From: an uncultured Saprospiraceae bacterium
GTDB taxonomy: Bacteria > Bacteroidota > Bacteroidia > Chitinophagales > Saprospiraceae
NCBI GenBank assembly: GCA_905480605.1
Contig: CAJQRD010000001.1
Span: 1-64,000, forward strand
Length of the DNA: 64,000 nucleotides
Direction: 5' to 3'
Below the pieces are notes generated by a model. It worked only from the letters and a program-made list of their open reading frames with translations, made no database searches and had not been told where the DNA came from. The translations under genes were made by a program, and so were the position numbers. How positions within the stretch are numbered: position 1 is the first letter of the stretch; every line of letters begins with the position of its first letter. Below are positions 1-64,000 of this stretch, one piece after another.

Positions 1-390
1 ACCAATTATTACGGAGTTAAAAGAATAGGATTAATTGAGAATTGGCTACATAGTTTCTCGAATATTAGAAATATATGTTGTCATCACGGTAGGCTATGGA
101 ATAGAAGACTTACAACAAGAATATCATTACCCAAAAAGACAAACAATCTGTTTGTAGAAAATAAACACATCCTTGATTACAAGATATATGCTGCCCTGTG
201 TTCGATGGAATATATATTAAGAATCATAAGCCCAAGTAGTACTATCAAATATCGGTTGATCGACCTTATAGATAGTCAACCTTTTTCTCAAGAAAAAGAA
301 ATGGGATTTCCTACAGATTGGAGAGAAGAAGAGTTTTGGAAAGATGATAGACAAACAACAGTAAAAGCTACAAAGACAGAAAAAGGATGA
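1..390 (+). CDS. Abi_2 (AbiD/AbiF) family abortive-infection HEPN protein, 5'-truncated by window edge
   Basis: Frame 1 is open from base 1 to the TGA at 388-390, so the first ATG at 205 is internal and the gene starts outside the window. The 129 visible residues carry two landmarks of the Abi_2 family: RNICCHH followed by RLWNR (residues 24-35), and MGFPTDW near the C-terminus. RNICCH fits the RX4H motif of HEPN ribonucleases, so the active site appears intact. Family members abort phage infection, presumably by RNA cleavage, and AbiF-type proteins are regarded as relatives of Cas13. The stop overlaps the mod start as ATGA, which indicates translational coupling. The N-terminal half, and any upstream non-coding RNA such as those reported for some AbiF loci, cannot be seen. 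Confidence 0.9.
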   Translation, partial: TNYYGVKRIGLIENWLHSFSNIRNICCHHGRLWNRRLTTRISLPKKTNNLFVENKHILDYKIYAALCSMEYILRIISPSSTIKYRLIDLIDSQPFSQEKEMGFPTDWREEEFWKDDRQTTVKATKTEKG

Positions 391-2249
391 CCAACTTATA
401 CAACCATATAAAAGACCTACTATCACAAAACGAAAGCTACTGCAAGGACGGTAAGTTTTTCAAAAATGTAATAGTAGAGGCAGCCTTGCAACTCAATCCA
501 GATTTGCTTAAACTCATCATATCAGATGATAAAGCAAAAGCTCACTTCTTTCAAGAAGTCGAAGGTGTGTTGATATTCGACAAAGTTAAATTCCAGAAAT
601 TCGTCAGTAACAAACAATTTCTACCAGATAGCTTCACAGCATATAAGAACAAGATAGGTCTCACGGCAAATGGCGAATACCTCACAGAGAGCAAAGAAGT
701 TGTACTAGATTTTCCGTACAAGGATTGTGTGCTGGAAGGAGGTCAAACTAAAGAAGACCAAAAGCGTCAAGAAATCTTTTGGAATGAGACTTTAGCTCCT
801 GATGAAATTGATAGATTATTAGATTCAAAGTTATTGACTAATTGGAAGAGATATGATAAGAAAGGTGACAGTATAGTGGATAAACTATCTATAAAGGATA
901 ACCTGGTTTTAAAAGGAAATAATCTATTAGCACTTCACTCACTTCTTAAAGTTTACCGAGGAAGGGTTAAGTTAATTTATATAGACCCACCATACAATAC
1001 AGGTAAAGATGATTTTGGCTATAATGATAGATTCAATCATAGTGCATGGATGACCTTCATTAAGAATCGATTAGAAGTTGCTAAGGAGCTTTTGCATTCT
1101 TCTGGAAGTATTTGGATTAATATCGACGATAATGAATCGCATTATTTAAAGGTCTTAGGTGATTCCGTATTTAAAAGAGAAAATTTTGTTCAAAATATCA
1201 TTTGGCAAAAAAAGTTCTCTCCTCAAAATGATGCTAGGTACTTTTCTGATAACCATGACCACATATTAGTATATGCCAAGAATAAAGCTTCTTGGAAATT
1301 GAACTTATTACCTCGATCTGAAGAAGCAATTAGTAGGTATAAAAATCCCGACAAAGATCCTAGAGGACCTTGGGTGTCAGGAGATTTAACTGTCAAAACA
1401 TATAATAAGGTTTACGACTATCCTATCACAACTCCTTCTGGAAATATAATTAACCCTCCTAAAGGAGTATGCTGGCGAGTAGCAGAAGGTAAGTTTTTTG
1501 ATTTAGTTAAAGACAATAGAGTTTGGTTTGGAAAAGAGGGCTCCAATGTCCCTAGATTAAAACGATTCCTCTCCGACGTTAAGGATGGAACAACACCAAT
1601 TTCCATTTGGCCTCACAGTGAAGTTGGCCACAACCAAGAGGCCAAACAACACATCAATGCGACTTTGGAATCTTCCTTGTTCTCCACACCAAAACCAGAG
1701 AGGTTATTAAATAGAATAATCCATATTGGATCATCAGAGGGTGATATAATTTTAGATTTCTTTGCTGGAAGTGGCACAACAGCTGCAGTTGCCCATAAGA
1801 TGAGCAGACAATTTATTACATGTGAGCAAATGGATTATGTAGAAGACGTGACTATTTCAAGACTAAAGAAAGTATTGGAAGCAGAGCAAGGAGGTGTGAG
1901 TAAAGCTTTAGACTGGAATGGAGGTGGTTCTTTTGTTTATGCAGAACTAGCCGAAAGTAATCAAGCATTTGTAAATGCCATTCAGGATGCAACAACCAAA
2001 GATCAATTATTAGAGATTTGGAGTACAATGAAAGAGACTGGATTTCTAAATTACAATATTGATCCATCTATTATAGATGACAGTATCTCAGAGTTTAAAG
2101 AACTCAATCTTGATGACCAGAAAAGATTCTTGATTTCGACGTTAGACAAAAACCAACTATATATCAACTACTCAGAACGAAACAATAAAGACTATGATAT
2201 AAAGAAGGAAGACATTAAGCTTAGCGAACAATTTTATAATTTGAAATAA
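387..2249 (+). CDS. mod: Type III restriction-modification DNA methyltransferase (Mod), N6-adenine type
   Basis: This 620-residue protein is the modification and target-recognition subunit of a type III R-M system. It methylates one strand of a short asymmetric site using S-adenosylmethionine. Motif IV, DPPYNTG, is at about residues 200-206, and the SAM-binding motif FAGSGTT is at about 459-465. This order is that of beta-class amino-methyltransferases. The stretch between them (roughly 240-430) should contain the target-recognition domain. The ATG at 387 follows an AAAAAGG ribosome-binding site and overlaps the stop of the upstream Abi gene. The 3' end overlaps the beta-flower gene by one base (TAATG). 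Length is normal for Mod and no truncation is seen. The recognition sequence cannot be predicted from sequence alone. Confidence 0.95.
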   Translation: MTNLYNHIKDLLSQNESYCKDGKFFKNVIVEAALQLNPDLLKLIISDDKAKAHFFQEVEGVLIFDKVKFQKFVSNKQFLPDSFTAYKNKIGLTANGEYLTESKEVVLDFPYKDCVLEGGQTKEDQKRQEIFWNETLAPDEIDRLLDSKLLTNWKRYDKKGDSIVDKLSIKDNLVLKGNNLLALHSLLKVYRGRVKLIYIDPPYNTGKDDFGYNDRFNHSAWMTFIKNRLEVAKELLHSSGSIWINIDDNESHYLKVLGDSVFKRENFVQNIIWQKKFSPQNDARYFSDNHDHILVYAKNKASWKLNLLPRSEEAISRYKNPDKDPRGPWVSGDLTVKTYNKVYDYPITTPSGNIINPPKGVCWRVAEGKFFDLVKDNRVWFGKEGSNVPRLKRFLSDVKDGTTPISIWPHSEVGHNQEAKQHINATLESSLFSTPKPERLLNRIIHIGSSEGDIILDFFAGSGTTAAVAHKMSRQFITCEQMDYVEDVTISRLKKVLEAEQGGVSKALDWNGGGSFVYAELAESNQAFVNAIQDATTKDQLLEIWSTMKETGFLNYNIDPSIIDDSISEFKELNLDDQKRFLISTLDKNQLYINYSERNNKDYDIKKEDIKLSEQFYNLK

Positions 2250-2614
2250 TGAAAGAACTTACTTTTTTTGACCAGAAAGGTACGCCTAAAGCATATAGTG
2301 AAGATAGGGAAACTATATACTCATTTTCAGGCACACCACTTGGCTATTTGACAGATACTAACCTTTATCACTTTGATGGTACTCACTTAGGTTGGTTTGA
2401 TAGTGGTTGGATTAGAGATCACAAGGGTAATTGTTTACTTTTTACCGATGAAGCAACTGGTGGTCCATATTTGCCATATAAAGGCTATCTGCCTTATAAG
2501 GGATATAAAAATTACTTACCCTATAAAGGATATAAAGCATATGCACCGTACAGGGCTGTTGATTCTTCATCATGGTCTGAAATTTCATTTGACCATTTCT
2601 TTAAGATTGACTAA
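2249..2614 (+). CDS. 4-fold beta-flower domain protein between mod and res
   Basis: A 121-residue protein with internal near-repeats: FFDQKGTP, YSFSGTPLGYL, YHFDGTHLGWF, then GWIRDHKGNC and TGGP. I recognise this as the 4-fold beta-flower family, whose unusual fold was described from predicted structures. After residue 74 comes a tandem Pro/Lys/Tyr tract (LPYKGY three times, with variants). Other members, as I recall them, have a similar repetitive Lys/Pro tail, and the segment ends in an SWSEISFDHFF motif. No enzymatic residues are evident. It begins on the last base of the mod stop and ends directly before the res GTG, so it is produced with the R-M subunits. A role as accessory or DNA/RNA-binding subunit is inference. 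Its function is unknown. Confidence 0.8.
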   Translation: MKELTFFDQKGTPKAYSEDRETIYSFSGTPLGYLTDTNLYHFDGTHLGWFDSGWIRDHKGNCLLFTDEATGGPYLPYKGYLPYKGYKNYLPYKGYKAYAPYRAVDSSSWSEISFDHFFKID

Positions 2615-5218
2615 GTGAATCTATTTATGAATCAATCATTAAGCAACAAGTTTTCTACCTTAATCGAAGCAGAAGTTATCGAGCTAGAAATTCCTTCCCA
2701 TATTTCTACCAATATCAATCCTGCATTCGAGATACGTCCATATCAGATTGAAGCTTTTGCAAGGTTTGTATACTTTACTGAGGGATACAAAAAAAGAACT
2801 AAGCCATCACAAGTATTATTTCACATGGCTACGGGTAGTGGAAAGACCCTCATAATGGCTGGATGCATCTTGCATCTATACTCGTTAGGTTATCGCAATT
2901 TCATATTCTTTGTCAATAGTTCTACTATCATAGAGAAAACAAAAGATAATTTCTTGAACAGTATTTCGTCTAAGTATTTATTCAATGATACACTTGCCAT
3001 CAGCGATAGCAAAATAGAGATAAAAGCTGTTGATAATTTTGAAGCGGTTAATAGCGACGACATCAATATCGTATTTACTACTATTCAAGGTCTTCATGCA
3101 AGGCTAAATACACCAAGAGAAAACAGCTTAACCTATGAGGACTTTGAATCTCAAAAAATAGTATTACTCTCAGATGAGGCACATCACATCAATGCAGAGA
3201 CTAAGAAAGGCAAGCTAAAGGTATCAGAAGTAGAAGCTGTCACCAGTTGGGAGCAAACAGTTACCAAGATATTCAATGCTAACCCTGACAATTATCTTCT
3301 AGAGTTTACCGCTACGGCTGACTTAGCCAATGTAACAATAGCTGAAAAGTATAATGATAAAATTATCTTCGATTATCCTCTTAAAGAGTTTAGAAAGGAC
3401 TTATACAGCAAAGAAGTAAAACTCCTACAGACAGAGTTGCCAGCATTTGAGCGAGCATTACAAGCGGTGATCATAAGTCAATACCGTAGAAAGGTATTTG
3501 AGCAGAATAGTATTTTAGTGAAACCTGTTATCCTTTTCAAATCTAAGACCATAGCAGAGAGTCAATCATTCTATGAAGAGTTTATCTCTCGTATAGCATC
3601 ATTAAAAGTAGAAGAAGTCAATGCTCTAAATGCCCCCAATTCAGATACTGTTGTTGCTGAGGCTTTTGTATTTTTTGATAAGCACAACGTGACTATTGCT
3701 AATCTAATAACCGAGCTTAAAGTAGATTTTTCCGAATCCAAATGTATCGCTGTTGATAGTAAGAATGATAGTGAAGAAAAACAATTGGTGATCAATAGTC
3801 TAGAAGATGAGGATAATGAATATAGAGCTGTATTTGCAGTAGACAAGTTAAATGAAGGCTGGGACGTTCTAAATTTATTTGACATTGTGAGAATGTACAA
3901 TAGTAGGGATGCTGATCATAAGACTGGCAAAGTTGGAAAGACAACTATGTCGGAAGCTCAGTTGATAGGAAGAGGAGCAAGATATTGTCCTTTTAAAATT
4001 AAAGATGATCAGCCATTATATCAACGGAAATATGATGATGACATTCAACATGAACTAAGGATTTGTGAAGAGCTGTATTATCATGCTACCTATAATCCAA
4101 AATATATATCTGAGCTCAATAAAGCCTTAGAAAAGATTGGACTAAAATCTTCCTCAAGTGTAGAATTGGATTTATTTGTTAAGCCTGAATTTAAAGCAAC
4201 AGATTTTTACAAAAGTGGAATCATCTATGTGAATAGCAGGAAGGCTTATGACAGGAAAGATATTAAGGGCATAAATCCTGTTATAATAAAACATAGAGAG
4301 ATACATCGTATCATGACAGGACAGTCTCAAGAATCTACTGCCTTTAAAGATGAACTTACAATGCAGTCTTCCAGATCCTCAGAATCCTATAAGATCAAAT
4401 CATTTGGGGATAATATAGTTAGGAAAGCTATGTCAAGGCTACCGTTTTTTAAATTCGATACACTACAATACTATTTACCAAACCTTGAATCAGTAACTCA
4501 ATTTATTGAGGATGACAATTATTTAGGCAAGGTTACAATAGACATATCTGGTACAATCCAGCAAGTCAATAATTTATCAGCAAAGATGAAGTTGGATGCT
4601 ACTGTTTCTGCATTAGATCATATTGCTAAAGCCATACCAGGAGTAACTGTTGAGTACAAGGGATCTAAATCTTTTTCTCCTGTTACTATTGCCAAAACAT
4701 TTACAGATAAAACACTTTCTGTTTCTATCGATGGAGAATTTGGTTTAGCTCAAACGGAAACTACAAATACTGATCTTTATTTAGATCTAGCTTTAGAGGA
4801 TTGGTATGCTTTCAATGATAATTATGGAACATCTGAAGAGAAGTACTTAGTAAAATATATTAAGAATGTATATGAGAAATTCAAAGGTAAATACGACTCA
4901 ATATATCTACTAAGAAACGAAAGACACTTCAAGCTTTATTCATTCAGTGATGGTAGAGCTATAGAACCTGATTTTGTATTCTTCCTTCAGAAGAAAAATG
5001 AAACTAAGACAGCCATCTACCAAATATTCATAGAGCCCAAAGGGCAACATCTTATGGAAAACGATAAATGGAAACAAGACTTCTTATTGGAAATAGCTTC
5101 AACTCATGAACTAGAAACAGTATGGGAAAATAAAGACGTCAAGTTAATAGGAATGCAATTCTATAACGAGACTCTAACTAAAACCTACTTCGATGAAGAC
5201 TTAAAACAAATACTATAG
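2615..5218 (+). CDS. res: Type III restriction enzyme Res subunit (SF2 helicase/translocase + PD-(D/E)XK nuclease)
   Basis: An 867-residue restriction subunit. It pairs with Mod, uses ATP to communicate along DNA and cuts near unmethylated sites. Visible motifs are Walker A ATGSGKT (about 72-78), DEAH box (187-190), motif VI QLIGRGARYCPF (about 449-460) and a C-terminal PD-(D/E)XK nuclease with EPDF (784-787) and EPKG (807-810). All key residues are present, so the subunit looks active. Translation may begin at the GTG directly after the preceding stop, or at the ATG at 2627, which would remove four residues. The gap to the Argonaute gene is 15 nt, consistent with one transcript. In standard type III systems res directly follows mod, so the inserted small gene upstream is an addition. 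Confidence 0.95.
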   Translation: MNLFMNQSLSNKFSTLIEAEVIELEIPSHISTNINPAFEIRPYQIEAFARFVYFTEGYKKRTKPSQVLFHMATGSGKTLIMAGCILHLYSLGYRNFIFFVNSSTIIEKTKDNFLNSISSKYLFNDTLAISDSKIEIKAVDNFEAVNSDDINIVFTTIQGLHARLNTPRENSLTYEDFESQKIVLLSDEAHHINAETKKGKLKVSEVEAVTSWEQTVTKIFNANPDNYLLEFTATADLANVTIAEKYNDKIIFDYPLKEFRKDLYSKEVKLLQTELPAFERALQAVIISQYRRKVFEQNSILVKPVILFKSKTIAESQSFYEEFISRIASLKVEEVNALNAPNSDTVVAEAFVFFDKHNVTIANLITELKVDFSESKCIAVDSKNDSEEKQLVINSLEDEDNEYRAVFAVDKLNEGWDVLNLFDIVRMYNSRDADHKTGKVGKTTMSEAQLIGRGARYCPFKIKDDQPLYQRKYDDDIQHELRICEELYYHATYNPKYISELNKALEKIGLKSSSSVELDLFVKPEFKATDFYKSGIIYVNSRKAYDRKDIKGINPVIIKHREIHRIMTGQSQESTAFKDELTMQSSRSSESYKIKSFGDNIVRKAMSRLPFFKFDTLQYYLPNLESVTQFIEDDNYLGKVTIDISGTIQQVNNLSAKMKLDATVSALDHIAKAIPGVTVEYKGSKSFSPVTIAKTFTDKTLSVSIDGEFGLAQTETTNTDLYLDLALEDWYAFNDNYGTSEEKYLVKYIKNVYEKFKGKYDSIYLLRNERHFKLYSFSDGRAIEPDFVFFLQKKNETKTAIYQIFIEPKGQHLMENDKWKQDFLLEIASTHELETVWENKDVKLIGMQFYNETLTKTYFDEDLKQIL

Positions 5219-5233
5219 AAAACACTACCGCCA

Positions 5234-7291
5234 ATGCAACATCTAAAACTCAATATAATACCATTCGAACATATAAATCCATATATCTCAATAAGTATAT
5301 GGAAAGAGGAAACTGATGGAGCATTTAAAATCCATAGATCATTATTTAGTAGAGACTTTTGGAGTGAGTTTTCTTTAGAGTTTTCAGACTACAAGCATTT
5401 GTATGTTTCGTTTTCAGTAGTCGATAGTGCGGATTATATAGAAAGAGTGAGCTTGAATGATAATTTTGGTTTAGCTAAATTCTATACAAATCTTAGAATT
5501 AAAGAATACTTCGAAGGACAAGATGTTATCGCTAGAATAAATTTTATCAAGAATGTTGAAGTATGGATAGCTTATGAAGCATTAAGCGATAATGATTATA
5601 CTTCCTATAAACGATATTCTTTTAAATACCAGTATAGAAGAGTCTCACCTGCAGCGGAGTTATTAGTATCGTTTGACGGTGTTTCAAAAGTATTCAGAAA
5701 GAGTCTCGCTGACATTGATGATATACCAGTAGAAAAATATTCAAGAGTTGTATACAAGACAAAAGTATTCAAATACGACAAGCTAGAAAACGAACAAAAA
5801 CAGAACCTTGAGTTAATATTTCCTTTACTGAATAATGAAATTAAACAGTTTCTCAAGATTCCATTTAAGCTAGGAAGACCAGAAAATAAGTATCCAAAGT
5901 ACTTCAAGTACATTAATGATTTTATTACTACATATCTCATCACTGATACTTTCAAAGAGATAATAGATATTCCAGACCAGGATTATTTATTGACATATCC
6001 AGAAGATCGAGTACTGAATACTGAGTACAAATCTAATTTACTTAGTTTCAATGGTGGTACTGACGTCAACCCTTACAATGGCATTAAGAATAAAGGTCCA
6101 AAAGAGACTTCACCACATAATAAGGTGATCTTCTTTATGATCTTCCACCAAGACGACACGAATGTTGCTAAGCAACTTAACAACGTCATGACCAATGGCA
6201 TAGGTCACTTTAGAGGATTGAAGAATTTTATTAAGCAGCCTTACACAACTGAGCATAACGGTAGTTTAAGGTTTTCTAATGTGGACACATTAATCACAGA
6301 TTTAAAGTCTTTCTTATTGGCAAAAGAGTTTGTAGAAGATGCTAGGTATGTAGCATTATATATTACACCAATTACAAAGTGGGATTCTAATGTTCAGCAC
6401 AGAGAAATATATTTTAAAGTCAAAGAACAATTATTGAAAAGTAAAATTACTTCTCAAGTTATGAGAAGGGAGACTATCATGGATGAGAACTTCAAATACT
6501 CTCTTCCTAATATTGCTGTTGCTCTTCTAGCCAAATTAGACGGTATCCCATGGAGATTAGATAGACGACCTTCAGATGAACTTATAATTGGCATAGGAGC
6601 CTTCTCACCTCAGAAAGCTAAGAGTAAATATTTAGGAAGTGCATTTTGCTTTACTAATGAAGGTAAGTTTCATGGTTTTGATTGCTTTACATCCAATGAA
6701 ACATCTTTACTTGCTCATTCTATCCAGACAGCAATACTACATTATCTTGAAGACCATCAACATGCAACTAGATTAATAATTCATTACTATAAAGACATAA
6801 GCCAGAATGAGATCAAGCCTATCACTGCCATGCTCAGAGAGCTTGGGTTAGATATTCCAGTAGTAGTAATTACCATTAATAAGACCGTGAGTGAAGACAT
6901 TGTAGGATTCGACATTAATAGTCCTCAGCTCATGCCATTCAGTGGTACTATCTTGAAAGTAGGTTATGTTGAATACTTGCTATTTAATAATGCAAGATAT
7001 ACCAGCTGGGGAAAAGAAGTAAAATCATCTATACCAGATAAAGTAAAAGACTATCATTTCCCAATAAAATTATCATTTTATTCTACAGAGGATGATTACT
7101 TCGAAGATCGGAAAGTTGTAGTTAAGTTGATTGATCAAGTATATCAGTTTAGTCGAATGTATTGGAAATCAGTATCACAACAAAACCTACCGGTTACAAT
7201 CAAATATCCTGAGATGGTAGCTCAAATATTTCCTCACTTTGAAGATCCAAAGATTCCTGATTTTGGAAAAACAAATTTATGGTTTTTATAA
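5234..7291 (+). CDS. Prokaryotic Argonaute (long type, degenerate PIWI catalytic site)
   Basis: A 685-residue protein with MID-PIWI architecture from about residue 270 to the end. The MID segment keeps the residues expected for 5'-phosphate guide binding: Y393/K395, Q408 and K434 in ALLAKLDGIPW. PIWI starts at about 449. Where active Argonautes have a catalytic Asp in an IGID-like strand, this one has IGIG (G455). Where they have HRDG it has HYYK (517-520). Target slicing is therefore very unlikely. The C-terminus NLWFL is the hydrophobic tail that packs into the PIWI/MID pocket in this family. The first 270 residues are diverged and should hold N/L1/PAZ-like parts, but I cannot delimit them. 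Inactive long Argonautes elsewhere act as guide-dependent sensors that trigger separate effectors. Here the only neighbours are the type III R-M genes, the beta-flower protein and the HEPN protein. Confidence 0.88.
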   Translation: MQHLKLNIIPFEHINPYISISIWKEETDGAFKIHRSLFSRDFWSEFSLEFSDYKHLYVSFSVVDSADYIERVSLNDNFGLAKFYTNLRIKEYFEGQDVIARINFIKNVEVWIAYEALSDNDYTSYKRYSFKYQYRRVSPAAELLVSFDGVSKVFRKSLADIDDIPVEKYSRVVYKTKVFKYDKLENEQKQNLELIFPLLNNEIKQFLKIPFKLGRPENKYPKYFKYINDFITTYLITDTFKEIIDIPDQDYLLTYPEDRVLNTEYKSNLLSFNGGTDVNPYNGIKNKGPKETSPHNKVIFFMIFHQDDTNVAKQLNNVMTNGIGHFRGLKNFIKQPYTTEHNGSLRFSNVDTLITDLKSFLLAKEFVEDARYVALYITPITKWDSNVQHREIYFKVKEQLLKSKITSQVMRRETIMDENFKYSLPNIAVALLAKLDGIPWRLDRRPSDELIIGIGAFSPQKAKSKYLGSAFCFTNEGKFHGFDCFTSNETSLLAHSIQTAILHYLEDHQHATRLIIHYYKDISQNEIKPITAMLRELGLDIPVVVITINKTVSEDIVGFDINSPQLMPFSGTILKVGYVEYLLFNNARYTSWGKEVKSSIPDKVKDYHFPIKLSFYSTEDDYFEDRKVVVKLIDQVYQFSRMYWKSVSQQNLPVTIKYPEMVAQIFPHFEDPKIPDFGKTNLWFL

Positions 7292-7298
7292 TTATTCT

Positions 7299-7700
7299 AT
7301 GACAGATATATTTAAAATAAAAGAACTCGCATCTACTCCAGTTAGAGTTTTGGTGTATGAATATTTGAACGAACATCAAAAAGCTTTATCATTAAAATAC
7401 ATTGAGTCAGACTTATATGACTTAGACCGTAGTTCAATATTTAGAACACTCAAGACCTTTGTAGACCATAAGATAGTCCATACTATTCATGATGGTTCAG
7501 GCTCAGTCAAATATGCATTATGTCAAGAAGGTTGTAATTGTGACCCTTCTGATTTACATTTTCATTTTTATTGTACTACGTGTGAAGCTACTTATTGTCT
7601 TCTTGATCTTCCAGTTCCTTCGGTCTCTTTACCCACTGGATTTGTTATTTCACAAGCCAATATGGTGCTGAGTGGATTGTGCAATAATTGTAATTCTTAA
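7299..7700 (+). CDS. Fur-family metalloregulator, probably Zur-like
   Basis: I start at the ATG at 7299 (MTDIFKIKEL, 133 residues). An in-frame start at 7239 would overlap the Argonaute gene by 53 bases and add a tail unlike the family. The N-terminal winged helix (to about residue 75) has the DRSSIFRTLKTF recognition-helix signature. The dimerisation half has HFHFYCTTC and a terminal CNNC, giving two CxxC pairs for a structural zinc and the HxH site common in Fur/Zur proteins. The metal is not certain, but downstream genes for a metal-type receptor and a CDF exporter favour zinc. The gene lies 7 nt after the Argonaute stop, so read-through from the defence operon is possible. A palindrome directly downstream may be its operator. 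Confidence 0.87.
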   Translation: MTDIFKIKELASTPVRVLVYEYLNEHQKALSLKYIESDLYDLDRSSIFRTLKTFVDHKIVHTIHDGSGSVKYALCQEGCNCDPSDLHFHFYCTTCEATYCLLDLPVPSVSLPTGFVISQANMVLSGLCNNCNS

Positions 7701-7706
7701 AACCAA

Positions 7707-7721
7707 TGCAATAAAGTTGCA
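7707..7721. promoter_or_regulatory. Candidate Fur/Zur operator (palindrome TGCAA-N5-TTGCA)
   Basis: A perfect inverted repeat with 5-bp arms and 5-bp spacer lies 7 nt after the regulator's stop and 46 nt before the TonB-dependent receptor start. A CCTTTG element (7736-7741) follows at promoter distance, although it is not a perfect -7 box. The same motif with one mismatch occurs at 10834-10848 before the efflux operon. Binding by the neighbouring Fur-family protein is inferred. Confidence 0.5.
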
Positions 7722-7767
7722 CCTAACTAATATGACCTTTGTGTTTTTATAACTAAAGATCAATCAT

Positions 7768-9960
7768 ATGCGGTTACTATATCTCACTTTATTGCTACTC
7801 ATCCCATTTATTACTAATGCACAAGGTCTTGATTTATCTATTACTGTCTTAGGTGATGATGAACCAATTATCGGAGCAACCATTTATATTCCAATTTTGG
7901 ATAATGGTACAGTTACAAATATTGATGGTAAGGCTACAATATCTAATGTGACTCCAGGTACATATGATCTTGAAATATCCTATATTGGTTATGAAGGTAT
8001 CGATACTACTTTAATAGTTGCTACAACTAATAAAACGTTTATCTTTTACCTAAATCAGGGTGAGAATGAATTAGATGAAGTCGTTGTAAAATCCACACGT
8101 AGTACTCGAACAATACGGAATATACCTACTCGGTTAGAGTTTATTGGTGGTGAAGAACTAGAAGAAAAAGCTATCATGAATGCACCCAATATTTCGATGG
8201 TGCTAAGAGAAAGTACAGGGATACAGATTCAACAGACAAGTCTAAGTAGTGGCAACAGAAGTATTAGAATACAAGGGCTAGATGGCAGATATACCCAATT
8301 GTTGAAAGATGGTTTCCCATTGTACGGAGGCTTTTCTGGTGGCTTGAGTATTATGCAAATTCCACCTTTAGATTTAGCTCAGTTTGAAATAATCAAAGGT
8401 AGCTCTTCTACACTTTATGGCGGTGGTGCCATAGCTGGTTTGGTAAATATGGTTTCTAAAAGACCCGACAAAGATCCAGAGGTTAATATTTTACTTTCTC
8501 AAACCCATACAGGTGGTAGTACAGGGAATGTTTTTTATAGTAAGAGGAAAGAAAAAATAGGTTTCACATTATATGGTGCAGCTCATTATAATTCAGCTTA
8601 CAATCCTGACGATGACAATTTTACCAATATCCCTTTTACTAAATCTTTTTCCCTTAATCCTAAAATTTTCTACTATCCGAATGATAATTCTACAATTTGG
8701 TTAGGTGTCAATGCAACTACAGATACTAGAGAAGGTGGTGATATAAGTGTAGTAAAGAATGGTATAGATGCAGAGCATCAATATTTTGAAAATAATAATT
8801 CAAATAGGATCAGCACACAATTTGCTTACGAGTCTAAATTATCAAATAATCAAAGCATAGAATTAAAGAATAGTGTAGGATACTTTTCACGTAAGATCAG
8901 CCTGCCTGATTATATTTTTGATGGAGATGAAATAAATTCTTTTACAGAGTTTAACTATGCTAGAAATGGCAAAAGTATGGATTGGATAGTAGGAGCAAAT
9001 CTTTATACTAATTCATTTCAAGAGAATACAGATATTTCACCAAGAGATATGAATCAAACCACCGTAGGTGTTTTTGTAAACAATACTACGGATTTGAGTG
9101 ATAAGTTAATACTAGAATCAGGCTTCAGAACTGACTATTCGGAAAATTGGGGAGTATTTCCATTGCCCAGAGTATCATTGTTATGGAAAGCAAATAATAA
9201 GTTTTCTACTCGTATAGGAGGTGGACTTGGGTATAAGATACCAGACATGTTTACCGAGGAAGCAGCGACTCTTAACTTTCGCTCTGTGTTACCTATCAGT
9301 GTAGATAATCTTAATGCAGAAAAATCATTTGGTATAAATCTGGATTTCAACTATCGAACAGCAATTACAGATCATCTATTTTTCTCAATAAATCAGCTGT
9401 TTTATAATACCGAAATTTCGAATGCATTACTCTTAGAAGCAAGCTCACCCACATCTTTTTCTTTTAGTAATGCAGGTGACAATATTCAGAGTCTCGGTTC
9501 TGAAACTAATATAAAACTTTCATATAAAGACTTTAGATGGTTTATAAATTATGCCTATATCAACGCTAAACTAAATTATCTTCCAGACAATCCGCAAAAA
9601 CCTTTGACACCAAAGCATAACGCTGGTACAGTGTTAATGTATGAAAACGAGGATTGGAGGATAGGTTATGAAGTGTACTATACAGGAAAACAATACCTGT
9701 CTAGTGGATCTCAATCGACTGACTATACGACTATGGGACTATTAGTTCAAAAGCATTTTGAATGGGGAAGTCCCTTTGTTAATTTCGAGAATTTTACGGA
9801 TATAAGACAGAATAGATATACTCCTGAGGTATTAGGGACTGTTCAAAATCCAGTGTTTCCAGAAATATATGCACCTACTGATGGTTTTGTTTTTACAATT
9901 GGAATAAATATTAAGCCTTTTGGTAGAGAAGAATGTAGTGATGGTTGTCATGCAGAATAA
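7768..9960 (+). CDS. TonB-dependent outer-membrane receptor, probably metal-related
   Basis: A 730-residue receptor with a signal peptide (cleaved near ITNAQG), a carboxypeptidase-D-like beta-sandwich at about 20-105, a plug domain at about 110-225 (LDEVVVKSTR as TonB-box-like start; later SSTLYGGGAIAGLVNMVSK) and a C-terminal 22-strand barrel. The extreme C-terminus, EECSDGCHAE, is Cys/His-rich and follows the usual terminal barrel strand, which is unusual and could bind metal. The gene sits between a Fur-family repressor and a CDF transporter with a candidate operator upstream, so import of a transition metal or metal chelate is the best guess. The substrate cannot be read from the sequence. 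Confidence 0.88.
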   Translation: MRLLYLTLLLLIPFITNAQGLDLSITVLGDDEPIIGATIYIPILDNGTVTNIDGKATISNVTPGTYDLEISYIGYEGIDTTLIVATTNKTFIFYLNQGENELDEVVVKSTRSTRTIRNIPTRLEFIGGEELEEKAIMNAPNISMVLRESTGIQIQQTSLSSGNRSIRIQGLDGRYTQLLKDGFPLYGGFSGGLSIMQIPPLDLAQFEIIKGSSSTLYGGGAIAGLVNMVSKRPDKDPEVNILLSQTHTGGSTGNVFYSKRKEKIGFTLYGAAHYNSAYNPDDDNFTNIPFTKSFSLNPKIFYYPNDNSTIWLGVNATTDTREGGDISVVKNGIDAEHQYFENNNSNRISTQFAYESKLSNNQSIELKNSVGYFSRKISLPDYIFDGDEINSFTEFNYARNGKSMDWIVGANLYTNSFQENTDISPRDMNQTTVGVFVNNTTDLSDKLILESGFRTDYSENWGVFPLPRVSLLWKANNKFSTRIGGGLGYKIPDMFTEEAATLNFRSVLPISVDNLNAEKSFGINLDFNYRTAITDHLFFSINQLFYNTEISNALLLEASSPTSFSFSNAGDNIQSLGSETNIKLSYKDFRWFINYAYINAKLNYLPDNPQKPLTPKHNAGTVLMYENEDWRIGYEVYYTGKQYLSSGSQSTDYTTMGLLVQKHFEWGSPFVNFENFTDIRQNRYTPEVLGTVQNPVFPEIYAPTDGFVFTIGINIKPFGREECSDGCHAE

Positions 9961-10001
9961 TCAAATTCTATGGTGACTAGATAATAAAATAATCTTACAA
10001 A

Positions 10002-10796
10002 ATGAAGAAGTCATCTTTCAAGATTACACAGTTGGATTGTCCATCAGAAGAAAACATTATCAAGTTGAAACTCTCACAGTTCACTTCCATAAAGCATTTA
10101 AACTTTGATATTGCCAATCGCATGTTGGAAGTCTATCATGAAGATGACCTTGAGTTAATAGAACTGGCTCTTAAAGAATTAAACCTTGGTTCTACTTTAG
10201 ATAACTCAGTTGTTTCTTCAAAAAATAACTTTAATAAAGAGGATGATCAAAGTAAAGTGCTGTGGACGGTATTACTTATAAATTTTTTATTCTTTATTAT
10301 TGAAATCACGACTGGTCTCATCTCTCACTCTATGGGCCTAGTTGCAGACAGTTTAGACATGCTTGCTGATGCATTTGTTTATGGCATTAGTTTGTTTGCA
10401 GTAGGAGGCACTATAGCTCGTAAAAAGAGCATTGCTAGGATTGCAGGGTTTTTCCAGATTACATTAGCTATTGTTGGTTTTATTGAAATATTGAGACGAT
10501 TTATTACAGGTGACCACCTTCCAGATTTTAGTACAATGATTATTGTTTCATTTATAGCCCTATTTGCAAATGGATATTGCTTATACCTTTTGCAGAAATC
10601 CAAAAGCAAAGAGGAAGCTCATATGAAGGCAAGTATGATTTTTACTTCTAATGACATTATTATTAACTTAGGAGTAATTTTCGCTGGTGTTTTGGTATTT
10701 GCTACAAATACTCGTTTTCCTGATCTATTTATAGGCTCACTTGTTTTTGTTCTAGTCTTACAAGGGGCGTTTAGAATATTGAAATTGAGTCAATAG
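10002..10796 (+). CDS. Cation diffusion facilitator (CDF) transporter with N-terminal HMA-like domain
   Basis: A 264-residue inner-membrane protein. Residues 1-65 resemble a heavy-metal-associated fold but lack its CxxC, having only one Cys in LDCPSEEN. Membrane segments start at about residue 85. TM2 carries ADSLDMLADAF, with the two Asp residues of the CDF metal site. The TM5 site reads FTSND instead of the HxxxD of classical zinc transporters, so one ligand is replaced. The long cytoplasmic C-terminal domain of many CDFs is absent. A cytosolic metal efflux role is likely. It follows the receptor by 41 nt and ends before a new promoter, so receptor and exporter may share a transcript. Confidence 0.82.
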   Translation: MKKSSFKITQLDCPSEENIIKLKLSQFTSIKHLNFDIANRMLEVYHEDDLELIELALKELNLGSTLDNSVVSSKNNFNKEDDQSKVLWTVLLINFLFFIIEITTGLISHSMGLVADSLDMLADAFVYGISLFAVGGTIARKKSIARIAGFFQITLAIVGFIEILRRFITGDHLPDFSTMIIVSFIALFANGYCLYLLQKSKSKEEAHMKASMIFTSNDIIINLGVIFAGVLVFATNTRFPDLFIGSLVFVLVLQGAFRILKLSQ

Positions 10797-10833
10797 TATT
10801 TTTTTATTATGACAATACCTCAACCCTCCGTAA

Positions 10834-10868
10834 TGCAACATGATTTCACTAACTTTTACATATCTTTG
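10834..10868 (+). promoter_or_regulatory. Promoter with overlapping Fur/Zur-like operator for the Czc efflux operon
   Basis: The -7 element TATCTTTG (10861-10868) matches the Bacteroidota consensus TAnnTTTG exactly. TGCAA-CATGA-TTTCA at 10834-10848 is the palindrome seen at 7707 with one mismatch and covers the -33 zone, where bound repressor would block polymerase. The predicted transcription start falls at about 10874, on the first codon of the next gene. Confidence 0.6.
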
Positions 10869-10873
10869 CATCA

Positions 10874-11173
10874 TTGAAGTGGATAACATACATATTACTC
10901 ATAGTCATTTCGGCTCTTGCCTTTATTCCATGTAGCGATGGTGTGGAATGTATAGACGATATGGAACAGTCCTCTCACGATCATTCTGATCATGAGGATC
11001 ACTGTACACCATTTTGCAGTTGTGCTTGTTGTGGATCTATCGCAACTGTTCCAACATCCACTTATCCATTAACTGGTGTTTCAGATTTAGGTTCACTTTA
11101 TCAAATCAGGTATAATCAGATTTATTCATTTGATTATTTGAATGCTGTTTGGCATCCACCGACATACAGTTAA
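10874..11173 (+). CDS. Small exported Cys/His-rich protein (DUF6660-like)
   Basis: The protein has 99 residues, with a hydrophobic N-terminal signal (about 1-20). It then has a His/Asp/Glu segment (SSHDHSDHEDH) followed by CTPFCSCACC, a dense thiol cluster. Similar small proteins head heavy-metal efflux operons in Bacteroidota, and I associate it with DUF6660. A periplasmic metal-buffering or sensing role is inference. The only start compatible with the signal sequence is TTG at 10874. It lies about 6 nt after the -7 box, which implies a leaderless or nearly leaderless mRNA. An ATG start further in would lose the signal peptide. Confidence 0.7.
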   Translation: MKWITYILLIVISALAFIPCSDGVECIDDMEQSSHDHSDHEDHCTPFCSCACCGSIATVPTSTYPLTGVSDLGSLYQIRYNQIYSFDYLNAVWHPPTYS

Positions 11174-11239
11174 GAAATTTTCATAGGATATCTATGTCCT
11201 ATCTATTTGTATTTCTTAACTTTTACAATCACATTTTAC

Positions 11240-14200
11240 ATGTTTGACAATATAATTGCTTATTCCGTTAGGAATAAGTTCGTAATCGGTCTGTTTACCG
11301 CAGCCCTTGCCTTGTGGGGTATTTATTCCCTAAAGCAAATCCCTATTGATGCAGTGCCTGACATTACTAATAATCAAGTACAAGTCATCACCATTTCTCC
11401 CACTCTTGCTACTCAAGAGATCGAGCAATTTATAACTACTCCAATAGAGTTATCTCTACAAAATCTTCAGAGAATAGAAGAGATAAGATCTATTTCAAGA
11501 TTTGGCCTTTCAGTAATTACGGTAGTCTTTGACGAAAGTTATGACATCTATCTTGCCAGACAATTAGTAAATGAAGCACTTTCAGAAGCCCAATCAAATA
11601 TTCCAGATGGTCTTGGTGAGCCAGAGATGGCACCATTATCGACTGGCTTAGGAGAGATCTATCAATACGTAGTAAGGCCTACAGAGGGCTTTGAAGATAG
11701 ATATGATGCAGTAGAACTTCGATCCATTCAGGATTGGATAGTAAAGCGTCAACTTTCAGGGATAGAAGGAGTAGCCGAAATCAACTCTATGGGCGGCTAT
11801 CTAAAACAGTATCAGGTCGCAGTAGATCCTCTACTTCTCAAATCTTATGCTATAAGTATGAGTGACATTTTTAATGCACTAGAACTGAGTAATGAAAATA
11901 CTGGCGGAGCTTATATCGAAAAAAATCCAAACACTTACTATATCCGTGCTGAAGGTCTTGCAAAGTCAAAAGAGGATATAGAACGGATCGTAGTAAAATT
12001 AGTTGGGTCATCTCCTCTACTGATCAAAGATGTGGCCAGTGTACAGATAGGCAAGGCTCCTAGGTATGGTGCATTAGTTAGAAATGGCAAAGAAGTAGTT
12101 GGTGGTAAGGTGATGATGTTCAAGGGTGCTAATTCTGCAGCTGTCACTAAGATAATAAGGGAGCGAGTCATACAAGTACAAAAGTCGCTACCTGAAGGAG
12201 TAGTAATAGAACCTTATCTAGTCAGGGATAAACTTGTTTCTACCGCCATGAGTACCGTAAAAACAAACCTACTCGAAGGCGGCTTAATTGTAATTTTCAT
12301 ATTAGTCCTTTTGCTAGGTAACTGGAGAGCAGGATTAATAGTAGCCTCTGTTATTCCACTAGCCATGTTATTCGCCATAGCTATGATGAATGTGTTAGGC
12401 ATTTCTGCAAATCTTATGAGTCTTGGAGCCATTGATTTTGGTCTTATCGTTGATGGTGCTGTTATTATAGTAGAAGCAATAGTCCATAGATTAACCAAGT
12501 TTGGAGGGCAGAAATTAACCACTACACAAATGAATGATGAGGTGATAGAGTCTTCTCAAAAAATTAGAAGCTCCGCAGCATTTGGGGAGATTATAATATT
12601 GATGGTCTACATACCTATTTTAGCTTTAGTGGGTATAGAAGGTAAGATGTTCAAACCAATGGCTGAGACGGTAATGCTTGCTATAGGAGGTGCATTGATT
12701 CTGTCATTAACCTATGTACCTATGATGGTCGCTTTATTTCTAAAGAAAGATATTATTATCAAAAGGACGATAGCTGATAGAATCATAGAATTCTTTCAAA
12801 GAATATATGCTCCAGTTCTCAATTTAGCTCTCAGATTAAAGATGGTATTTGTACTTGGTACAACGATGATATTTCTTATCAGCATCTATTCATTTAGTAA
12901 GATGGGAGGTGAGTTTATTCCCACGTTAGAGGAAGGAGATCTTGCCATGCAACATATATTGCCTCCAGGTAGCTCACTATCTCAAAGTGTAGAGACAGCT
13001 AAAATGGTTCAGCTTAAACTCTTGAAAGAGTTTCACGAAATAGAAGACATAGTGGTAAACATCGGCTCAGCAGAAATACCTACTGATCCTATGCCTGTCG
13101 AGATTGGAGATTATGCTCTTATCATGAAACCAAAATCTGAATGGACAGCTGCATCAACAAGGAAAGGCATGTTTGAAAAATTAGAAGAATCACTTCATGA
13201 CATACCAGGAATAGGTTACGAATTTTCTCAACCTATCCAGCTACGTTTTAATGAACTCATGACAGGAGCGAAAGCTGATATTGCAATAAAGTTATATGGT
13301 GAGGACCTCGATGTATTGTACAATAAAGCTAAAGAAGCCGAAAAGAGTATCGTAAAAATTGATGGTGTAGGAACTGTTAATGTAGAACAGACCATTGGCA
13401 TGCCTCAGATTATTGTTAATTATGACTATGCTAAAATGGCTCAGTATGGCCTACATATCAAAGAAGTCAATAAAATTATTAGAACAGCTTTCGCAGGAGA
13501 AAAGGCAGGTGTTATTTATGAAGGAGAAAAGAGATTTGACTTAGTGGTTAAGTACAATGAAAGTAATCGTAAAGATATTTCAGATGTACAAAATCTATTT
13601 ATCAATTTAGATAATGGATCTCAAATACCACTATCAAGTGTAGCTAATATTGAGTTGATAGATGCCCCTATGCAAATTTCACGAGAGAATACCAATAGAC
13701 GTATTGTGATTGGTGTCAATGTGGGTAATACTGATGTAGAATCCTTGGTGACAAAAATACAAGCCACACTTGACAATGAAGTTACACTGCCTTCAGGATA
13801 TTACTTTACCTATGGTGGCCAGTTCGAAAACCTTAAAGCAGCGAATGCACGATTGATGATTGCCGTTCCTCTTGCCTTAGCCCTTATTTTCATTCTTCTC
13901 TTTTTTACATTCGGATCGGTCTCACAAGCAGCTTTGATATTTGTAGCTATTCCACTTTCCGCCATTGGTGGAATTTGGGCCTTGCAATTAAGAGGAATGC
14001 CTTTTAGTATATCTGCCGGTATAGGTTTTATAGCACTATTTGGTGTAGCTGTACTTAATGGTATAGTACTGATAGGCTACTTTAATCAACTAAAAGCAGA
14101 AGGCATGACGGACTTAAAATCACGAATCTTAACAGGAACAGAGGTGAGACTCCGTCCAGTCCTCATGACAGCTTTAGTTGCTTCTCTAGGTTTCTTACCG

Positions 14201-15541
14201 ATGGCATTATCATCATCAGGAGGAGCAGAAGTACAACGGCCATTAGCGACGGTAGTTATCGGAGGATTGCTTTCTGCAACTATACTGACACTTATAATTC
14301 TACCTATACTATATAGTTGGTTAGAACGATGGTCTGCAAGCAAAGCAGCTTCAATAATTAGCAAGACAACCACTTCGATAATCTTTATACTATTCATGAG
14401 TTTCTCAAGTTTTGCTCAACAGAGTATATCCTTAGATGATGCTATAAAGCTCGCTGTTTCTAACCATCCATCAATAGCCTCTAGCAATTTGGCTATTGAA
14501 AAGAATACTACACTTACAGAAATGGGTTATACCCTAGGTACAACAGATATATCATATCAAGGTGATGGTCTATTTAGAGAAAATGGACAAAGAGTAAATC
14601 AGTTAGGTATTATTCAGAATATTCCCAATCCTTTAAAAATTAGTTCGATCCGTAACTTAAATAATAAGGTGCTCATGCAATCAGAAGTAGATCAACTTCT
14701 GACCATAGCAGAGGTGAAGTTAGCTGTACGGCAGTCTTATTATCAAGTACAATATTTGAAAGGGAAACAGACACTTTATAGTCGCCTTATCGTACTCTAT
14801 GAGCAATATCTTACCAAAGCCAAAGTGAGAGTCTCATCAGGTGCGGCCAATAAGTTAGAAATGCTAAATATAGAATCGAAACTCAATGAGTACAACATGC
14901 TTCAAAAACAAATCATGTTGGAGATACCATCTAGAGAGCAACAGTTGAATCTATTGTTAAATACAGATCAAGAGTACTCTATCATTGGTTCATTGGAACA
15001 AGAAGTAGATTATGATAATACGTCTGCAGAAAATCTTTGGATGAGTAGGTCAAAGCTCGAATCTGAAATTAAAAAGGCCGAAATCGATGTCATCAGATCT
15101 AATGTGAAGCCTGACTTTAATCTTGGTTATGCACTACAAAACTACACAGAAGGAGGCTGGCTACATGGCCTACAGGCAGGCGTTTCTCTTCCTCTTTTTA
15201 CTAGTAATAATAATGTGAAAGTGGAAGCTAAAAAATTGGAAGTGGCACAATATCTAAAGGATGTGGAGGCAACTCAAATTCGCTTAGACTCGAAACTTCT
15301 AGAATCCAAGAAGAACATAGCTATCTATGAACAAGGAGCTCTATTTTATAAGGATCAGTTACAGTCACTCGCTCCTCAACTTCAAAATATTGCTAATATC
15401 AATTATAAGACGGGTACATTATCATATTTAGAATTATTGAATGTACTCAATATTACCGCTGAGTATGAAATAGAATTTCTAACTCAATTATATCAACAGA
15501 AGTTGGCTATTTCTACTTACCAATATCTTATCAACCAATAA
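11240..15541 (+). CDS. czcA: CzcA-type heavy-metal RND pump fused to a CzcC/TolC-like outer-membrane factor
   Basis: The start is set at the ATG at 11240 (MFDNIIAYSVRN), the usual beginning of CzcA. The 33 upstream bases add a non-conserved extension. Residues 1 to about 1040 form the RND pump. TM4 has IDFGLIVDGAVIIVEA, with D399 and D405, the proton-relay and divalent-metal (Co/Zn/Cd) signature of HME1/2 pumps rather than the Cu/Ag type. From about 1045 there is an internal hydrophobic segment ending in FAQQ, then a TolC-type channel protein (to 1433) with SLDDAIKLAVSNHPS and coiled-coil helices. Such pump-channel fusions occur in other Bacteroidota. How the channel part reaches the outer membrane is unclear; cleavage after FAQ is possible. 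The adaptor gene follows after 10 nt. Confidence 0.92.
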   Translation: MFDNIIAYSVRNKFVIGLFTAALALWGIYSLKQIPIDAVPDITNNQVQVITISPTLATQEIEQFITTPIELSLQNLQRIEEIRSISRFGLSVITVVFDESYDIYLARQLVNEALSEAQSNIPDGLGEPEMAPLSTGLGEIYQYVVRPTEGFEDRYDAVELRSIQDWIVKRQLSGIEGVAEINSMGGYLKQYQVAVDPLLLKSYAISMSDIFNALELSNENTGGAYIEKNPNTYYIRAEGLAKSKEDIERIVVKLVGSSPLLIKDVASVQIGKAPRYGALVRNGKEVVGGKVMMFKGANSAAVTKIIRERVIQVQKSLPEGVVIEPYLVRDKLVSTAMSTVKTNLLEGGLIVIFILVLLLGNWRAGLIVASVIPLAMLFAIAMMNVLGISANLMSLGAIDFGLIVDGAVIIVEAIVHRLTKFGGQKLTTTQMNDEVIESSQKIRSSAAFGEIIILMVYIPILALVGIEGKMFKPMAETVMLAIGGALILSLTYVPMMVALFLKKDIIIKRTIADRIIEFFQRIYAPVLNLALRLKMVFVLGTTMIFLISIYSFSKMGGEFIPTLEEGDLAMQHILPPGSSLSQSVETAKMVQLKLLKEFHEIEDIVVNIGSAEIPTDPMPVEIGDYALIMKPKSEWTAASTRKGMFEKLEESLHDIPGIGYEFSQPIQLRFNELMTGAKADIAIKLYGEDLDVLYNKAKEAEKSIVKIDGVGTVNVEQTIGMPQIIVNYDYAKMAQYGLHIKEVNKIIRTAFAGEKAGVIYEGEKRFDLVVKYNESNRKDISDVQNLFINLDNGSQIPLSSVANIELIDAPMQISRENTNRRIVIGVNVGNTDVESLVTKIQATLDNEVTLPSGYYFTYGGQFENLKAANARLMIAVPLALALIFILLFFTFGSVSQAALIFVAIPLSAIGGIWALQLRGMPFSISAGIGFIALFGVAVLNGIVLIGYFNQLKAEGMTDLKSRILTGTEVRLRPVLMTALVASLGFLPMALSSSGGAEVQRPLATVVIGGLLSATILTLIILPILYSWLERWSASKAASIISKTTTSIIFILFMSFSSFAQQSISLDDAIKLAVSNHPSIASSNLAIEKNTTLTEMGYTLGTTDISYQGDGLFRENGQRVNQLGIIQNIPNPLKISSIRNLNNKVLMQSEVDQLLTIAEVKLAVRQSYYQVQYLKGKQTLYSRLIVLYEQYLTKAKVRVSSGAANKLEMLNIESKLNEYNMLQKQIMLEIPSREQQLNLLLNTDQEYSIIGSLEQEVDYDNTSAENLWMSRSKLESEIKKAEIDVIRSNVKPDFNLGYALQNYTEGGWLHGLQAGVSLPLFTSNNNVKVEAKKLEVAQYLKDVEATQIRLDSKLLESKKNIAIYEQGALFYKDQLQSLAPQLQNIANINYKTGTLSYLELLNVLNITAEYEIEFLTQLYQQKLAISTYQYLINQ

Positions 15542-15551
15542 AAATAATCAA

Positions 15552-16799
15552 ATGAAATATATATCATATATCAATATCGCAGCCCTTACCCTCTTACTCT
15601 TATCATCTTGCAAACATGATCATGCACCTGGTGATGGACATGATCACGAGAGCCATGACCATGGAGAGCCTAATACTGAAATCCACACAGAAGACGACGG
15701 CCATGGCCACGATGGAGAAGAGCATCATGAAGAAGGATCTCTAGTACTCACAGATTCTCAAATTGCTACTATAGGCTTAGAATTTGGATCTACTACAAAC
15801 TTGAAAGTTAATAACTTTGTCAATGCTACAGGAAGATTGGGTGTTCCAGCAAATGCTCAAACATCTATTTCAGCAAAAGCGGCTGGCATACTAACTAGCA
15901 ATAAGAAATTTGTAGAAGGCAACTTTATAAAGAATGGATCTTTTATCGGATACATTGCTAATCCAGAATTTATAAGTAAACAAGAGGAATACTTACAAAC
16001 TAAAACGCAACTAGCTTTTGTGACATTAGAGTTACAAAGACAGCAATTACTTATATCAGCTGATGCAGGTGCAGAAAGGGATTTACAGAAAATACAGTCA
16101 CAACAATCATCGCTATTAACTAATCAAAAGAGCCTGTCTAAATATTTATCATATTTAGGTATAGATGCAGTATCTCTCTCAGCTGATAATCTTACGGACA
16201 GAATCAGTCTATATGCTCCTAACTCGGGTTATATATCAAGCATAAAAATGCATAATGGTATGTATGTAACCCCTGAGATGGGATTGATCGAAATTGTAAA
16301 CACAGAGCACCAACACCTTGAGTTAGACGTATTCGAAAAAGATATATCTTCTATTAAAGTCGGTACTAGATTAAGTTATACCATTCCATCTTTAGGGTCG
16401 CAAGTATTTGAGGGAAATGTCAATGTTATAAGCAAAGAGTTTAATCCTGATGATAAGACTATAAGAATACACGGTCATCAGACCGGAGACAAACCAAAGT
16501 TCATTAAAGATCTGTTTATCAATGCTAAAATATGGTTAGATGAAGATACTTCTCCTTCCTTACCATCAGATGCTATAGTGAGAGATGAAGGGATGACTTT
16601 TGTTTATGCTGGTGACCCAGATGCTGAAGAAGGAGAAGTTGATTTTACAAAAATCATGGTAGTACCTGGTGCATCAGATAACGGTTTTACTACAGTTTCA
16701 CTCATTGACACTCTACCCACAAATCATCGCATTGTGACCAAGGGTGCATACTATGTATATGCACAATCCAAGGCAGGAGAATTAGCTCATGAACATTAA
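15552..16799 (+). CDS. czcB: CzcB-like periplasmic adaptor lipoprotein with His-rich N-terminus
   Basis: A 415-residue membrane-fusion protein linking the RND pump to its channel. The signal peptide ends in LLLSSC, a lipobox. It is followed by about 45 residues crowded with HDH, HGHD and HHE motifs, likely to bind zinc or similar ions. The core shows the lipoyl/barrel-sandwich halves around a coiled-coil hairpin (about 120-200) and a beta-barrel segment ending near SLPSDAIV. It ends in HEH. The RBS region is weak but the gene lies 10 nt after the pump gene. Family and place in the operon are clear, while metal specificity is inferred from the pump. Confidence 0.92.
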   Translation: MKYISYINIAALTLLLLSSCKHDHAPGDGHDHESHDHGEPNTEIHTEDDGHGHDGEEHHEEGSLVLTDSQIATIGLEFGSTTNLKVNNFVNATGRLGVPANAQTSISAKAAGILTSNKKFVEGNFIKNGSFIGYIANPEFISKQEEYLQTKTQLAFVTLELQRQQLLISADAGAERDLQKIQSQQSSLLTNQKSLSKYLSYLGIDAVSLSADNLTDRISLYAPNSGYISSIKMHNGMYVTPEMGLIEIVNTEHQHLELDVFEKDISSIKVGTRLSYTIPSLGSQVFEGNVNVISKEFNPDDKTIRIHGHQTGDKPKFIKDLFINAKIWLDEDTSPSLPSDAIVRDEGMTFVYAGDPDAEEGEVDFTKIMVVPGASDNGFTTVSLIDTLPTNHRIVTKGAYYVYAQSKAGELAHEH

Positions 16800-16808
16800 T
16801 CTATTACT

Positions 16809-17408
16809 ATGATTTTATTTATCTATTTTCTGATTTACTTTTTCTTAGTGTTTGTTCTGAGATCATTTCTACTTTGGAAAAAGACTGGTGTCAATCCACT
16901 CACTTTCAATAAAGGGGATGATACTCACGGCTACAATGGCAAAGTATTTAGTTTTATCTCATTTGTCGAACTGATAGTAGTTGTTATTTATGCCTTCATT
17001 CCGAATTGGCATAAGTACCTATTATCTTTTTGGTATCTAGAGAATCAGAACTTACATTACGTTGGATGGGGTTTGCTTCTTTTGTCTTTAGTAATGGTTT
17101 GGATAGCTCAGTCTCATATGCGAGAATCTTGGCGTATAGGTATAGACGAGGTAAATAAGTCAGAACTCATCACAAAAGGGTTTTTTTCAATATCTAGGAA
17201 TCCAATATTCTTAGGAATAATGATTGCCAATGTTGGATTATTTCTAGTCTTGCCCACTGCATTCACTTTGCTCATTGTTTCACTTTCTACAGTTTCCATT
17301 AATACTCAGATACGGTTAGAGGAAGAATTTCTGACTAAAGAATATGGAGAACATTATCTTACTTACAAGCGTAAAGTCAGCAGATGGCTCACTATAAAAT
17401 CAATATAA
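16809..17408 (+). CDS. Isoprenylcysteine carboxyl methyltransferase (ICMT)-family membrane protein
   Basis: A 199-residue protein with about five membrane segments. The C-terminal signature is of the ICMT/PEMT type: SWRIGID, then the LITKGFFSISRNPIFLG segment, then an RLEEEFLTKEYGEHYLTYK motif. These bind S-adenosylmethionine in family members. Bacterial relatives are common beside metal-efflux genes, where the methyl acceptor is unknown. It is 9 nt after czcB and one base before the P-type ATPase, so it is firmly inside the efflux operon. It is most likely a lipid or small-molecule methyltransferase; the prenyl-protein substrate implied by the family name is not expected in bacteria. Confidence 0.85.
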   Translation: MILFIYFLIYFFLVFVLRSFLLWKKTGVNPLTFNKGDDTHGYNGKVFSFISFVELIVVVIYAFIPNWHKYLLSFWYLENQNLHYVGWGLLLLSLVMVWIAQSHMRESWRIGIDEVNKSELITKGFFSISRNPIFLGIMIANVGLFLVLPTAFTLLIVSLSTVSINTQIRLEEEFLTKEYGEHYLTYKRKVSRWLTIKSI

Positions 17409-17409
17409 T

Positions 17410-19440
17410 ATGAAACACAATCACGTTTACGATAAAAATGGTAAGCAGATATGTTGCTCACTTGAAGAAAAAATAGATAGAGCATCATCACCTCCATCAC
17501 TGTTATCTACTCACGAAGATCATAATAATCTTGACAGTCATGACCACAGATCTGATGGGGATCCTCAGCACGATGACGAACACAATCATGAAGACTTTGG
17601 CAAAGCTCCGGCAATAATCAGTTTTGTTTTACTAATGCTTGGTTTGGCTTTGGATCACCTAATTCCAAATGAGTTCTTTAACGGCTGGATAAGAGTCGCT
17701 TGGTATACTGCAGCTTATCTTCCAGTAGCTTACTCAGTGATCAGGGAGGCAATAGAGGCTCTTTCCAAAGGCGAAGTATTTACTGAGTTCTTTCTTATGA
17801 GCATTGCCACTATAGGAGCATTCGCTATAGGAGAATATCCTGAGGGTGTCGCTGTAATGTTATTTTATACGGTAGGTGAGTTATTTCAATCTGCAGCTGT
17901 AAAGAGAGCAAAGAATAATATATCTGCACTACTTGATGTCAGACCCAAAATAGCAAGTGTATTGAGAGATACAATCTATACGACTGTAGATCCTACTGAG
18001 GTGCTGATTGGAGAAACTATTCAGGTAAAAGTAGGTGAGAAAATTCCACTTGATGGAAGGCTAATAAGTAAGAAAGCGACCGTTGACACAGCAGCTATTA
18101 CTGGAGAAAGCAAACCGTTGACAATAGACAAAAATGAAAATTTATTAGCAGGGTCTATAAATCTTGATGGAGTAATTGAACTTAAAGTAACCAAGAAGTT
18201 TAAAGATAGCTCCATATCACGAATACTAGAATTAGTACAGAATGCAACTGCCAAGAAAGCAAAAACAGAATTACTAATCAGACGACTCGCTAAGATTTAT
18301 ACTCCCATTGTAGTTTATATAGCCATTGCAATCTGTGTATTACCTTACTTTTTCCTGAATGATTACATGTTCTCTGATTGGCTTTATCGATCGTTGATTT
18401 TCTTAGTTATTTCGTGTCCATGTGCATTGGTCATCAGTATTCCATTAGGCTATTTCGGTGGTTTAGGAGCTGCCTCTAAGAATGGTATCCTATTCAAAGG
18501 AGCTACTTACATGGATCAAATTACAGAGATGGACACACTTGTTATGGATAAGACAGGTACCGTAACAAAAGGTGTCTTTGAAATCAATACCATTAAAATA
18601 GAAGATGGTAAATCCGAGCAAGACTTTATGGAAACTCTACTTGCAGTAGAATCAAAAAGTACTCACCCTATTGCTAAAGCCATCATGCAGTACGGAGAAT
18701 CACAAAAGCAAGCTACAGATGTAAAGGAAGTTGCAGGTAAAGGACTAATAGCCACAGTTGATGGAAAAAAAGTATTGGTTGGTAATCAGAAACTTCTAGG
18801 GGATAATGGTATAAGTACACCATTGGAACTAGAAGATATTGTAGAGACTATTGTGCTTATGGCCGTCTCTGGAAGTTATAAAGGATACGTAACTGTTTCT
18901 GATCAACTAAAAGATGATGCTTTAGCTTTTGTCACTGACTTACCTAAGTATGGATTTACGGATGTAGTTATGCTATCTGGAGATAAGAACTCGATCACCC
19001 AATCGGTCGCTAAGGAATTAGGAATTACAAATGCCAAAGGTGGTTTACTTCCAGAAGATAAATTGGATGAAGTAGAATTACTTAAATCCAAAGGACATAA
19101 GGTATTATTTATTGGAGATGGAGTCAATGATGCTCCAGTACTTGCGGCCAGCGATGTTGGTGTGGCTATGGGGGCAATGGGAAGTGATGTTGCAATCGAA
19201 ACCGCTGATATAATTATACAGAATGATCAACCGTCAAAGGTTATTATGGGTATCAAAATTAGTAATGCAACTAAAGCGATTATATGGCAAAATATCTACT
19301 TAGCTTTTGGTGTCAAAATTCTCGTTTTAATTCTTGGAGCGATGGGAATGGCTACAATGTGGCAAGCTGTATTTGCAGATGTTGGTGTGGCTCTATTGGC
19401 AATTCTTAATGCTGTTAGGCTACAAAAAAAAATATATTAG
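17410..19440 (+). CDS. P1B-2 type heavy-metal-translocating ATPase (Zn/Cd/Pb/Co class)
   Basis: The 676 residues include a cytoplasmic His/Asp-rich N-terminal stretch (about 35-60, HDHRSDGDPQHDDEHNHE) in place of a CxxC HMA domain. Core motifs are all present: TGES phosphatase loop, SCPCAL metal site in the membrane (about 334-339), DKTGT phosphorylation site (about 380), an HP-type nucleotide-binding motif (STHPIAKA) and GDGVNDAP (about 570). The last membrane helices have FGVKILV and FADVGVALLAILN. These Lys and Asp residues define the Zn/Cd/Pb subgroup rather than copper pumps. It exports cytosolic metal, which CzcABC can then expel across the outer membrane. It is the last gene of the operon. 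Confidence 0.94.
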   Translation: MKHNHVYDKNGKQICCSLEEKIDRASSPPSLLSTHEDHNNLDSHDHRSDGDPQHDDEHNHEDFGKAPAIISFVLLMLGLALDHLIPNEFFNGWIRVAWYTAAYLPVAYSVIREAIEALSKGEVFTEFFLMSIATIGAFAIGEYPEGVAVMLFYTVGELFQSAAVKRAKNNISALLDVRPKIASVLRDTIYTTVDPTEVLIGETIQVKVGEKIPLDGRLISKKATVDTAAITGESKPLTIDKNENLLAGSINLDGVIELKVTKKFKDSSISRILELVQNATAKKAKTELLIRRLAKIYTPIVVYIAIAICVLPYFFLNDYMFSDWLYRSLIFLVISCPCALVISIPLGYFGGLGAASKNGILFKGATYMDQITEMDTLVMDKTGTVTKGVFEINTIKIEDGKSEQDFMETLLAVESKSTHPIAKAIMQYGESQKQATDVKEVAGKGLIATVDGKKVLVGNQKLLGDNGISTPLELEDIVETIVLMAVSGSYKGYVTVSDQLKDDALAFVTDLPKYGFTDVVMLSGDKNSITQSVAKELGITNAKGGLLPEDKLDEVELLKSKGHKVLFIGDGVNDAPVLAASDVGVAMGAMGSDVAIETADIIIQNDQPSKVIMGIKISNATKAIIWQNIYLAFGVKILVLILGAMGMATMWQAVFADVGVALLAILNAVRLQKKIY

Positions 19441-20290
19441 ATTGTTCTCTCTGGAGGTTGGGTTAAATAAAATACTACTTATATAGTTTCAATTCTTAGT
19501 GGTGTACTTCTGCCTCGTCACCCCATCGAGGGGAGTCCTCACCAGTCGCTGTAATATGGCGTTCGTACAGTCTGTTGCTACATCTATGTCGCCAGAGTGC
19601 TTCCCTCCTTCCACTACGTTACAGTCAGTCCAGTACTCACAGGACATACGTCTTCGTACCTCAGCCACATAACCTTTGTCACCATAGCTGTTGGCTGCCT
19701 TCCTTCCCTCACCCGTGGCTTTCCTAGACTGCGACCACTACATCTTACGTTCACTCATACGAGCGGAGCTCTCCTTCTTTCACTACAGCACATTTCATTT
19801 GTAGAGGCCACAGTCTATCGCCACTTATTTTTGGCGGTCCGCTCTGCCCTCTGCGGCTTCACTGCCCTTACGGCGATTTCTCTTTACAGTTTACCACCTC
19901 TGGTGGTATGTATTCAATCACATCGCCTACAGGTCAGCTTGCTCCCCTCTCGCCCTATGAATTATTTAAGCATTAAGTAATATGCATTCATAGGGCTCTT
20001 TGCTATCCGCTCGTCAATCGCTACGTTTCACCAGTCGCCTTCCTACGGTCGTTGTCTGGCTGTCACTACTCATTCCTCTTTGCACCGTTCGGGTATGCCA
20101 GTCCAGGTACAAGCCTGTCCTAGTGCATCCCCTACCTTGAGGGCTACCGCCTTTTGACCGCAGCAGCCAGCACAAGTCGTCATTTCGGTTCCGTTACTCT
20201 CCACCTTCACTCCTTTGTAGCACTGTCTTGGGATTACAGCGAATAAACCATGTGATCACCAATTAGTATCTTTATAGCAAAATTTGAGTT
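19441..20290 (+). other. 850-bp gap of atypical composition, no convincing gene
   Basis: The plus strand is rich in C and T and clearly higher in GC than its surroundings, ending abruptly near 20240. It has an open frame at 19597-19980 (+) and a partly overlapping open frame at 19492-19737 (minus), but neither has a recognisable protein, a start with RBS, or typical codon use. Local repeats include CACCAGTCGC twice (near 19540 and 20030) and the 14-mer GAGCGGAGCTCTCC at 19761-19774, which recurs at 38304-38317. TATCTTTA at 20267-20274 is a plausible -7 box for the next gene. The rest holds nothing I can name. Confidence 0.6.
19952..19996. repeat. Stem-loop with perfect 11-bp arms
   Basis: GCCCTATGAAT (19952-19962) and its exact reverse complement (19986-19996) flank a 23-nt AT-rich loop, inside the atypical gap. 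It could be a transcript end or a mobile-element structure. It has no T-run of a normal terminator. Confidence 0.65.
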
Positions 20291-20551
20291 ATGGCACGTG
20301 AATGGACAAAAACATATAAGGTAACACATGACAAAGGAAATTTCCAAATTTATGTTTCCAAGCATGGATCTAATGATTTCATTGCTGCCATCAGCTATTA
20401 TACTACACAGGGAATATGGACAGCAAACGATCTAGAAATTACTTCCAAAGCAGAACACTTTGTTGGGAATGGAGAAGAAGCAGTATATGACACAGCTATT
20501 GCTTGGATGGAAGAAAATCTGCCAGGTAATTACAAAATAGAATTATCATAA
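20291..20551 (+). CDS. Small protein of unknown function (86 aa)
   Basis: I do not recognise this family. The product is soluble, acidic and has no signal peptide (start MAREWTKTYKV; end NLPGNYKIELS). The N-terminal half alternates polar and hydrophobic residues as a beta sheet would, and the C-terminal third looks helical (EEAVYDTAIAWMEENL). Codon use and AT content match the chromosome rather than the flanking GC-richer gaps. A TATCTTTA box 17 nt upstream gives a short leader. The gene stands alone between two atypical non-coding stretches, so it may be cargo of an inserted element. Confidence 0.65.
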   Translation: MAREWTKTYKVTHDKGNFQIYVSKHGSNDFIAAISYYTTQGIWTANDLEITSKAEHFVGNGEEAVYDTAIAWMEENLPGNYKIELS

Positions 20552-20600
20552 ATTAGTTGATAAATACCATAGGCAATAGTAGGCCACGTCAGTATTAAGT

Positions 20601-20659
20601 CAAGGTCTACCACCCACTATGCCTCGCTAGCACTCTCGTTCCTCGAGCGATCCACCTTG
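20601..20659. repeat. Imperfect repeat copy A with self-complementary ends (CAAGGT...ACCTTG)
   Basis: This 59-nt copy begins with CAAGGTC and ends with CGATCCACCTTG. Its ends can pair, and inner CGCT/AGCG can extend the fold. A second copy lies at 21824-21876. The two share CAAGGTCT at the left and GCGATCCACCTTG at the right, with a similar GCAC-CTC-TTC-TCG core between. Both sit in atypical gaps near small genes. Confidence 0.55.
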
Positions 20660-20747
20660 TCTAAATACTTCCTTACCGCCTTTTTTGGTGCCTACGCTTT
20701 TCATCACCCAGCTCTCTGTATTCGAGCTGTGTTAAACTTTGAAGCAT

Positions 20748-20769
20748 TGCAAACCTTGCAAACTTTGCA
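20748..20769. repeat. Short tandem TTGCAAAC repeats forming overlapping TGCAA-N3-TTGCA palindromes
   Basis: TGCAAACCTTGCA (20748-20760) and TGCAAACTTTGCA (20757-20769) overlap, within a larger GCATTG...CAATGC inverted pair (20745-20776). The half-site equals that of the candidate metal operators at 7707 and 10834 but with a 3-nt instead of 5-nt spacer. No gene starts just downstream, so a regulatory role is doubtful. Confidence 0.5.
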
Positions 20770-20783
20770 ACAATGCAGAAACT

Positions 20784-20816
20784 AAAAAAGCCCTCTCATC
20801 ACTGAGAAGGCTTTCA
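20784..20816 (-). terminator. Rho-independent terminator after the 267-aa gene
   Basis: Read on the minus strand, AAAGCC-T-TCTCA pairs with TGAGA-GGGCTTT around a short loop and is followed by a run of Ts. It begins about 25 nt after the stop at 20841 and fits the minus-strand gene. Confidence 0.8.
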
Positions 20817-20840
20817 TTAAAATCATATCCAGTATGGCTT

Positions 20841-21644
20841 CTAAAAGATCTGATTTACTTTCATTGCATTTCCTTGAGAAAGCAAGTAGAAGTTTCCATT
20901 TACTTCTTGGTAAAATTCCACAGCGATCACGTGAACTACACTGACATCAGGTGTAAGTGTCACATCATCAGGAAGGGCTAAAGGAAGAATAAGAGGAGGT
21001 ATTATCTCATCGATCTTACTTTCAGTCATCTTACTGATCACAGCAATCTCATTCAATGCATCTTCTTTAGGTTGGTATGTCCCAGTATCAGAATTGTATT
21101 CAAAATCTGACATTACACTCAAAGCATTTACCAAACTAAAGTGAGTAGCTCCAGAAGGTGCTTTAAGATTATCAATCGGAAGCATACCGTCAGCTTTAAC
21201 TTCAATTGACTTTCTATCAGCCGCAACTATAGTTTCATATTGAAACCTTACCACAGAATCAAATGGAGTATACTTATTAAACTCAAAACCCTTCAAGTAT
21301 TGTGATGCTTGACTAATAAGAATCGATCTCTTCCCTCTAGCTTCAGACCCATCTTCAAGATTGATCTTCTTCATTATTCCTGTTAATCTTCCTGCAACTC
21401 GGCTATCACCTATTGCTTTGATCAGTCCAGAGATAGAATTTCTAAAAGATTTACCAACTAAGGCACATCCTCCAAATTCATTCATGTTCTCCCTTGTTCT
21501 CGCAAATTCAGGAGCCGTAGCTATCTGTTCTGCAGTAGGTCCGCCAGTAAGACCAGCGAAGTATCCTTTTGATCCTTTGATCTTGAAATGTCTTACATCT
21601 CCGATCGTTCCAACATATTTTATATGTCCTTTTTGTCTTGCCAT
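20841..21644 (-). CDS. Conserved Bacteroidota protein of unknown function (267 aa)
   Basis: The protein starts MARQKGHIKYVGTIGDVRHF and has a landmark segment APEFARTRENMNEFGGCALVGK near residues 45-66. I know this combination (MARQKG..., RTRENxxEFG) from many Bacteroidota genomes as an uncharacterised protein that often lies in strain-specific regions. There is no signal peptide or membrane segment. The C-terminal 120 residues look like beta-strands with a repetitive PPLILPLALPDD turn. The gene has its own terminator on the minus strand and no operon partner. A structural or phage/element-derived role is possible but unproven. Confidence 0.75.
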   Translation of the reverse strand: MARQKGHIKYVGTIGDVRHFKIKGSKGYFAGLTGGPTAEQIATAPEFARTRENMNEFGGCALVGKSFRNSISGLIKAIGDSRVAGRLTGIMKKINLEDGSEARGKRSILISQASQYLKGFEFNKYTPFDSVVRFQYETIVAADRKSIEVKADGMLPIDNLKAPSGATHFSLVNALSVMSDFEYNSDTGTYQPKEDALNEIAVISKMTESKIDEIIPPLILPLALPDDVTLTPDVSVVHVIAVEFYQEVNGNFYLLSQGNAMKVNQIF

Positions 21645-21960
21645 GTCTTTAATATTTATAGCAGTGAAATAATACTACAAATATCAGTCAGAAGCTAAAA
21701 TCTAACAAACGAGATCTAAGGCAAGCAAAAGCAAATAGGTGTTAATAAGCATTGGTGCATTGGAGATTGGGGATTTATCACACATACTACTAATGCATAG
21801 GTAGGTCCAGATCTACATATCTGCAAGGTCTGGTCTCTGCGAGCCCTGGCACCTCCTTCGTCGGCGATCCACCTTGCATATAAGTAGCTCTTCCCTGGTA
21901 TAGCATCGATAGTATGAGTCGCAGCTCATCAGTTATTTATTCACTTCATATTTCATTATT
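21645..21960 (+). other. 316-bp gap with repeat copy B, no gene
   Basis: The left 60 bases should contain the promoter of the minus-strand gene. The rest shows the same GC-richer atypical composition as 19441-20240 and includes the second copy of the structured repeat (21824-21876). No open frame worth naming was seen. The leader just before 21961 (TTATTTATTCACTTCATATTTC) resembles that before 22309, as expected if the two following genes arose by duplication. Confidence 0.5.
21824..21876. repeat. Imperfect repeat copy B with self-complementary ends (CAAGGT...ACCTTG)
   Basis: This 53-nt counterpart of the element at 20601-20659 keeps both ends and the CTC/TTC/TCG core. GCAAGGT just outside pairs with ACCTTGC. 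It is too unlike an integron attC core (no RYYYAAC/GTTRRRY) to be called one. Confidence 0.55.
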
Positions 21961-22269
21961 ATGGCTTCAGTATTATTTCAGCTTGGTTATTCCATTCAGC
22001 TTTCAGCTCAGGTTAGTGAGTGTTTGGCATTTGACCTTTCGTTTCTTCCATTTATTCAGTCTTGTTTATCTCGGCATCAGGTTGGTGATTTTGAGGGTCT
22101 GTCAAGTTTAGCACTAGAGCATGCTCAGGAGTTAGCTTGTGGAGGTTATAGTGTCAGTTCAGTATATGAGTTTACACAGTCGTCCAGTTGCTTACATGGT
22201 ATGCAGTTGCAGTTAGTATCTCCGGTTAGTAGAGATACCACTTTCATTTCATTTATAGGGGAGCATTAG
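21961..22269 (+). CDS. Small plasmid-type protein, diverged paralogue of next gene
   Basis: A 102-residue protein with the same layout as the next gene: QLG near the N-terminus, DLSFxxFI, LSRHQVGDF at about 41-49, SVY in the middle and a terminal RDTTFISFIGEH. These correspond to QLG, DLSFxxFI, LRHQEGDW, SVY and RSVTTILWSSEY in the neighbour. The consensus Trp and acidic residues of the family are partly lost, so this copy is diverging and may have a changed or reduced function. It starts with ATGGCT after an AT-rich leader. Function is unknown for the family, which is typical of plasmids and integrative elements. Confidence 0.65.
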   Translation: MASVLFQLGYSIQLSAQVSECLAFDLSFLPFIQSCLSRHQVGDFEGLSSLALEHAQELACGGYSVSSVYEFTQSSSCLHGMQLQLVSPVSRDTTFISFIGEH

Positions 22270-22308
22270 TTCCCCTTTATATTTCATCACTTATATAATT
22301 CATACATT

Positions 22309-22611
22309 ATGGTTACTTCAGCATTACAGCTTGGTCAGTTAGTGGCTACAGCATCTATCAGCTCACATATGTCAGCTGATCTATCTTTTCACACATTCAT
22401 CTTCACTTCTGTGCTCCGTCATCAGGAGGGAGATTGGGGGGAGGTATGCGAGGAAGATCGTTACGTTAATGATCTCGCAGTTACATCAGATTCTCGTATC
22501 GTCTCTGTTTATCATTGTTGCACGGAGCATTCTTATGAGGGTGATCGGATCTTTATTATTACTGAGGCTGATCGTTCAGTTACTACTATATTATGGTCTA
22601 GTGAGTACTAG
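22309..22611 (+). CDS. Plasmid/integrative-element protein of unknown function (RHxxGDWGxVCxED family)
   Basis: The 100 residues have LRHQEGDWGEVCEED at about 41-55 and IITEADRSVTTILWSSEY at the C-terminus. I recognise these as the hallmarks of a small protein family found mostly on plasmids and integrative conjugative elements and sometimes mislabelled as a restriction subunit. The biochemical role is unknown. It follows a diverged copy of itself by 40 nt and ends 6 nt before the stop of the convergent hydrolase gene. Its presence is the best sequence evidence that 19441-22611 came from a mobile element. Confidence 0.78.
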   Translation: MVTSALQLGQLVATASISSHMSADLSFHTFIFTSVLRHQEGDWGEVCEEDRYVNDLAVTSDSRIVSVYHCCTEHSYEGDRIFIITEADRSVTTILWSSEY

Positions 22612-22617
22612 GTCATT

Positions 22618-23592
22618 CTAGCCTTCTGGCTTCTTACTATGGGAGCCAGAAGAAAACATCATTTCACCATTTGAACCTTGAAAAAACTTGAAGTAACCAG
22701 CTGTAGGGTATTTGTCTTTCCCTTCATAAACAACACCTCTCATGTCGACCTGTAGATTGTATATTCTAATTTCTTTACCATCCTTACCAACAGTAAAATT
22801 GTTTTTGGCGAACCACCTCATTTCATTAGCTACCTCAGGTTTCAATAAATCCAATAATTCCTTATTGATTGGAAATACATCGATAACGTTCTCTGGGGTT
22901 AAGAATAAGGACATCTTTTGCAGATAAAGTGAGTCTTCTGTTCTCGCTACACCATACCAATTGATACTTGCAACGCCAACAGGAATTGTAGTAATCGATT
23001 CGAATGGAATATTCCTCCCAACTAATTGGTTCATAAAGTTATCAGTCACTTTGTTTTTAAATCCTAATGTTGAAAATAGATACATTGTTGAAACAAGCAA
23101 CCCAATGTAATTTGGTATGTGTCTTCTTTTACTTTCTTTAAACCAAAATAAACTTGAAAACAATCCTATAATCAATGGTAAAGTATAAACTGGATCCACA
23201 ACATTAATTGCGTCGAATCCCAGCCTTCGATCAGAGAAAGGAAGTAATAATTGCGTACCATAAGAAGTAAAAGTATCAAGGATCACATGAGTGAATAGTG
23301 TCAACCAACTAAACAACCACAGTCTAATATAACCGATAGATTTTGCCCAACTAATTTTTTGAAGTCCATAAACAACTATAAAGGTAAATATCAAAGTAAA
23401 CAGTAAAGAATGACTAAATCCTCTGTGAATCCTTAACATATCATAGCTGTCAAAAATCAAATATAATGCTACATCAAGATCAGGAATGGTAGCTATGATA
23501 GCTCCCAATACTGCACCTTTCTTTCCTATTTTTTTGCCTAATATGGCTTCGCCTATTGATGCTCCTAAAACGGCTTGCGTAATACTGTCCAT
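22618..23592 (-). CDS. YdjM/DUF457-type membrane-bound metal-dependent hydrolase
   Basis: The 324-residue inner-membrane protein starts MDSITQAVLGASIGEAILG. It has IPDLD, HRGFSHS and THVILD, the Asp/His positions that define the LexA-binding, membrane-bound metal-dependent hydrolase family (PF04307). About four or five membrane segments occupy the first 190 residues, and the C-terminal 120 residues are soluble. The substrate is unknown in the family. It lies 59 nt after the CusA-like pump gene with a hairpin in between. It may be transcribed separately or at reduced level from the efflux operon. Confidence 0.83.
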   Translation of the reverse strand: MDSITQAVLGASIGEAILGKKIGKKGAVLGAIIATIPDLDVALYLIFDSYDMLRIHRGFSHSLLFTLIFTFIVVYGLQKISWAKSIGYIRLWLFSWLTLFTHVILDTFTSYGTQLLLPFSDRRLGFDAINVVDPVYTLPLIIGLFSSLFWFKESKRRHIPNYIGLLVSTMYLFSTLGFKNKVTDNFMNQLVGRNIPFESITTIPVGVASINWYGVARTEDSLYLQKMSLFLTPENVIDVFPINKELLDLLKPEVANEMRWFAKNNFTVGKDGKEIRIYNLQVDMRGVVYEGKDKYPTAGYFKFFQGSNGEMMFSSGSHSKKPEG

Positions 23593-23606
23593 GTCTTGCT
23601 TTTAAC

Positions 23607-23634
23607 AAGGAGACCTAAACTATTAGATCTCCTT
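23607..23634 (-). terminator. Strong stem-loop between CusA-like gene and hydrolase gene
   Basis: AAGGAGATCTAA pairs with TTAGGTCTCCTT (one G-U pair) around a 4-nt loop on the minus strand. It lies 18 nt after the pump stop. The T-run is poor, so it could be an attenuator or mRNA-stability element rather than a full terminator. Confidence 0.55.
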
Positions 23635-23651
23635 GAAATAAATCATTAATA

Positions 23652-26600
23652 CTATCTTGCTTCTACTTTTCTCAAACTAAATATTGCTGGAATCACTAGT
23701 AGATTAAGCAACGTGGCACTAACTAGCCCTCCCAAAATCACTATTGCCATTGGACTTTGGATTTCATTTCCTGCCTTACTACCTGCAATTGCCAATGGAA
23801 TTAATGCTAACCCTGTTGTGAGGGCTGTCATTAGTATTGGATTTAATCTATCTAATGATCCTTCTATAATAGTGTCTTTCAAGCCCCTGCCTTCCTCCAA
23901 TAAAACTTGATACCTACTAACCAGCAGTATTCCATTCCTAGCGGCAATACCAAATAGACTGATAAATCCTATAGTTGATGCTATCGAAATAATACCGCTA
24001 GTAAAGTACACAATCACAATGCCACCAATCAAAGCCAAAGGCAGATTGATCAAGACAATGGCTGATAACTTAAAGTCTGAAAACTCTGCATACAATAATA
24101 AAAGAATAAATAAGATCGCTCCTATAGATGACAATAGTAAAAGCCTAGTTGCCCTTTCTTCACTTTCAAACTGACCTCCGTATTCTATTCTATATCCTTC
24201 TTGAAGAGTAATGTCTTTGCCTACATTACTCTTAATGTCATTTACAACACTTCTCAAATCTCTACCAGCCACGTTGGCTGATACAACTATTTTACGTTGT
24301 ACATTTTCTCGACTAACAGAATAAGGATTTCCACTCACCTCCACTTTAGCTACGTATGACAGAGGTATCTTCTTTCCATCATGAGTGTCTATAAGTACAT
24401 TTTGGATAGCATCACTATTTTCTCTATAGCTCTCATCATATCTTACAACCAAATCATAATTCCTTTGTCCTTCAAATATCTGACCTACAGGCTCTCCAGC
24501 TAAAGCAACATCAACAAACTCCGCAAAATCACCCATTGTAATACCATATTTTGCTAGCATGATTCGATTTGGAACAATACGTAGTTGAGGAACTTCTATT
24601 TGTTGCTCAACACTTACATCCACTAGTCCTTCGATGCCTTCAACAGATTTCTTGATCTCATTACCAGTCATAAACAGTTTGTTGAGATCTTCACCAAATA
24701 CCTTAATTGCAATATTTGCTCTAGTCCCTGATAGCATATGATCTATCCTATGAGCTATCGGTTGCCCTATAGTAATGTTAGCCCCAGGCACAATTGATAA
24801 CTTGGTACGAAGTTCTTCAAAGAATTGTTCTACTGATTTATCTTCTACTGTAAATGGTACTTCTACTTCCGATGAATTTATACCTTGAGCATGCTCATCC
24901 ATTTCTGCCCTTCCTGTCCTTCTAGCTGTAGAGTTAATTTCTGGCATTTCTAGTAATAATTCCTCAACTAGCTTTCCTGTTTTGTTAGATTCTTCTAATG
25001 AAGTACCCGGAGGTGTAACTACACTTATAACAAGCGAACCCTCATTAAATTCTGGAAGAAAACTACGACCTAAACCAGTCATTAAAACCAATGAAATAAT
25101 AAATAGTACAAATGCACTACCTATGATAGTTCTAGGTATTTTCAATACAAGCCCAAGTACCTTTTTGTAAATCGCAATAGCCTTTCTTTCTATAAAACTT
25201 CCTTTTGATTGATTCATTAATCGATCTTCATTCGTGAGCAGATAACTACTCATGACAGGTGTCAAGGTTACCGCTACAAATAAGGAAGTAAATATTGCTA
25301 TGATAAACGAAATACCCAAAGGCTTTAGTAATCGGCCTTCCATACCACTCAAAAAGAATAAGGGTACAAATGAAGCGATGATAATCAATGTGGCTATTAA
25401 TATGGAGTTTCTAATTTCGCTAGATGCTTCATAAATTATTTTTAAACTAGAAATTCTATCAATTTGTGGCTTAATGACATTTTCTCTTAACCGTTTATAA
25501 ATATTCTCTACATCAATAATTGCATCATCTACTAATGCTCCTATGGCAATGGCCATTCCTCCCAGACTCATCGTATTTATCGTAAGCCCTAGCAGCTTCA
25601 TAATGATAATTGTCACAACTAATGCGACAGGAATTGCAACTAATGATATGATTGTTGTTCTCCAATTTAATAGGAATAGAAATAAAATAATACAAACAAA
25701 TAAAGCTCCTTCAAGTAATGTCGATTGAAGATTATCAATAGATGCCTGTATAAATTCTGTTTGTCTAAATATGTGTCTATTCACCTCTATTCCTGAAGGC
25801 AGTTGTTTTTCTATATCATCCAATAAAATATCTATTGACTCGGTAAGTTTTATGGTATTGGCATTAGGTTGTTTCATCACCGTCATCACAATGGCTGGAT
25901 TACCCTTAATAGCAGCATCACCAATTTTGGGTGCGATACCGATTTTCACTTCAGCCACATCCTCTATTCGGATGGGTTTAGTTCCATTCATTTTGACCAA
26001 TGACAAACCTATGTCCTTAACAGAATTTGTTCTTCCTTCGCCTTGTATGGTGTACTGAGTTCCAAATTCGTTAATGAATCCTCCAGATGCATTGACAGAT
26101 GATGATTTGGCGGCATTTTCTAATTCCACCAATGAAACTCCATAATATTTCATCTTATCTGGAGAAGCTAAGATTTGGTATTGCTTATATCCGCCTCCGA
26201 TATTTACAACCTGAGCGACACCACTCGTAGCGAGTAGTTGTGGCCGTAGATTCCAATCGGCAATGGTTCTCAATTCACTTGATTCTACAACGTCAGAACT
26301 CAGTCCAATTAGCATGATTTCACCCATTATGGAAGAAACTGGAGCAAGGGTTGGTTCTCCAACTCCATTTGGTAGTTTACTTTTGGCTGACACCAATTTT
26401 TCAGCAACAATCTGACGAGCTTTGTAAATTTCAGTTCCCCACTCAAACTCGACCCATACAATAGATATACCCATTGCAGATGATGATCTGATTCTTCTGA
26501 TATTAGGCGATCCATTCAATGATGATTCTAGAGGGAAGCTAACTAATTTTTCTACCTCTTCAGTAGCCATACCATGTGCTTCTGTTAATACAGTTACCGT

Positions 26601-26735
26601 GGGTGCAGTTAGATCTGGAAATACATCCACATCCATATTTATTGCTGTATATGATCCATATACTAAGATTAATGTGAAAGCTGCGATCACAATCATCCTA
26701 TTCTTTAAACTAAAATTTATTAGATAATTTAGCAT
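23652..26735 (-). CDS. Heavy-metal efflux RND pump (CusA/CzcA family)
   Basis: A 1027-residue inner-membrane proton antiporter with the usual twelve membrane segments and two large periplasmic loops. TM4 reads GGMAIAIGALVDDAIIDVEN. This lacks the DFG of CzcA pumps and resembles the Cus branch, although the exact metal is not determined. The N-terminus MLNYLINFSLKNR and the C-terminal membrane block are complete. Unlike the pump at 11240 it has no fused channel, and a separate TolC-like gene precedes it in the operon by 18 nt. Its operon partners carry His-rich stretches, which could suit zinc or copper. Confidence 0.92.
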   Translation of the reverse strand: MLNYLINFSLKNRMIVIAAFTLILVYGSYTAINMDVDVFPDLTAPTVTVLTEAHGMATEEVEKLVSFPLESSLNGSPNIRRIRSSSAMGISIVWVEFEWGTEIYKARQIVAEKLVSAKSKLPNGVGEPTLAPVSSIMGEIMLIGLSSDVVESSELRTIADWNLRPQLLATSGVAQVVNIGGGYKQYQILASPDKMKYYGVSLVELENAAKSSSVNASGGFINEFGTQYTIQGEGRTNSVKDIGLSLVKMNGTKPIRIEDVAEVKIGIAPKIGDAAIKGNPAIVMTVMKQPNANTIKLTESIDILLDDIEKQLPSGIEVNRHIFRQTEFIQASIDNLQSTLLEGALFVCIILFLFLLNWRTTIISLVAIPVALVVTIIIMKLLGLTINTMSLGGMAIAIGALVDDAIIDVENIYKRLRENVIKPQIDRISSLKIIYEASSEIRNSILIATLIIIASFVPLFFLSGMEGRLLKPLGISFIIAIFTSLFVAVTLTPVMSSYLLTNEDRLMNQSKGSFIERKAIAIYKKVLGLVLKIPRTIIGSAFVLFIISLVLMTGLGRSFLPEFNEGSLVISVVTPPGTSLEESNKTGKLVEELLLEMPEINSTARRTGRAEMDEHAQGINSSEVEVPFTVEDKSVEQFFEELRTKLSIVPGANITIGQPIAHRIDHMLSGTRANIAIKVFGEDLNKLFMTGNEIKKSVEGIEGLVDVSVEQQIEVPQLRIVPNRIMLAKYGITMGDFAEFVDVALAGEPVGQIFEGQRNYDLVVRYDESYRENSDAIQNVLIDTHDGKKIPLSYVAKVEVSGNPYSVSRENVQRKIVVSANVAGRDLRSVVNDIKSNVGKDITLQEGYRIEYGGQFESEERATRLLLLSSIGAILFILLLLYAEFSDFKLSAIVLINLPLALIGGIVIVYFTSGIISIASTIGFISLFGIAARNGILLVSRYQVLLEEGRGLKDTIIEGSLDRLNPILMTALTTGLALIPLAIAGSKAGNEIQSPMAIVILGGLVSATLLNLLVIPAIFSLRKVEAR

Positions 26736-26753
26736 TGTTATAATTTTAGATGA

Positions 26754-27956
26754 TTAATAGACCTCAGTCCAATATTTAAGTTCTATATGATTTTTATAGA
26801 AGTCCTCTATAAGATTCAATTTTTCAAGTTGTAAATCATTATAGTTTTCTATGCTCATCATATATTCGATATAGCTTCCTTCACCAGCCTGATAGGCGTC
26901 TTTCAGCAAGCTAAGTTGCTCACTAATTGAAGGGAGCAAATCAGTATCGTATGCCTTGATTTTTAATTTTAAATGTTCAATGTGATTCTTAAGCTTGGTT
27001 GTCCTTACAACGATTTCTCTTTCTTTTATCTTTTTTTCGGTATCAACTATAGCGAGACTCACTTTTGATCCCTCTATTTGTTTTTTATATCCACCTTTCA
27101 TTAATGGAATATTTACACCTAGCTGATAACCGAAATACAATAAATCTCCATTGACTGATTGTAATCTTAGTCCTGTATTAAGCTGCGGAAGCAACTTACT
27201 TTTTTGCATTTCGATTCCACGTTCTATGACTTCCTTTTCTAATTGATAAATGCCAAGGTGGGGATTAATTCCTTCTTCTTTTTTATCGAAATCCTCCAAT
27301 ATGTCACTTGCTAATATTTCGGTATCATAGTTATCCGTCTTGCCTAACCAGATATTAAAAATTTCTCTTGCAACTTCCACTTCATGAGCAGCATGATCTG
27401 TATTCAAGGTGGCTTTTTTAAGTAGTGTCCTTGCTGTTATCATTGCAACTTTATTACTCTCTCCACCTTCATAGGCATCCTTCGATCTTGTAAGAAAAGA
27501 ACTGTAAATAGACATAGCATCTTGACTAAGAATCAACTCTTGTTTAGCTATCGCTAAGTTATAATAAGAAGATTCTACATTTCTTACAATGTCTTTTGTT
27601 GTAAGTAACTTTTGATGCTTATATCTTTTAGATTGAGCCTTATTATAGTCTTGATAAGTTTTTGATACACTAGGAAGATTAAACGATTGTTGGATATTTA
27701 AACTTTGAATCCCAGATATTCCATCAAAGTTAAATTCATCTCCTGAGAAGAAAATTTGTGCAGGTTGCATTGGAACACCACCTGTTGAAAGTACATCACT
27801 TTGAGTGATGTAAAGATCCGCTAATATCATTGATGGATCTTGTTTTAAAGCAAGTTCTATTGCTTGCTCTATTGGTATGCTTTTATATTGTTGTGCTGAG
27901 ATACTATTAATAAATAGCATACAAAGACAATATAGCAGAACTATATTTTTGTACAT
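26754..27956 (-). CDS. TolC/CusC-family outer-membrane efflux channel protein
   Basis: The 400-residue protein has a signal peptide (cleaved after NSISAQ) and two OEP repeats. The first begins IPIEQAIELALKQDPS. The second contains LLPQLNTGLRLQ and the long helices KTYQDYNKAQSKR and LKIKAYDTDLL. No lipobox is present, unlike many CusC proteins. It provides the trans-periplasmic exit duct for the RND pump encoded 18 nt downstream and the adaptor encoded 34 nt upstream. It is about 50-80 residues shorter than typical CusC proteins, which is common in Bacteroidota. Confidence 0.88.
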   Translation of the reverse strand: MYKNIVLLYCLCMLFINSISAQQYKSIPIEQAIELALKQDPSMILADLYITQSDVLSTGGVPMQPAQIFFSGDEFNFDGISGIQSLNIQQSFNLPSVSKTYQDYNKAQSKRYKHQKLLTTKDIVRNVESSYYNLAIAKQELILSQDAMSIYSSFLTRSKDAYEGGESNKVAMITARTLLKKATLNTDHAAHEVEVAREIFNIWLGKTDNYDTEILASDILEDFDKKEEGINPHLGIYQLEKEVIERGIEMQKSKLLPQLNTGLRLQSVNGDLLYFGYQLGVNIPLMKGGYKKQIEGSKVSLAIVDTEKKIKEREIVVRTTKLKNHIEHLKLKIKAYDTDLLPSISEQLSLLKDAYQAGEGSYIEYMMSIENYNDLQLEKLNLIEDFYKNHIELKYWTEVY

Positions 27957-27990
27957 AATATTAGTATTTTATTGATTAAAAGATGAATGA

Positions 27991-29511
27991 CTAGTGCTCA
28001 TGTCCATGAGCTGGAATAGATGATGACATAGAAGCCATTTTTATGGCATATGCACCTCTAGTTACAACCATTTCATTCTCTGTTAGACCATCGATTACTT
28101 GAACATTCGTTCCATCATCAATACCAATAGTTACATTTCTTTTTTCGAACGATTCGCCTTCAACCATTACATACACAAAGTACATATCGTATTCTCGAAG
28201 AAGGGCATTACGAGGGATAACCAATTCTTGAGAGACATCACTTGTCTGCAAGTATATATCTAAGAAAGTTCCTGGAATAATATCTCCTTTATTGTCTATC
28301 TTAAAAAGTACAGGAATATAATGATCTTTTGCAGTCCGTGCAGTTGGCACAAGTTTGCCATTATAATCCTTTATGCTAATGACAGATTTGTTCCATGGCA
28401 ATTTGATATTTGCAGATACTATCTTTGGAATATCTTGAAAGTACTTTTGTGATACCTCAGCTTCTATTAAAAGATGCTTGTTTCTAGAGATAGTTGCTAT
28501 TGATTGCCCTTCTTCTACATACTGACCATTGACAACATGAAGTTTCTTTAAAATTCCAGAGGTTGGAGCTTTCAACGTCATGCCACCAGAACTATAATTT
28601 TTAGTCATTGTCTCATATTCAGCAAGATCGACCTCATACTGTCGATTACGTTGGTCATATTCTTTTTGAGAAATAATACCTTTGTTTAACAGATCTTTTG
28701 ATCTTTCCAGATTCTTTTGACTTTGCAAGAAGTTTGCTTTTACTATAGCATACTTTTCAGTCAGATTGGAAGAGATCATTTTGTCATTGTTGACAACAAA
28801 AAGTGAACTTCCTTTACTCAGATTTTGCCCTTCAATAAGGTTGCTACTTTTGAAAATGATGATTCCACTTGTAGCGGCTGAAATAGATTCTTCATCACTT
28901 TCTATCGGAAGTACCTCTCCAGATGCACGAATGATATTTGGCAACTCCTTTCTTCCAACAGGAACTACAGCGAAATCTATCTTCCATGCTTGTTCTTTCA
29001 AAAACGATACTTCATTTCCCTCACCTTCTACTGCAAATTCATGGATAGCATCATGTTCTGACTGATACACCATTACATTCTTTACTGTAAGGGTATCCTT
29101 GATTGATCCACTCTCTATGTAGAAGACAAGATCTTGCATACCGGGTTCAGTAGGTGTGATTTCAGGTCTGAATATACCAGGAGAAGAAGGTGCATCTACA
29201 TGTCCACTTATAGCTATTGTATCATTCTTGACTAGTTTGACTTCGCATCGTCCCACAGTCAGTGGTTTAAATGACTTCATAGACGAAAAGTGAGCTGCAA
29301 ATCTTGAAGATTTACCTACGGCTAATACTGGATATTCAACGAAAATTTCTGTTTTATCTGTCCATGCGGTATAGGCAGCGGTAGGATATTCTACTTCATG
29401 AGCATGAGAAGAATCATCTTCATGACTATGTCCACCTGGTCCATGATTATCACAGCTTATGGTACCTATGCAAAGAGAGATACCCATGATTAGATATAAT
29501 ATACGATTCAT
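27991..29511 (-). CDS. CusB-like efflux adaptor lipoprotein with His-rich ends
   Basis: I choose the ATG at 29511 (MNRILYLIMGISLCIGTISC, 506 residues), because it gives a proper lipobox. The frame stays open to 29577, but that extension has no signal character. After Cys20 come GPGGHSHEDDSSHAHE, a roughly 130-residue N-terminal domain of the type found in long CusB-like adaptors, the barrel-sandwich halves (around 210-250 and 335-370) with an intervening coiled coil, and a beta-barrel and membrane-proximal domain. It ends in SSSIPAHGHEH, again His-rich. It connects pump and channel in the periplasm and may hand over metal. A small perfect hairpin (29549-29560) lies in the upstream gap. Confidence 0.9.
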   Translation of the reverse strand: MNRILYLIMGISLCIGTISCDNHGPGGHSHEDDSSHAHEVEYPTAAYTAWTDKTEIFVEYPVLAVGKSSRFAAHFSSMKSFKPLTVGRCEVKLVKNDTIAISGHVDAPSSPGIFRPEITPTEPGMQDLVFYIESGSIKDTLTVKNVMVYQSEHDAIHEFAVEGEGNEVSFLKEQAWKIDFAVVPVGRKELPNIIRASGEVLPIESDEESISAATSGIIIFKSSNLIEGQNLSKGSSLFVVNNDKMISSNLTEKYAIVKANFLQSQKNLERSKDLLNKGIISQKEYDQRNRQYEVDLAEYETMTKNYSSGGMTLKAPTSGILKKLHVVNGQYVEEGQSIATISRNKHLLIEAEVSQKYFQDIPKIVSANIKLPWNKSVISIKDYNGKLVPTARTAKDHYIPVLFKIDNKGDIIPGTFLDIYLQTSDVSQELVIPRNALLREYDMYFVYVMVEGESFEKRNVTIGIDDGTNVQVIDGLTENEMVVTRGAYAIKMASMSSSIPAHGHEH

Positions 29512-29592
29512 AATATTGATTGTGTAATAAATAAATGTGCATCCCTTCGGCGTAAACGCCAAAAGTAGAGTATGCAATAAAAACAGCCTTAT

Positions 29593-30018
29593 TTACACAA
29601 TAGACGGGGGCCCTCGCAAGGAGGAATTGATAAGATATATTTTGGAATATCTACTTATAGCTTCTGAAGAGTAGCATTTAGGCGAATACTCGAATAATGC
29701 AACTTGTTCAGAAAAAGATATAGTTGCACCACAGATATGATGACTTAAGTTGGTATTTTCAATAACAATTGGCTCATTCGAAGCATCATGACTATGGCTT
29801 AGATTTTCGATGAAATGAACAACCGAATGAAATATACCGTGAGTAACTACTATTAGATGATTTCCATCATGTTCGTGATGGTCATGAGAGTGTTGTTCAT
29901 GACTATGATCTTCGTGATGATGGTTGCTATCATGATTATGCGGTATTGCCCCATGAGCACTCGTAAGCACATAGATTGATAACAGTAAGTAGGATAATAT
30001 TCTTTTATAAAGATTCAA
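29593..30018 (-). CDS. His-rich exported small protein heading the second efflux operon
   Basis: A 141-residue protein with a signal peptide (about 1-24, ending SAHGA). It then has an extreme His/Asp/Glu cluster (HNHDSNHHHEDHSHEQHSHDHHEHDGNH) and a C-terminal LRGPPSIV. Comparable small proteins with a terminal RxPP motif precede CusAB/Czc genes in Bacteroidota. Periplasmic binding of Zn, Ni or Cu is likely from composition. The only start giving a signal peptide is TTG at 30018. Part of the cluster lies in a repetitive CATGA-rich DNA tract, so allele length may vary. It is the first gene of the minus-strand operon. Confidence 0.72.
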   Translation of the reverse strand: MNLYKRILSYLLLSIYVLTSAHGAIPHNHDSNHHHEDHSHEQHSHDHHEHDGNHLIVVTHGIFHSVVHFIENLSHSHDASNEPIVIENTNLSHHICGATISFSEQVALFEYSPKCYSSEAISRYSKIYLINSSLRGPPSIV

Positions 30019-30414
30019 ATATCAATTATCTAATATCTTGTAAAGGTAAATCTATTAATCGATATAAATACAATTATATAATTTGGAGCTTCTTTATTTG
30101 TGCTCACTTCCTTTATTTGAAAGTCAAATCTGATTTTGTTGTTGCCTTAAATCACCCATAAGTATTTAGAAAAGAGTGCTATATTTGTCTTACTCTTGTT
30201 GCATAAATGTCTCCCACATATATCATAAGGGCGAGAATACGAGCGAAATAAGCACAAGTTATTTTTTCTTGTGGTTATTTGCTTTTCATGACACAACCTT
30301 GTTGCCCTTGTGTTGCCCATTATGATAAATACACTGATTATCAGGTAGTTCGACTTTTTGTATAGGAAAGTAACCACTCAAAAAAAATACATATCAAAAT
30401 CCTACTAAACTAGT
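30019..30414 (+). other. 396-bp gap without a recognisable gene
   Basis: The gap holds the promoter of the His-rich gene at its left. In the middle a perfect TATATTTG box (about 30180) precedes a 14-codon frame (MSPTYIIRARIRAK) that ends at once, perhaps the 5' stub of a lost gene. No complete gene was found. Confidence 0.45.
30041..30048 (-). promoter_or_regulatory. Probable -7 promoter element of the second efflux operon
   Basis: On the minus strand this is TACCTTTA, one base from the Bacteroidota consensus TAnnTTTG. It lies 22 nt before the TTG start. No copy of the TGCAA palindrome is present here, so this operon is probably controlled differently from the Czc operon. Confidence 0.4.
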
Positions 30415-30804
30415 AAAACACCATTATTTACTTGTGAACTGCTTAAAAGCGGTAAGGTTTCGGTAAGAGTAAAGGAATTAAAGAAAAGAGCCGAGAAAGC
30501 AGTTCTAAAAAAGTTCGACTACGACATTGAGAGGCTGTTTAAGAAGATAACTCAATGGATTGATGCTGACATAACAGAAACAATAAATATATCGCCTACC
30601 GAATTAAAAAACCTTCCAAAAAACGTGCGCCAATTAATAACCAACTTTAAACACACAAAATTTGAAGGTAGTGCAAAAGAAACTATTGAATTAAAATTTG
30701 TATCAAAAGAAAAGGCAGCGGAAATGATGGCGAAGCACTTAGGATTTTATTCCAATGATAATGAGCAAAAAAAAGATAGTATAAATATAATTGAATGGGT
30801 ATAA
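30415..30804 (+). pseudogene. 5'-truncated phage terminase small subunit fragment
   Basis: There is an open frame without any start codon. In the frame that ends with TAA at 30802-30804 it reads CELLKSGKVSVRVKELKKRAEK, then KFDYDIERLFKK and, near the end, KEKAAEMMAKHLGFYSNDN. This is the pattern of the C-terminal half of a Terminase_2-type small subunit (packaging subunit that recognises phage DNA), including the closing AxxLLGKHLGxF-like motif. The N-terminal DNA-binding domain is missing and in-frame stops precede. It is a remnant of a prophage. No other phage gene is seen nearby. Confidence 0.65.
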
Positions 30805-30880
30805 TCAATATGAAATTCAACGGTGTAAAACGATATAAATAATAAATGATTTAAAATAAGCAAGGCAATCCATCTATAAC

Positions 30881-30912
30881 AAAAAAAAGGAGCAGCCACC
30901 ACAGCCACTCCT
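30881..30912 (-). terminator. Rho-independent terminator on the minus strand
   Basis: Minus-strand AGGAGTGGC pairs with GCTGCTCCT (two G-U pairs) and is followed by eight Ts. It is far (about 230 nt) from the FISUMP gene but is the only strong terminator after it. Confidence 0.6.
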
Positions 30913-31010
30913 ATACTTTATTTACCAACGCTATAAGAGTTGATAGTTTATTCTTTGCAAAATTATTACTAGTTGTTTCTATTATTATACTAGCGAAAAA
31001 TTAAAAATCG

Positions 31011-31062
31011 ACCGCATAGCGGTTTTATCAAATAGACAAACAAGTCCTGACTACTCGTCAGG
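31011..31062 (-). repeat. Two consecutive hairpins downstream of the FISUMP gene
   Basis: CCTGAC-5 nt-GTCAGG (31046-31062) and ACCGC-ATA-GCGGT (31011-31023) lie 80-130 nt after the stop on the minus strand. A third weaker hairpin (AAGGCC...GGCCTT, 31106-31127) is nearer. The inner one could be a terminator (CGATTTTTAATTTTT follows). The series could also be the structured DNA found behind variable regions of retroelement targets. Confidence 0.5.
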
Positions 31063-31139
31063 ATAGTCAAACGCCACCCATCCGCATTCGCGGCATCCTC
31101 ACTCAAAGGCCTTCGGACTTTGGCCTTCGGCTTCGTTCG

Positions 31140-31997
31140 TCAGTCCCTGAGACAACGAACAGAAAACCCACTACCCGTATTGCTGAGGTTCCTGTTTACA
31201 AAGCCAGTGATATAGAACAGGAAGCGGTACCAGGCATCTGACGTATTGACCTCTGAAGAACTCCACCAGTTACCGTTGAAGCCAATGTTGAAGAATGATC
31301 CATTGCCGCTACGGTTGCCGCCAGGAAACCCTGAAAAGCCACTGCTATTATTCGAACCCTGGTCATTACCAATTTCCCCTGTAGTTCCAGAAAGAGTCCA
31401 TCCAAATGTCGATGCCATAGATTTGCCAATGTCCGAACCACTACCTCCATACCCATAACCACTGTCTTCAAGAAAATCCGTAAGATTAGTCCATTCGCTA
31501 TCTGTGGGTACATCCCAACCCACAGGACACACATTAATATTGTTTGTATCTGAAACAGCATAATAATTGTACATTGCACCAAATAGCTGAGCATTCGTGG
31601 TCGAATCATTCCCATACCAACTCTAGGCTGGTGTTGTAAGATTAAACCATGATGTATTATCACTCACTTCTGGTATAGCCGTTCCTTCATTATAGTGTGT
31701 CGTCTTTAAATTATCAATCATCCACACCTGCGTCCCTATCTTTATTGTCTTATACACATTGCCATCGATATCTTTAACGATACCATTCAATCCAGCATCC
31801 AGCATCATTTCTGACATTGCATCTACATATGCTTTGGTAGCCGCATCTTGTGCAGATATAGGATTAGCAACATTCTTGATAAGTCCCGAGTTTAGATCAA
31901 TTGAGTCTGCTTTTATTCTACCCTCCACTTCGAGGTTTTGACTGAACACTAAAATAGGAGATAGTATAGTAATTATTATAATAACTAAGTTTTTCAT
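31140..31997 (-). pseudogene. FISUMP-domain secreted protein interrupted by an in-frame amber codon
   Basis: Two pieces lie in one frame. The first 124 residues have a signal peptide (cleaved near VFSQ) and the FISUMP lead-in DIDGNVYKTIKIGTQVWM. A TAG at 31623-31625 follows TTPA. The frame then continues SWYGNDSTTN... through CPVGWDVPTDSEW to a C-terminal lectin-like end (WWSSSE, AWYR, GFSVRCLRD). Relatives have a Tyr codon in place of the TAG, so a single substitution explains it. A segment from about 31340 to the stop is GC-richer and Asn/Ser/Gly-rich compared with the first part. FISUMP proteins are exported, often as lipoproteins or T9SS cargo, and some are targets of diversity-generating retroelements. 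The second piece could only be made by readthrough or reinitiation. Confidence 0.8.
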
Positions 31998-32732
31998 TTC
32001 TTGTCTTTTGATTTAGAAGATTTAGAAATTACTAATTTAAAAAAAATATTTTCTTTACAAATATGTTTCGGGTTAAAACCACCTAAAAAGGGGGTGGTTT
32101 ACATCACGTTACTACTTGAATTATACGTGAGTTCTAATATTATTTAAATACCGCATTAGAGCCACTCTAAGGCACGCTTTGTTATTAGTTGGAAGCAACC
32201 ATGCAAACAACATAAAAGTGGATGTCTTAGCCTCAGCAGGCACTCAGTCAGAATATTTTTTAGACAGCACTTACTTTGACAACTATTTCTTTAACCTCTT
32301 TGTTAACACATAATGAAATGGCAATTCTAGCTTAAATAATCTTCCATAGCCAATAGGTTAGCGCCTGAGGTGATGAGCTTAGCAAAAATAAATTAGCCAA
32401 TATGACAATTATATATTTTTTCACAATCCAATAATCTTATATATTTATTTCGTCAGGAAAGGCTATAATATCAACAAGTATTGAATATACCTTTTCGGCA
32501 AAAGTTATAAATCTGCAGAAGGGTGTCAACATTTTTAAATAGACACAATAGCACAAATCATTCTAGGCATTGATTAAGATGATAGGTATCAACCTTGGTG
32601 ATGTATAATATTACCGATGTTACTAAATTGTACTTTAGGGTTGTCTTAAAATTGAATGAGGCAAAATGATTTTTCCCTTTATACAAACAGTCATTTTCGT
32701 TAAAAAAACTTATCATTACATAAATTCACCAT
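31998..32732 (+). other. 735-bp gap with a hairpin and a short relic frame
   Basis: A hairpin with 8-bp arms AAACCACC/GGTGGTTT is at 32076-32100. A frame at about 32160-32313 reads ALLLVGSNHANN and continues for about 45 codons to TAA, without a start. It is protein-like and may be the end of a lost gene, perhaps a caspase-like peptidase, but this is too short to assign. The remaining sequence is AT-rich without features. Confidence 0.4.
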
Positions 32733-33209
32733 ATGAAAACATTCTTAACTATTACCATTTCATTAATTATTTTCTCTTGCACTAATCCTAAACAAAAAGA
32801 AATAGTTACAATCTCTGGTAAAGAGAAAGAAATTGCCAAAAATCTAATACAAGGCGCATTCGATAATTTGTGGGGAGGATTGGATTCAACCAAAATACAG
32901 GACTACCATACAGATGATTTTTATATTTTGGAACAAGGAGAAGTCTGGGACAATGATCGTATAAAAGGATATATGAGAGACCAGTTGGCAAAAGAAAAAC
33001 AAACCCGTCGTGTAAATGAAATGGATTATTTGACTATTGAGAAGTTTGGTCAATCTATAAATATTGCTTACAACAACAAAGCTTATTTTTATGATGGTGA
33101 TAGCCTTGTTGGTCAAGCTCAATGGTTAGAAAGCGCTTTAGCTATACCTACTGAAAATGGTTGGAAACTAAGATGCATGCATTCAACATATGTTCCAGAT
33201 AAAAAGTAA
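32733..33209 (+). CDS. NTF2-like (SnoaL/DUF4440-type) lipoprotein
   Basis: A 158-residue protein with a lipoprotein signal (LIIFSC, Cys16) and a single NTF2-like domain. The markers are an N-terminal helix (EKEIAKNLIQGAFDNLWGGLD), DYHTDDFYILEQGEVWDN, and a C-terminal strand pair ending NGWKLRCMHST. In such DUF4440 proteins the cone-shaped pocket binds small ligands or mediates dimerisation. No catalytic residues can be assigned. It stands alone, with a 86-nt gap before the cytochrome gene that contains its own promoter. Confidence 0.75.
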   Translation: MKTFLTITISLIIFSCTNPKQKEIVTISGKEKEIAKNLIQGAFDNLWGGLDSTKIQDYHTDDFYILEQGEVWDNDRIKGYMRDQLAKEKQTRRVNEMDYLTIEKFGQSINIAYNNKAYFYDGDSLVGQAQWLESALAIPTENGWKLRCMHSTYVPDKK

Positions 33210-33238
33210 TATATCAATTGAGAACTTGATAATTATCA

Positions 33239-33270
33239 TTGTCTCATTAATTTAAAGATTGTTAACTTTG
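33239..33270 (+). promoter_or_regulatory. Bacteroidota-type promoter for the cytochrome lipoprotein gene
   Basis: TTG (33239-33241), 21 nt, then TAACTTTG (33263-33270), an exact TAnnTTTG -7 box. The start codon follows 25 nt later. Confidence 0.7.
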
Positions 33271-33295
33271 TTTTTTAAATAAAAAGAATGTTTAA

Positions 33296-33715
33296 ATGAT
33301 TTTGAAAGTAATTGCAGTTTTGATTGTATTTGTTTTATTCATGGCCAGTTGCGCGGAGGAAAAATCGAAAATCCTCAATCGGGATCCAAATGGTACAAGC
33401 GAACTTCAACTTACCATGAGAGATATGTATGATTATTTCGATGAAATAAAAAAGGAATTGGCTGCTGGCAATAAACCTGAAAACATAAAAGCATTCAAAC
33501 ACATCATGACTGATAAACCAACGGAAGAAGGAAAAAATGCTTCTGAAGTTTACATGGCTATGGCAGATTCATATTTTTTAGCAGTCGAAAACATGAACCT
33601 CGAAAAAAATCAGGAAGCATTTAACCAACTTGTTAGTTCTTGTATGTCATGTCATCAACAAGTTTGTCCAGGTCCTATGGTTAAGATTAAGAAGTTGTAT
33701 ACTTTAGCTGATTAA
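33296..33715 (+). CDS. Small mono-haem cytochrome c-like lipoprotein
   Basis: A 139-residue lipoprotein (signal ending MASC, Cys19) with one haem-binding CxxCH near the C-terminus (CMSCHQQVCPGP). The body is helical, with MRDMYDYFDEIKKEL and SEVYMAMADSYFLAVENM. A haem motif in the last helix is the layout of four-helix cytochromes c'-like proteins. It should sit in the periplasm or at the outer membrane and carry or sense electrons/ligands. A third Cys follows five residues after the haem His. It has its own promoter and no partner oxidase is nearby. Confidence 0.8.
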   Translation: MILKVIAVLIVFVLFMASCAEEKSKILNRDPNGTSELQLTMRDMYDYFDEIKKELAAGNKPENIKAFKHIMTDKPTEEGKNASEVYMAMADSYFLAVENMNLEKNQEAFNQLVSSCMSCHQQVCPGPMVKIKKLYTLAD

Positions 33716-34178
33716 TTCAACCTTGTTTACCGAAGTTTTAACGTAGGTAAAAGACTTAGTGACCTAACTTTGTTTACGGTAGTTTTAACTTAGGGATATA
33801 CCATAATGTTTTTTCTGTCACTTTGCCATTGCCGCAAAGTAACCAAAGGTCTAGTCAGTTGTAATGTCGTTTTGCTCTTCTCAAGGGCTTCAGCTTATTA
33901 TTTACTGCTACCCAGCTTCTTCAAAGCTTAAATCGCGACGTAAATAAACGCCCCCGATTGCACAATTGACATCTTTAGATACAACTGAAGTCTTCGAAAC
34001 ATTTACCCCGCTTTTGTGGTATATTGACTAAAAACGGGAAATTAATTTTTTTACTCTTGAAAACTATATTGCTCGATTATAACAAATAGATTTAAGTACC
34101 CGACTTTTATAGTTAACGTAAGTAAAAATGGCAACAAATGTACTTACGGAAGGGGTATGTAGGTATTGTCGCCTTGAA
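33716..34178 (+). other. 463-bp gap with direct repeats
   Basis: A 29-bp imperfect direct repeat (33719-33747 and 33766-33794) starts the gap. The rest is AT-rich apart from a C/G-richer patch around 33930-33960. No gene was found. Short open frames at 34128-34326 are antisense to the end of the pirin gene. Confidence 0.5.
33719..33794. repeat. Imperfect 29-bp direct repeat pair
   Basis: AACCTTGTTTACCGAAG... (33719-33747) and AACTTTGTTTACGGTAG... (33766-33794) differ at about four positions and continue through GTTTTAAC-TAGG. The 47-bp period could reflect tandem duplication. Both copies contain TTTGTTTAC/CTTGTTTAC, promoter-like for Bacteroidota. Confidence 0.65.
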
Positions 34179-35036
34179 TCATTGGGAAGATTTTATCTTT
34201 CCAATCTTGTTTTGCTTGTTCCGATCTTGTTTTGCTTGTTCCAATCTTGCTTTGCTGCTGGATACAAAATTCCAATACATGAACCGTTCTTCTGGAAGTG
34301 CTTCGCCTCCAAATAGAAGAATATAAGTCTCTTCTTCCAGATCTATTTTACATTCATTTTCTATTTTGGAAATCAGCATTTGCCCGGCCTCAACAATTGT
34401 CTCACCTAGCTTTACTTTTCCTTTAACGACAACAACTGCCATTTCACCTTTCAAATTTTGTCTAACATCAAAACATGTTTTCTGACTTGAACGTATATCC
34501 AACATGAATAGATTTGAAAAAACAGGAACTGGTGATACTTTGTCAAACCCTTGACCTGCCACAAGAATAAAAGCTAATCCATTCTCATGCCAACGAGGTA
34601 AATCTTTAAACTTAATATGGTGGAAACTTGGTTCTCTTTCTTCTTGATCAACTGGCAATGCAATCCATACTTGATATCCATGCATCGTATGTTCAGCGCT
34701 ACTATCTCGTAAATCATTAGGAGTTCGTTCTGAGTGCGAGACTCCTTTACCTGAGACCATTAAGTTTACCGATCCCGGCGTAATTCTTTGCTTGGCACCG
34801 GTACTGTCAACATGCATTATTTCTCCTTCATACATGTAAGTCAATGTACAAAGTCCAATATGTGGATGTTGATCAACGTCAAAATTAGCGCCATTCGAAA
34901 AAACGGAAGGGCCCATATGATCAATAAAGCAAAAAGGGCCCACCATTCTCTTCTTTCTAAATGGCAACAACCTACCAACTAGGAAATTGCCTAGATCTCT
35001 ACTTCGTTCATCTACAAGCAATGCATTATTTGCCAT
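34179..35036 (-). CDS. Pirin family protein
   Basis: A 285-residue bicupin. The metal ligands known from characterised pirins are present at the canonical spacing: H57 and H59 in DQHPHIGL, H101 and E103 in GVSHSER. Bacterial pirins are iron-binding proteins, some with quercetinase-like dioxygenase activity, others regulating central metabolism by protein contact. The second cupin covers about 175-265. The last 25 residues (EQAKQDRNKQNK) come from an imperfect 20-bp DNA repeat at 34199-34255 and are not conserved, so the C-terminus may vary. There is no signal peptide, so the protein is cytosolic. The next gene upstream is 44 nt away on the same strand. Confidence 0.92.
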   Translation of the reverse strand: MANNALLVDERSRDLGNFLVGRLLPFRKKRMVGPFCFIDHMGPSVFSNGANFDVDQHPHIGLCTLTYMYEGEIMHVDSTGAKQRITPGSVNLMVSGKGVSHSERTPNDLRDSSAEHTMHGYQVWIALPVDQEEREPSFHHIKFKDLPRWHENGLAFILVAGQGFDKVSPVPVFSNLFMLDIRSSQKTCFDVRQNLKGEMAVVVVKGKVKLGETIVEAGQMLISKIENECKIDLEEETYILLFGGEALPEERFMYWNFVSSSKARLEQAKQDRNKQNKIGKIKSSQ

Positions 35037-35080
35037 TATAATATATTATTAATAATCTCGAAAGTAATGTAAAATATCTA

Positions 35081-36160
35081 TCAATCATCTAAACTTAAAT
35101 GTTCATGTAATTTACGCATTGCCCCATTAATATTTTTCTTAAATTGTCTCTCAGCTAGTAACTTTACAAGAAGCTTTTTGAAAGGGTTTTTTACGAAATA
35201 ATACAACTCTAATTTTAAATGACTTTTGTTATCTTCTAAAGGTTTAATAATATAAAATTGATACAACTCATCAATGGGAGTAGGACTCACCGTTAATTCA
35301 CCATAAACAATCTCACTTGGTTTGCCATCTTTCGTTACTGTTGTAAATTCCAATTGTTTTCCGCCTATCACACAAACATGCTCTGATCCTAATCTTGTTA
35401 CTTCATTGTGTTTATATTTAAATTCATCAACGCCATCCGTCCATAAATGTCTGAACTTATAATTTGTTATATGTTCCAACAATTCGTAGGAAGAAACTGG
35501 AAATTCCTTTTCAAAAACTATATTGGGTTTTGAGTTGATTTCAATTTTCTGTGGAATACGATAAGGCAATAATTTTAATTTATTGTTATCAATTTTAGAG
35601 TATAAGTACTTAATACTTTTACTGTCATAATCATCTTGTCCAGAATTGAAATCATATAATGAGCTTTCCATTTCTTTATTGATGCCAAGTAAATCTGACA
35701 AACATTCACTTACCAAAAAGTAATTATCTGAATCTACAGAGTTCTTCAATAATCGATGGGCTTCAATAACCGGCTCACCAAATGGTTTGCGTTTATTTTG
35801 AACATTTATAAACTGAAGGTCTCCACAGTGAGCGACTATTTTAAGCTGAAGGTCAGGTGCTTTGGCACAAGCATTACACGGGCAAATTCTATTATTCTTT
35901 AATAATTTTAAATGGCTGTAAAATGCAGTGTACATTTTTTCAACCAGACTTAACAATTTTTCTTTTGTCAGTATTTCGTTTTCCTTATAAAAAAACAATG
36001 CATCTCCTTCAACTTCTGCCAATTCTAAACCTTCAGAGTTCGCCTCAATTAAAACTTCTAGCAATTCAGAAATTACATGTTCACTGTGTTCTACTTCAGT
36101 AGATTGCACAAATTGGGTAAACCCAGAGATATCAGGAATAAAGAGTAAAGATTTTGCCAT
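35081..36160 (-). CDS. DUF2652 nucleotide-cyclase-like protein with SRPBCC-type C-terminus
   Basis: In this 359-residue protein, residues 1-170 are related to class III nucleotide cyclases: IPDISGFTQFV at 8-18 and AEVEGDALFFY at about 48-58. These correspond to the metal-binding and dimer strands of cyclases. A CPCNACAKAP motif (near 92-101) is typical for DUF2652 and may bind a metal. The C-terminal half (about 215-355, with FPVSSYELLEHITNYKFRHLW) looks like a START/SRPBCC lipid-binding fold. Whether it makes a cyclic nucleotide is not known. It may be co-transcribed with the pirin gene. Confidence 0.82.
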   Translation of the reverse strand: MAKSLLFIPDISGFTQFVQSTEVEHSEHVISELLEVLIEANSEGLELAEVEGDALFFYKENEILTKEKLLSLVEKMYTAFYSHLKLLKNNRICPCNACAKAPDLQLKIVAHCGDLQFINVQNKRKPFGEPVIEAHRLLKNSVDSDNYFLVSECLSDLLGINKEMESSLYDFNSGQDDYDSKSIKYLYSKIDNNKLKLLPYRIPQKIEINSKPNIVFEKEFPVSSYELLEHITNYKFRHLWTDGVDEFKYKHNEVTRLGSEHVCVIGGKQLEFTTVTKDGKPSEIVYGELTVSPTPIDELYQFYIIKPLEDNKSHLKLELYYFVKNPFKKLLVKLLAERQFKKNINGAMRKLHEHLSLDD

Positions 36161-36245
36161 AGATAACTTGTGATTAAATAACGTGTAGTGTTGATCATAG
36201 TTCGGGCTGTGAATGATTAATAATGAATAATGAAAAGAATTAAAA

Positions 36246-36412
<167 letters not shown>

Positions 36413-36526
36413 AATAGAATTAAAAAATTATGTAGTATGATTTAGGGGGCAGATGTCAGGGGAAAGAGGAGCCAGAGGTCAGGAGCCAGAGACTGGGCTC
36501 TGAAATCTGGCTCTGCTACAAATGAG

Positions 36527-36557
36527 TAAAACCTCCCAAACTAATAGTCTGGAAGGT
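36527..36557 (-). terminator. Terminator of the haloperoxidase gene
   Basis: On the minus strand ACCTTCCAGAC pairs with GTTTGGGAGGT (two G-U pairs) around TATTA and ends in TTTTA, 32 nt after the stop at 36589. Confidence 0.75.
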
Positions 36558-36588
36558 CAACATTATTTTACCAATCAAATCAATTTAA

Positions 36589-38037
36589 TCAACTTGGATC
36601 CCTACTTAATTTCAGCTTATTCACAGCATCTGAAATTTCATATCCCAATCTGTATCCTTCATCACAATCCATTCTTACATGCACACCTAACGGTATGCGA
36701 GAGTATGCATCTTCTTTTGCCATATCTGACAATGTATTATAGGATCTTGGTTTGCCTAGAAATTCAGTTCTGTCTTCATGACTTCTGTCCGTAAAACTTG
36801 TATTGTTACCAAAAGCATCTTGAAAAACACCAGATGCAGCAGACGCAAAACAAGAGTGTCCAGAAGGGTATCCAGGAAACGAAGGGTTTGCCCAATAAAT
36901 CAATCTGTATAGATTTGTTTGGAATCCGTCATCAATAAATTCATGGATAAATATGTTTGGTCTCATAACCATATGTTCATATTTATCAGCCCAAGTAGAT
37001 ACTGCTGCATCATTAAGTGAGAATCCTAATTTTAAAAACAACACCAAGGATTCTTGAAGGTTAACTTTCTTTTGTTTCACCAATTGGTTGGCAATAGAAA
37101 CTTGTCTTCCTGGCGGACTCATCATCAATCCTTCCACATCATCTGACCAAAATTCTGCAATCCACAAATCATCATTTTGTTCTTCTTTAGCTGCATTGTT
37201 TACGTCATTAACCTCTTGCATTTGTGCGAAGTAGTTGCTATTAGGATTTGTATTGTAAGCTATAGGTGGAACACTTGTTGTTTCTTCAGGAGAAATTACA
37301 AATGTTCTTACAGTTCCCCAATATGGAAACAACGCTCTTTCTGGCTCTGCACTAAAAGTCCAGAAACCATCACCAGTTGGTGGCACATAAGATATAGGCT
37401 GTGGCTCAAGAATTTGTTCTTCTGCGGCCAGGTCCGTTTGACTGTATGCAATTATTGTTTGAGCTACATAAGCTCCCCATTCTCTTGAATCTCGAATAAC
37501 TCTTTGCTGCACACCTCTAGACAATTCTTCTTCTTTCACCAATTCCAATTCTTCAATTTCGTCTTTTACATTGTTGGATACATTCATCATAAAGTGATCA
37601 AGCACATCTGCATAACAAGCATTCAAGGCCAATTCTAAATTGAAATTTCTTGGCACTTCACGTCGCTCAATATCTAACCCTTCTAAGTTTTGACTGTTAG
37701 ATTTAAAATCACGCATCATTGGCACTGCCGTTTCGTAACCTGCTAAATTGATATATGCAATTGCTCTTGCCGTTGCATTAGGTCTCATTCCATAGGCATA
37801 GCGGTCAAGCTTTAAAAACAAATCATTCCAATCGGTCAGTATTTTGTTGTTCATCTGAGTGGTATTGCCACCACCTTGTCCGCCATTTTGCCCTCCGCCT
37901 CTTGCACTAAAATTACTCGCCAGCTCAACATCAGATTCATCGCTAGTAAGGTTTAAATCTGCATCTTCAGAACATGAAGAAAACATAAGAAGTACAAATA
38001 AAACAGGAAAGGCCCATTTCATTTTTTTGATAAGCAT
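36589..38037 (-). CDS. Vanadium-dependent haloperoxidase-type PAP2 protein
   Basis: A 482-residue lipoprotein (signal ending MFSSC) with a Gly/Gln-rich linker. The catalytic core lies in the C-terminal half, with the RP motif of VMRPNIFIHEFI, YPSGHSCFASAASG near 400 and RIPLGVHVRMDCDEG near 455. These match the vanadate-binding Arg/Lys, Ser-Gly-His and Arg-His elements of the vanadium haloperoxidase/PAP2 superfamily. Halide oxidation or phosphatase activity cannot be separated by motif alone. Exported versions like this are common in marine Bacteroidota. It is monocistronic with its own terminator. Confidence 0.87.
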   Translation of the reverse strand: MLIKKMKWAFPVLFVLLMFSSCSEDADLNLTSDESDVELASNFSARGGGQNGGQGGGNTTQMNNKILTDWNDLFLKLDRYAYGMRPNATARAIAYINLAGYETAVPMMRDFKSNSQNLEGLDIERREVPRNFNLELALNACYADVLDHFMMNVSNNVKDEIEELELVKEEELSRGVQQRVIRDSREWGAYVAQTIIAYSQTDLAAEEQILEPQPISYVPPTGDGFWTFSAEPERALFPYWGTVRTFVISPEETTSVPPIAYNTNPNSNYFAQMQEVNDVNNAAKEEQNDDLWIAEFWSDDVEGLMMSPPGRQVSIANQLVKQKKVNLQESLVLFLKLGFSLNDAAVSTWADKYEHMVMRPNIFIHEFIDDGFQTNLYRLIYWANPSFPGYPSGHSCFASAASGVFQDAFGNNTSFTDRSHEDRTEFLGKPRSYNTLSDMAKEDAYSRIPLGVHVRMDCDEGYRLGYEISDAVNKLKLSRDPS

Positions 38038-38268
38038 AGTATTAATTTTTTAAGTTAAGTAATAATTAACTCCAATAATTTTTTGAGGCTAATAATAGAA
38101 TTCAAATAATTATCACAAAGTATTCGGCCGAATGTAGTGTAGGACTTAGAGACTAAAAGCAATTTTAAATCAGATCACTCTGATCATTTAATACTTAAGA
38201 GGAGCAAATTGAATTTGTACTCTGTTTTAAGGAAAAAAGTTATTTTTTTTTAAAACAATATAGAAAAA

Positions 38269-38317
38269 GGAGAGCTCCGCTCTGTCAGGGCAGAGCTCTG
38301 ACAGAGCGGAGCTCTCC
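38269..38317. repeat. Perfect 20-bp inverted repeat (GGAGAGCTCCGC...)
   Basis: The left arm (38269-38288) and right arm (38298-38317) are exact complements around a 9-nt loop GGCAGAGCT. The arms are GC-rich in an AT-rich gap and contain nested GAGCTC palindromes. There is no T-run on the plus strand. Confidence 0.9.
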
Positions 38318-38390
38318 ACATCAAATATTGAGATGCATTTACTAAATATTCCTTAAAGTACTGATAATAAACAACTTAAGCCTCCATCTA

Positions 38391-38442
38391 GAGCGGAGCT
38401 CTGTCAGAGAAGAGCTCTGTCAGAGAGGAGCTCTTTCAGAGA
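38391..38442. repeat. Tandem degenerate GAGCTCTGTCAGAGA repeats
   Basis: Three consecutive units of 16-17 bp (GGAGCTCTGTCAGAGA with small changes) share their words with the perfect hairpin 75 bp upstream. The array also begins with GAGCGGAGCTCT, as in that hairpin. Confidence 0.75.
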
Positions 38443-38512
38443 TAGCCTTAGGGCAATATTTAAATCAAGGGTTGACCCAAAACAAATCATAAGTGGATTA
38501 TTAGGAAATACT

Positions 38513-38950
38513 TTAACATCCCCAAGTGATTTTGATTTCATTGTGCATTAAGACATATTCCTTTTCAGTCGTCATTAAAATTATATTGTCTCCAGGAATC
38601 AAGCCTTCAAGTACTTTTTCTAATGGGATTTGTGTATATATTTTATTATCAAACATTCTAATTGTATTTGTCCCTTCGTTTTTAACAGCCACTTTAAACT
38701 CAATGGGCATGATTGGCTTTCTATCATAAGCCGTTAATTTAATGGTTGATTCAGATAAAATACCTTTTTGTCCTTGTTCTAATTTACACTCACCATAAAT
38801 TGAATATTCAGAAACCAACATTTCACCATTATACAACACAGCAGCACAATTGCTATAAGGGCGAGCACCATCATTAAGATTTAATGAAAGAATTTGGGCA
38901 TGAGATGAACCAGCCAACAATAAAAAGCAAACCACTTTTAAATAATTCAC
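38513..38950 (-). CDS. Exported protein of unknown function (145 aa)
   Basis: I do not recognise this family. The start is GTG at 38950, giving a clear signal peptide (MNYLKVVCFLLLAGSSHAQ). The mature protein is a mostly beta domain with three Cys (ARPYSNCAAVLY, YGECKLEQ and the terminal TWGC), which could form a disulfide. It is monocistronic and divergent from the regulator gene at 39082. Confidence 0.65.
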   Translation of the reverse strand: MNYLKVVCFLLLAGSSHAQILSLNLNDGARPYSNCAAVLYNGEMLVSEYSIYGECKLEQGQKGILSESTIKLTAYDRKPIMPIEFKVAVKNEGTNTIRMFDNKIYTQIPLEKVLEGLIPGDNIILMTTEKEYVLMHNEIKITWGC

Positions 38951-39054
38951 GTATAAGTTTATTTAATCATTATACCTAAATATCAATTTATATGACCAAA
39001 ACATGCATTTTTTGCTGTAAAACAATGTAAACGAAATGTAAAACGCTATCTTCT

Positions 39055-39068
39055 AATCATTAATGATT
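39055..39068. promoter_or_regulatory. Perfect 14-bp palindrome upstream of the membrane regulator
   Basis: AATCATTAATGATT is exactly self-complementary and ends 13 nt before the ATG at 39082, in the divergent promoter region. It is a candidate operator, possibly for autoregulation. Confidence 0.45.
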
Positions 39069-39081
39069 GTAAATTAGCAGT

Positions 39082-39972
39082 ATGTGGAAAAGAATACTAG
39101 GATTAAGTTTGATAGTAATTGGGAGTCTTGGGCTTTTAAAGGCGGTTACAGAAAGAGGCAAGCATAGTGTGCAATTCGAAGAAGGTGCCCATAATCTTGC
39201 TCTAAGACAAGTAGCACATAACCTATATTTACTGCAAAGTGATTCGACATCCAGAATTGCACCAGTCGAAAATATTAACGACAGTACTTATCAGGTAAGG
39301 ATTGACAAGCGACTTAATTATGAAGAACTTCCACATTTAATAAAAAAGGCCGTAGATGATTACAATTTGAACTCAGACTATATTGTCACAATAAAAGATT
39401 GTGTAGATGATAAGATTGTTTTGGGATTCAATTCTGTTCCTCTTGGTAGTACAGAACAAACATGTAGCTCTAGAGAACATGAACTTGATTGTAGTTTCTT
39501 AGGCGTAACATTTTTAGCGAAACCAGTTAAACTAAATTCAAATATTCCATTGTTTCTTGGTTTTTTGCTTATTGGATCTTTAGTCTTTCTTTTTAACAAT
39601 AGAAAAAAGGTGCTTAATCAAACATCCTCTTCATCTGAAAATCAACTTCAATCCCAAAAAGAATCAATCGCACTGGGTAATTTTAATTTTGACCCGACCA
39701 ATCAAACAATCTCAATGCGTACAGAGTCTGTATCTCTAACATTTAGGGAAAATAAATTACTGAAGTACATGTGTGAGAACATCAACATTGTTATTAAACG
39801 AGACGATATTATGGCAAATGTTTGGGAAGAAGAAGGTATTATTGTTGGTCGTAGTTTGGATGTCTTTATATCTCGTCTTAGAAAGATATTAAAAGATGAC
39901 CCTTCAATACAAATCAAAAGTGTACATGGAGTTGGTTATCGCTTGGTGGTTAATCAAGAAATGGTTTCATAA
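39082..39972 (+). CDS. ToxR-like membrane-anchored winged-helix regulator
   Basis: A 296-residue protein. An N-terminal membrane segment (about 4-20) is followed by a roughly 130-residue extracytoplasmic sensor part with four Cys (DCVDD, TCSS, DCSF). A second membrane segment (about 154-172) comes next, then an OmpR/PhoB-type winged helix at about 200-293 (FRENKLLKYMCENIN, VWEEEGIIVGRSLDVFISRLRKIL, SVHGVGYRLV). It is thus a one-component transmembrane regulator with no kinase partner. Such proteins are frequent in Bacteroidota and their signals are largely unknown. The four Cys could serve redox sensing. The palindrome just upstream is a possible binding site. Confidence 0.85.
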   Translation: MWKRILGLSLIVIGSLGLLKAVTERGKHSVQFEEGAHNLALRQVAHNLYLLQSDSTSRIAPVENINDSTYQVRIDKRLNYEELPHLIKKAVDDYNLNSDYIVTIKDCVDDKIVLGFNSVPLGSTEQTCSSREHELDCSFLGVTFLAKPVKLNSNIPLFLGFLLIGSLVFLFNNRKKVLNQTSSSSENQLQSQKESIALGNFNFDPTNQTISMRTESVSLTFRENKLLKYMCENINIVIKRDDIMANVWEEEGIIVGRSLDVFISRLRKILKDDPSIQIKSVHGVGYRLVVNQEMVS

Positions 39973-40118
39973 CTTCCTAAACGATCTTTTACTCTCCGCT
40001 TGATTTCTGATAAGTTTGGATTTTTACATCTAAACCCGTTTTAATAATTTCTTTCTCATAACAGTGTAACTTCAATAGAGGTATAATTTTATTATATTTA
40101 GAATAAAAACAAAAGTTT

Positions 40119-40577
40119 ATGAAAAATCTACTTGTTATCCTCTCGTTTTGCTTTATAAGTCAAATATCATTTACACAAAATTCTCATCAAGTCGACATTG
40201 ATGGCGTCAAAGAAGCTTGTATGAATTATATAAATACGTTTTATAAAGCCGATACTACTTTAGCATATAAAAGTATTCATTCTAGTTTGAGGAAAACAGG
40301 ATTTTACTTTTCAGAAGAAAAAGGCCAGTATTCAAAACAATTGGAAATGCCATTTGATGCGTTGATAAACTTAGCAAAGAAATGGAATGCAGATGGAAAA
40401 TCAGCAAATGAAACCACTCCCAAAAAAGTAGAGATTTTTGAAGTATCAGACAAAACAGCTGTGGCAAAAGTAACTGCAGTCTGGGGTATAGATTACATCA
40501 GTCTATTCAAAGAAGGCGATACCTGGATGATTGTAAATGTGTTGTGGCAGTCGGAGCCTAAGTTTAGTGAGAGGTAA
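40119..40577 (+). CDS. Exported NTF2-like (putative lumazine-binding family) protein
   Basis: A 152-residue protein with a signal peptide (ending SFTQN) and an NTF2-type domain. DGVKEACMNYINTFYKADTT near the start and AVAKVTAVWGIDYISLFKEGDTWMIVNVLW at the end match the Lumazine_bd_2 family (PF12893) pattern. Its ligand is unknown and no catalytic residues can be assigned. A TATATTTA -7-like element lies about 20 nt upstream. It precedes a TonB-dependent receptor by 116 nt but has no clear functional link. Confidence 0.78.
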   Translation: MKNLLVILSFCFISQISFTQNSHQVDIDGVKEACMNYINTFYKADTTLAYKSIHSSLRKTGFYFSEEKGQYSKQLEMPFDALINLAKKWNADGKSANETTPKKVEIFEVSDKTAVAKVTAVWGIDYISLFKEGDTWMIVNVLWQSEPKFSER

Positions 40578-40693
40578 AAGCAATTTACTATTTTTTAAGA
40601 CAATCCAAACCAAATCTACTACCAGTATATAATTATAACTACAATTTTTTAGTAAAATTTAAACAAAATTCCTAGTTATTGAATTATATACTT

Positions 40694-42910
40694 ATGAAAT
40701 TTTATACGCTTTTTTTCCTTGCCTTTTTAATGCATAACCTCGATGCACAAGAATTGGAAGGATACATATACAATTATGATAACAGCCCAATTGAATGGGC
40801 CAATATTATTAACTATACAAAGAGCGAACATAGTCACAGTGGACCAAATGGATATTTCAAAATAAAAAACTGTTCAATAGGTGACAGTTTGGTGGTAAGT
40901 TTTCTTGGTTATAAAAGCCAGTCTTTTGAATTGAAAGCATTTGACAAGCTATTACAAATAAAATTAGCTGTTAAGTCTGTATCTATTGATGAAGTGGTTA
41001 TATCTCCAACCATTGATGCATTACACTTATTCACAGACATAAATACAAGTATAAATCCTGTCAGCTCATCACAGGAAGTTCTAACACAAGTTCCAGGCCT
41101 TTTTATAGGTCAACATGCCGGAGGTGGAAAAGCAGAGCAGATATTTTTAAGAGGATTTGATATCGATCATGGTACTGATATTAGCATATCCGTTGATGGC
41201 TTACCCGTCAATATGGTATCTCATGCTCATGGTCAGGGTTATGCCGATCTTCATTTTCTAATTCCAGAAACAATTGAGAACATAGACTTTGGAAAAGGCA
41301 GTTATTCTGCAGATAAAGGTAATTTTACAACAGCTGGGTTTGTAGAATTTAATACAAAGAAAAAACTAAATCATAATTTACTTAAACTAGAGGCCGGCCA
41401 ATTTGATATGCAGCGTATCATGACAATGTACTCTTTAGTTGATAATAAAAAAACATCTGCATATATCGCAGGAGAACACATATCCAACAATGGTTTTTTT
41501 GAAAGTCCACAAAACTTTAGAAGAACCAATGTATTTGGAAAGTTATCTGAAAAACTATCAGACAAACAAACTCTAACTCTTACTGCTTCTCATTTTACCA
41601 GTAGATGGGATGCCAGTGGGCAAATACCTGGGAGATCAGTCGCTGACAATAGTATTACTAGGTTTGGGGCAATCGATGACACTGAAGGTGGACAGACTTC
41701 ACGCACAAATTTACTTTTAGAATATGCTCAAACAATTGGTAACAATACATTTTTTATAAACAGTATATTCTTCACTCACTATGATTTTGAATTGTTTTCA
41801 AATTTTACTTTCTTTTTAAATGATCCTATCAATGGGGATCAAATCAAGCAATTTGAAGACAGAAACATTTGGGGATTAAATTCTGAATACTCTAAAATCA
41901 TTGAACTAGGACAGGTAAATATGAACTGGAAAGCAGGCTTAAATTTTAGGTACGACAATTCAAATGATAATGAACTATCTCGAACTGCAAATAGAACAGA
42001 CGTTTTAGAAAGAATAAAGCTAGGAAATGTGAATGAATCAAATCTTGGTCTTTACATCAAAAATGAAATAGTATTTGGTAACTTGATAATAAGTCCAGGG
42101 TTAAGGTTCGATTATTTTATATTTAACTATCAAGATGCTTTATCTCAAACCTATAGCAATAGTACCAATACAGCTAAAATATTTTCACCAAAGTTAAGTG
42201 GCGTCTACCAACACAATAATAATTTCCAATCATATATCAAATTAGGACAAGGGTTTCACTCTAATGATTCTAGAGTAGTAGTACAACAAGAAGCAACAGA
42301 AACTTTGCCAAAATCCTTAAATGTTGATGCTGGAATAATATGGAAGCCACGACCAAAATTATTAGTAAATACCGGATTGTGGTATTTATATTTGAATCAA
42401 GAATTTGTATATGTTGGTGATGAAGGCATTGTTGAATTAAGCGGCGAAACCAAACGACAAGGTCTAGATTTAAGTATAAGGTATGAACCTTTAAATCAAT
42501 TGTTTCTTACTGTGGATGCCAATTATACAATTGCAAGATCAATCAATGAAACGAAAGGTGAAGATTATATCCCTTTGGCCCCAGACTTAACCATCACCTC
42601 TAGTTTAAAATACATTTCTAACAGTGGCTTATATGGAGGTGTAGATTTCAAATACTTAGACAACAGACCGGCCAATGAAAACAATTCTATTGTTGCAGAA
42701 GGTTATGGAATATTTGATGTCAATCTAGGTTATAAATTCCATCATTTCAATTTTGGAATTCAAATAGAAAATGTAATGAACTCAGAATGGAATGAAACAC
42801 AGTTTGCCACCACGTCAAGATTGGCAAATGAGTCTAATGCCGTTGAGGAAATTCATTTTACTCCAGGAACTCCTTTTAAAATCAAAGGGTCAATTGCTTA
42901 TAACTTCTAA
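40694..42910 (+). CDS. TonB-dependent receptor with His-rich plug motif
   Basis: The start is set at the ATG at 40694 (MKFYTLFFLAFLMHNLDAQ). A TTG at 40679 would add five residues before the signal peptide. The 738-residue product has a short carboxypeptidase-D-like domain (about 20-95), a plug (about 110-225) and a barrel ending IKGSIAYNF. The plug contains GFDIDHGTDISISVDG and MVSHAHGQGYADLHFLIPE, a conserved His/Asp/Gly motif of a receptor subfamily that I know from several phyla. It suggests a metal-containing substrate, but no substrate is proven for the subfamily. No partner genes are adjacent. Confidence 0.87.
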   Translation: MKFYTLFFLAFLMHNLDAQELEGYIYNYDNSPIEWANIINYTKSEHSHSGPNGYFKIKNCSIGDSLVVSFLGYKSQSFELKAFDKLLQIKLAVKSVSIDEVVISPTIDALHLFTDINTSINPVSSSQEVLTQVPGLFIGQHAGGGKAEQIFLRGFDIDHGTDISISVDGLPVNMVSHAHGQGYADLHFLIPETIENIDFGKGSYSADKGNFTTAGFVEFNTKKKLNHNLLKLEAGQFDMQRIMTMYSLVDNKKTSAYIAGEHISNNGFFESPQNFRRTNVFGKLSEKLSDKQTLTLTASHFTSRWDASGQIPGRSVADNSITRFGAIDDTEGGQTSRTNLLLEYAQTIGNNTFFINSIFFTHYDFELFSNFTFFLNDPINGDQIKQFEDRNIWGLNSEYSKIIELGQVNMNWKAGLNFRYDNSNDNELSRTANRTDVLERIKLGNVNESNLGLYIKNEIVFGNLIISPGLRFDYFIFNYQDALSQTYSNSTNTAKIFSPKLSGVYQHNNNFQSYIKLGQGFHSNDSRVVVQQEATETLPKSLNVDAGIIWKPRPKLLVNTGLWYLYLNQEFVYVGDEGIVELSGETKRQGLDLSIRYEPLNQLFLTVDANYTIARSINETKGEDYIPLAPDLTITSSLKYISNSGLYGGVDFKYLDNRPANENNSIVAEGYGIFDVNLGYKFHHFNFGIQIENVMNSEWNETQFATTSRLANESNAVEEIHFTPGTPFKIKGSIAYNF

Positions 42911-42950
42911 TTGAAAGCTTCTAAATAAAAGACACTAAATGCCTTGAAAT

Positions 42951-43706
42951 CTAATATTCAGTAAAAACCTTTTCATCCATTACGTCATAAACCATTACTT
43001 CAGACGGACCACTTTTATCTGAGCGATCAGTGGACATTAACAAACCATTAAAGTCTTGATAATTATCCCATGGCCATGATCTTGGAGGATCAGCTTGATC
43101 AGCAGATTTGAAAAAACTCCATTGTTTTATCAAATTGTCTTTGTGATCTACATACACTTCATATTTATTTTCAGGTGTATTGCCAACTGCATTAAATGTG
43201 AGCTGCAATACAGAAGCATCTAATCCCCCAGGTATTGTGTCTTCTCTTACATACTTTAAATTGACACCTGGATCTCTTAATTTAAAAGGCATGGCTAGCC
43301 AATATGAATCATTGATCCAAATATCCTTGGCTTGTGTCATCTTTTTATTTAAAATGGCAGTATCCGTAATTTCATTTCCATTCTTAAAATACCGTCCTTC
43401 CAAAGTATTTAAGTCAACCAAGTAAAGAGAAGTATCTCGCGGGTTTTCAATACGTGCTCTACTACCCTGCTTATCCCAGACCAATTTTCGAGATCCAAAA
43501 AAAGTCCAAGACAAATAATTTGTGTTGTCCCATTTTTCTTGTCCTCCCATCGCGGTTATGATGTTGTCAGCTATTGTTTTTGATTTAGCATCTGCACTAC
43601 CTTTTTCAACAGGCACAGTAGCCTGAGTTGATTCAGATGAATTGCTTTGCTCTTGACAACCAGAAAGTGTCAACAATAATAAAGAAAGAAAAAAGAAATA
43701 TTTCAT
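42951..43706 (-). CDS. Outer-membrane lipoprotein, DUF6503-like
   Basis: A 251-residue lipoprotein (signal ending LSGC). The fold looks like the half-barrel of LolA/LolB-type proteins: AMGGQEKWDNTNYLSWTFFG, SLYLVDLNTLEGRYF, YWLAMPFKLRDPGVNLKY, and NKYEVYVDHKDNLIKQW. These phrases fit the DUF6503 family of Bacteroidota. It probably binds a lipid or other hydrophobic ligand; function is not known. It converges on the TonB-dependent receptor gene with 40 nt between the stops. Confidence 0.72.
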   Translation of the reverse strand: MKYFFFLSLLLLTLSGCQEQSNSSESTQATVPVEKGSADAKSKTIADNIITAMGGQEKWDNTNYLSWTFFGSRKLVWDKQGSRARIENPRDTSLYLVDLNTLEGRYFKNGNEITDTAILNKKMTQAKDIWINDSYWLAMPFKLRDPGVNLKYVREDTIPGGLDASVLQLTFNAVGNTPENKYEVYVDHKDNLIKQWSFFKSADQADPPRSWPWDNYQDFNGLLMSTDRSDKSGPSEVMVYDVMDEKVFTEY

Positions 43707-43867
43707 TGTGTCTGTTTTCTATAAATGTACATATATGTTAGCAATAAATATCAGAAGCTCATTTATGTTTTTCAGATATTCATTTTCTCAAAAACTTGAA
43801 GTCCATTTTTACTACAATCTCAATCGTAACTCCAAGTTTATATAAAATACGTACAGTGAAGTTTCGA

Positions 43868-45139
43868 TCAATTGGCAACTACAATTTTCTTATTGGTTTT
43901 TGCCCCAAGACCACGCACTTTTTCGGCGCGCTTTATCAAATTCCCAGAACCATTACTCAATTTCTTCATTGAATCATTGTATGTATTCTGAGCTGTTTGC
44001 ATTTGGGTTCCTAAGCGCTTCAAGTCTTCATGAAAATTCACAAACTTATCATACATTTTTCCTGCTTCAGAAGATATTTCCAGCGCATGCTTATTCTGCT
44101 TATCGTTTCTCCACATCGTTTCTACTGTCTTAAGTGTAGCCAACAACGTAGATGATGTTACGATAACAATATTCTTATCAAATGCATAGTTGTACAAATT
44201 GTTATCCATTTCCAAAGCAGCAATAAAAGCAGTATCAATTGGAATAAACATCATAACAAAATCTGGGCTCTCTATCTTATACAGATCATGGTAATTCTTC
44301 TTTGACAAGCCATCAATATGATTCCGTACAGCCAATAAGTGAGCGTGCTTGTGAACCAATGCCTCTTCATCTGATTCCGCATTTACAATTTGTTCAAAGG
44401 CAGATAGTGAAACTTTAGAATCGACAATAAGCTTTTTAGAATCAGGCAATTCTATGACAACATCAGGTTTCAACAACTTCCCTTCATCAGTTCTTTCTGA
44501 AATTTGCACAAAGTACTCTCGGTCTTTTTGAAGTCCTGACTTATCTAGAATAGACTCTAAAATCAACTCTCCCCAATTGCCTTGTTGCTTATAATTCCCT
44601 TTAAGTGCCTTCGCTAGGCTGTTGGCATCATTTGCAACCTTATCACTTTTTGCACTCAAGTACGTGATTTGTTCCTTCAACGATTGGTGACGTTTTACAG
44701 AATCCATATTTGACTGATCAACCTTCTCTTCAAATCTTTTTATTCTTTCTTTCAAAGGGCTCAAAACATCTTTCATTCCCTTGGCTTGATAGTCGGCCAT
44801 CGAGATACTTTGAGTTTTTAAAATACGATTTGCTATATTTTCAAACTTCTGAATTTGCTGGTCATTGTTACTTAACAAATCTTCGTACTTAACTCTCAAA
44901 TTCTTATACTCTGTTTTGATTATAGAATATTCTTGAAGATAGTAACTTACCTTTTCTTTTTCTTCCCGGACAATTGTGCGTTCTTGTGCAATCTCAGAAG
45001 TCAATATATCTTTTACAGAATTGACATGTGAAAGTTCTCGCTTCAATAACTTCGCCTGTCCCGTAAAATAAAAATACAAACAGCAGGCTACAATCAATGC
45101 AGAAAGTACTGGCATTAATATCAGATACTGATCTTCCAT
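43868..45139 (-). CDS. rmuC: DNA recombination protein RmuC
   Basis: A 423-residue protein with one N-terminal membrane anchor (about 7-25), a long coiled coil (about 30-180) and the RmuC domain (about 185-390). The domain has GNWGELILESIL, DGRxLKPDVVIELPD-like KLLKPDVVIELPDSKK and LIVDSKVSLSAFEQ. The D/E and K residues are those of its PD-(D/E)XK-like nuclease fold. In E. coli RmuC limits inversions at short inverted repeats. It is complete and monocistronic. Confidence 0.95.
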   Translation of the reverse strand: MEDQYLILMPVLSALIVACCLYFYFTGQAKLLKRELSHVNSVKDILTSEIAQERTIVREEKEKVSYYLQEYSIIKTEYKNLRVKYEDLLSNNDQQIQKFENIANRILKTQSISMADYQAKGMKDVLSPLKERIKRFEEKVDQSNMDSVKRHQSLKEQITYLSAKSDKVANDANSLAKALKGNYKQQGNWGELILESILDKSGLQKDREYFVQISERTDEGKLLKPDVVIELPDSKKLIVDSKVSLSAFEQIVNAESDEEALVHKHAHLLAVRNHIDGLSKKNYHDLYKIESPDFVMMFIPIDTAFIAALEMDNNLYNYAFDKNIVIVTSSTLLATLKTVETMWRNDKQNKHALEISSEAGKMYDKFVNFHEDLKRLGTQMQTAQNTYNDSMKKLSNGSGNLIKRAEKVRGLGAKTNKKIVVAN

Positions 45140-45368
45140 AATTTTAAGTTTTTGGTTTTTCTATCAAATACAATTTCAAAGTAAAGACTTACCGTGCAAC
45201 CTACCGGCACTGTAAAGTGACTTTTCCAATTATTAATACTATTTCACTCCTTTTTATTACCATTTCGTACTGTTTATCATACCCCAATGACAATTACCAG
45301 ACAAGATTATTCATTGAATTGATACAACTCAATTGTTTCATTCAATTCATTAACCAAATAACATCAAT
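45140..45368 (+). other. Promoter region between rmuC and a broken gene
   Basis: The 229 bp are AT-rich with imperfect AATTGA/TCAATT inverted repeats near 45318-45350. No gene is present. Confidence 0.4.
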
Positions 45369-45726
45369 ATGACCAGCCAAAACCTTACAGTCATTTTCTT
45401 CCTTTTGTTACTACTCACCTTTCAATTAAGCAAAGCAGTCATTATCCTCAATTGTTTGCATTTGCGAACTGGAAACTTTGACACTCCAATCAAAAGAAAC
45501 AGACAGGGAGTTAATTCTTGAAGAAACAACTAATGGTTTTACTTATGAATTTGTGCCCAATCAAATTGAAGTGCCTAACTAGGAATTAAAATTGGTAGAC
45601 ATAGAAAAAGAAGAGAATACAAAAATAAAAGATGAACCTATTCAAATTAAGAAAGACTTAGCCAAAAGAAAACTAAAAAAGCTGATGAATTTCTTCATCA
45701 GCTTTCTATATAATTATGAACTATAA
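45369..45726 (+). pseudogene. Decayed small secreted-protein gene (frameshift and amber)
   Basis: ATG at 45369 begins a good signal peptide (hydrophobic core FFLLLLLTF), but that frame ends at 45 codons. A +1 frame is open across the shift (tentatively near 45430-45500) and reads CICELETLTLQSKETDREL, then GFTYEFVPNQIEVPN. It ends at a TAG (45580-45582) and stays open beyond it until 45726. At least a frameshift and probably an amber codon are needed to explain it. I do not recognise the family. The tail overlaps the terminator hairpin of the next gene, so coding there is doubtful. Confidence 0.5.
45678..45705 (-). terminator. Terminator of the T9SS surface-protein gene
   Basis: AAAGCTGATGAA and TTCATCAGCTTT form a perfect 12-bp stem with a 4-nt loop. 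On the minus strand it ends in TTTTTT and lies 23 nt after the stop at 45729. Confidence 0.85.
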
Positions 45727-45728
45727 TT

Positions 45729-48700
45729 CTAATTTTTAATCATGCGCCCTGAAAGAACACTAGAGCTTAATTTGATTTCGTAAATAATCAAACCATAATA
45801 ACTCCCTAAGTCTTCAGAGTTGAATGTAATATTATTCTCACCTGTAATTACATCAACTGATTTTGTTGCAATCTTTTGACCTGTTATATCAAAGAAATTA
45901 ATTTTAGCATTCTCGTTTCCAAGAGCATTAAACGCAAGTTGAACACTTGAAGTAAATGGATTAGGATAAGAATTCACCTCTATGTTATCTTGTCTAACCA
46001 CATCATTAATGAATTCTACATTTATAGGTGAAGTCTCATTTTCTCCCTTGTAAACTTCTGATTTTAACTGCACATTATCAATTGAAATCACATTTGCTAC
46101 TGAAGTATTTTTAAGTGGTGTTACAGAAACTACAATGTCATTCAAACTACCTACTTCATCTGCAATAACTGAGAAGGTAATTGTATTGTCATTTAAAGCA
46201 TAATCAACACCTTCAACAAGGTCTTCATTTTCAATTCCCTCAAAAACTACACCTTCTCCTTTCAATACCAATTGATAGCCAAGTGCTTCATCAATATCTC
46301 CAAAATCCAATGTAATTTGAGTTAATTCATCCTTGTTTAATTGTTTGTTAACTACTTTTACATTTGATGATGCTGTATTTCTTTTTTCAACGTCGATATC
46401 ATTTCTAAAGCTATTGTTGTCTTCCGAAACATCACCTATTTTAATTCCTACAAAAAATTGCGACTTATCATCATACAATGAAATCAAGTCAGCAGTTTCA
46501 TTAATATTCCAAGGATTTGAAACATGCAACTCTTGATTGGCCTGAACAAATCTCCAACTGTGATTTTGTGGCAATTCATCATAAATGCCCAGTATCAATT
46601 TTCTAAGTTGCAAAACATCTATAACTGAAATACTTCTAGACTTATCAATATCTGCAGCAATCATTTTATATGGAGAATCAAATTTTTCAATTCCTAAAAT
46701 ATGCCGCTGCATAAGAATCAAATCTAAAGTACTTACACCATTAAGGTAGTCATCTCCAGAAACTGGTTTCAAATTATAATCTTGAAATTTCGACACATTT
46801 TCGAAAGCGTAGCTTCCATCAGCATCTGTAAGTGTTGTTAATTTTTGAAAATCAAATTCTCCATATTTCAAATCTAATAGTACATTGTCAATAGGCTCTT
46901 GAACTGTATTATTAACAGATCCCGATACCTCTACAATACTGCCAACATAGTTGGAACAGTCAGCTTGTATTGAAATTTCATCAATATCCCAAGCAGAGAC
47001 TAAAGATTCATTCCCAACTAAACAATAAGCCAAAAATTCAAATCTAAATACTGATGGCACTTGTACATTAAATTCAGGCAATGCTGCAAAGTTAAATATC
47101 TCAGATGACCAATCAAACGTTGTAGCATTATCGATCCTTCTATAAATTTCCTGACCATTTTTAAGTACTCGGACAGCATATCTTGTTGGATAATTATTTA
47201 GCCCTTCTGTACCTACGATCCACTGAAATTCTTGCGGCGCTCTTTCATAAAACTTTAAGCTTGTTAACTGTATCGCTTCTTGATCACTTGGATTTACAAC
47301 CACTTCAATAATCGTAGATTTTTCATCTCCTGCCAAATAATTACAATCATCAACAGAACTCACACACAATCCAACACCACCATTAACCCCTGGAGTACAT
47401 GAGTGTCTATTTAATTCCTCATTGGCCCTATAAAGAATCGATGCATTAAATTCTGCACACTCCAATGGCGATGGATACTCAGGAATAAATAAATCATAAT
47501 TAGAGGATTTACAATCATCCAAACTGTAGTACAATACAGATGATTCCTGAGTTACATTTAAAATCAAAATACTATCACAGCCTTGTTGTGTCGATAAGCT
47601 ATCGATAAACTGACCTGGTCCAGAAATGAACAAGCCATTAAAAAGAATCACTTCCCCATCAGCGATTAATGTATCTGTCTGTATTTCATAAGTCGGAAAA
47701 ACACTTCCAATAATTGAACAAATCACAGAAATTGTATCATTCATAAAATTCACATAAGTAACTGTAGCAGTGTACTGACCACTTTCAGAAACATTTACCA
47801 TATTAACATTATTGGCAATATTGACTCCATTTAAAGTCCAACTGATATCTAAAATTTCTGGATCGAGAACCTCCAAAGGTGTTTTATTAATGGTTAAGTT
47901 TAACGTGCCCATTTCGCCTTCACACCAATCAGTAGTGCCTTGTAAGTTACAAGACAACATAACCTCTGGCATGTCAACATCAACGATAATTGTCAAAATA
48001 CTATCACAACCATTTGCTGCAGTTAGAAATTGAGTATACGTACCATCAACATCATAAATTATACTATTTACTTCCAATGTCTGACCAAATTCTAAAAGTG
48101 TATCAATTGTAAAAGTCCCAGTTGGCTGCAATTCAAATTCAAAACCACATGTTGTTTCACAAATCTCACCTATTCCATTCTCCCAAGAAAATGATGCCAT
48201 ATAATTTCCACTCGCATCAATTGATATAAGCTCTGTTCCATTTCCAGAAACAATGCCTGGACCTGTCCAAGTCAAATTATTTATAGTTGAAGGGTTTGTA
48301 TCATCAGGACCAAATGTGGTAATCAATTCCAAAGTAACATCATCTCCCTCACAAGCTACTTCTATTCCAGCTACACTACATGAGTAAAAAGAAGGCAAGA
48401 AAAGCACTTCTGTATTCATGGTTTGTTGAGAGAACCACCAGGAGTTAATTGTATTTAAATTACCAAATCCTCCTCCGCTTTGTTGATTAAAATTAGTCCA
48501 CCCATGGCAAGGCAAACTACATCCCATCAATTGTACCTTCGGTTCACTAGTCCCAGAATCATCACTAATCTGACTGTCATCATAAAACAATAATGGTTCA
48601 GGTCCAGCTGGTCTCACGTTTGTAATAGCAAATCCATTTGTCATAAGCTCAGCATCATATATTGGAAAGTGATAAATTCCCTGAGCAAAAGACAAGGAGA

Positions 48701-49898
48701 TAGGAATTTGTGTTGTTGTTTCTTCAAGCAAAAGATTGCCCAAACCATCTCTACCATCCCAAGGCAAGCAAATTTCCTGACCGACATCAACTGCGCTTAC
48801 AAATTGTGATATCATTACGTCTGCAGTGCCTGGTGAAAAGACATTATCTTGACCATCAAAATCAAACAAAAGATCAATTTGACCTGATCTGGTGCTGATG
48901 AATTTTATACAATAATCTCCAATGTCACATCGAGAGACTCCGAGAATACTAATGTCTCCAGACTCAGCAGTTTTACAAATGTCTACAGGGTCATTTAGGA
49001 AAATAGCATATTCTGGTATCGCTGAGTTTATATCTTCACGACTTCGACGGTCTGAAGAAATATCGCCTGTATTTAACGTTCCAAAACTATTGAATGCAAT
49101 ATTAAAAGCAGCTGGTCTAAATCCAGAATTATTAAAATCAATTTGAGTTACAAAGGCTGCATCCGGATCCAATACATCTGGAGCACAAACATAAAACGCA
49201 CCATTGAACGGTCTATCTGGAAAACCAAAATCATTGATCGCAAATAATGCCCAATTGTAAGACCACAATCTTCCAGTCTTTTCATTTAAACTTGTTCCTG
49301 AATTTTCAACAACAGTAATATCCCAATAGTCAATTAAAATTGCCCCACTGCCATCTAAATTACTAAACTCAATGTAGTAATCCCCTGCAGTTGTCCACCC
49401 GCCGGATGTCAAGTCTAAGGCATTTACTTGAGTCGCATCGTATCCCGTTGGACCTACCAATTGCGAAGGTCCTGCCATTGCTTCATCCCAATTGTTGATA
49501 TTAGCAGAAATTCCTGTCACACGTGTAGGACCAAAAACAACATTGCCATTGGGGTCTAATATTCTATATACAAATTCTATTCTTGGAGGGTTTGCACTTG
49601 TCGCATTTAAATGACCCTCGCTAAATCCAAGTAAGATATTTTCTGCCAATGGATCTGAAATATGAATATGTAATCTGCTATTGACATTGGTATTATCAAA
49701 TGATGCGAAATCGTTAAATGTGGGATTACCTATATGAAGAGCGGCAACATCATTGGTCGATGTACCATCAATTATCGTATTGCCATTAGGCGCTAATTCT
49801 CTCGTACCCTCTCCTTTCAATGCAAAAAATCCGCTCAATGTAAAAAATGAAAGTATGAGCAAACGCATAGATATGCGCGAATTTCGATCGTAATTCAT
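45729..49898 (-). CDS. Large secreted multidomain protein with dockerin-type repeat and T9SS type A sorting domain
   Basis: A 1389-residue exported protein. A signal peptide lies within the first 30 residues; MRLLILSFF at residue 11 is the alternative start. The N-terminal half is made of beta-sandwich segments with Cys-containing strands. Repeats such as GCDSILTIIVDV and GCDSILILNVTQ (about 650-790) are of a kind often found in Bacteroidota adhesin-like proteins. At about 1050-1110 there is a dockerin-type pair of Ca-binding loops (STLDLILMQRHILGI, DIDKSRSISVIDVLQLRKLI). The last 80 residues, from NSYPNPF to SGRMIKN, are a T9SS type A sorting domain. It is thus exported through T9SS and attached to the cell surface or released. 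Its ligand is unknown. Confidence 0.87.
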   Translation of the reverse strand: MNYDRNSRISMRLLILSFFTLSGFFALKGEGTRELAPNGNTIIDGTSTNDVAALHIGNPTFNDFASFDNTNVNSRLHIHISDPLAENILLGFSEGHLNATSANPPRIEFVYRILDPNGNVVFGPTRVTGISANINNWDEAMAGPSQLVGPTGYDATQVNALDLTSGGWTTAGDYYIEFSNLDGSGAILIDYWDITVVENSGTSLNEKTGRLWSYNWALFAINDFGFPDRPFNGAFYVCAPDVLDPDAAFVTQIDFNNSGFRPAAFNIAFNSFGTLNTGDISSDRRSREDINSAIPEYAIFLNDPVDICKTAESGDISILGVSRCDIGDYCIKFISTRSGQIDLLFDFDGQDNVFSPGTADVMISQFVSAVDVGQEICLPWDGRDGLGNLLLEETTTQIPISLSFAQGIYHFPIYDAELMTNGFAITNVRPAGPEPLLFYDDSQISDDSGTSEPKVQLMGCSLPCHGWTNFNQQSGGGFGNLNTINSWWFSQQTMNTEVLFLPSFYSCSVAGIEVACEGDDVTLELITTFGPDDTNPSTINNLTWTGPGIVSGNGTELISIDASGNYMASFSWENGIGEICETTCGFEFELQPTGTFTIDTLLEFGQTLEVNSIIYDVDGTYTQFLTAANGCDSILTIIVDVDMPEVMLSCNLQGTTDWCEGEMGTLNLTINKTPLEVLDPEILDISWTLNGVNIANNVNMVNVSESGQYTATVTYVNFMNDTISVICSIIGSVFPTYEIQTDTLIADGEVILFNGLFISGPGQFIDSLSTQQGCDSILILNVTQESSVLYYSLDDCKSSNYDLFIPEYPSPLECAEFNASILYRANEELNRHSCTPGVNGGVGLCVSSVDDCNYLAGDEKSTIIEVVVNPSDQEAIQLTSLKFYERAPQEFQWIVGTEGLNNYPTRYAVRVLKNGQEIYRRIDNATTFDWSSEIFNFAALPEFNVQVPSVFRFEFLAYCLVGNESLVSAWDIDEISIQADCSNYVGSIVEVSGSVNNTVQEPIDNVLLDLKYGEFDFQKLTTLTDADGSYAFENVSKFQDYNLKPVSGDDYLNGVSTLDLILMQRHILGIEKFDSPYKMIAADIDKSRSISVIDVLQLRKLILGIYDELPQNHSWRFVQANQELHVSNPWNINETADLISLYDDKSQFFVGIKIGDVSEDNNSFRNDIDVEKRNTASSNVKVVNKQLNKDELTQITLDFGDIDEALGYQLVLKGEGVVFEGIENEDLVEGVDYALNDNTITFSVIADEVGSLNDIVVSVTPLKNTSVANVISIDNVQLKSEVYKGENETSPINVEFINDVVRQDNIEVNSYPNPFTSSVQLAFNALGNENAKINFFDITGQKIATKSVDVITGENNITFNSEDLGSYYGLIIYEIKLSSSVLSGRMIKN

Positions 49899-49980
49899 AT
49901 GTAGTTTATTAATTATATATAAAAATATATAATTATATCTACACCCTTTATTATTAAGCCTTTAAATATTAATTATTTAT

Positions 49981-50251
49981 CTAATAGCTTACAATTTTGT
50001 CCTGAATTACGTTTTCCCCGTATTTAAACTGTAAAACATATACTCCTGACAGATTTTGAACATCACATTTGTTATGAATTTCCAGCGTATGCGTTCCTTC
50101 ATATAAATGAAATATCGATTGCATTGTACCTTTCAACACATACCTACTCTTGGTCTCCATTTACGACTCGTTGCCAATTATCAATTTCAGCATCACCATC
50201 AAACACTTTAACATCACAGAACACTTCTTTTTCGCTAGGAATCAAAACCAA
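49981..50251 (-). pseudogene. Remnant of a second T9SS sorting-domain gene
   Basis: A minus-strand frame (50154 down to 49981) reads ...EGTHTLEIHNK, then QNLSGVYVLQFKYGENVIQ and ends IVSY. This is the closing beta-sheet of a T9SS type A sorting domain. The frame immediately upstream (about 50251-50160, one base out of phase) reads VLIPSEKEVFCDVKVFDG and fits the preceding strand region. The rest of the gene is missing and no start exists, so this is a decayed tail left next to a complete T9SS gene. It probably results from duplication and deletion. Confidence 0.55.
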
Positions 50252-50495
50252 TATTCAATATCTTGTAAGATATCGCCTTTCATCTAGTGTGCAGCACTAG
50301 AACCCAAGAAAATAAATTCAGCCGCAAAATCAGAAATATGCATCTAAATAATCGTGTAATACTAAATCTGTAAACCAAAGGAAGTTGCTTTATTTATATT
50401 TTGATTAAATATGTTAAATAAGGAATAATTACCAAAGAGCCTTTCGTCTATTTGACAAAGGTGTAATTTAGACTTACAGATTAGAAAAGAATGAT
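50252..50495 (+). other. Gap without genes before the B12 riboswitch
   Basis: AT-rich sequence with stops in all frames. It may include more decayed material of the T9SS remnant, but nothing I can support. Confidence 0.4.
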
Positions 50496-50503
50496 TACTT
50501 TTG
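50496..50503 (+). promoter_or_regulatory. -7 promoter element of the B12 operon
   Basis: TACTTTTG, an exact match to TAnnTTTG, directly before the riboswitch. No good -33 TTTG was seen. Confidence 0.6.
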
Positions 50504-50506
50504 CAA

Positions 50507-50705
50507 GACTTAGGTGTATCTAAAACAGTTTAGATACTTAAAAGGGAATCCGGTGTGAATCCGGGACAGTCCCCGCTGCTGTAAGCTTCATCAATGGCAA
50601 TTGCGATATACCACTGTTAATATAATGGGAAGGTGCAATTGTTGAAGTAAGTCAGAAGACCTGCCTCAGTATATTACTTAATTGACCTTCGGAGGAAAGG
50701 AGCAT
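50507..50705 (+). promoter_or_regulatory. Cobalamin riboswitch
   Basis: The conserved core is easily read: AAAAGGGAATCCGGTG, then GAATCCGGGACAGTCCCC, GCTGCTGTAAG (50540-50590), the CCACTG and GGGAAGG turn (50612-50634) and the B12 box AGTCAGAAGACCTGCC (50650-50665). A P2-type stem GTATCTAAA/TTTAGATAC lies just before. It senses adenosyl- or another cobalamin and lowers expression of the following receptor. There is no obvious terminator; ACCTT (50685-50689) can pair with AAGGT near the start of the receptor gene, so control of translation initiation is likely. Confidence 0.95.
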
Positions 50706-50738
50706 TGAAGTAGAAGCATCCGCTTAAGGTTAGCACCT

Positions 50739-52634
50739 TTGTGTTTAATCCTCTTCTATGCATTCCTGCGTCTGTTACAAAAAATTACTATCAGAATAAC
50801 GCTGATTATATTATTGACCCAACTATTCAGTTTTGCCAACGCGCAATCTGATACTATTGTTACGGATACTATTGGTATCAATGCTTATTATCTAAACAAC
50901 AGCACAAACCAAATCATTAAGACGGCAGAAATAATAAACAGTCTAAGCCAATCATTAGATAAAACTCTACAATCTCATTCTGGAATTTTCATCAAAACAT
51001 ATGGTGCAGGAAGTATATCTACGATCTCACTTAGAGGAGGATCAGCTTCTCAAACTATGATATCGTGGAATGGAATCCCCATCAACAATCCAATGTTAGG
51101 TCTCAATGACTTATCTCTTATTCCTATACATGCTTTTCAAAATATTCAGATTATAAAAGGTGGAAATACGGCCAAATACGGAAACGGTGCAATGACTGGA
51201 ATTATCGATGTCTCTAACCAACATAATCTGTCACAAAATATAAATGCAACTATCAACACCAACTATGGCAATTTCAATAAAAAATCACTAGGAGCAAAAC
51301 TGGATATCAATCATAAAAAACTAGCCATCCAAACCACATATCAAAATACAATTTCTGATAATAATTTTAATTACAAAACCTTGTCTGGAGATACAAAGGC
51401 ACAATCGCATGCCTATTTCAAAAGTGAATCGGCGACATTGTCTGCCTACTACTTTTTAAATCATCGTTCACACTTAAAGCTTAATTATTGGCATCAGAAT
51501 ACATTCAGGCAAATTCCACCAACAACTGTACAAACACGCAGCAAATCAGACCTTCACGATATCATTCACCGATACAACCTTAAATATGATTTCAACCAAT
51601 CAAACTTAAATATTAAAAGCAGTCTGGCCTACCTCGATGAGCAAAATAACTTTAGAGATTCTACCAATCTCATTTTTACAAACAATAAATTTAAAAGCCT
51701 GATTCATAAAACAGATTTTAATTATTTATCGAAAACAAATTTCGAAATTCTTTGGGGATATAACATCAATAGAACGACAGCACAAACTGCATTCTATGAA
51801 AAGGATCAGGTCTTAGTCAATACAGGGTTATATTCAGGAATTAATTACCAACATGACCGGAGCACATTCAATTTGATTTTTAGACAAGAATGGCATAGTG
51901 AATCTAAATTACCATTTGCCCCATCTATTTCATATGGACATGAACTAAATGACAAAAGAAATATTACGTTTAAAATATCGAAAGAATTTAGAGCACCTAC
52001 TGCCAATGAATTATTCTGGAGACCTGGTGGCAACGGTGACTTGAAACCTGAAATAGCATGGAGTCAAGAAATAACCTTTACACAAAAAGGGAAGAAAAAC
52101 AATAAGTTAACAGCAAGTCTATTTCATAGAAAAATTGAGAATTGGGTTTTATGGACTTTAAATGATTCACAGTTTTATCAAGCCACCAATATAGCCAGTG
52201 TTCGCAGTTATGGCATTGACATAAGCAATGTATATCAGTTCCAAACTTCCAAAACAATACATACAGTTATAGGAAATTATGCCTATGTTATAGCTGAAAA
52301 TTTAAAGTCAGTTTCTAGTCCAATTATCAATAAAGGAAGCCAACTTTTCTACAAACCCAAACACAAAATTACGCTTGACTATACCGCAAGTATTGACAAC
52401 TTGCATTTTAATATTAATGGTCAATATGTTAGCTCGACAATTGGCACATTGGGAGATCTAGCAGGCTATGAACTACTTAATTTGAATGTTAAAAAATCAG
52501 TCAACATTAAAAATCACAATGTGAATCTTTTCATCTCTATAAATAATTTATTAAATAAACAATATAGAGTCATTGAAAGACGACCAATGCCAGGTCGCCA
52601 TTTTGATATTGGCTTAAGTTTTAGTTTATCCTAG
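50739..52634 (+). CDS. btuB: BtuB-like TonB-dependent cobalamin receptor
   Basis: A 631-residue outer-membrane receptor placed directly after a cobalamin riboswitch, which identifies the ligand class. A signal peptide ends at SFANAQ. The plug (about 55-160) has the typical TISLRGGSASQTMISWNGIPINNP and IIKGGNTAKYGNGAMTGIIDV. The rest is a 22-strand barrel ending FDIGLSFSLS. It has no N-terminal carboxypeptidase-like domain, as in BtuB. No ATG suits the frame, so TTG at 50739 is the likely start. The out-of-frame ATG at 50758 encodes only 13 codons, which might be a leader peptide or chance. A DUF4465 gene follows after 21 nt. Confidence 0.92.
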   Translation: MCLILFYAFLRLLQKITIRITLIILLTQLFSFANAQSDTIVTDTIGINAYYLNNSTNQIIKTAEIINSLSQSLDKTLQSHSGIFIKTYGAGSISTISLRGGSASQTMISWNGIPINNPMLGLNDLSLIPIHAFQNIQIIKGGNTAKYGNGAMTGIIDVSNQHNLSQNINATINTNYGNFNKKSLGAKLDINHKKLAIQTTYQNTISDNNFNYKTLSGDTKAQSHAYFKSESATLSAYYFLNHRSHLKLNYWHQNTFRQIPPTTVQTRSKSDLHDIIHRYNLKYDFNQSNLNIKSSLAYLDEQNNFRDSTNLIFTNNKFKSLIHKTDFNYLSKTNFEILWGYNINRTTAQTAFYEKDQVLVNTGLYSGINYQHDRSTFNLIFRQEWHSESKLPFAPSISYGHELNDKRNITFKISKEFRAPTANELFWRPGGNGDLKPEIAWSQEITFTQKGKKNNKLTASLFHRKIENWVLWTLNDSQFYQATNIASVRSYGIDISNVYQFQTSKTIHTVIGNYAYVIAENLKSVSSPIINKGSQLFYKPKHKITLDYTASIDNLHFNINGQYVSSTIGTLGDLAGYELLNLNVKKSVNIKNHNVNLFISINNLLNKQYRVIERRPMPGRHFDIGLSFSLS

Positions 52635-52655
52635 AATATACAAACGATATAATTT

Positions 52656-53624
52656 ATGAAATCAATTTTTACATTATTATTATTGGTTGCGGGACTTGGT
52701 GTTTTCGCCCAAACAACAACAGACTTTGAAAATTTCAATATCGAAATTGACTCTTTCAACAATGGCTCGGATTTCTCTGGGGGATTTACTGCTGAAACGG
52801 TATTCTTTCCGAATACATTTACTGACTTTGGTACTTTCACCTCATGGGGAGGATGGTCGCTTTCAGGAATAACTGACAATACAACAGCTGGATTTTCTAA
52901 TCAATACAGCTGTATCTCAGGATCTGGTTATGACAACTCAATTGCCTATGCTGTTTCATTCAATCAATCACATATTGAATTGATAAACACTGCAGCTGGC
53001 AAAACAGCAGATGGTTTTTACATCAACAATTCTACATATGCATACTTAAGCATGTTGGAAGGGGATTCATTTGCAAAAAAGTTTGGCGGAGAATCAGGTG
53101 ACGATCCTGATTACTTTCTTTTAACAATTAAAAAATATCTTGATGGTCAACTATCAAATGACAGTTTAAATTTCTATCTGGCTGACTTTAGATTTGCTGA
53201 CAACAACGAAGATTTCATTGTCAATGATTGGACATTTGTTGACCTCAAACCATTAGGTGATGTTGACAGTTTATCTTTTTCATTGACATCTACGGACGTA
53301 GGTGCTTATGGAATGAACACACCTGGATACTTTTGTATGGACAACTTTACAACGCTTGACATTTCAACTAGTAACAAAGAGATTTTGGAAGCTCCAGTTG
53401 TAAGTGCATATCCAAACCCAACGATAGATCAAATTAACATTGATCTTGAAACTGCCACTGAAACATCAATTACAATTGTCAATCTGACTGGACAAATTGT
53501 AAGAAATATCAACACAAATAGTAACAAAATATTGATTGACGTACAAGACTTAAATACAGGAATGTACAACGTAATTATCAATCAAAATAAAAAATTCTAC
53601 AAATCATCATTTGTAAAATTGTAA
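52656..53624 (+). CDS. DUF4465 secreted protein with T9SS sorting domain (B12 operon)
   Basis: The protein has 322 residues, with a signal peptide (cleaved after VFAQ). The DUF4465 domain (about 25-240) has the marks FTDFGTFTSWGGWSLSGITDNTTAGFSNQYS and SYDNSIAYAV-like SGSGYDNSIAYAVSF. The T9SS type A sorting tail from SAYPNP to the end (about 250-322) places it on the surface. DUF4465 genes are recurrent neighbours of B12 riboswitches in Bacteroidota, where some have been linked to cobalamin binding. Capture of B12 for the receptor is likely but not shown by residues in this sequence. It ends before a strong terminator. Confidence 0.87.
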   Translation: MKSIFTLLLLVAGLGVFAQTTTDFENFNIEIDSFNNGSDFSGGFTAETVFFPNTFTDFGTFTSWGGWSLSGITDNTTAGFSNQYSCISGSGYDNSIAYAVSFNQSHIELINTAAGKTADGFYINNSTYAYLSMLEGDSFAKKFGGESGDDPDYFLLTIKKYLDGQLSNDSLNFYLADFRFADNNEDFIVNDWTFVDLKPLGDVDSLSFSLTSTDVGAYGMNTPGYFCMDNFTTLDISTSNKEILEAPVVSAYPNPTIDQINIDLETATETSITIVNLTGQIVRNINTNSNKILIDVQDLNTGMYNVIINQNKKFYKSSFVKL

Positions 53625-53629
53625 AAATT

Positions 53630-53663
53630 AAACCTTCTAGGTTTTTAGAAATCTAGAAGGTTT
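53630..53663 (+). terminator. Terminator of the B12 operon
   Basis: AAACCTTCTAG and its exact complement flank a 12-nt loop, followed by TTTATTATATT, 6 nt after the DUF4465 stop. Confidence 0.85.
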
Positions 53664-53677
53664 ATTATATTCATTCA

Positions 53678-54910
53678 ATGGATATTCTAAACAGCCAAAA
53701 ACACCCCTTCTTTTCGCCTCTCAAAAGATTCATCTACATATACATTTTAGCATATGCACTCACGTTGCAAATGTCTCCTTGGGGTTATCTCATGGAAAAA
53801 ATTATTGTAAAACCATTAACTGTCTCAGCTTCAAAAATATTTGGAATAAATATCGAAACATTTAGTGGTGGATCTGGTGATACTACATATGATTATTGTA
53901 AGATTTGTATTCTCCTTTTTTCAAGCCTATTAATCTTTCTTGGTTTATATCTAAAGAACAGATCGTTTGACAATACAAAATTAAGGAACTTGACTTTTAT
54001 CGTTTTAAGATATTTTTTAGCACTCTACCTTTTAATTTATGGTTTAAGCAAGGTATTCCCTCTTCAATTTGGCAATGGTATTCACGCATATACTTTGAGC
54101 AAAACATATGGAGAATCCTCTCCCATGAATCTATTGTGGACATTTATGGGATACTCAAGACCATACACCATCTTTGCTGGTCTTTCAGAAGTTATAGCTG
54201 GATTGTTTCTCCTCTTTAGAAAAACTACTTTACTTGGTGCATTGATTGCATTTGGAGTCATCCTAAATGTCTTTTTACTAAACCTATTTTATGATGTACC
54301 TGTAAAGCTATTCTCTGGACATTTACTAATGTTCAGTATTTTCATTATTGGTTACAATTATAAAACGTTACTAAATTTTTTCATATTCAATAAAGGTACT
54401 ACCACTATTGTATTTCCTGGATTCAATTTCAATGAATACGAGACTAAAGCCCTCTTGATATTAAAGAAAATATTTGTAGGTATTATCTTGCTAGTGATTC
54501 TCGGCTCATTCTTTGGTTTGAGCAACTTCATCAAAAAACCACATAAAGTTCAAACAGATGCTGAAGGTATGCACCGTGTTTTAAGCTTCGAAAAAAATGG
54601 AAAACATTTATACCGTAGTGCTGATGAAAAATGGCGTCAAATTATTATTTATGAAGATGATGGTTGGTTGATAGAAAATGAAAAAGGTAAAAGGAATTTT
54701 GAAGAAATAAGTATTGATACAATTACTAAAATAATCAATGATACCTCTGATGGACTATTAAGGTATTCTACAATTAATGATACTTTTAATTTTCAAGGCC
54801 AGTGGCAAGGGGACTCTTTACACATAAAAACACTTCGAACAAACATTATAGACCTACCTTTGAACAAACGTAAGTTTAATTTTATAAACGAAATCCCATT
54901 TAATCGGTAA
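53678..54910 (+). CDS. DoxX-like polytopic membrane protein
   Basis: A 410-residue protein with about seven to eight membrane segments in the first 310 residues and a soluble C-terminal domain of about 110 residues. The central part has the DoxX-like pattern YLLIYGLSKVFPLQFG and FAGLSEVIAGLFLLFRKT, as in SURF4/DoxX-type proteins. Its reaction is unknown. It starts only 14 nt after the B12 operon terminator and 9 nt before the dipeptidase gene, so the two are likely co-transcribed. Read-through from the riboswitch operon is possible but not expected. Confidence 0.7.
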   Translation: MDILNSQKHPFFSPLKRFIYIYILAYALTLQMSPWGYLMEKIIVKPLTVSASKIFGINIETFSGGSGDTTYDYCKICILLFSSLLIFLGLYLKNRSFDNTKLRNLTFIVLRYFLALYLLIYGLSKVFPLQFGNGIHAYTLSKTYGESSPMNLLWTFMGYSRPYTIFAGLSEVIAGLFLLFRKTTLLGALIAFGVILNVFLLNLFYDVPVKLFSGHLLMFSIFIIGYNYKTLLNFFIFNKGTTTIVFPGFNFNEYETKALLILKKIFVGIILLVILGSFFGLSNFIKKPHKVQTDAEGMHRVLSFEKNGKHLYRSADEKWRQIIIYEDDGWLIENEKGKRNFEEISIDTITKIINDTSDGLLRYSTINDTFNFQGQWQGDSLHIKTLRTNIIDLPLNKRKFNFINEIPFNR

Positions 54911-54919
54911 ATACAGACT

Positions 54920-56134
54920 ATGAAAAATTCATTTATTTTATTCATCATTGTTCTATTTCTTGCTTCTTGCTCAACATCAAAGCAAACTGTCTTATCAAAC
55001 GAGGCTAGAGCCAATATAATGGCACAAAAGTACATAATCACTGATGGACACGTCGACCTGCCTTACCGTTTAAAGATTTTAAATTTTAGATTTCAAAAAG
55101 AATATTTAGGTATTCCTATTTCATCAGAAAAAGGAGATTTTGATTTTGAACGTGCTAGAGAAGGTGGCTTGGATGCACCGTTTATGTCTATCTATGTACC
55201 TGCACGACTGCAAACAGAAGCTGGAGAATCTAAAGCACTTGCAGATTCATTGATTGACATGGTTGCAGGCATTTGTGACATCCATCCCAATAATTTCAGA
55301 ATTGCAAAATCACCAGATGATTTAAAAACTAATTTTAAAAAGAAAATTGTCTCCTTGCCAATGGGCATGGAGAATGGATCTCCAATTGAAGATAATTTAA
55401 AAAACATCCAACATTTTAAAAACAGAGGTATTTCATACATCACGCTCACCCATTCTCTCAACAATAGAATTTGTGATTCTTCGTATGACACAGTTAGAAT
55501 TCATAACGGCCTAAGTGCATTTGGAGAAGATGTGGTTAAAGAAATGAACAGAGTGGGAATCATGGTCGATATTTCTCACGTATCAGACAGTACGTTTTAT
55601 GATGTTATGAAGCTTACATCAAAACCTGTAATTGCATCTCATTCATCATGCAGACATTTTACGCCAGGTTTTGAACGTAACATGAACGACGACATGATAA
55701 AGGAGCTTGCCAAAAACAATGGAGTCATAATGATCAATTTTGGATCTAGTTTTATTGATATGAAAATACAAGCGGCTCGCGACAGTATGGGAGTTGCTTA
55801 CCGTGCCCAACTAAAAGAAAATAATCTGAAGGATGGAGATGACGAAGCCAAAGTAATTCTAGACAGTTACTTCGAAAACAATCCAGCCATGTGGAGTGAT
55901 GTAAAAGTTGTAGCCGATCACGTTGAACATGTAAAAAACCTCGTTGGAGTTGAGCATGTAGGATTTGGTTCTGATTTTGACGGTGTGGGTGACAGTCTTC
56001 CGAAAGGTTTAAAAGATGTTTCAGATTATCCAAATTTGATCAGAGAATTGTTAGATCGTGGATTCACTGAATCTGATATTGAAAAAGTATGCGGTGCCAA
56101 TTTAATGAGAGTTTGGTCTGAGGTTCTTAAGTAA
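54920..56134 (+). CDS. M19 (renal-type) membrane dipeptidase lipoprotein
   Basis: A 404-residue lipoprotein (signal ending LASC). The dizinc site of peptidase family M19 is present: ITDGHVDLP (HxD) near residue 41, MENGSPIE (bridging Glu) near 155, HSSCRH (His) near 240 and GSDFDGVG near 355. Family members hydrolyse dipeptides, including D-amino acid and beta-lactam-like substrates. Anchoring suggests a periplasmic or surface peptide-scavenging role. It follows the DoxX-like gene by 9 nt. Confidence 0.93.
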   Translation: MKNSFILFIIVLFLASCSTSKQTVLSNEARANIMAQKYIITDGHVDLPYRLKILNFRFQKEYLGIPISSEKGDFDFERAREGGLDAPFMSIYVPARLQTEAGESKALADSLIDMVAGICDIHPNNFRIAKSPDDLKTNFKKKIVSLPMGMENGSPIEDNLKNIQHFKNRGISYITLTHSLNNRICDSSYDTVRIHNGLSAFGEDVVKEMNRVGIMVDISHVSDSTFYDVMKLTSKPVIASHSSCRHFTPGFERNMNDDMIKELAKNNGVIMINFGSSFIDMKIQAARDSMGVAYRAQLKENNLKDGDDEAKVILDSYFENNPAMWSDVKVVADHVEHVKNLVGVEHVGFGSDFDGVGDSLPKGLKDVSDYPNLIRELLDRGFTESDIEKVCGANLMRVWSEVLK

Positions 56135-56164
56135 GATTGGAAATTCACAACCAGTGTTTCCAGT

Positions 56165-56413
56165 CTACTCTCTTTCCTTCAATTCTTCTTTGATATTTTT
56201 CAATTCTGGAAAAAATGAAGCCAAACCACGAATTAAACAAATGGTAATTATCAAAGTTGGCATATCCATTTCATTCGGCTTTAAATAATCTTGCATTACA
56301 AAGAAACCCAGTGCTAATATTAAAGGCACAAAAATACCCATCAAAGTTTTGGTTCCTTTCTGCTTATTGACAAGCTCCTCTTTTGTTAATTTCTACAATT
56401 TTGACTCTTTCAT
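56165..56413 (-). pseudogene. Small two-segment membrane protein with premature amber codon
   Basis: A minus-strand frame of 82 codons runs from ATG at 56413 to TAG at 56165. The seventh codon is TAG (56393-56395). After it the protein reads LTKEELVNKQKGTKTLMGIFVPLILALGF, then LKPNEMDMPTLIITICLI and ends ELKNIKEELKERE: two membrane helices with charged tails. It resembles small membrane proteins of Bacteroidota labelled redox-active disulfide protein 2. Either the gene is inactivated, or it starts after the amber codon at a non-ATG start such as the TTG/ATG pair at about codons 24-25, losing its N-terminal tail. Confidence 0.65.
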
Positions 56414-56621
56414 TTGTAGTAATACTTAATATTACCTAAAATATAAATAAAATTCAAGCAAAGATAACAAGGCAAAATCTGTCATGTTTTGTTACGTGTA
56501 ATAAAACCAACTCTGGTGCTTTTGTCTTTGACATAGCTCACTAATACTCAAGATCGCGAGGTCAAAGACACTCGCGAAGGATTAAATTAAAGTCTTTCAC
56601 TCGAACAAATATGAAACTTTA
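56414..56621 (-). other. Gap with overlapping inverted repeats after acyP
   Basis: TGTCTTTGAC (56523-56532) pairs with GTCAAAGACA (56561-56570), and CGCGAG (56555-56560) pairs with CTCGCG (56571-56576). The two stems share sequence and exclude each other. They may end transcription of the acyP operon. Confidence 0.6.
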
Positions 56622-56903
56622 CTACCGCCGCTCAATTCTAAATTCCTCCATCTGATTTGAGTCATATTCAATTTCATCGTATTCCATTATGGAAACATTA
56701 CCAGTCTTTGGACCTTTGTGACACCATTTTAGGAATTTTAAAACTGGTGCATTGTCTCCGTAAACATGAATTTCAACAGAACCATCTCCCAAATTTTTAA
56801 CCGAACCAAATAGACCCAATCTATCTGCTTCTTGCTTGGTGAAGAACCTAAATCCCACACCTTGTACAATACCTACACAATTTATTCGGTATCCTACTTT
56901 CAT
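56622..56903 (-). CDS. acyP: Acylphosphatase
   Basis: A 93-residue cytosolic enzyme that hydrolyses carboxyl-phosphate bonds. It has the complete signature VQGVGFRFFTKQEADRLGL with the substrate-binding Arg, followed by GSVKNLGDGSVEIHVYG with the catalytic Asn. Its ATG overlaps the stop of the phosphatase gene by one base (TAATG), so it is translationally coupled. Confidence 0.95.
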   Translation of the reverse strand: MKVGYRINCVGIVQGVGFRFFTKQEADRLGLFGSVKNLGDGSVEIHVYGDNAPVLKFLKWCHKGPKTGNVSIMEYDEIEYDSNQMEEFRIERR

Positions 56904-57352
56904 TATTTATGAGTTTCAACCAATTTAAAAACAGCAGTTTCGATCATATTGTAAACGGATTGAAAACCACCTTCGTAGTAAGGATCAGGGACTGCGCGGT
57001 TTTCACCAGGGTAGGCATAATTTAAGAGAAGTTTGACTTTATTACGATCTTCATCTGAAGTAGCAAGCTTAAGAATATTTTGATAGTTAGAACTGTCCAT
57101 TGCCAAAATCAAATCAAAATCATTGAAATCGCTTTTAACAAACAGTCTAGACCGCTGCTTGGAAATATCTATTCCATTTTTACGTGCCACATCTATAGAT
57201 CGACTATCTGGTAAATCACCTGAATGGAAAGAACTTGTGCCTGAGCTATCTACCGACCAGTTCAAAGATTGATTGTCGATCTCTTTTTGCAAAACACCAT
57301 GTGCCATTGGAGAGCGACAAATATTACCCAAACAAACCATTAGTACTTTCAT
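56903..57352 (-). CDS. Low-molecular-weight protein tyrosine phosphatase
   Basis: The 149-residue protein starts MKVLMVCLGNICRSPMAHG, the P-loop with catalytic Cys and Arg (CLGNICRS). The acid Asp is in AVPDPYYEGG near residue 118. Such enzymes reverse tyrosine-kinase signals or act on small phosphates. The gene lies 20 nt after the helicase gene and is coupled to acyP, forming a three-gene operon on the minus strand. Confidence 0.94.
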   Translation of the reverse strand: MKVLMVCLGNICRSPMAHGVLQKEIDNQSLNWSVDSSGTSSFHSGDLPDSRSIDVARKNGIDISKQRSRLFVKSDFNDFDLILAMDSSNYQNILKLATSDEDRNKVKLLLNYAYPGENRAVPDPYYEGGFQSVYNMIETAVFKLVETHK

Positions 57353-57372
57353 ATTAAATTTACTTTGTCAAA

Positions 57373-60300
57373 TTATTCAATATCTGATTTTTTACTCTCG
57401 CTACTATACTCCAATATTCGTTTAAATTCTATTGTATCACAATACTCTATCAACGATTTGTATATCGGCTTCCTAGATAATATCTCTTTCGCACCCAATA
57501 TCACAATATTTTCCTTGGCTCTCGTCAAGGCTACATTCAGCTTCCTATCTATGCCTTCTGAAGATTCATTGCTGATTGAATCCAACAACTGTGCCTGGCT
57601 CACTGCCAACGAAATAACAATTTGATTTCGTGACCCACCTTGATAACGTTCAATTGTATCCAAAGTCACATATTTGAGAGTTTCATCATCCAGCTCCTCT
57701 CCTATCATAGCAATTTGACTTCTAAATGGTGTGATAACCCCAAGTGAATTACGATTCATTACCACTTCATTTTTCTTGTAAATATCTTTCCAAATTTCAA
57801 TCAATTTGGCAGTAATTTTCGCCTCAACTCTATTCGTCTTTTTCATCAATGCTTCATCAATAGGAGTGTCAATAAACAACACTCGGCTGTTGATCAATTG
57901 TGTTTGCAATTCATCTTGAGATTTCAGTTTTGGCGCATCAATCAACCTGTCAATTCCAGCCATTACTTTCAATTGCCCTTCATAAAAATTAGGACTCACA
58001 AAATTTAAGATATCAGTATGCATTCTTCCTTGGTGACTGAGTCCTCCATAAGTCCAATTCCAGCCTTTGTCCTGACTCTGCATATACATTCGCTCAAACA
58101 GTGATGTTGACATGTTTCTTATGTTGGTGCTTTCAAGAAGTAGCTTACTGTCAACAATAGTCTTTGCCTCATCCTGACCTACTACTGCTGGCAATTGTTT
58201 ATGATCTCCAATCAAGATGAATTTTTTAAACTTTGACAAGAAACCTACCAGCATAGGTTCGAGCAACTGTGAAGCTTCATCAATAATAACCAAATCAAAA
58301 TCAGCAATTCCTGTCAAGTCTGTACGCCCTTGAAAAGAACTGATCGTAGAAATAAACACACGATTTTCTGACAGTTTTTTTTGTAAAATCCGTCTTGATG
58401 ATATCGTGTCAATTGTTTGAGAAAGCAGCTTTCCTTTAAACTTATCTTGGGTGGAATATCTAGATCCAATACGAATAAAGTTACCGCCTAAAACATCATC
58501 AACAGCCTCACAGATTTCATCGACCGCTCTATTGGTATATGCCAATAAAATAATATTAAGATCGGTTTGCTTGTAATAGTAATCCACAAAACTACGAATC
58601 ATCACACTCGTCTTCCCTGTCCCAGGAGGCCCCCAAAGCAGATAATAATCCTGACTGCTTATAGCTTGATTAAGCACTTGAGACTGTTCGTCAGTTAGTT
58701 TATCATTGTTGTAATGAATCTCCGATTCCGTTTGTAGAGGTGCTACCTCACCAAGTATTTGCTTTTTATAAATGTCAGGACTCTTCAAAAACCTATACAA
58801 TCCATTCAATTGCAAATGAAATCCACTGTCCAAAACATCAGATTCCAAGTGCCATGTTTCAAATTGATCAAAAATATCAAGATTCTTTTGTCGTGCTCGC
58901 AATCGTATACAAATCCGTTCAGAACTCAATTCAATTATCGTACATTTAAACAATTGACTTCTAAGAGCTGCGCGTTCTCTTCCATCATCAGGATAAAAAA
59001 CAGCAATATCACCAACACGGAACCGACTCAATTGAGAAGACTTTTCTGTAAACTCCAAATCAATGGTTGGCAATTTTTCTTTGGAAAAATTTTCCACTAT
59101 TTTTAAATATGACAGTATCCTGAAATTGTCTATTTTTTCATTCAATGGATCCAACCACAATGAAGCCAACCCGTTGGATTGATATACACCATGTCGCCCA
59201 ATTTTAGAATTTTGAAACTCTCGGTTTATAAAAGCTAAAAAGGAATTGTAATATGATTTTTCTACATCGCTAACTTTAGAATATGTTTCATAAAACAATT
59301 TACCATCTCGTTTAAGAAAGTTATAATTCTTTGGAATACGTTCAGGATTTAAAGCATCCAAAACTTTGAGAAAAATATCCGAAGATTGATCTGATAATAA
59401 ATCTTCCAACAAAACAATATCATTTCGAATTTCTAAGGCCTTATATTGTTTGGTTCGTACACGTGGTGCATAACGCAATCTCTTTCCATCCAAACTTGAG
59501 TAAAGTATATAATTGTTAGACTTCACCTTGCCATTATAAACTGACTCCATTATCAAATCATATAACAATGTTTGTACGTAGTGATTTTCATTTAAACCAT
59601 AACCATTTGCTTTAAACAATTTGCCACTTTTCAATTCTATAATATCGGATTGCTGCTTGGCTTGATCAAAATGATACATATCCAAACGTCCTTGGATTCC
59701 ATATTCAGGTGAATAAAAACTGGGTTCTAAATATGCTTTATCTTTTGTTATACCGGTTTCGGCCAATTCATTTTTTACAACATTTTTCAAATTGTCAAAA
59801 TGCAACTCTACTTTAGACAATAAAGCCCGCAAATCATCATCTGATAACCTTGCAAAATCCAAAGGCGCCAACTGAAAGATTTGCAACAAAAGTTCTTTGA
59901 AAGACAACTCACTGTCATGGACCAATTCATCTAAACAAAAATTTACAATATTTCCAACCAGCATGTGCACACTGAAATCATTTGGCAAAAGTTTTTTTGC
60001 TAAGTAAAATAATGAAGATGCACCATCACTTTGAAAGCATTCACTAATTGAAGTTACACCAATCAGTAAATCTGGTTTATATACAAAAGCCTTGGCAGTA
60101 CTTTCTTTGGATTTATAAATATTGACATCAACCAAATTTACAACAACAGGAAGTGAGATGTGCTTTTCTATTTTCAACAATTGCCTCACAAAGTCAGGAT
60201 CATCAAGGACTATAGTTTGCTTAATATAAGGTTTGTCTTCATCAAAATAAATTAACCTAATCTCTTCACCTACTTTTTCCAACTCGACAACATAAGCTTT

Positions 60301-60726
60301 AATAATTCTATTAAATGAAGAAACAGAATCAACTTGCTTTAAGTCTTCTTTTATTATTGGCCTTTCAACACCATTAGGAATTTCCTTACCCGTAACATGA
60401 TGGATGTTGGACCACAATACAAAGACACCCAATTTGTAAATTGGTGACAGATCCTCTTCAAGAATTCCACCTTTCTCAACATACCTTCTAAAAATATGGT
60501 TGTCGCGAATGAGCTTACCCTTTATATTATAATGTACACTTGAAAATGCAAGTCTCGAAAATAAAGTTGTAAAACTGATATTTTGATGATTCGTAATACT
60601 CTCAAAAAATAGGGAATACAGTTGAAAGAGAAAATACAATTCTTCTTTCCGTGTACAGTTTACATTTTGAACCTTTTGAAAGCTTACGATTAAAGCATCA
60701 AGTTGGTCTTGATTGTATGTCTTCAA
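57373..60726 (-). CDS. Dna2-like PD-(D/E)XK nuclease-SF1 helicase
   Basis: A 1117-residue protein. A Cas4/Dna2-like nuclease lies at about 330-430, with GRLDMYHFD and IIELKSGK giving the D...E-x-K catalytic triad, followed by QTLLYDLIM. An SF1B helicase covers about 680-1100: LLWGPPGTGKTS (Walker A, about 695), YTNRAVDEI, IIDEASQLLEP (about 813), IGDHKQLPAVV, a GVITPFRSQ segment, TIERYQGGSRNQIVISLAVS and NVALTRAKENIVILG. This is the domain order of Dna2-type nuclease-helicases. I see no clear Fe-S Cys set. A role in replication or repair is likely, and phage defence is possible. The start is TTG at 60726. An 18-bp palindrome lies 23 nt upstream. Confidence 0.85.
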   Translation of the reverse strand: MKTYNQDQLDALIVSFQKVQNVNCTRKEELYFLFQLYSLFFESITNHQNISFTTLFSRLAFSSVHYNIKGKLIRDNHIFRRYVEKGGILEEDLSPIYKLGVFVLWSNIHHVTGKEIPNGVERPIIKEDLKQVDSVSSFNRIIKAYVVELEKVGEEIRLIYFDEDKPYIKQTIVLDDPDFVRQLLKIEKHISLPVVVNLVDVNIYKSKESTAKAFVYKPDLLIGVTSISECFQSDGASSLFYLAKKLLPNDFSVHMLVGNIVNFCLDELVHDSELSFKELLLQIFQLAPLDFARLSDDDLRALLSKVELHFDNLKNVVKNELAETGITKDKAYLEPSFYSPEYGIQGRLDMYHFDQAKQQSDIIELKSGKLFKANGYGLNENHYVQTLLYDLIMESVYNGKVKSNNYILYSSLDGKRLRYAPRVRTKQYKALEIRNDIVLLEDLLSDQSSDIFLKVLDALNPERIPKNYNFLKRDGKLFYETYSKVSDVEKSYYNSFLAFINREFQNSKIGRHGVYQSNGLASLWLDPLNEKIDNFRILSYLKIVENFSKEKLPTIDLEFTEKSSQLSRFRVGDIAVFYPDDGRERAALRSQLFKCTIIELSSERICIRLRARQKNLDIFDQFETWHLESDVLDSGFHLQLNGLYRFLKSPDIYKKQILGEVAPLQTESEIHYNNDKLTDEQSQVLNQAISSQDYYLLWGPPGTGKTSVMIRSFVDYYYKQTDLNIILLAYTNRAVDEICEAVDDVLGGNFIRIGSRYSTQDKFKGKLLSQTIDTISSRRILQKKLSENRVFISTISSFQGRTDLTGIADFDLVIIDEASQLLEPMLVGFLSKFKKFILIGDHKQLPAVVGQDEAKTIVDSKLLLESTNIRNMSTSLFERMYMQSQDKGWNWTYGGLSHQGRMHTDILNFVSPNFYEGQLKVMAGIDRLIDAPKLKSQDELQTQLINSRVLFIDTPIDEALMKKTNRVEAKITAKLIEIWKDIYKKNEVVMNRNSLGVITPFRSQIAMIGEELDDETLKYVTLDTIERYQGGSRNQIVISLAVSQAQLLDSISNESSEGIDRKLNVALTRAKENIVILGAKEILSRKPIYKSLIEYCDTIEFKRILEYSSESKKSDIE

Positions 60727-60749
60727 TGTTATTACATTTTAAGTTGAAC

Positions 60750-60767
60750 TAATAAGAATTCTTATTA
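60750..60767. promoter_or_regulatory. Perfect 18-bp palindrome upstream of the nuclease-helicase operon
   Basis: TAATAAGAATTCTTATTA is fully self-complementary and lies in the promoter region of the minus-strand operon. It may be an operator; no cognate regulator is adjacent. Confidence 0.5.
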
Positions 60768-61078
60768 TTGGTCAACAAGCTTTCGAATGTACAATTTTTA
60801 TAAAATATATCAGAAATGCTAATTATTGAATAAAAAATTAGCAAAACATGATGCCTTAACCCCCAAATGAGCACTTTATACTTCATTAGAGATCATATTT
60901 TAAAATATAAATATAAAAAGGGTGACTTAATTTTTATTTATTCGTCAAAAAGTTACAAAGTCATTTAGGCACATATGGTGACAATCCACAAAACAATGAT
61001 TTAAAATGAATTGTTTGAATGCTTTGAATCTCTTCTTATATTGTAATTAACTACTAATAACTAAACTATATAAATAAT
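60768..61078 (+). other. 311-bp divergent intergenic region
   Basis: It should contain the promoter of the OmpA gene. The sequence is AT-rich with no exact TAnnTTTG near the start. No small gene was seen. Confidence 0.4.
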
Positions 61079-62494
61079 ATGAATTTATTGGATATTCTAA
61101 AAGACCAGGTTAGCGGATCTTTAGTATCACAAGCATCAAGATTTTTGGGTGCTGACGAATCTAACATCAGCAAAGCTGTTGATGGAATCTTCCCTGCTTT
61201 ATTGGGTAAAATGATTAGCGGATCAGAAGAAACAGGAGGTGCTCAAAAAATCTTTGACATGGCATCTAATATGGATGCAGGATTTCTGGATAACATTGGT
61301 GATTTATTTGGCGGAGGCGCTGCTAATGTTGCCAAGCTGATGAACTCAGGGTCGGGAGTACTTAACCTTCTTTTAGGAAACAATACTGGTGACCTAATTG
61401 AGAAAATTGAAGAATTTGCGGGTCTAAAAGGAAGTGCAGCTTCTTCTTTAACTAAAATGGCTGCCCCGTTTTTAATGTCTGCAGTTGGAAAATATGTCAA
61501 AGAAGAAGCATTAGATGCAGGTGGTCTTGGTAAATTTTTAGGCACTCAGAAGTCATCTGTTAAAAATGCGATGACTGATGGATTGTTATCTGCTTTAGGA
61601 GCTGGATTCCTAGGAAAAGATATGGGTGCTGTAATGGGCTTAGCCAATAATGGAATAAATGCTGGAAAGAGCATATTCTCAGAAGCTGCTGGCCTGGCTG
61701 GTGATGCTGTTGGAACAGGAAAAGATGCAGTTACAGAAGCAATCAATGTTGCAGGTGAAGCTACTGATTTAGCTAAAAAAGCAATGGCAGGCGCTGCTGA
61801 AAAGGCTGGAGATGCAACAGATACAGCCGTCAAAGCAGGTGGTTCATTGTTAAAGTGGTTATTGCCTTCACTTCTTGCATTGCTACTTTTGGGATATTTT
61901 GGAAAAAGTGGATGTAATGCAGTAGATAATACAGCTGCTAAGGTTTCAGAAACGACAACTGATGTCGTAAAAGAAGGAGCAACAAAGGCTGGAGATGCAG
62001 CAGGAGATGCCGCTTCAAAAGCAGGAAGCATACTTGCTTCAGCTTTTGGAAATATTGATGCAACAGCAAAGAAATTACTGGACAATATCAAGCTCACTGT
62101 TGGATCAGTTGGTGATCAAATGACAAAATTCATATCAGGTGGAATGAAAGGAGATGCCAGATTTAGATTCAACAATCTAAATTTTGCTACAGGTTCTGCT
62201 GTAATAGATGCAGCGTCAAGAGTTGAAATTGACAACCTGGCTGCTATTATGAAAGCATACCCTGATTTGAAAATACAAGTTACAGGTTATACATATAACA
62301 CAGGAGACGCTGCGAACAATCAGCAATTGTCTCAAGCAAGAGCGGTATCTGTAAAAGGAAGATTAATCCAACAGTCAATTGTTGGCAGCCGTATAGCTAC
62401 TGAAGGCAAAGGCCCTGCTGAACCTGTTGCCTCGAATAACACTGAAAAAGGTCGTACGGAAAACCGCAGAATTGAAGTGACTATTCTTAAGTAA
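61079..62494 (+). CDS. DUF937-OmpA family envelope protein
   Basis: In this 471-residue protein, residues 1-190 form a DUF937 helical domain (MNLLDILKDQVSGSL, FPALLGKMISG). A low-complexity Ala/Gly/Lys/Asp tract (about 195-260; GDATDTAVKAGG) is followed by a membrane segment LLALLLLGYFG (about 262-275). A second similar tract and a C-terminal OmpA domain (about 360-471) follow, with LNFATGSAVID, the peptidoglycan-binding motif region NNQQLSQARAVSVKGRL and GRTENRRIEVTI. There is no signal peptide; the internal segment places DUF937 in the cytoplasm and OmpA in the periplasm, bound to the wall. The pairing occurs in other Bacteroidota, but its role is not known. Confidence 0.88.
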   Translation: MNLLDILKDQVSGSLVSQASRFLGADESNISKAVDGIFPALLGKMISGSEETGGAQKIFDMASNMDAGFLDNIGDLFGGGAANVAKLMNSGSGVLNLLLGNNTGDLIEKIEEFAGLKGSAASSLTKMAAPFLMSAVGKYVKEEALDAGGLGKFLGTQKSSVKNAMTDGLLSALGAGFLGKDMGAVMGLANNGINAGKSIFSEAAGLAGDAVGTGKDAVTEAINVAGEATDLAKKAMAGAAEKAGDATDTAVKAGGSLLKWLLPSLLALLLLGYFGKSGCNAVDNTAAKVSETTTDVVKEGATKAGDAAGDAASKAGSILASAFGNIDATAKKLLDNIKLTVGSVGDQMTKFISGGMKGDARFRFNNLNFATGSAVIDAASRVEIDNLAAIMKAYPDLKIQVTGYTYNTGDAANNQQLSQARAVSVKGRLIQQSIVGSRIATEGKGPAEPVASNNTEKGRTENRRIEVTILK

Positions 62495-62513
62495 GTGATC
62501 GAAAGACAATCTT

Positions 62514-62548
62514 ATCCCGATGCATCTTTTTGCATCGGGATTTTTTTG
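62514..62548 (+). terminator. Rho-independent terminator of the DUF937-OmpA gene
   Basis: ATCCCGATGCA pairs with TGCATCGGGAT around a 6-nt loop and is followed by TTTTTTG, 19 nt after the stop. Confidence 0.9.
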
Positions 62549-62657
62549 TCTCATACTTCCGATATTACCAAACTGTTCAAAAGGCAAGAAACAAATTGGC
62601 AGAAGAATTTGATTATTTTACTATATTTAGATATCAGTAAAAGTCAATAGGTACAAT

Positions 62658-63914
62658 TTGAAAAAACTCTTACACACATTACTTTTTTTATTAACAGCCT
62701 TTTATGTTTATACCCCAACTATAAATGCTCAAATATTAGGCCTTGAGTTACTTGAAGGAAAGCCTCGTGTTGATATCAAATTCAATTATGAACAAGGTTT
62801 TATCCTACTAGATGTACGATTTAACAATTCCCTACCTCTTACATTTATACTTGATACAGGAGCAGAACATATAATTATATTCAACAAGACAATCACAGAC
62901 ATATTTGGTTTTGAATACGAAAAAAAGATTAGCCTGGTCGGATCTGATTTAGATAAAGAAGTACTAGCCTATATTTCAAGAAACATCCCAATTCAACTTG
63001 AAGAATGCAAAACTGTATTGAGAGATATCATCATTCTTGAAGAAGATTTTCTGCATTTGGAAGAAATAACAGGAAAACCTATTCATGGAATACTTGGAAG
63101 CAGGTTTCTAAGAGGTCTGGTCTTAGATATAGATTATAGAAAACAAAAACTGTCTCTTATCAATTCTGCTCTATTTACTCCTCCATCTGAAAAAATATTC
63201 AAGAAAATAGATTTGAAATTTTCTGGTCACAAACCCTATATAGAATCATATATTATAAATTCAACAGGCGATACAATTAGTGCCAACTTATTGATCGATA
63301 CGGGTTCAGCACTTCCTTTTCTGATTTTTATTGACTCGCATCCTTCTCTACAACTACCTGAAAATTTTATAAAAGGTAATCTTGGAAAAGGAATAGGAGG
63401 TGAATTAGAAGGTTTTTTAGGTAAAGTACGATTACTCAATCTTGATGCTTATCAATTTAGCAGCTTAATAACGAGATTTCAAGCTATTCCAGACAATATT
63501 GATAAAAAAATATTTCAATATAGAAATGGATTAATTGGAAATCCAATATTATCAAGGTTTAGAGTGATGATTGACTTTGTTAAAAACGAAATGTATTTGC
63601 GTCCAAATAAAAAATATGATAAAACATTCAACTACGACAAGAGTGGATTAACAATTTATGCTATCGGGGAGAATTTAGATGAGTTCTACATTAAAGATAT
63701 TATCGAAGGATCCCCTGCGGATATAGCTGGGATCAAGAAAGGAGATATGCTCAAGAAAATAGGATTTTGGCCTTCTCATTTTTATACTTTAGGTGATATT
63801 TCAAAGAAATTTGAAAAAAAGGAAGGACGTAAGTACAAACTAACTTTGGAAAGGAAGGGTGTTCGGTACAAAACACATATGATTTTAAGGGATATGTTAA
63901 AGGTAACTCCTTGA
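62658..63914 (+). CDS. Exported retropepsin-like aspartyl protease with PDZ domain
   Basis: A 418-residue protein with a signal peptide (cleaved after TINAQ). Two aspartyl-protease lobes each have a DTG: FILDTGAEH (about 67) and LLIDTGSAL (about 213). HGILGSRFLRG and NGLIGNPILSRF are the matching hydrophobic-hydrophobic-Gly elements. A PDZ domain occupies about 325-410 (IIEGSPADIAGIKKGDMLKKIG). It is a probable periplasmic or surface protease; substrates are unknown. TTG at 62658 is the only start that fits the signal peptide. The gene is monocistronic. Confidence 0.87.
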   Translation: MKKLLHTLLFLLTAFYVYTPTINAQILGLELLEGKPRVDIKFNYEQGFILLDVRFNNSLPLTFILDTGAEHIIIFNKTITDIFGFEYEKKISLVGSDLDKEVLAYISRNIPIQLEECKTVLRDIIILEEDFLHLEEITGKPIHGILGSRFLRGLVLDIDYRKQKLSLINSALFTPPSEKIFKKIDLKFSGHKPYIESYIINSTGDTISANLLIDTGSALPFLIFIDSHPSLQLPENFIKGNLGKGIGGELEGFLGKVRLLNLDAYQFSSLITRFQAIPDNIDKKIFQYRNGLIGNPILSRFRVMIDFVKNEMYLRPNKKYDKTFNYDKSGLTIYAIGENLDEFYIKDIIEGSPADIAGIKKGDMLKKIGFWPSHFYTLGDISKKFEKKEGRKYKLTLERKGVRYKTHMILRDMLKVTP

Positions 63915-63942
63915 TTATCTTATGAAAAATGGCGAATTTCTA

Positions 63943-63974
63943 TTTGCTTTTACTATAAAAAAAATATATCTTTG
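63943..63974 (+). promoter_or_regulatory. Consensus Bacteroidota promoter at right edge
   Basis: TTTG (63943-63946), 20 nt, TATCTTTG (63967-63974). Both boxes and the spacing are ideal. It drives a gene that begins beyond the window. Confidence 0.85.
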
Positions 63975-64000
63975 CAATCCTAATTTTTAAACCTAATAAT

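Follow-up and report, generated by a model that had tools for sequence, protein, structure and literature searches.

The 4-fold beta-flower fold has been described from predictions (Durairaj et al. 2023, PMC10584680), and the passages of that report consulted mention neither a triad-repeat tail nor a link to defence. The corresponding family, PF21784, is placed in clan CL0395 together with the Tubby C-terminal domain. The fold is without a known function, and a member residing in a restriction operon could yield the first one. Cargo linked to restriction genes has a precedent in PrrC, an anticodon nuclease associated with a type I restriction operon, which acts apart from DNA cleavage (PMC2610378). 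Operons of prokaryotic Argonautes (pAgos) have in turn been reported in association with type III restriction genes and HsdS (PMC6299218).

The stretch of DNA analysed here (hereafter the window) spans positions 1 to 64,000 of contig CAJQRD010000001.1, forward strand, and opens with the genes listed in Table 1, among which a beta-flower gene separates mod from res. The ORF lies exactly where the first-pass annotation had placed it, and belongs to the family then named: Pfam PF21784 ('Bflower') is matched at E=4e-35, the score of 121 bits exceeding the cut-off of 25, and the match is full-length, residues 5-118 being aligned to profile positions 2-116 of 116. No match was found to NCBIfam models, to the curated defence models of PADLOC, or to PHROGs. 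The gene is single copy in the source genome. AlphaFold2 (AF2), fed with an alignment of 8 sequences, returned a model with pLDDT 81 and pTM 0.74 (the single-sequence model reached only pLDDT 37), in which exactly eight short strands give way to coil, with a short helix at the C-terminal end. The predicted eight-stranded, four-hairpin shallow barrel fits the four-fold beta-flower as published (PMC10584680). The PDB contains no relative detectable by sequence, and Foldseek searches with the model against PDB and BFVD gave nothing at E<=0.001; these results and the 2023 report bear out the earlier remark that the fold is described only from predicted models. Tubby-like proteins of clan CL0395 form a 12-stranded barrel around a hydrophobic helix, and are characterised by binding of phosphoinositides or scrambling of phospholipids; the window model has 8 strands and no fold match in the PDB at that threshold. 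The window protein thus shares with the PF21784 family the extent of the match, the hairpin organization and the lack of a homologous solved structure, but differs in residing inside a restriction operon, and in being cytosolic; no signal peptide is seen.

Table 1. The beta-flower gene, its parts and its neighbours (positions are those of the window)
Feature	Position	Strand	Basis
Abi_2/AbiD-type abortive infection gene, 3' end	1..390	+	Pfam Abi_2 4e-8; PADLOC AbiD 2e-20
mod, type III DNA methyltransferase, 620 aa	387..2249	+	PDLC03635, 593 bits
4-fold beta-flower protein, 121 aa, between mod and res	2249..2614	+	PF21784, 121 bits
Predicted barrel part, four hairpin repeats	2258..2443	+	AF2 strands 4-7, 13-17, 22-25, 30-35, 38-40, 46-51, 54-56, 62-65
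Triad-repeat tail, residues 73-105 (PYL PYK GYL PYK GYK NYL PYK GYK AYA PYR AVD)	2465..2563	+	Sequence; AF2 coil
Predicted C-terminal helix, residues 114-118, within conserved WS..SFD.FF end	2588..2602	+	AF2
res, type III restriction helicase-nuclease, 867 aa	2615..5218	+	PDLC03651, 460 bits
Long prokaryotic Argonaute (pAgo), 685 aa	5234..7291	+	PDLC02385, 816 bits

Mod and Res, assigned by Pfam (TypeIII_RM_meth, N6_N4_Mtase, ResIII) and PADLOC, align with type III models along most of each protein. The window departs from type III mod-res operons because of the gene intervening between the two, and the additional presence of Abi_2 and pAgo genes. The Abi_2/AbiD gene, truncated at the edge of the contig, has 4 nt (ATGA) in common with the 5' end of mod. 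At its own 3' end mod has the stop TAA (2247-2249), which shares 1 nt with the beta-flower ATG, forming the sequence TAATG; the overlap with the mod stop reported at first, the operonic position and the tight coupling therefore stand. The beta-flower TAA (2612-2614) lies directly 5' of GTG 2615, which is in frame with res. That the gene abuts res, as also proposed at first, holds for this GTG, but not if res starts at ATG 2627. The latter is the likely start, because homologous Res proteins begin at the matching position, and would set a gap of 12 nt between beta-flower and res. The pAgo gene starts 15 nt 3' of res. As all genes are on the + strand and almost touch each other, a spacing which points to cotranscription, the Abi_2-mod-beta-flower-res-pAgo array looks like a single defence operon comprising five genes or more. 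At the 5' side, a small HTH regulator gene is found in the related loci L058, L059 and L062 where the window has the Abi_2/AbiD gene. At the 3' side, a Fur-like regulator ORF (window 7239-7700) starts within the 3' end of pAgo, a later ATG being probably the true start.

Res homologues were retrieved from two genome samples and from plasmids, and 15 mod-res loci, window included, were compared. The junction is devoid of genes in 10 of them, and ranges from a 4 nt overlap to an 11 nt gap; in one of these loci, L052, the res frame itself is broken in two. One inserted gene is found in the other five, and encodes the beta-flower protein in the window, a Bro-N protein in L058 and L048, a PDDEXK_3 protein in L045, and an unnamed 145-aa protein in L051. 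The Bro-N inserts are members of the PADLOC candidate-defence family PDC-S13, and the 145-aa protein has a weak match to a type II restriction enzyme, and no Pfam match. The Bro-N and PDDEXK_3 genes share the position of the beta-flower gene, but the proteins are unrelated to it. The Res tree groups the window (98/97) with L058 (Bro-N), L051 (145 aa), L059 and L060 (both empty), and pairs as sisters (100/99) L045 and L048, which carry different cargo. The simplest reading of these sequences is that the junction is an exchangeable insertion slot, the contents of which vary while Mod and Res persist. A swappable slot counsels against taking whatever gene occupies it for a restriction subunit, and makes the mod-res junction a place to seek new defence genes.

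The first-pass annotation had envisaged precisely such a role, the beta-flower protein serving type III restriction as a subunit, as an inhibitor or as a modulator of specificity. In such a role it would bind Mod or Res and tune methylation or cleavage. Location between both subunit genes, and the one-base overlap with mod, do indicate that the protein is made together with them. Yet a type III subunit should be present in homologous systems, and the beta-flower gene is missing from all the other 14 mod-res loci, the junctions of which, close relatives included, are empty or host unrelated genes. Moreover, relatives of the protein reside away from any mod or res, and many are secreted or phage-borne. 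The proposal is thus unsupported, and we hold it to be distinctly unlikely.

We consider it reasonably probable, instead, that the beta-flower protein is an exchangeable accessory cargo, produced along with the restriction subunits, and external to the enzyme. Insertion at TAATG would have left the gene placed for translational coupling, because the same one-base stop/start joins mod to res in the cargo-free relative L059 (58% Res identity). Mod and Res would function without the beta-flower protein, mere co-expression linking the three. With less assurance, the protein could act alone, as a cytosolic accessory of the defence operon, and a defence role is possible. Being the single beta-flower/type III case known, the locus may represent a lineage-specific adaptation. 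The analogy with PrrC concerns the mode of working only, both genes being accessories linked to restriction subunits. The beta-flower protein differs in lacking nuclease features, and the analogy implies no relation in sequence or fold. A PrrC-like guard is kept inactive by its restriction enzyme until a phage anti-restriction factor frees it, a role that would be purely hypothetical here.

Beta-flower genes do not follow type III systems in the loci read. Members above the Pfam cut-off were found in 12 of 395 genomes sampled from the phylum and in 24 of 340 sampled from the class, and others were added by searching plasmids, phages and viral contigs; in viral sequences, protein-based scans retrieved no beta-flower relatives, but DNA-pattern searches did find some. 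The tail-bearing loci read were L022-L029, L034, L035, L063, L120-L122, L206, L208, L218, L219, L221, L230 and L231, and a dozen short tail-less members were read as well; some viral loci are short, which limits their flanks. Neither mod nor res adjoins the beta-flower gene in any of the ~20 other tail-bearing loci or in the tail-less members read. A neighbourhood survey of the family for type III genes, advised at first as a check, hence singles out the window, the neighbours elsewhere being unrelated, and its outcome speaks against the type III role. No relative of the gene was detected in 40 other genomes, sampled with emphasis on the genus, family and order. Since none of these related genomes hosts a relative, and no other beta-flower locus read adjoins mod or res, the gene is a sporadic acquisition. 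A candidate in Cytophaga (L021, 14 aa at 93%) was discarded as a chance antisense match within a TIR-domain gene. Short PF21784 proteins that are secreted (L123-L134) are widespread among genomes of the class, and are marked by a YDGSGRxIGRIDG-type repeat and devoid of the triad tail; matches cover only PF21784 positions 2-66, and these proteins likely form a separate subgroup.

Beta-flower genes flank housekeeping genes in L023 and L027-L029, and genes of phage type, such as lysozyme (L206), Rz lysis (L230) and integrase (L025) genes, in other loci. Further relatives reside on plasmids (among plasmid genes in L034) and in a Rhizobium phage, and N-terminal hydrophobic segments typical of secretion, lacking in the window protein, were recognized by eye in L024, L026-L029, L063, L120 and L221. 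Such neighbours, mobile carriers and signal peptides are compatible with the hypothesis that the gene is a neutral hitchhiker, a mobile element of the moron type with a non-defence function, as for example an envelope or phage-lysis task, tolerated because reading stays coupled. However, the frame and the triad pattern are intact, and repeated residues are encoded by differing synonymous codons, a sign of selection on the protein. In addition, three cytosolic members adjoin known defence systems: the Thoeris genes ThsA and ThsB lie beside the beta-flower gene in L022, and CBASS genes beside cytosolic relatives in L229/L231. The figure of three out of ~10 cytosolic members is suggestive, though a raw count from a small sample. 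On balance, neutral hitchhiking appears rather unlikely. As to the organization of these loci, a GIY-YIG nuclease-like gene (L022:7149-7855) overlaps the beta-flower gene by 1 base beside ThsA/ThsB, and in a provirus segment of ~4 kb (L231:332-4628) the beta-flower gene is accompanied by a CAP12/Pycsar TIR gene, as well as by a CBASS cyclase and Cap15.

An unusual trait of the protein is the tail. The LPYKGY repeats noticed at first are present, and are part of a longer triad repeat; a tail of ~11 triads is common to the family, LPYKGY being the form it takes in the window. AF2 predicts coil there, with medium confidence (block means 64-79). Three-residue periodicity was found in 17/17 members tested, each with p<=0.001 against composition-preserving shuffles, the tail regions having been chosen by eye ahead of the test. 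The middle residue of the triad is hydrophobic, Y being used in the window, and one of A, M, L, V, I or F in other members; identity between pairs of middle residues is 79% within a protein and 14% between proteins. In L218 and L219 the automatic register gives A, and F or Y at the adjacent position is about equally regular. The residue after the middle one is Lys or Arg in most members, and that before is often Pro or Gly. The repeat is thus unusual, since uniform inside each protein, and different from one protein to another. Nucleic-acid binding, at first suggested as a possibility for the LPYKGY repeats, was rejected as a trait that tails of the family share, because the L025 repeat (PPIPPV...) contains no Lys or Arg. 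Recent DNA slippage was also considered as the origin of the tail and is unlikely, since repeated Pro and Gly codons differ within the window tail; the triad pattern is therefore held by selection at the protein level, rather than reflecting a fresh duplication.

Three-residue periodicity combined with Pro suggests that the tail may fold as a polyproline-II rod. According to the model favoured here, in which the beta-flower protein is accessory cargo, the eight-stranded barrel would carry an extended rod, similar to polyproline II, on which one rib is hydrophobic and uniform and another is usually basic; this rod would bind either to the surface of a membrane or to a partner protein. A broader proposal is that cytosolic tail-bearing beta-flower proteins make up an unrecognised family of phage-defence accessories, found at restriction, Thoeris and CBASS loci and in prophages, the working part of which would be a polyproline-II-like rod made of some eleven triads, the hydrophobic rib of which is uniform in each protein. 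This extension is speculative, and we deem it rather improbable; if true, it would provide the first function for the beta-flower fold.

The 3' neighbour of res offers one more alternative, that the beta-flower protein is a partner of pAgo or Abi_2 rather than of Mod-Res, for example by serving an Argonaute without catalytic activity as its effector. Inactive long-B pAgos do employ separately encoded effectors (PMC10620215), and the pAgo start is close to the end of res. Still, related pAgo genes lie beside different genes, none of which encodes a beta-flower protein, and the beta-flower and ago genes are not adjacent in the window, which makes such a partnership very improbable. On inspection by eye, the PIWI domain of the window pAgo has Gly (IIGIGAF) in place of its first catalytic Asp, and because of this the enzyme may be nuclease-dead.

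Relatives of the pAgo gene reside directly 3' of type III restriction genes in the window, L058 and L083, and three intervening genes separate them in L062. They lie directly 3' of type I genes in L084, L085 and L091, and of a probable type II pair in L086 and L087; in L088 and L090 no restriction operon is found upstream of pAgo. The linkage of pAgo to restriction genes over types III, I and probably II extends the association described in PMC6299218. The interval between hsdR and pAgo is apparently a second cargo slot. A DUF1016/PDC-S02-type gene is located between type I hsdR and pAgo in two loci (L084:9935-11059 and L085:9777-10901), and RhuM is found between res and pAgo in L058.
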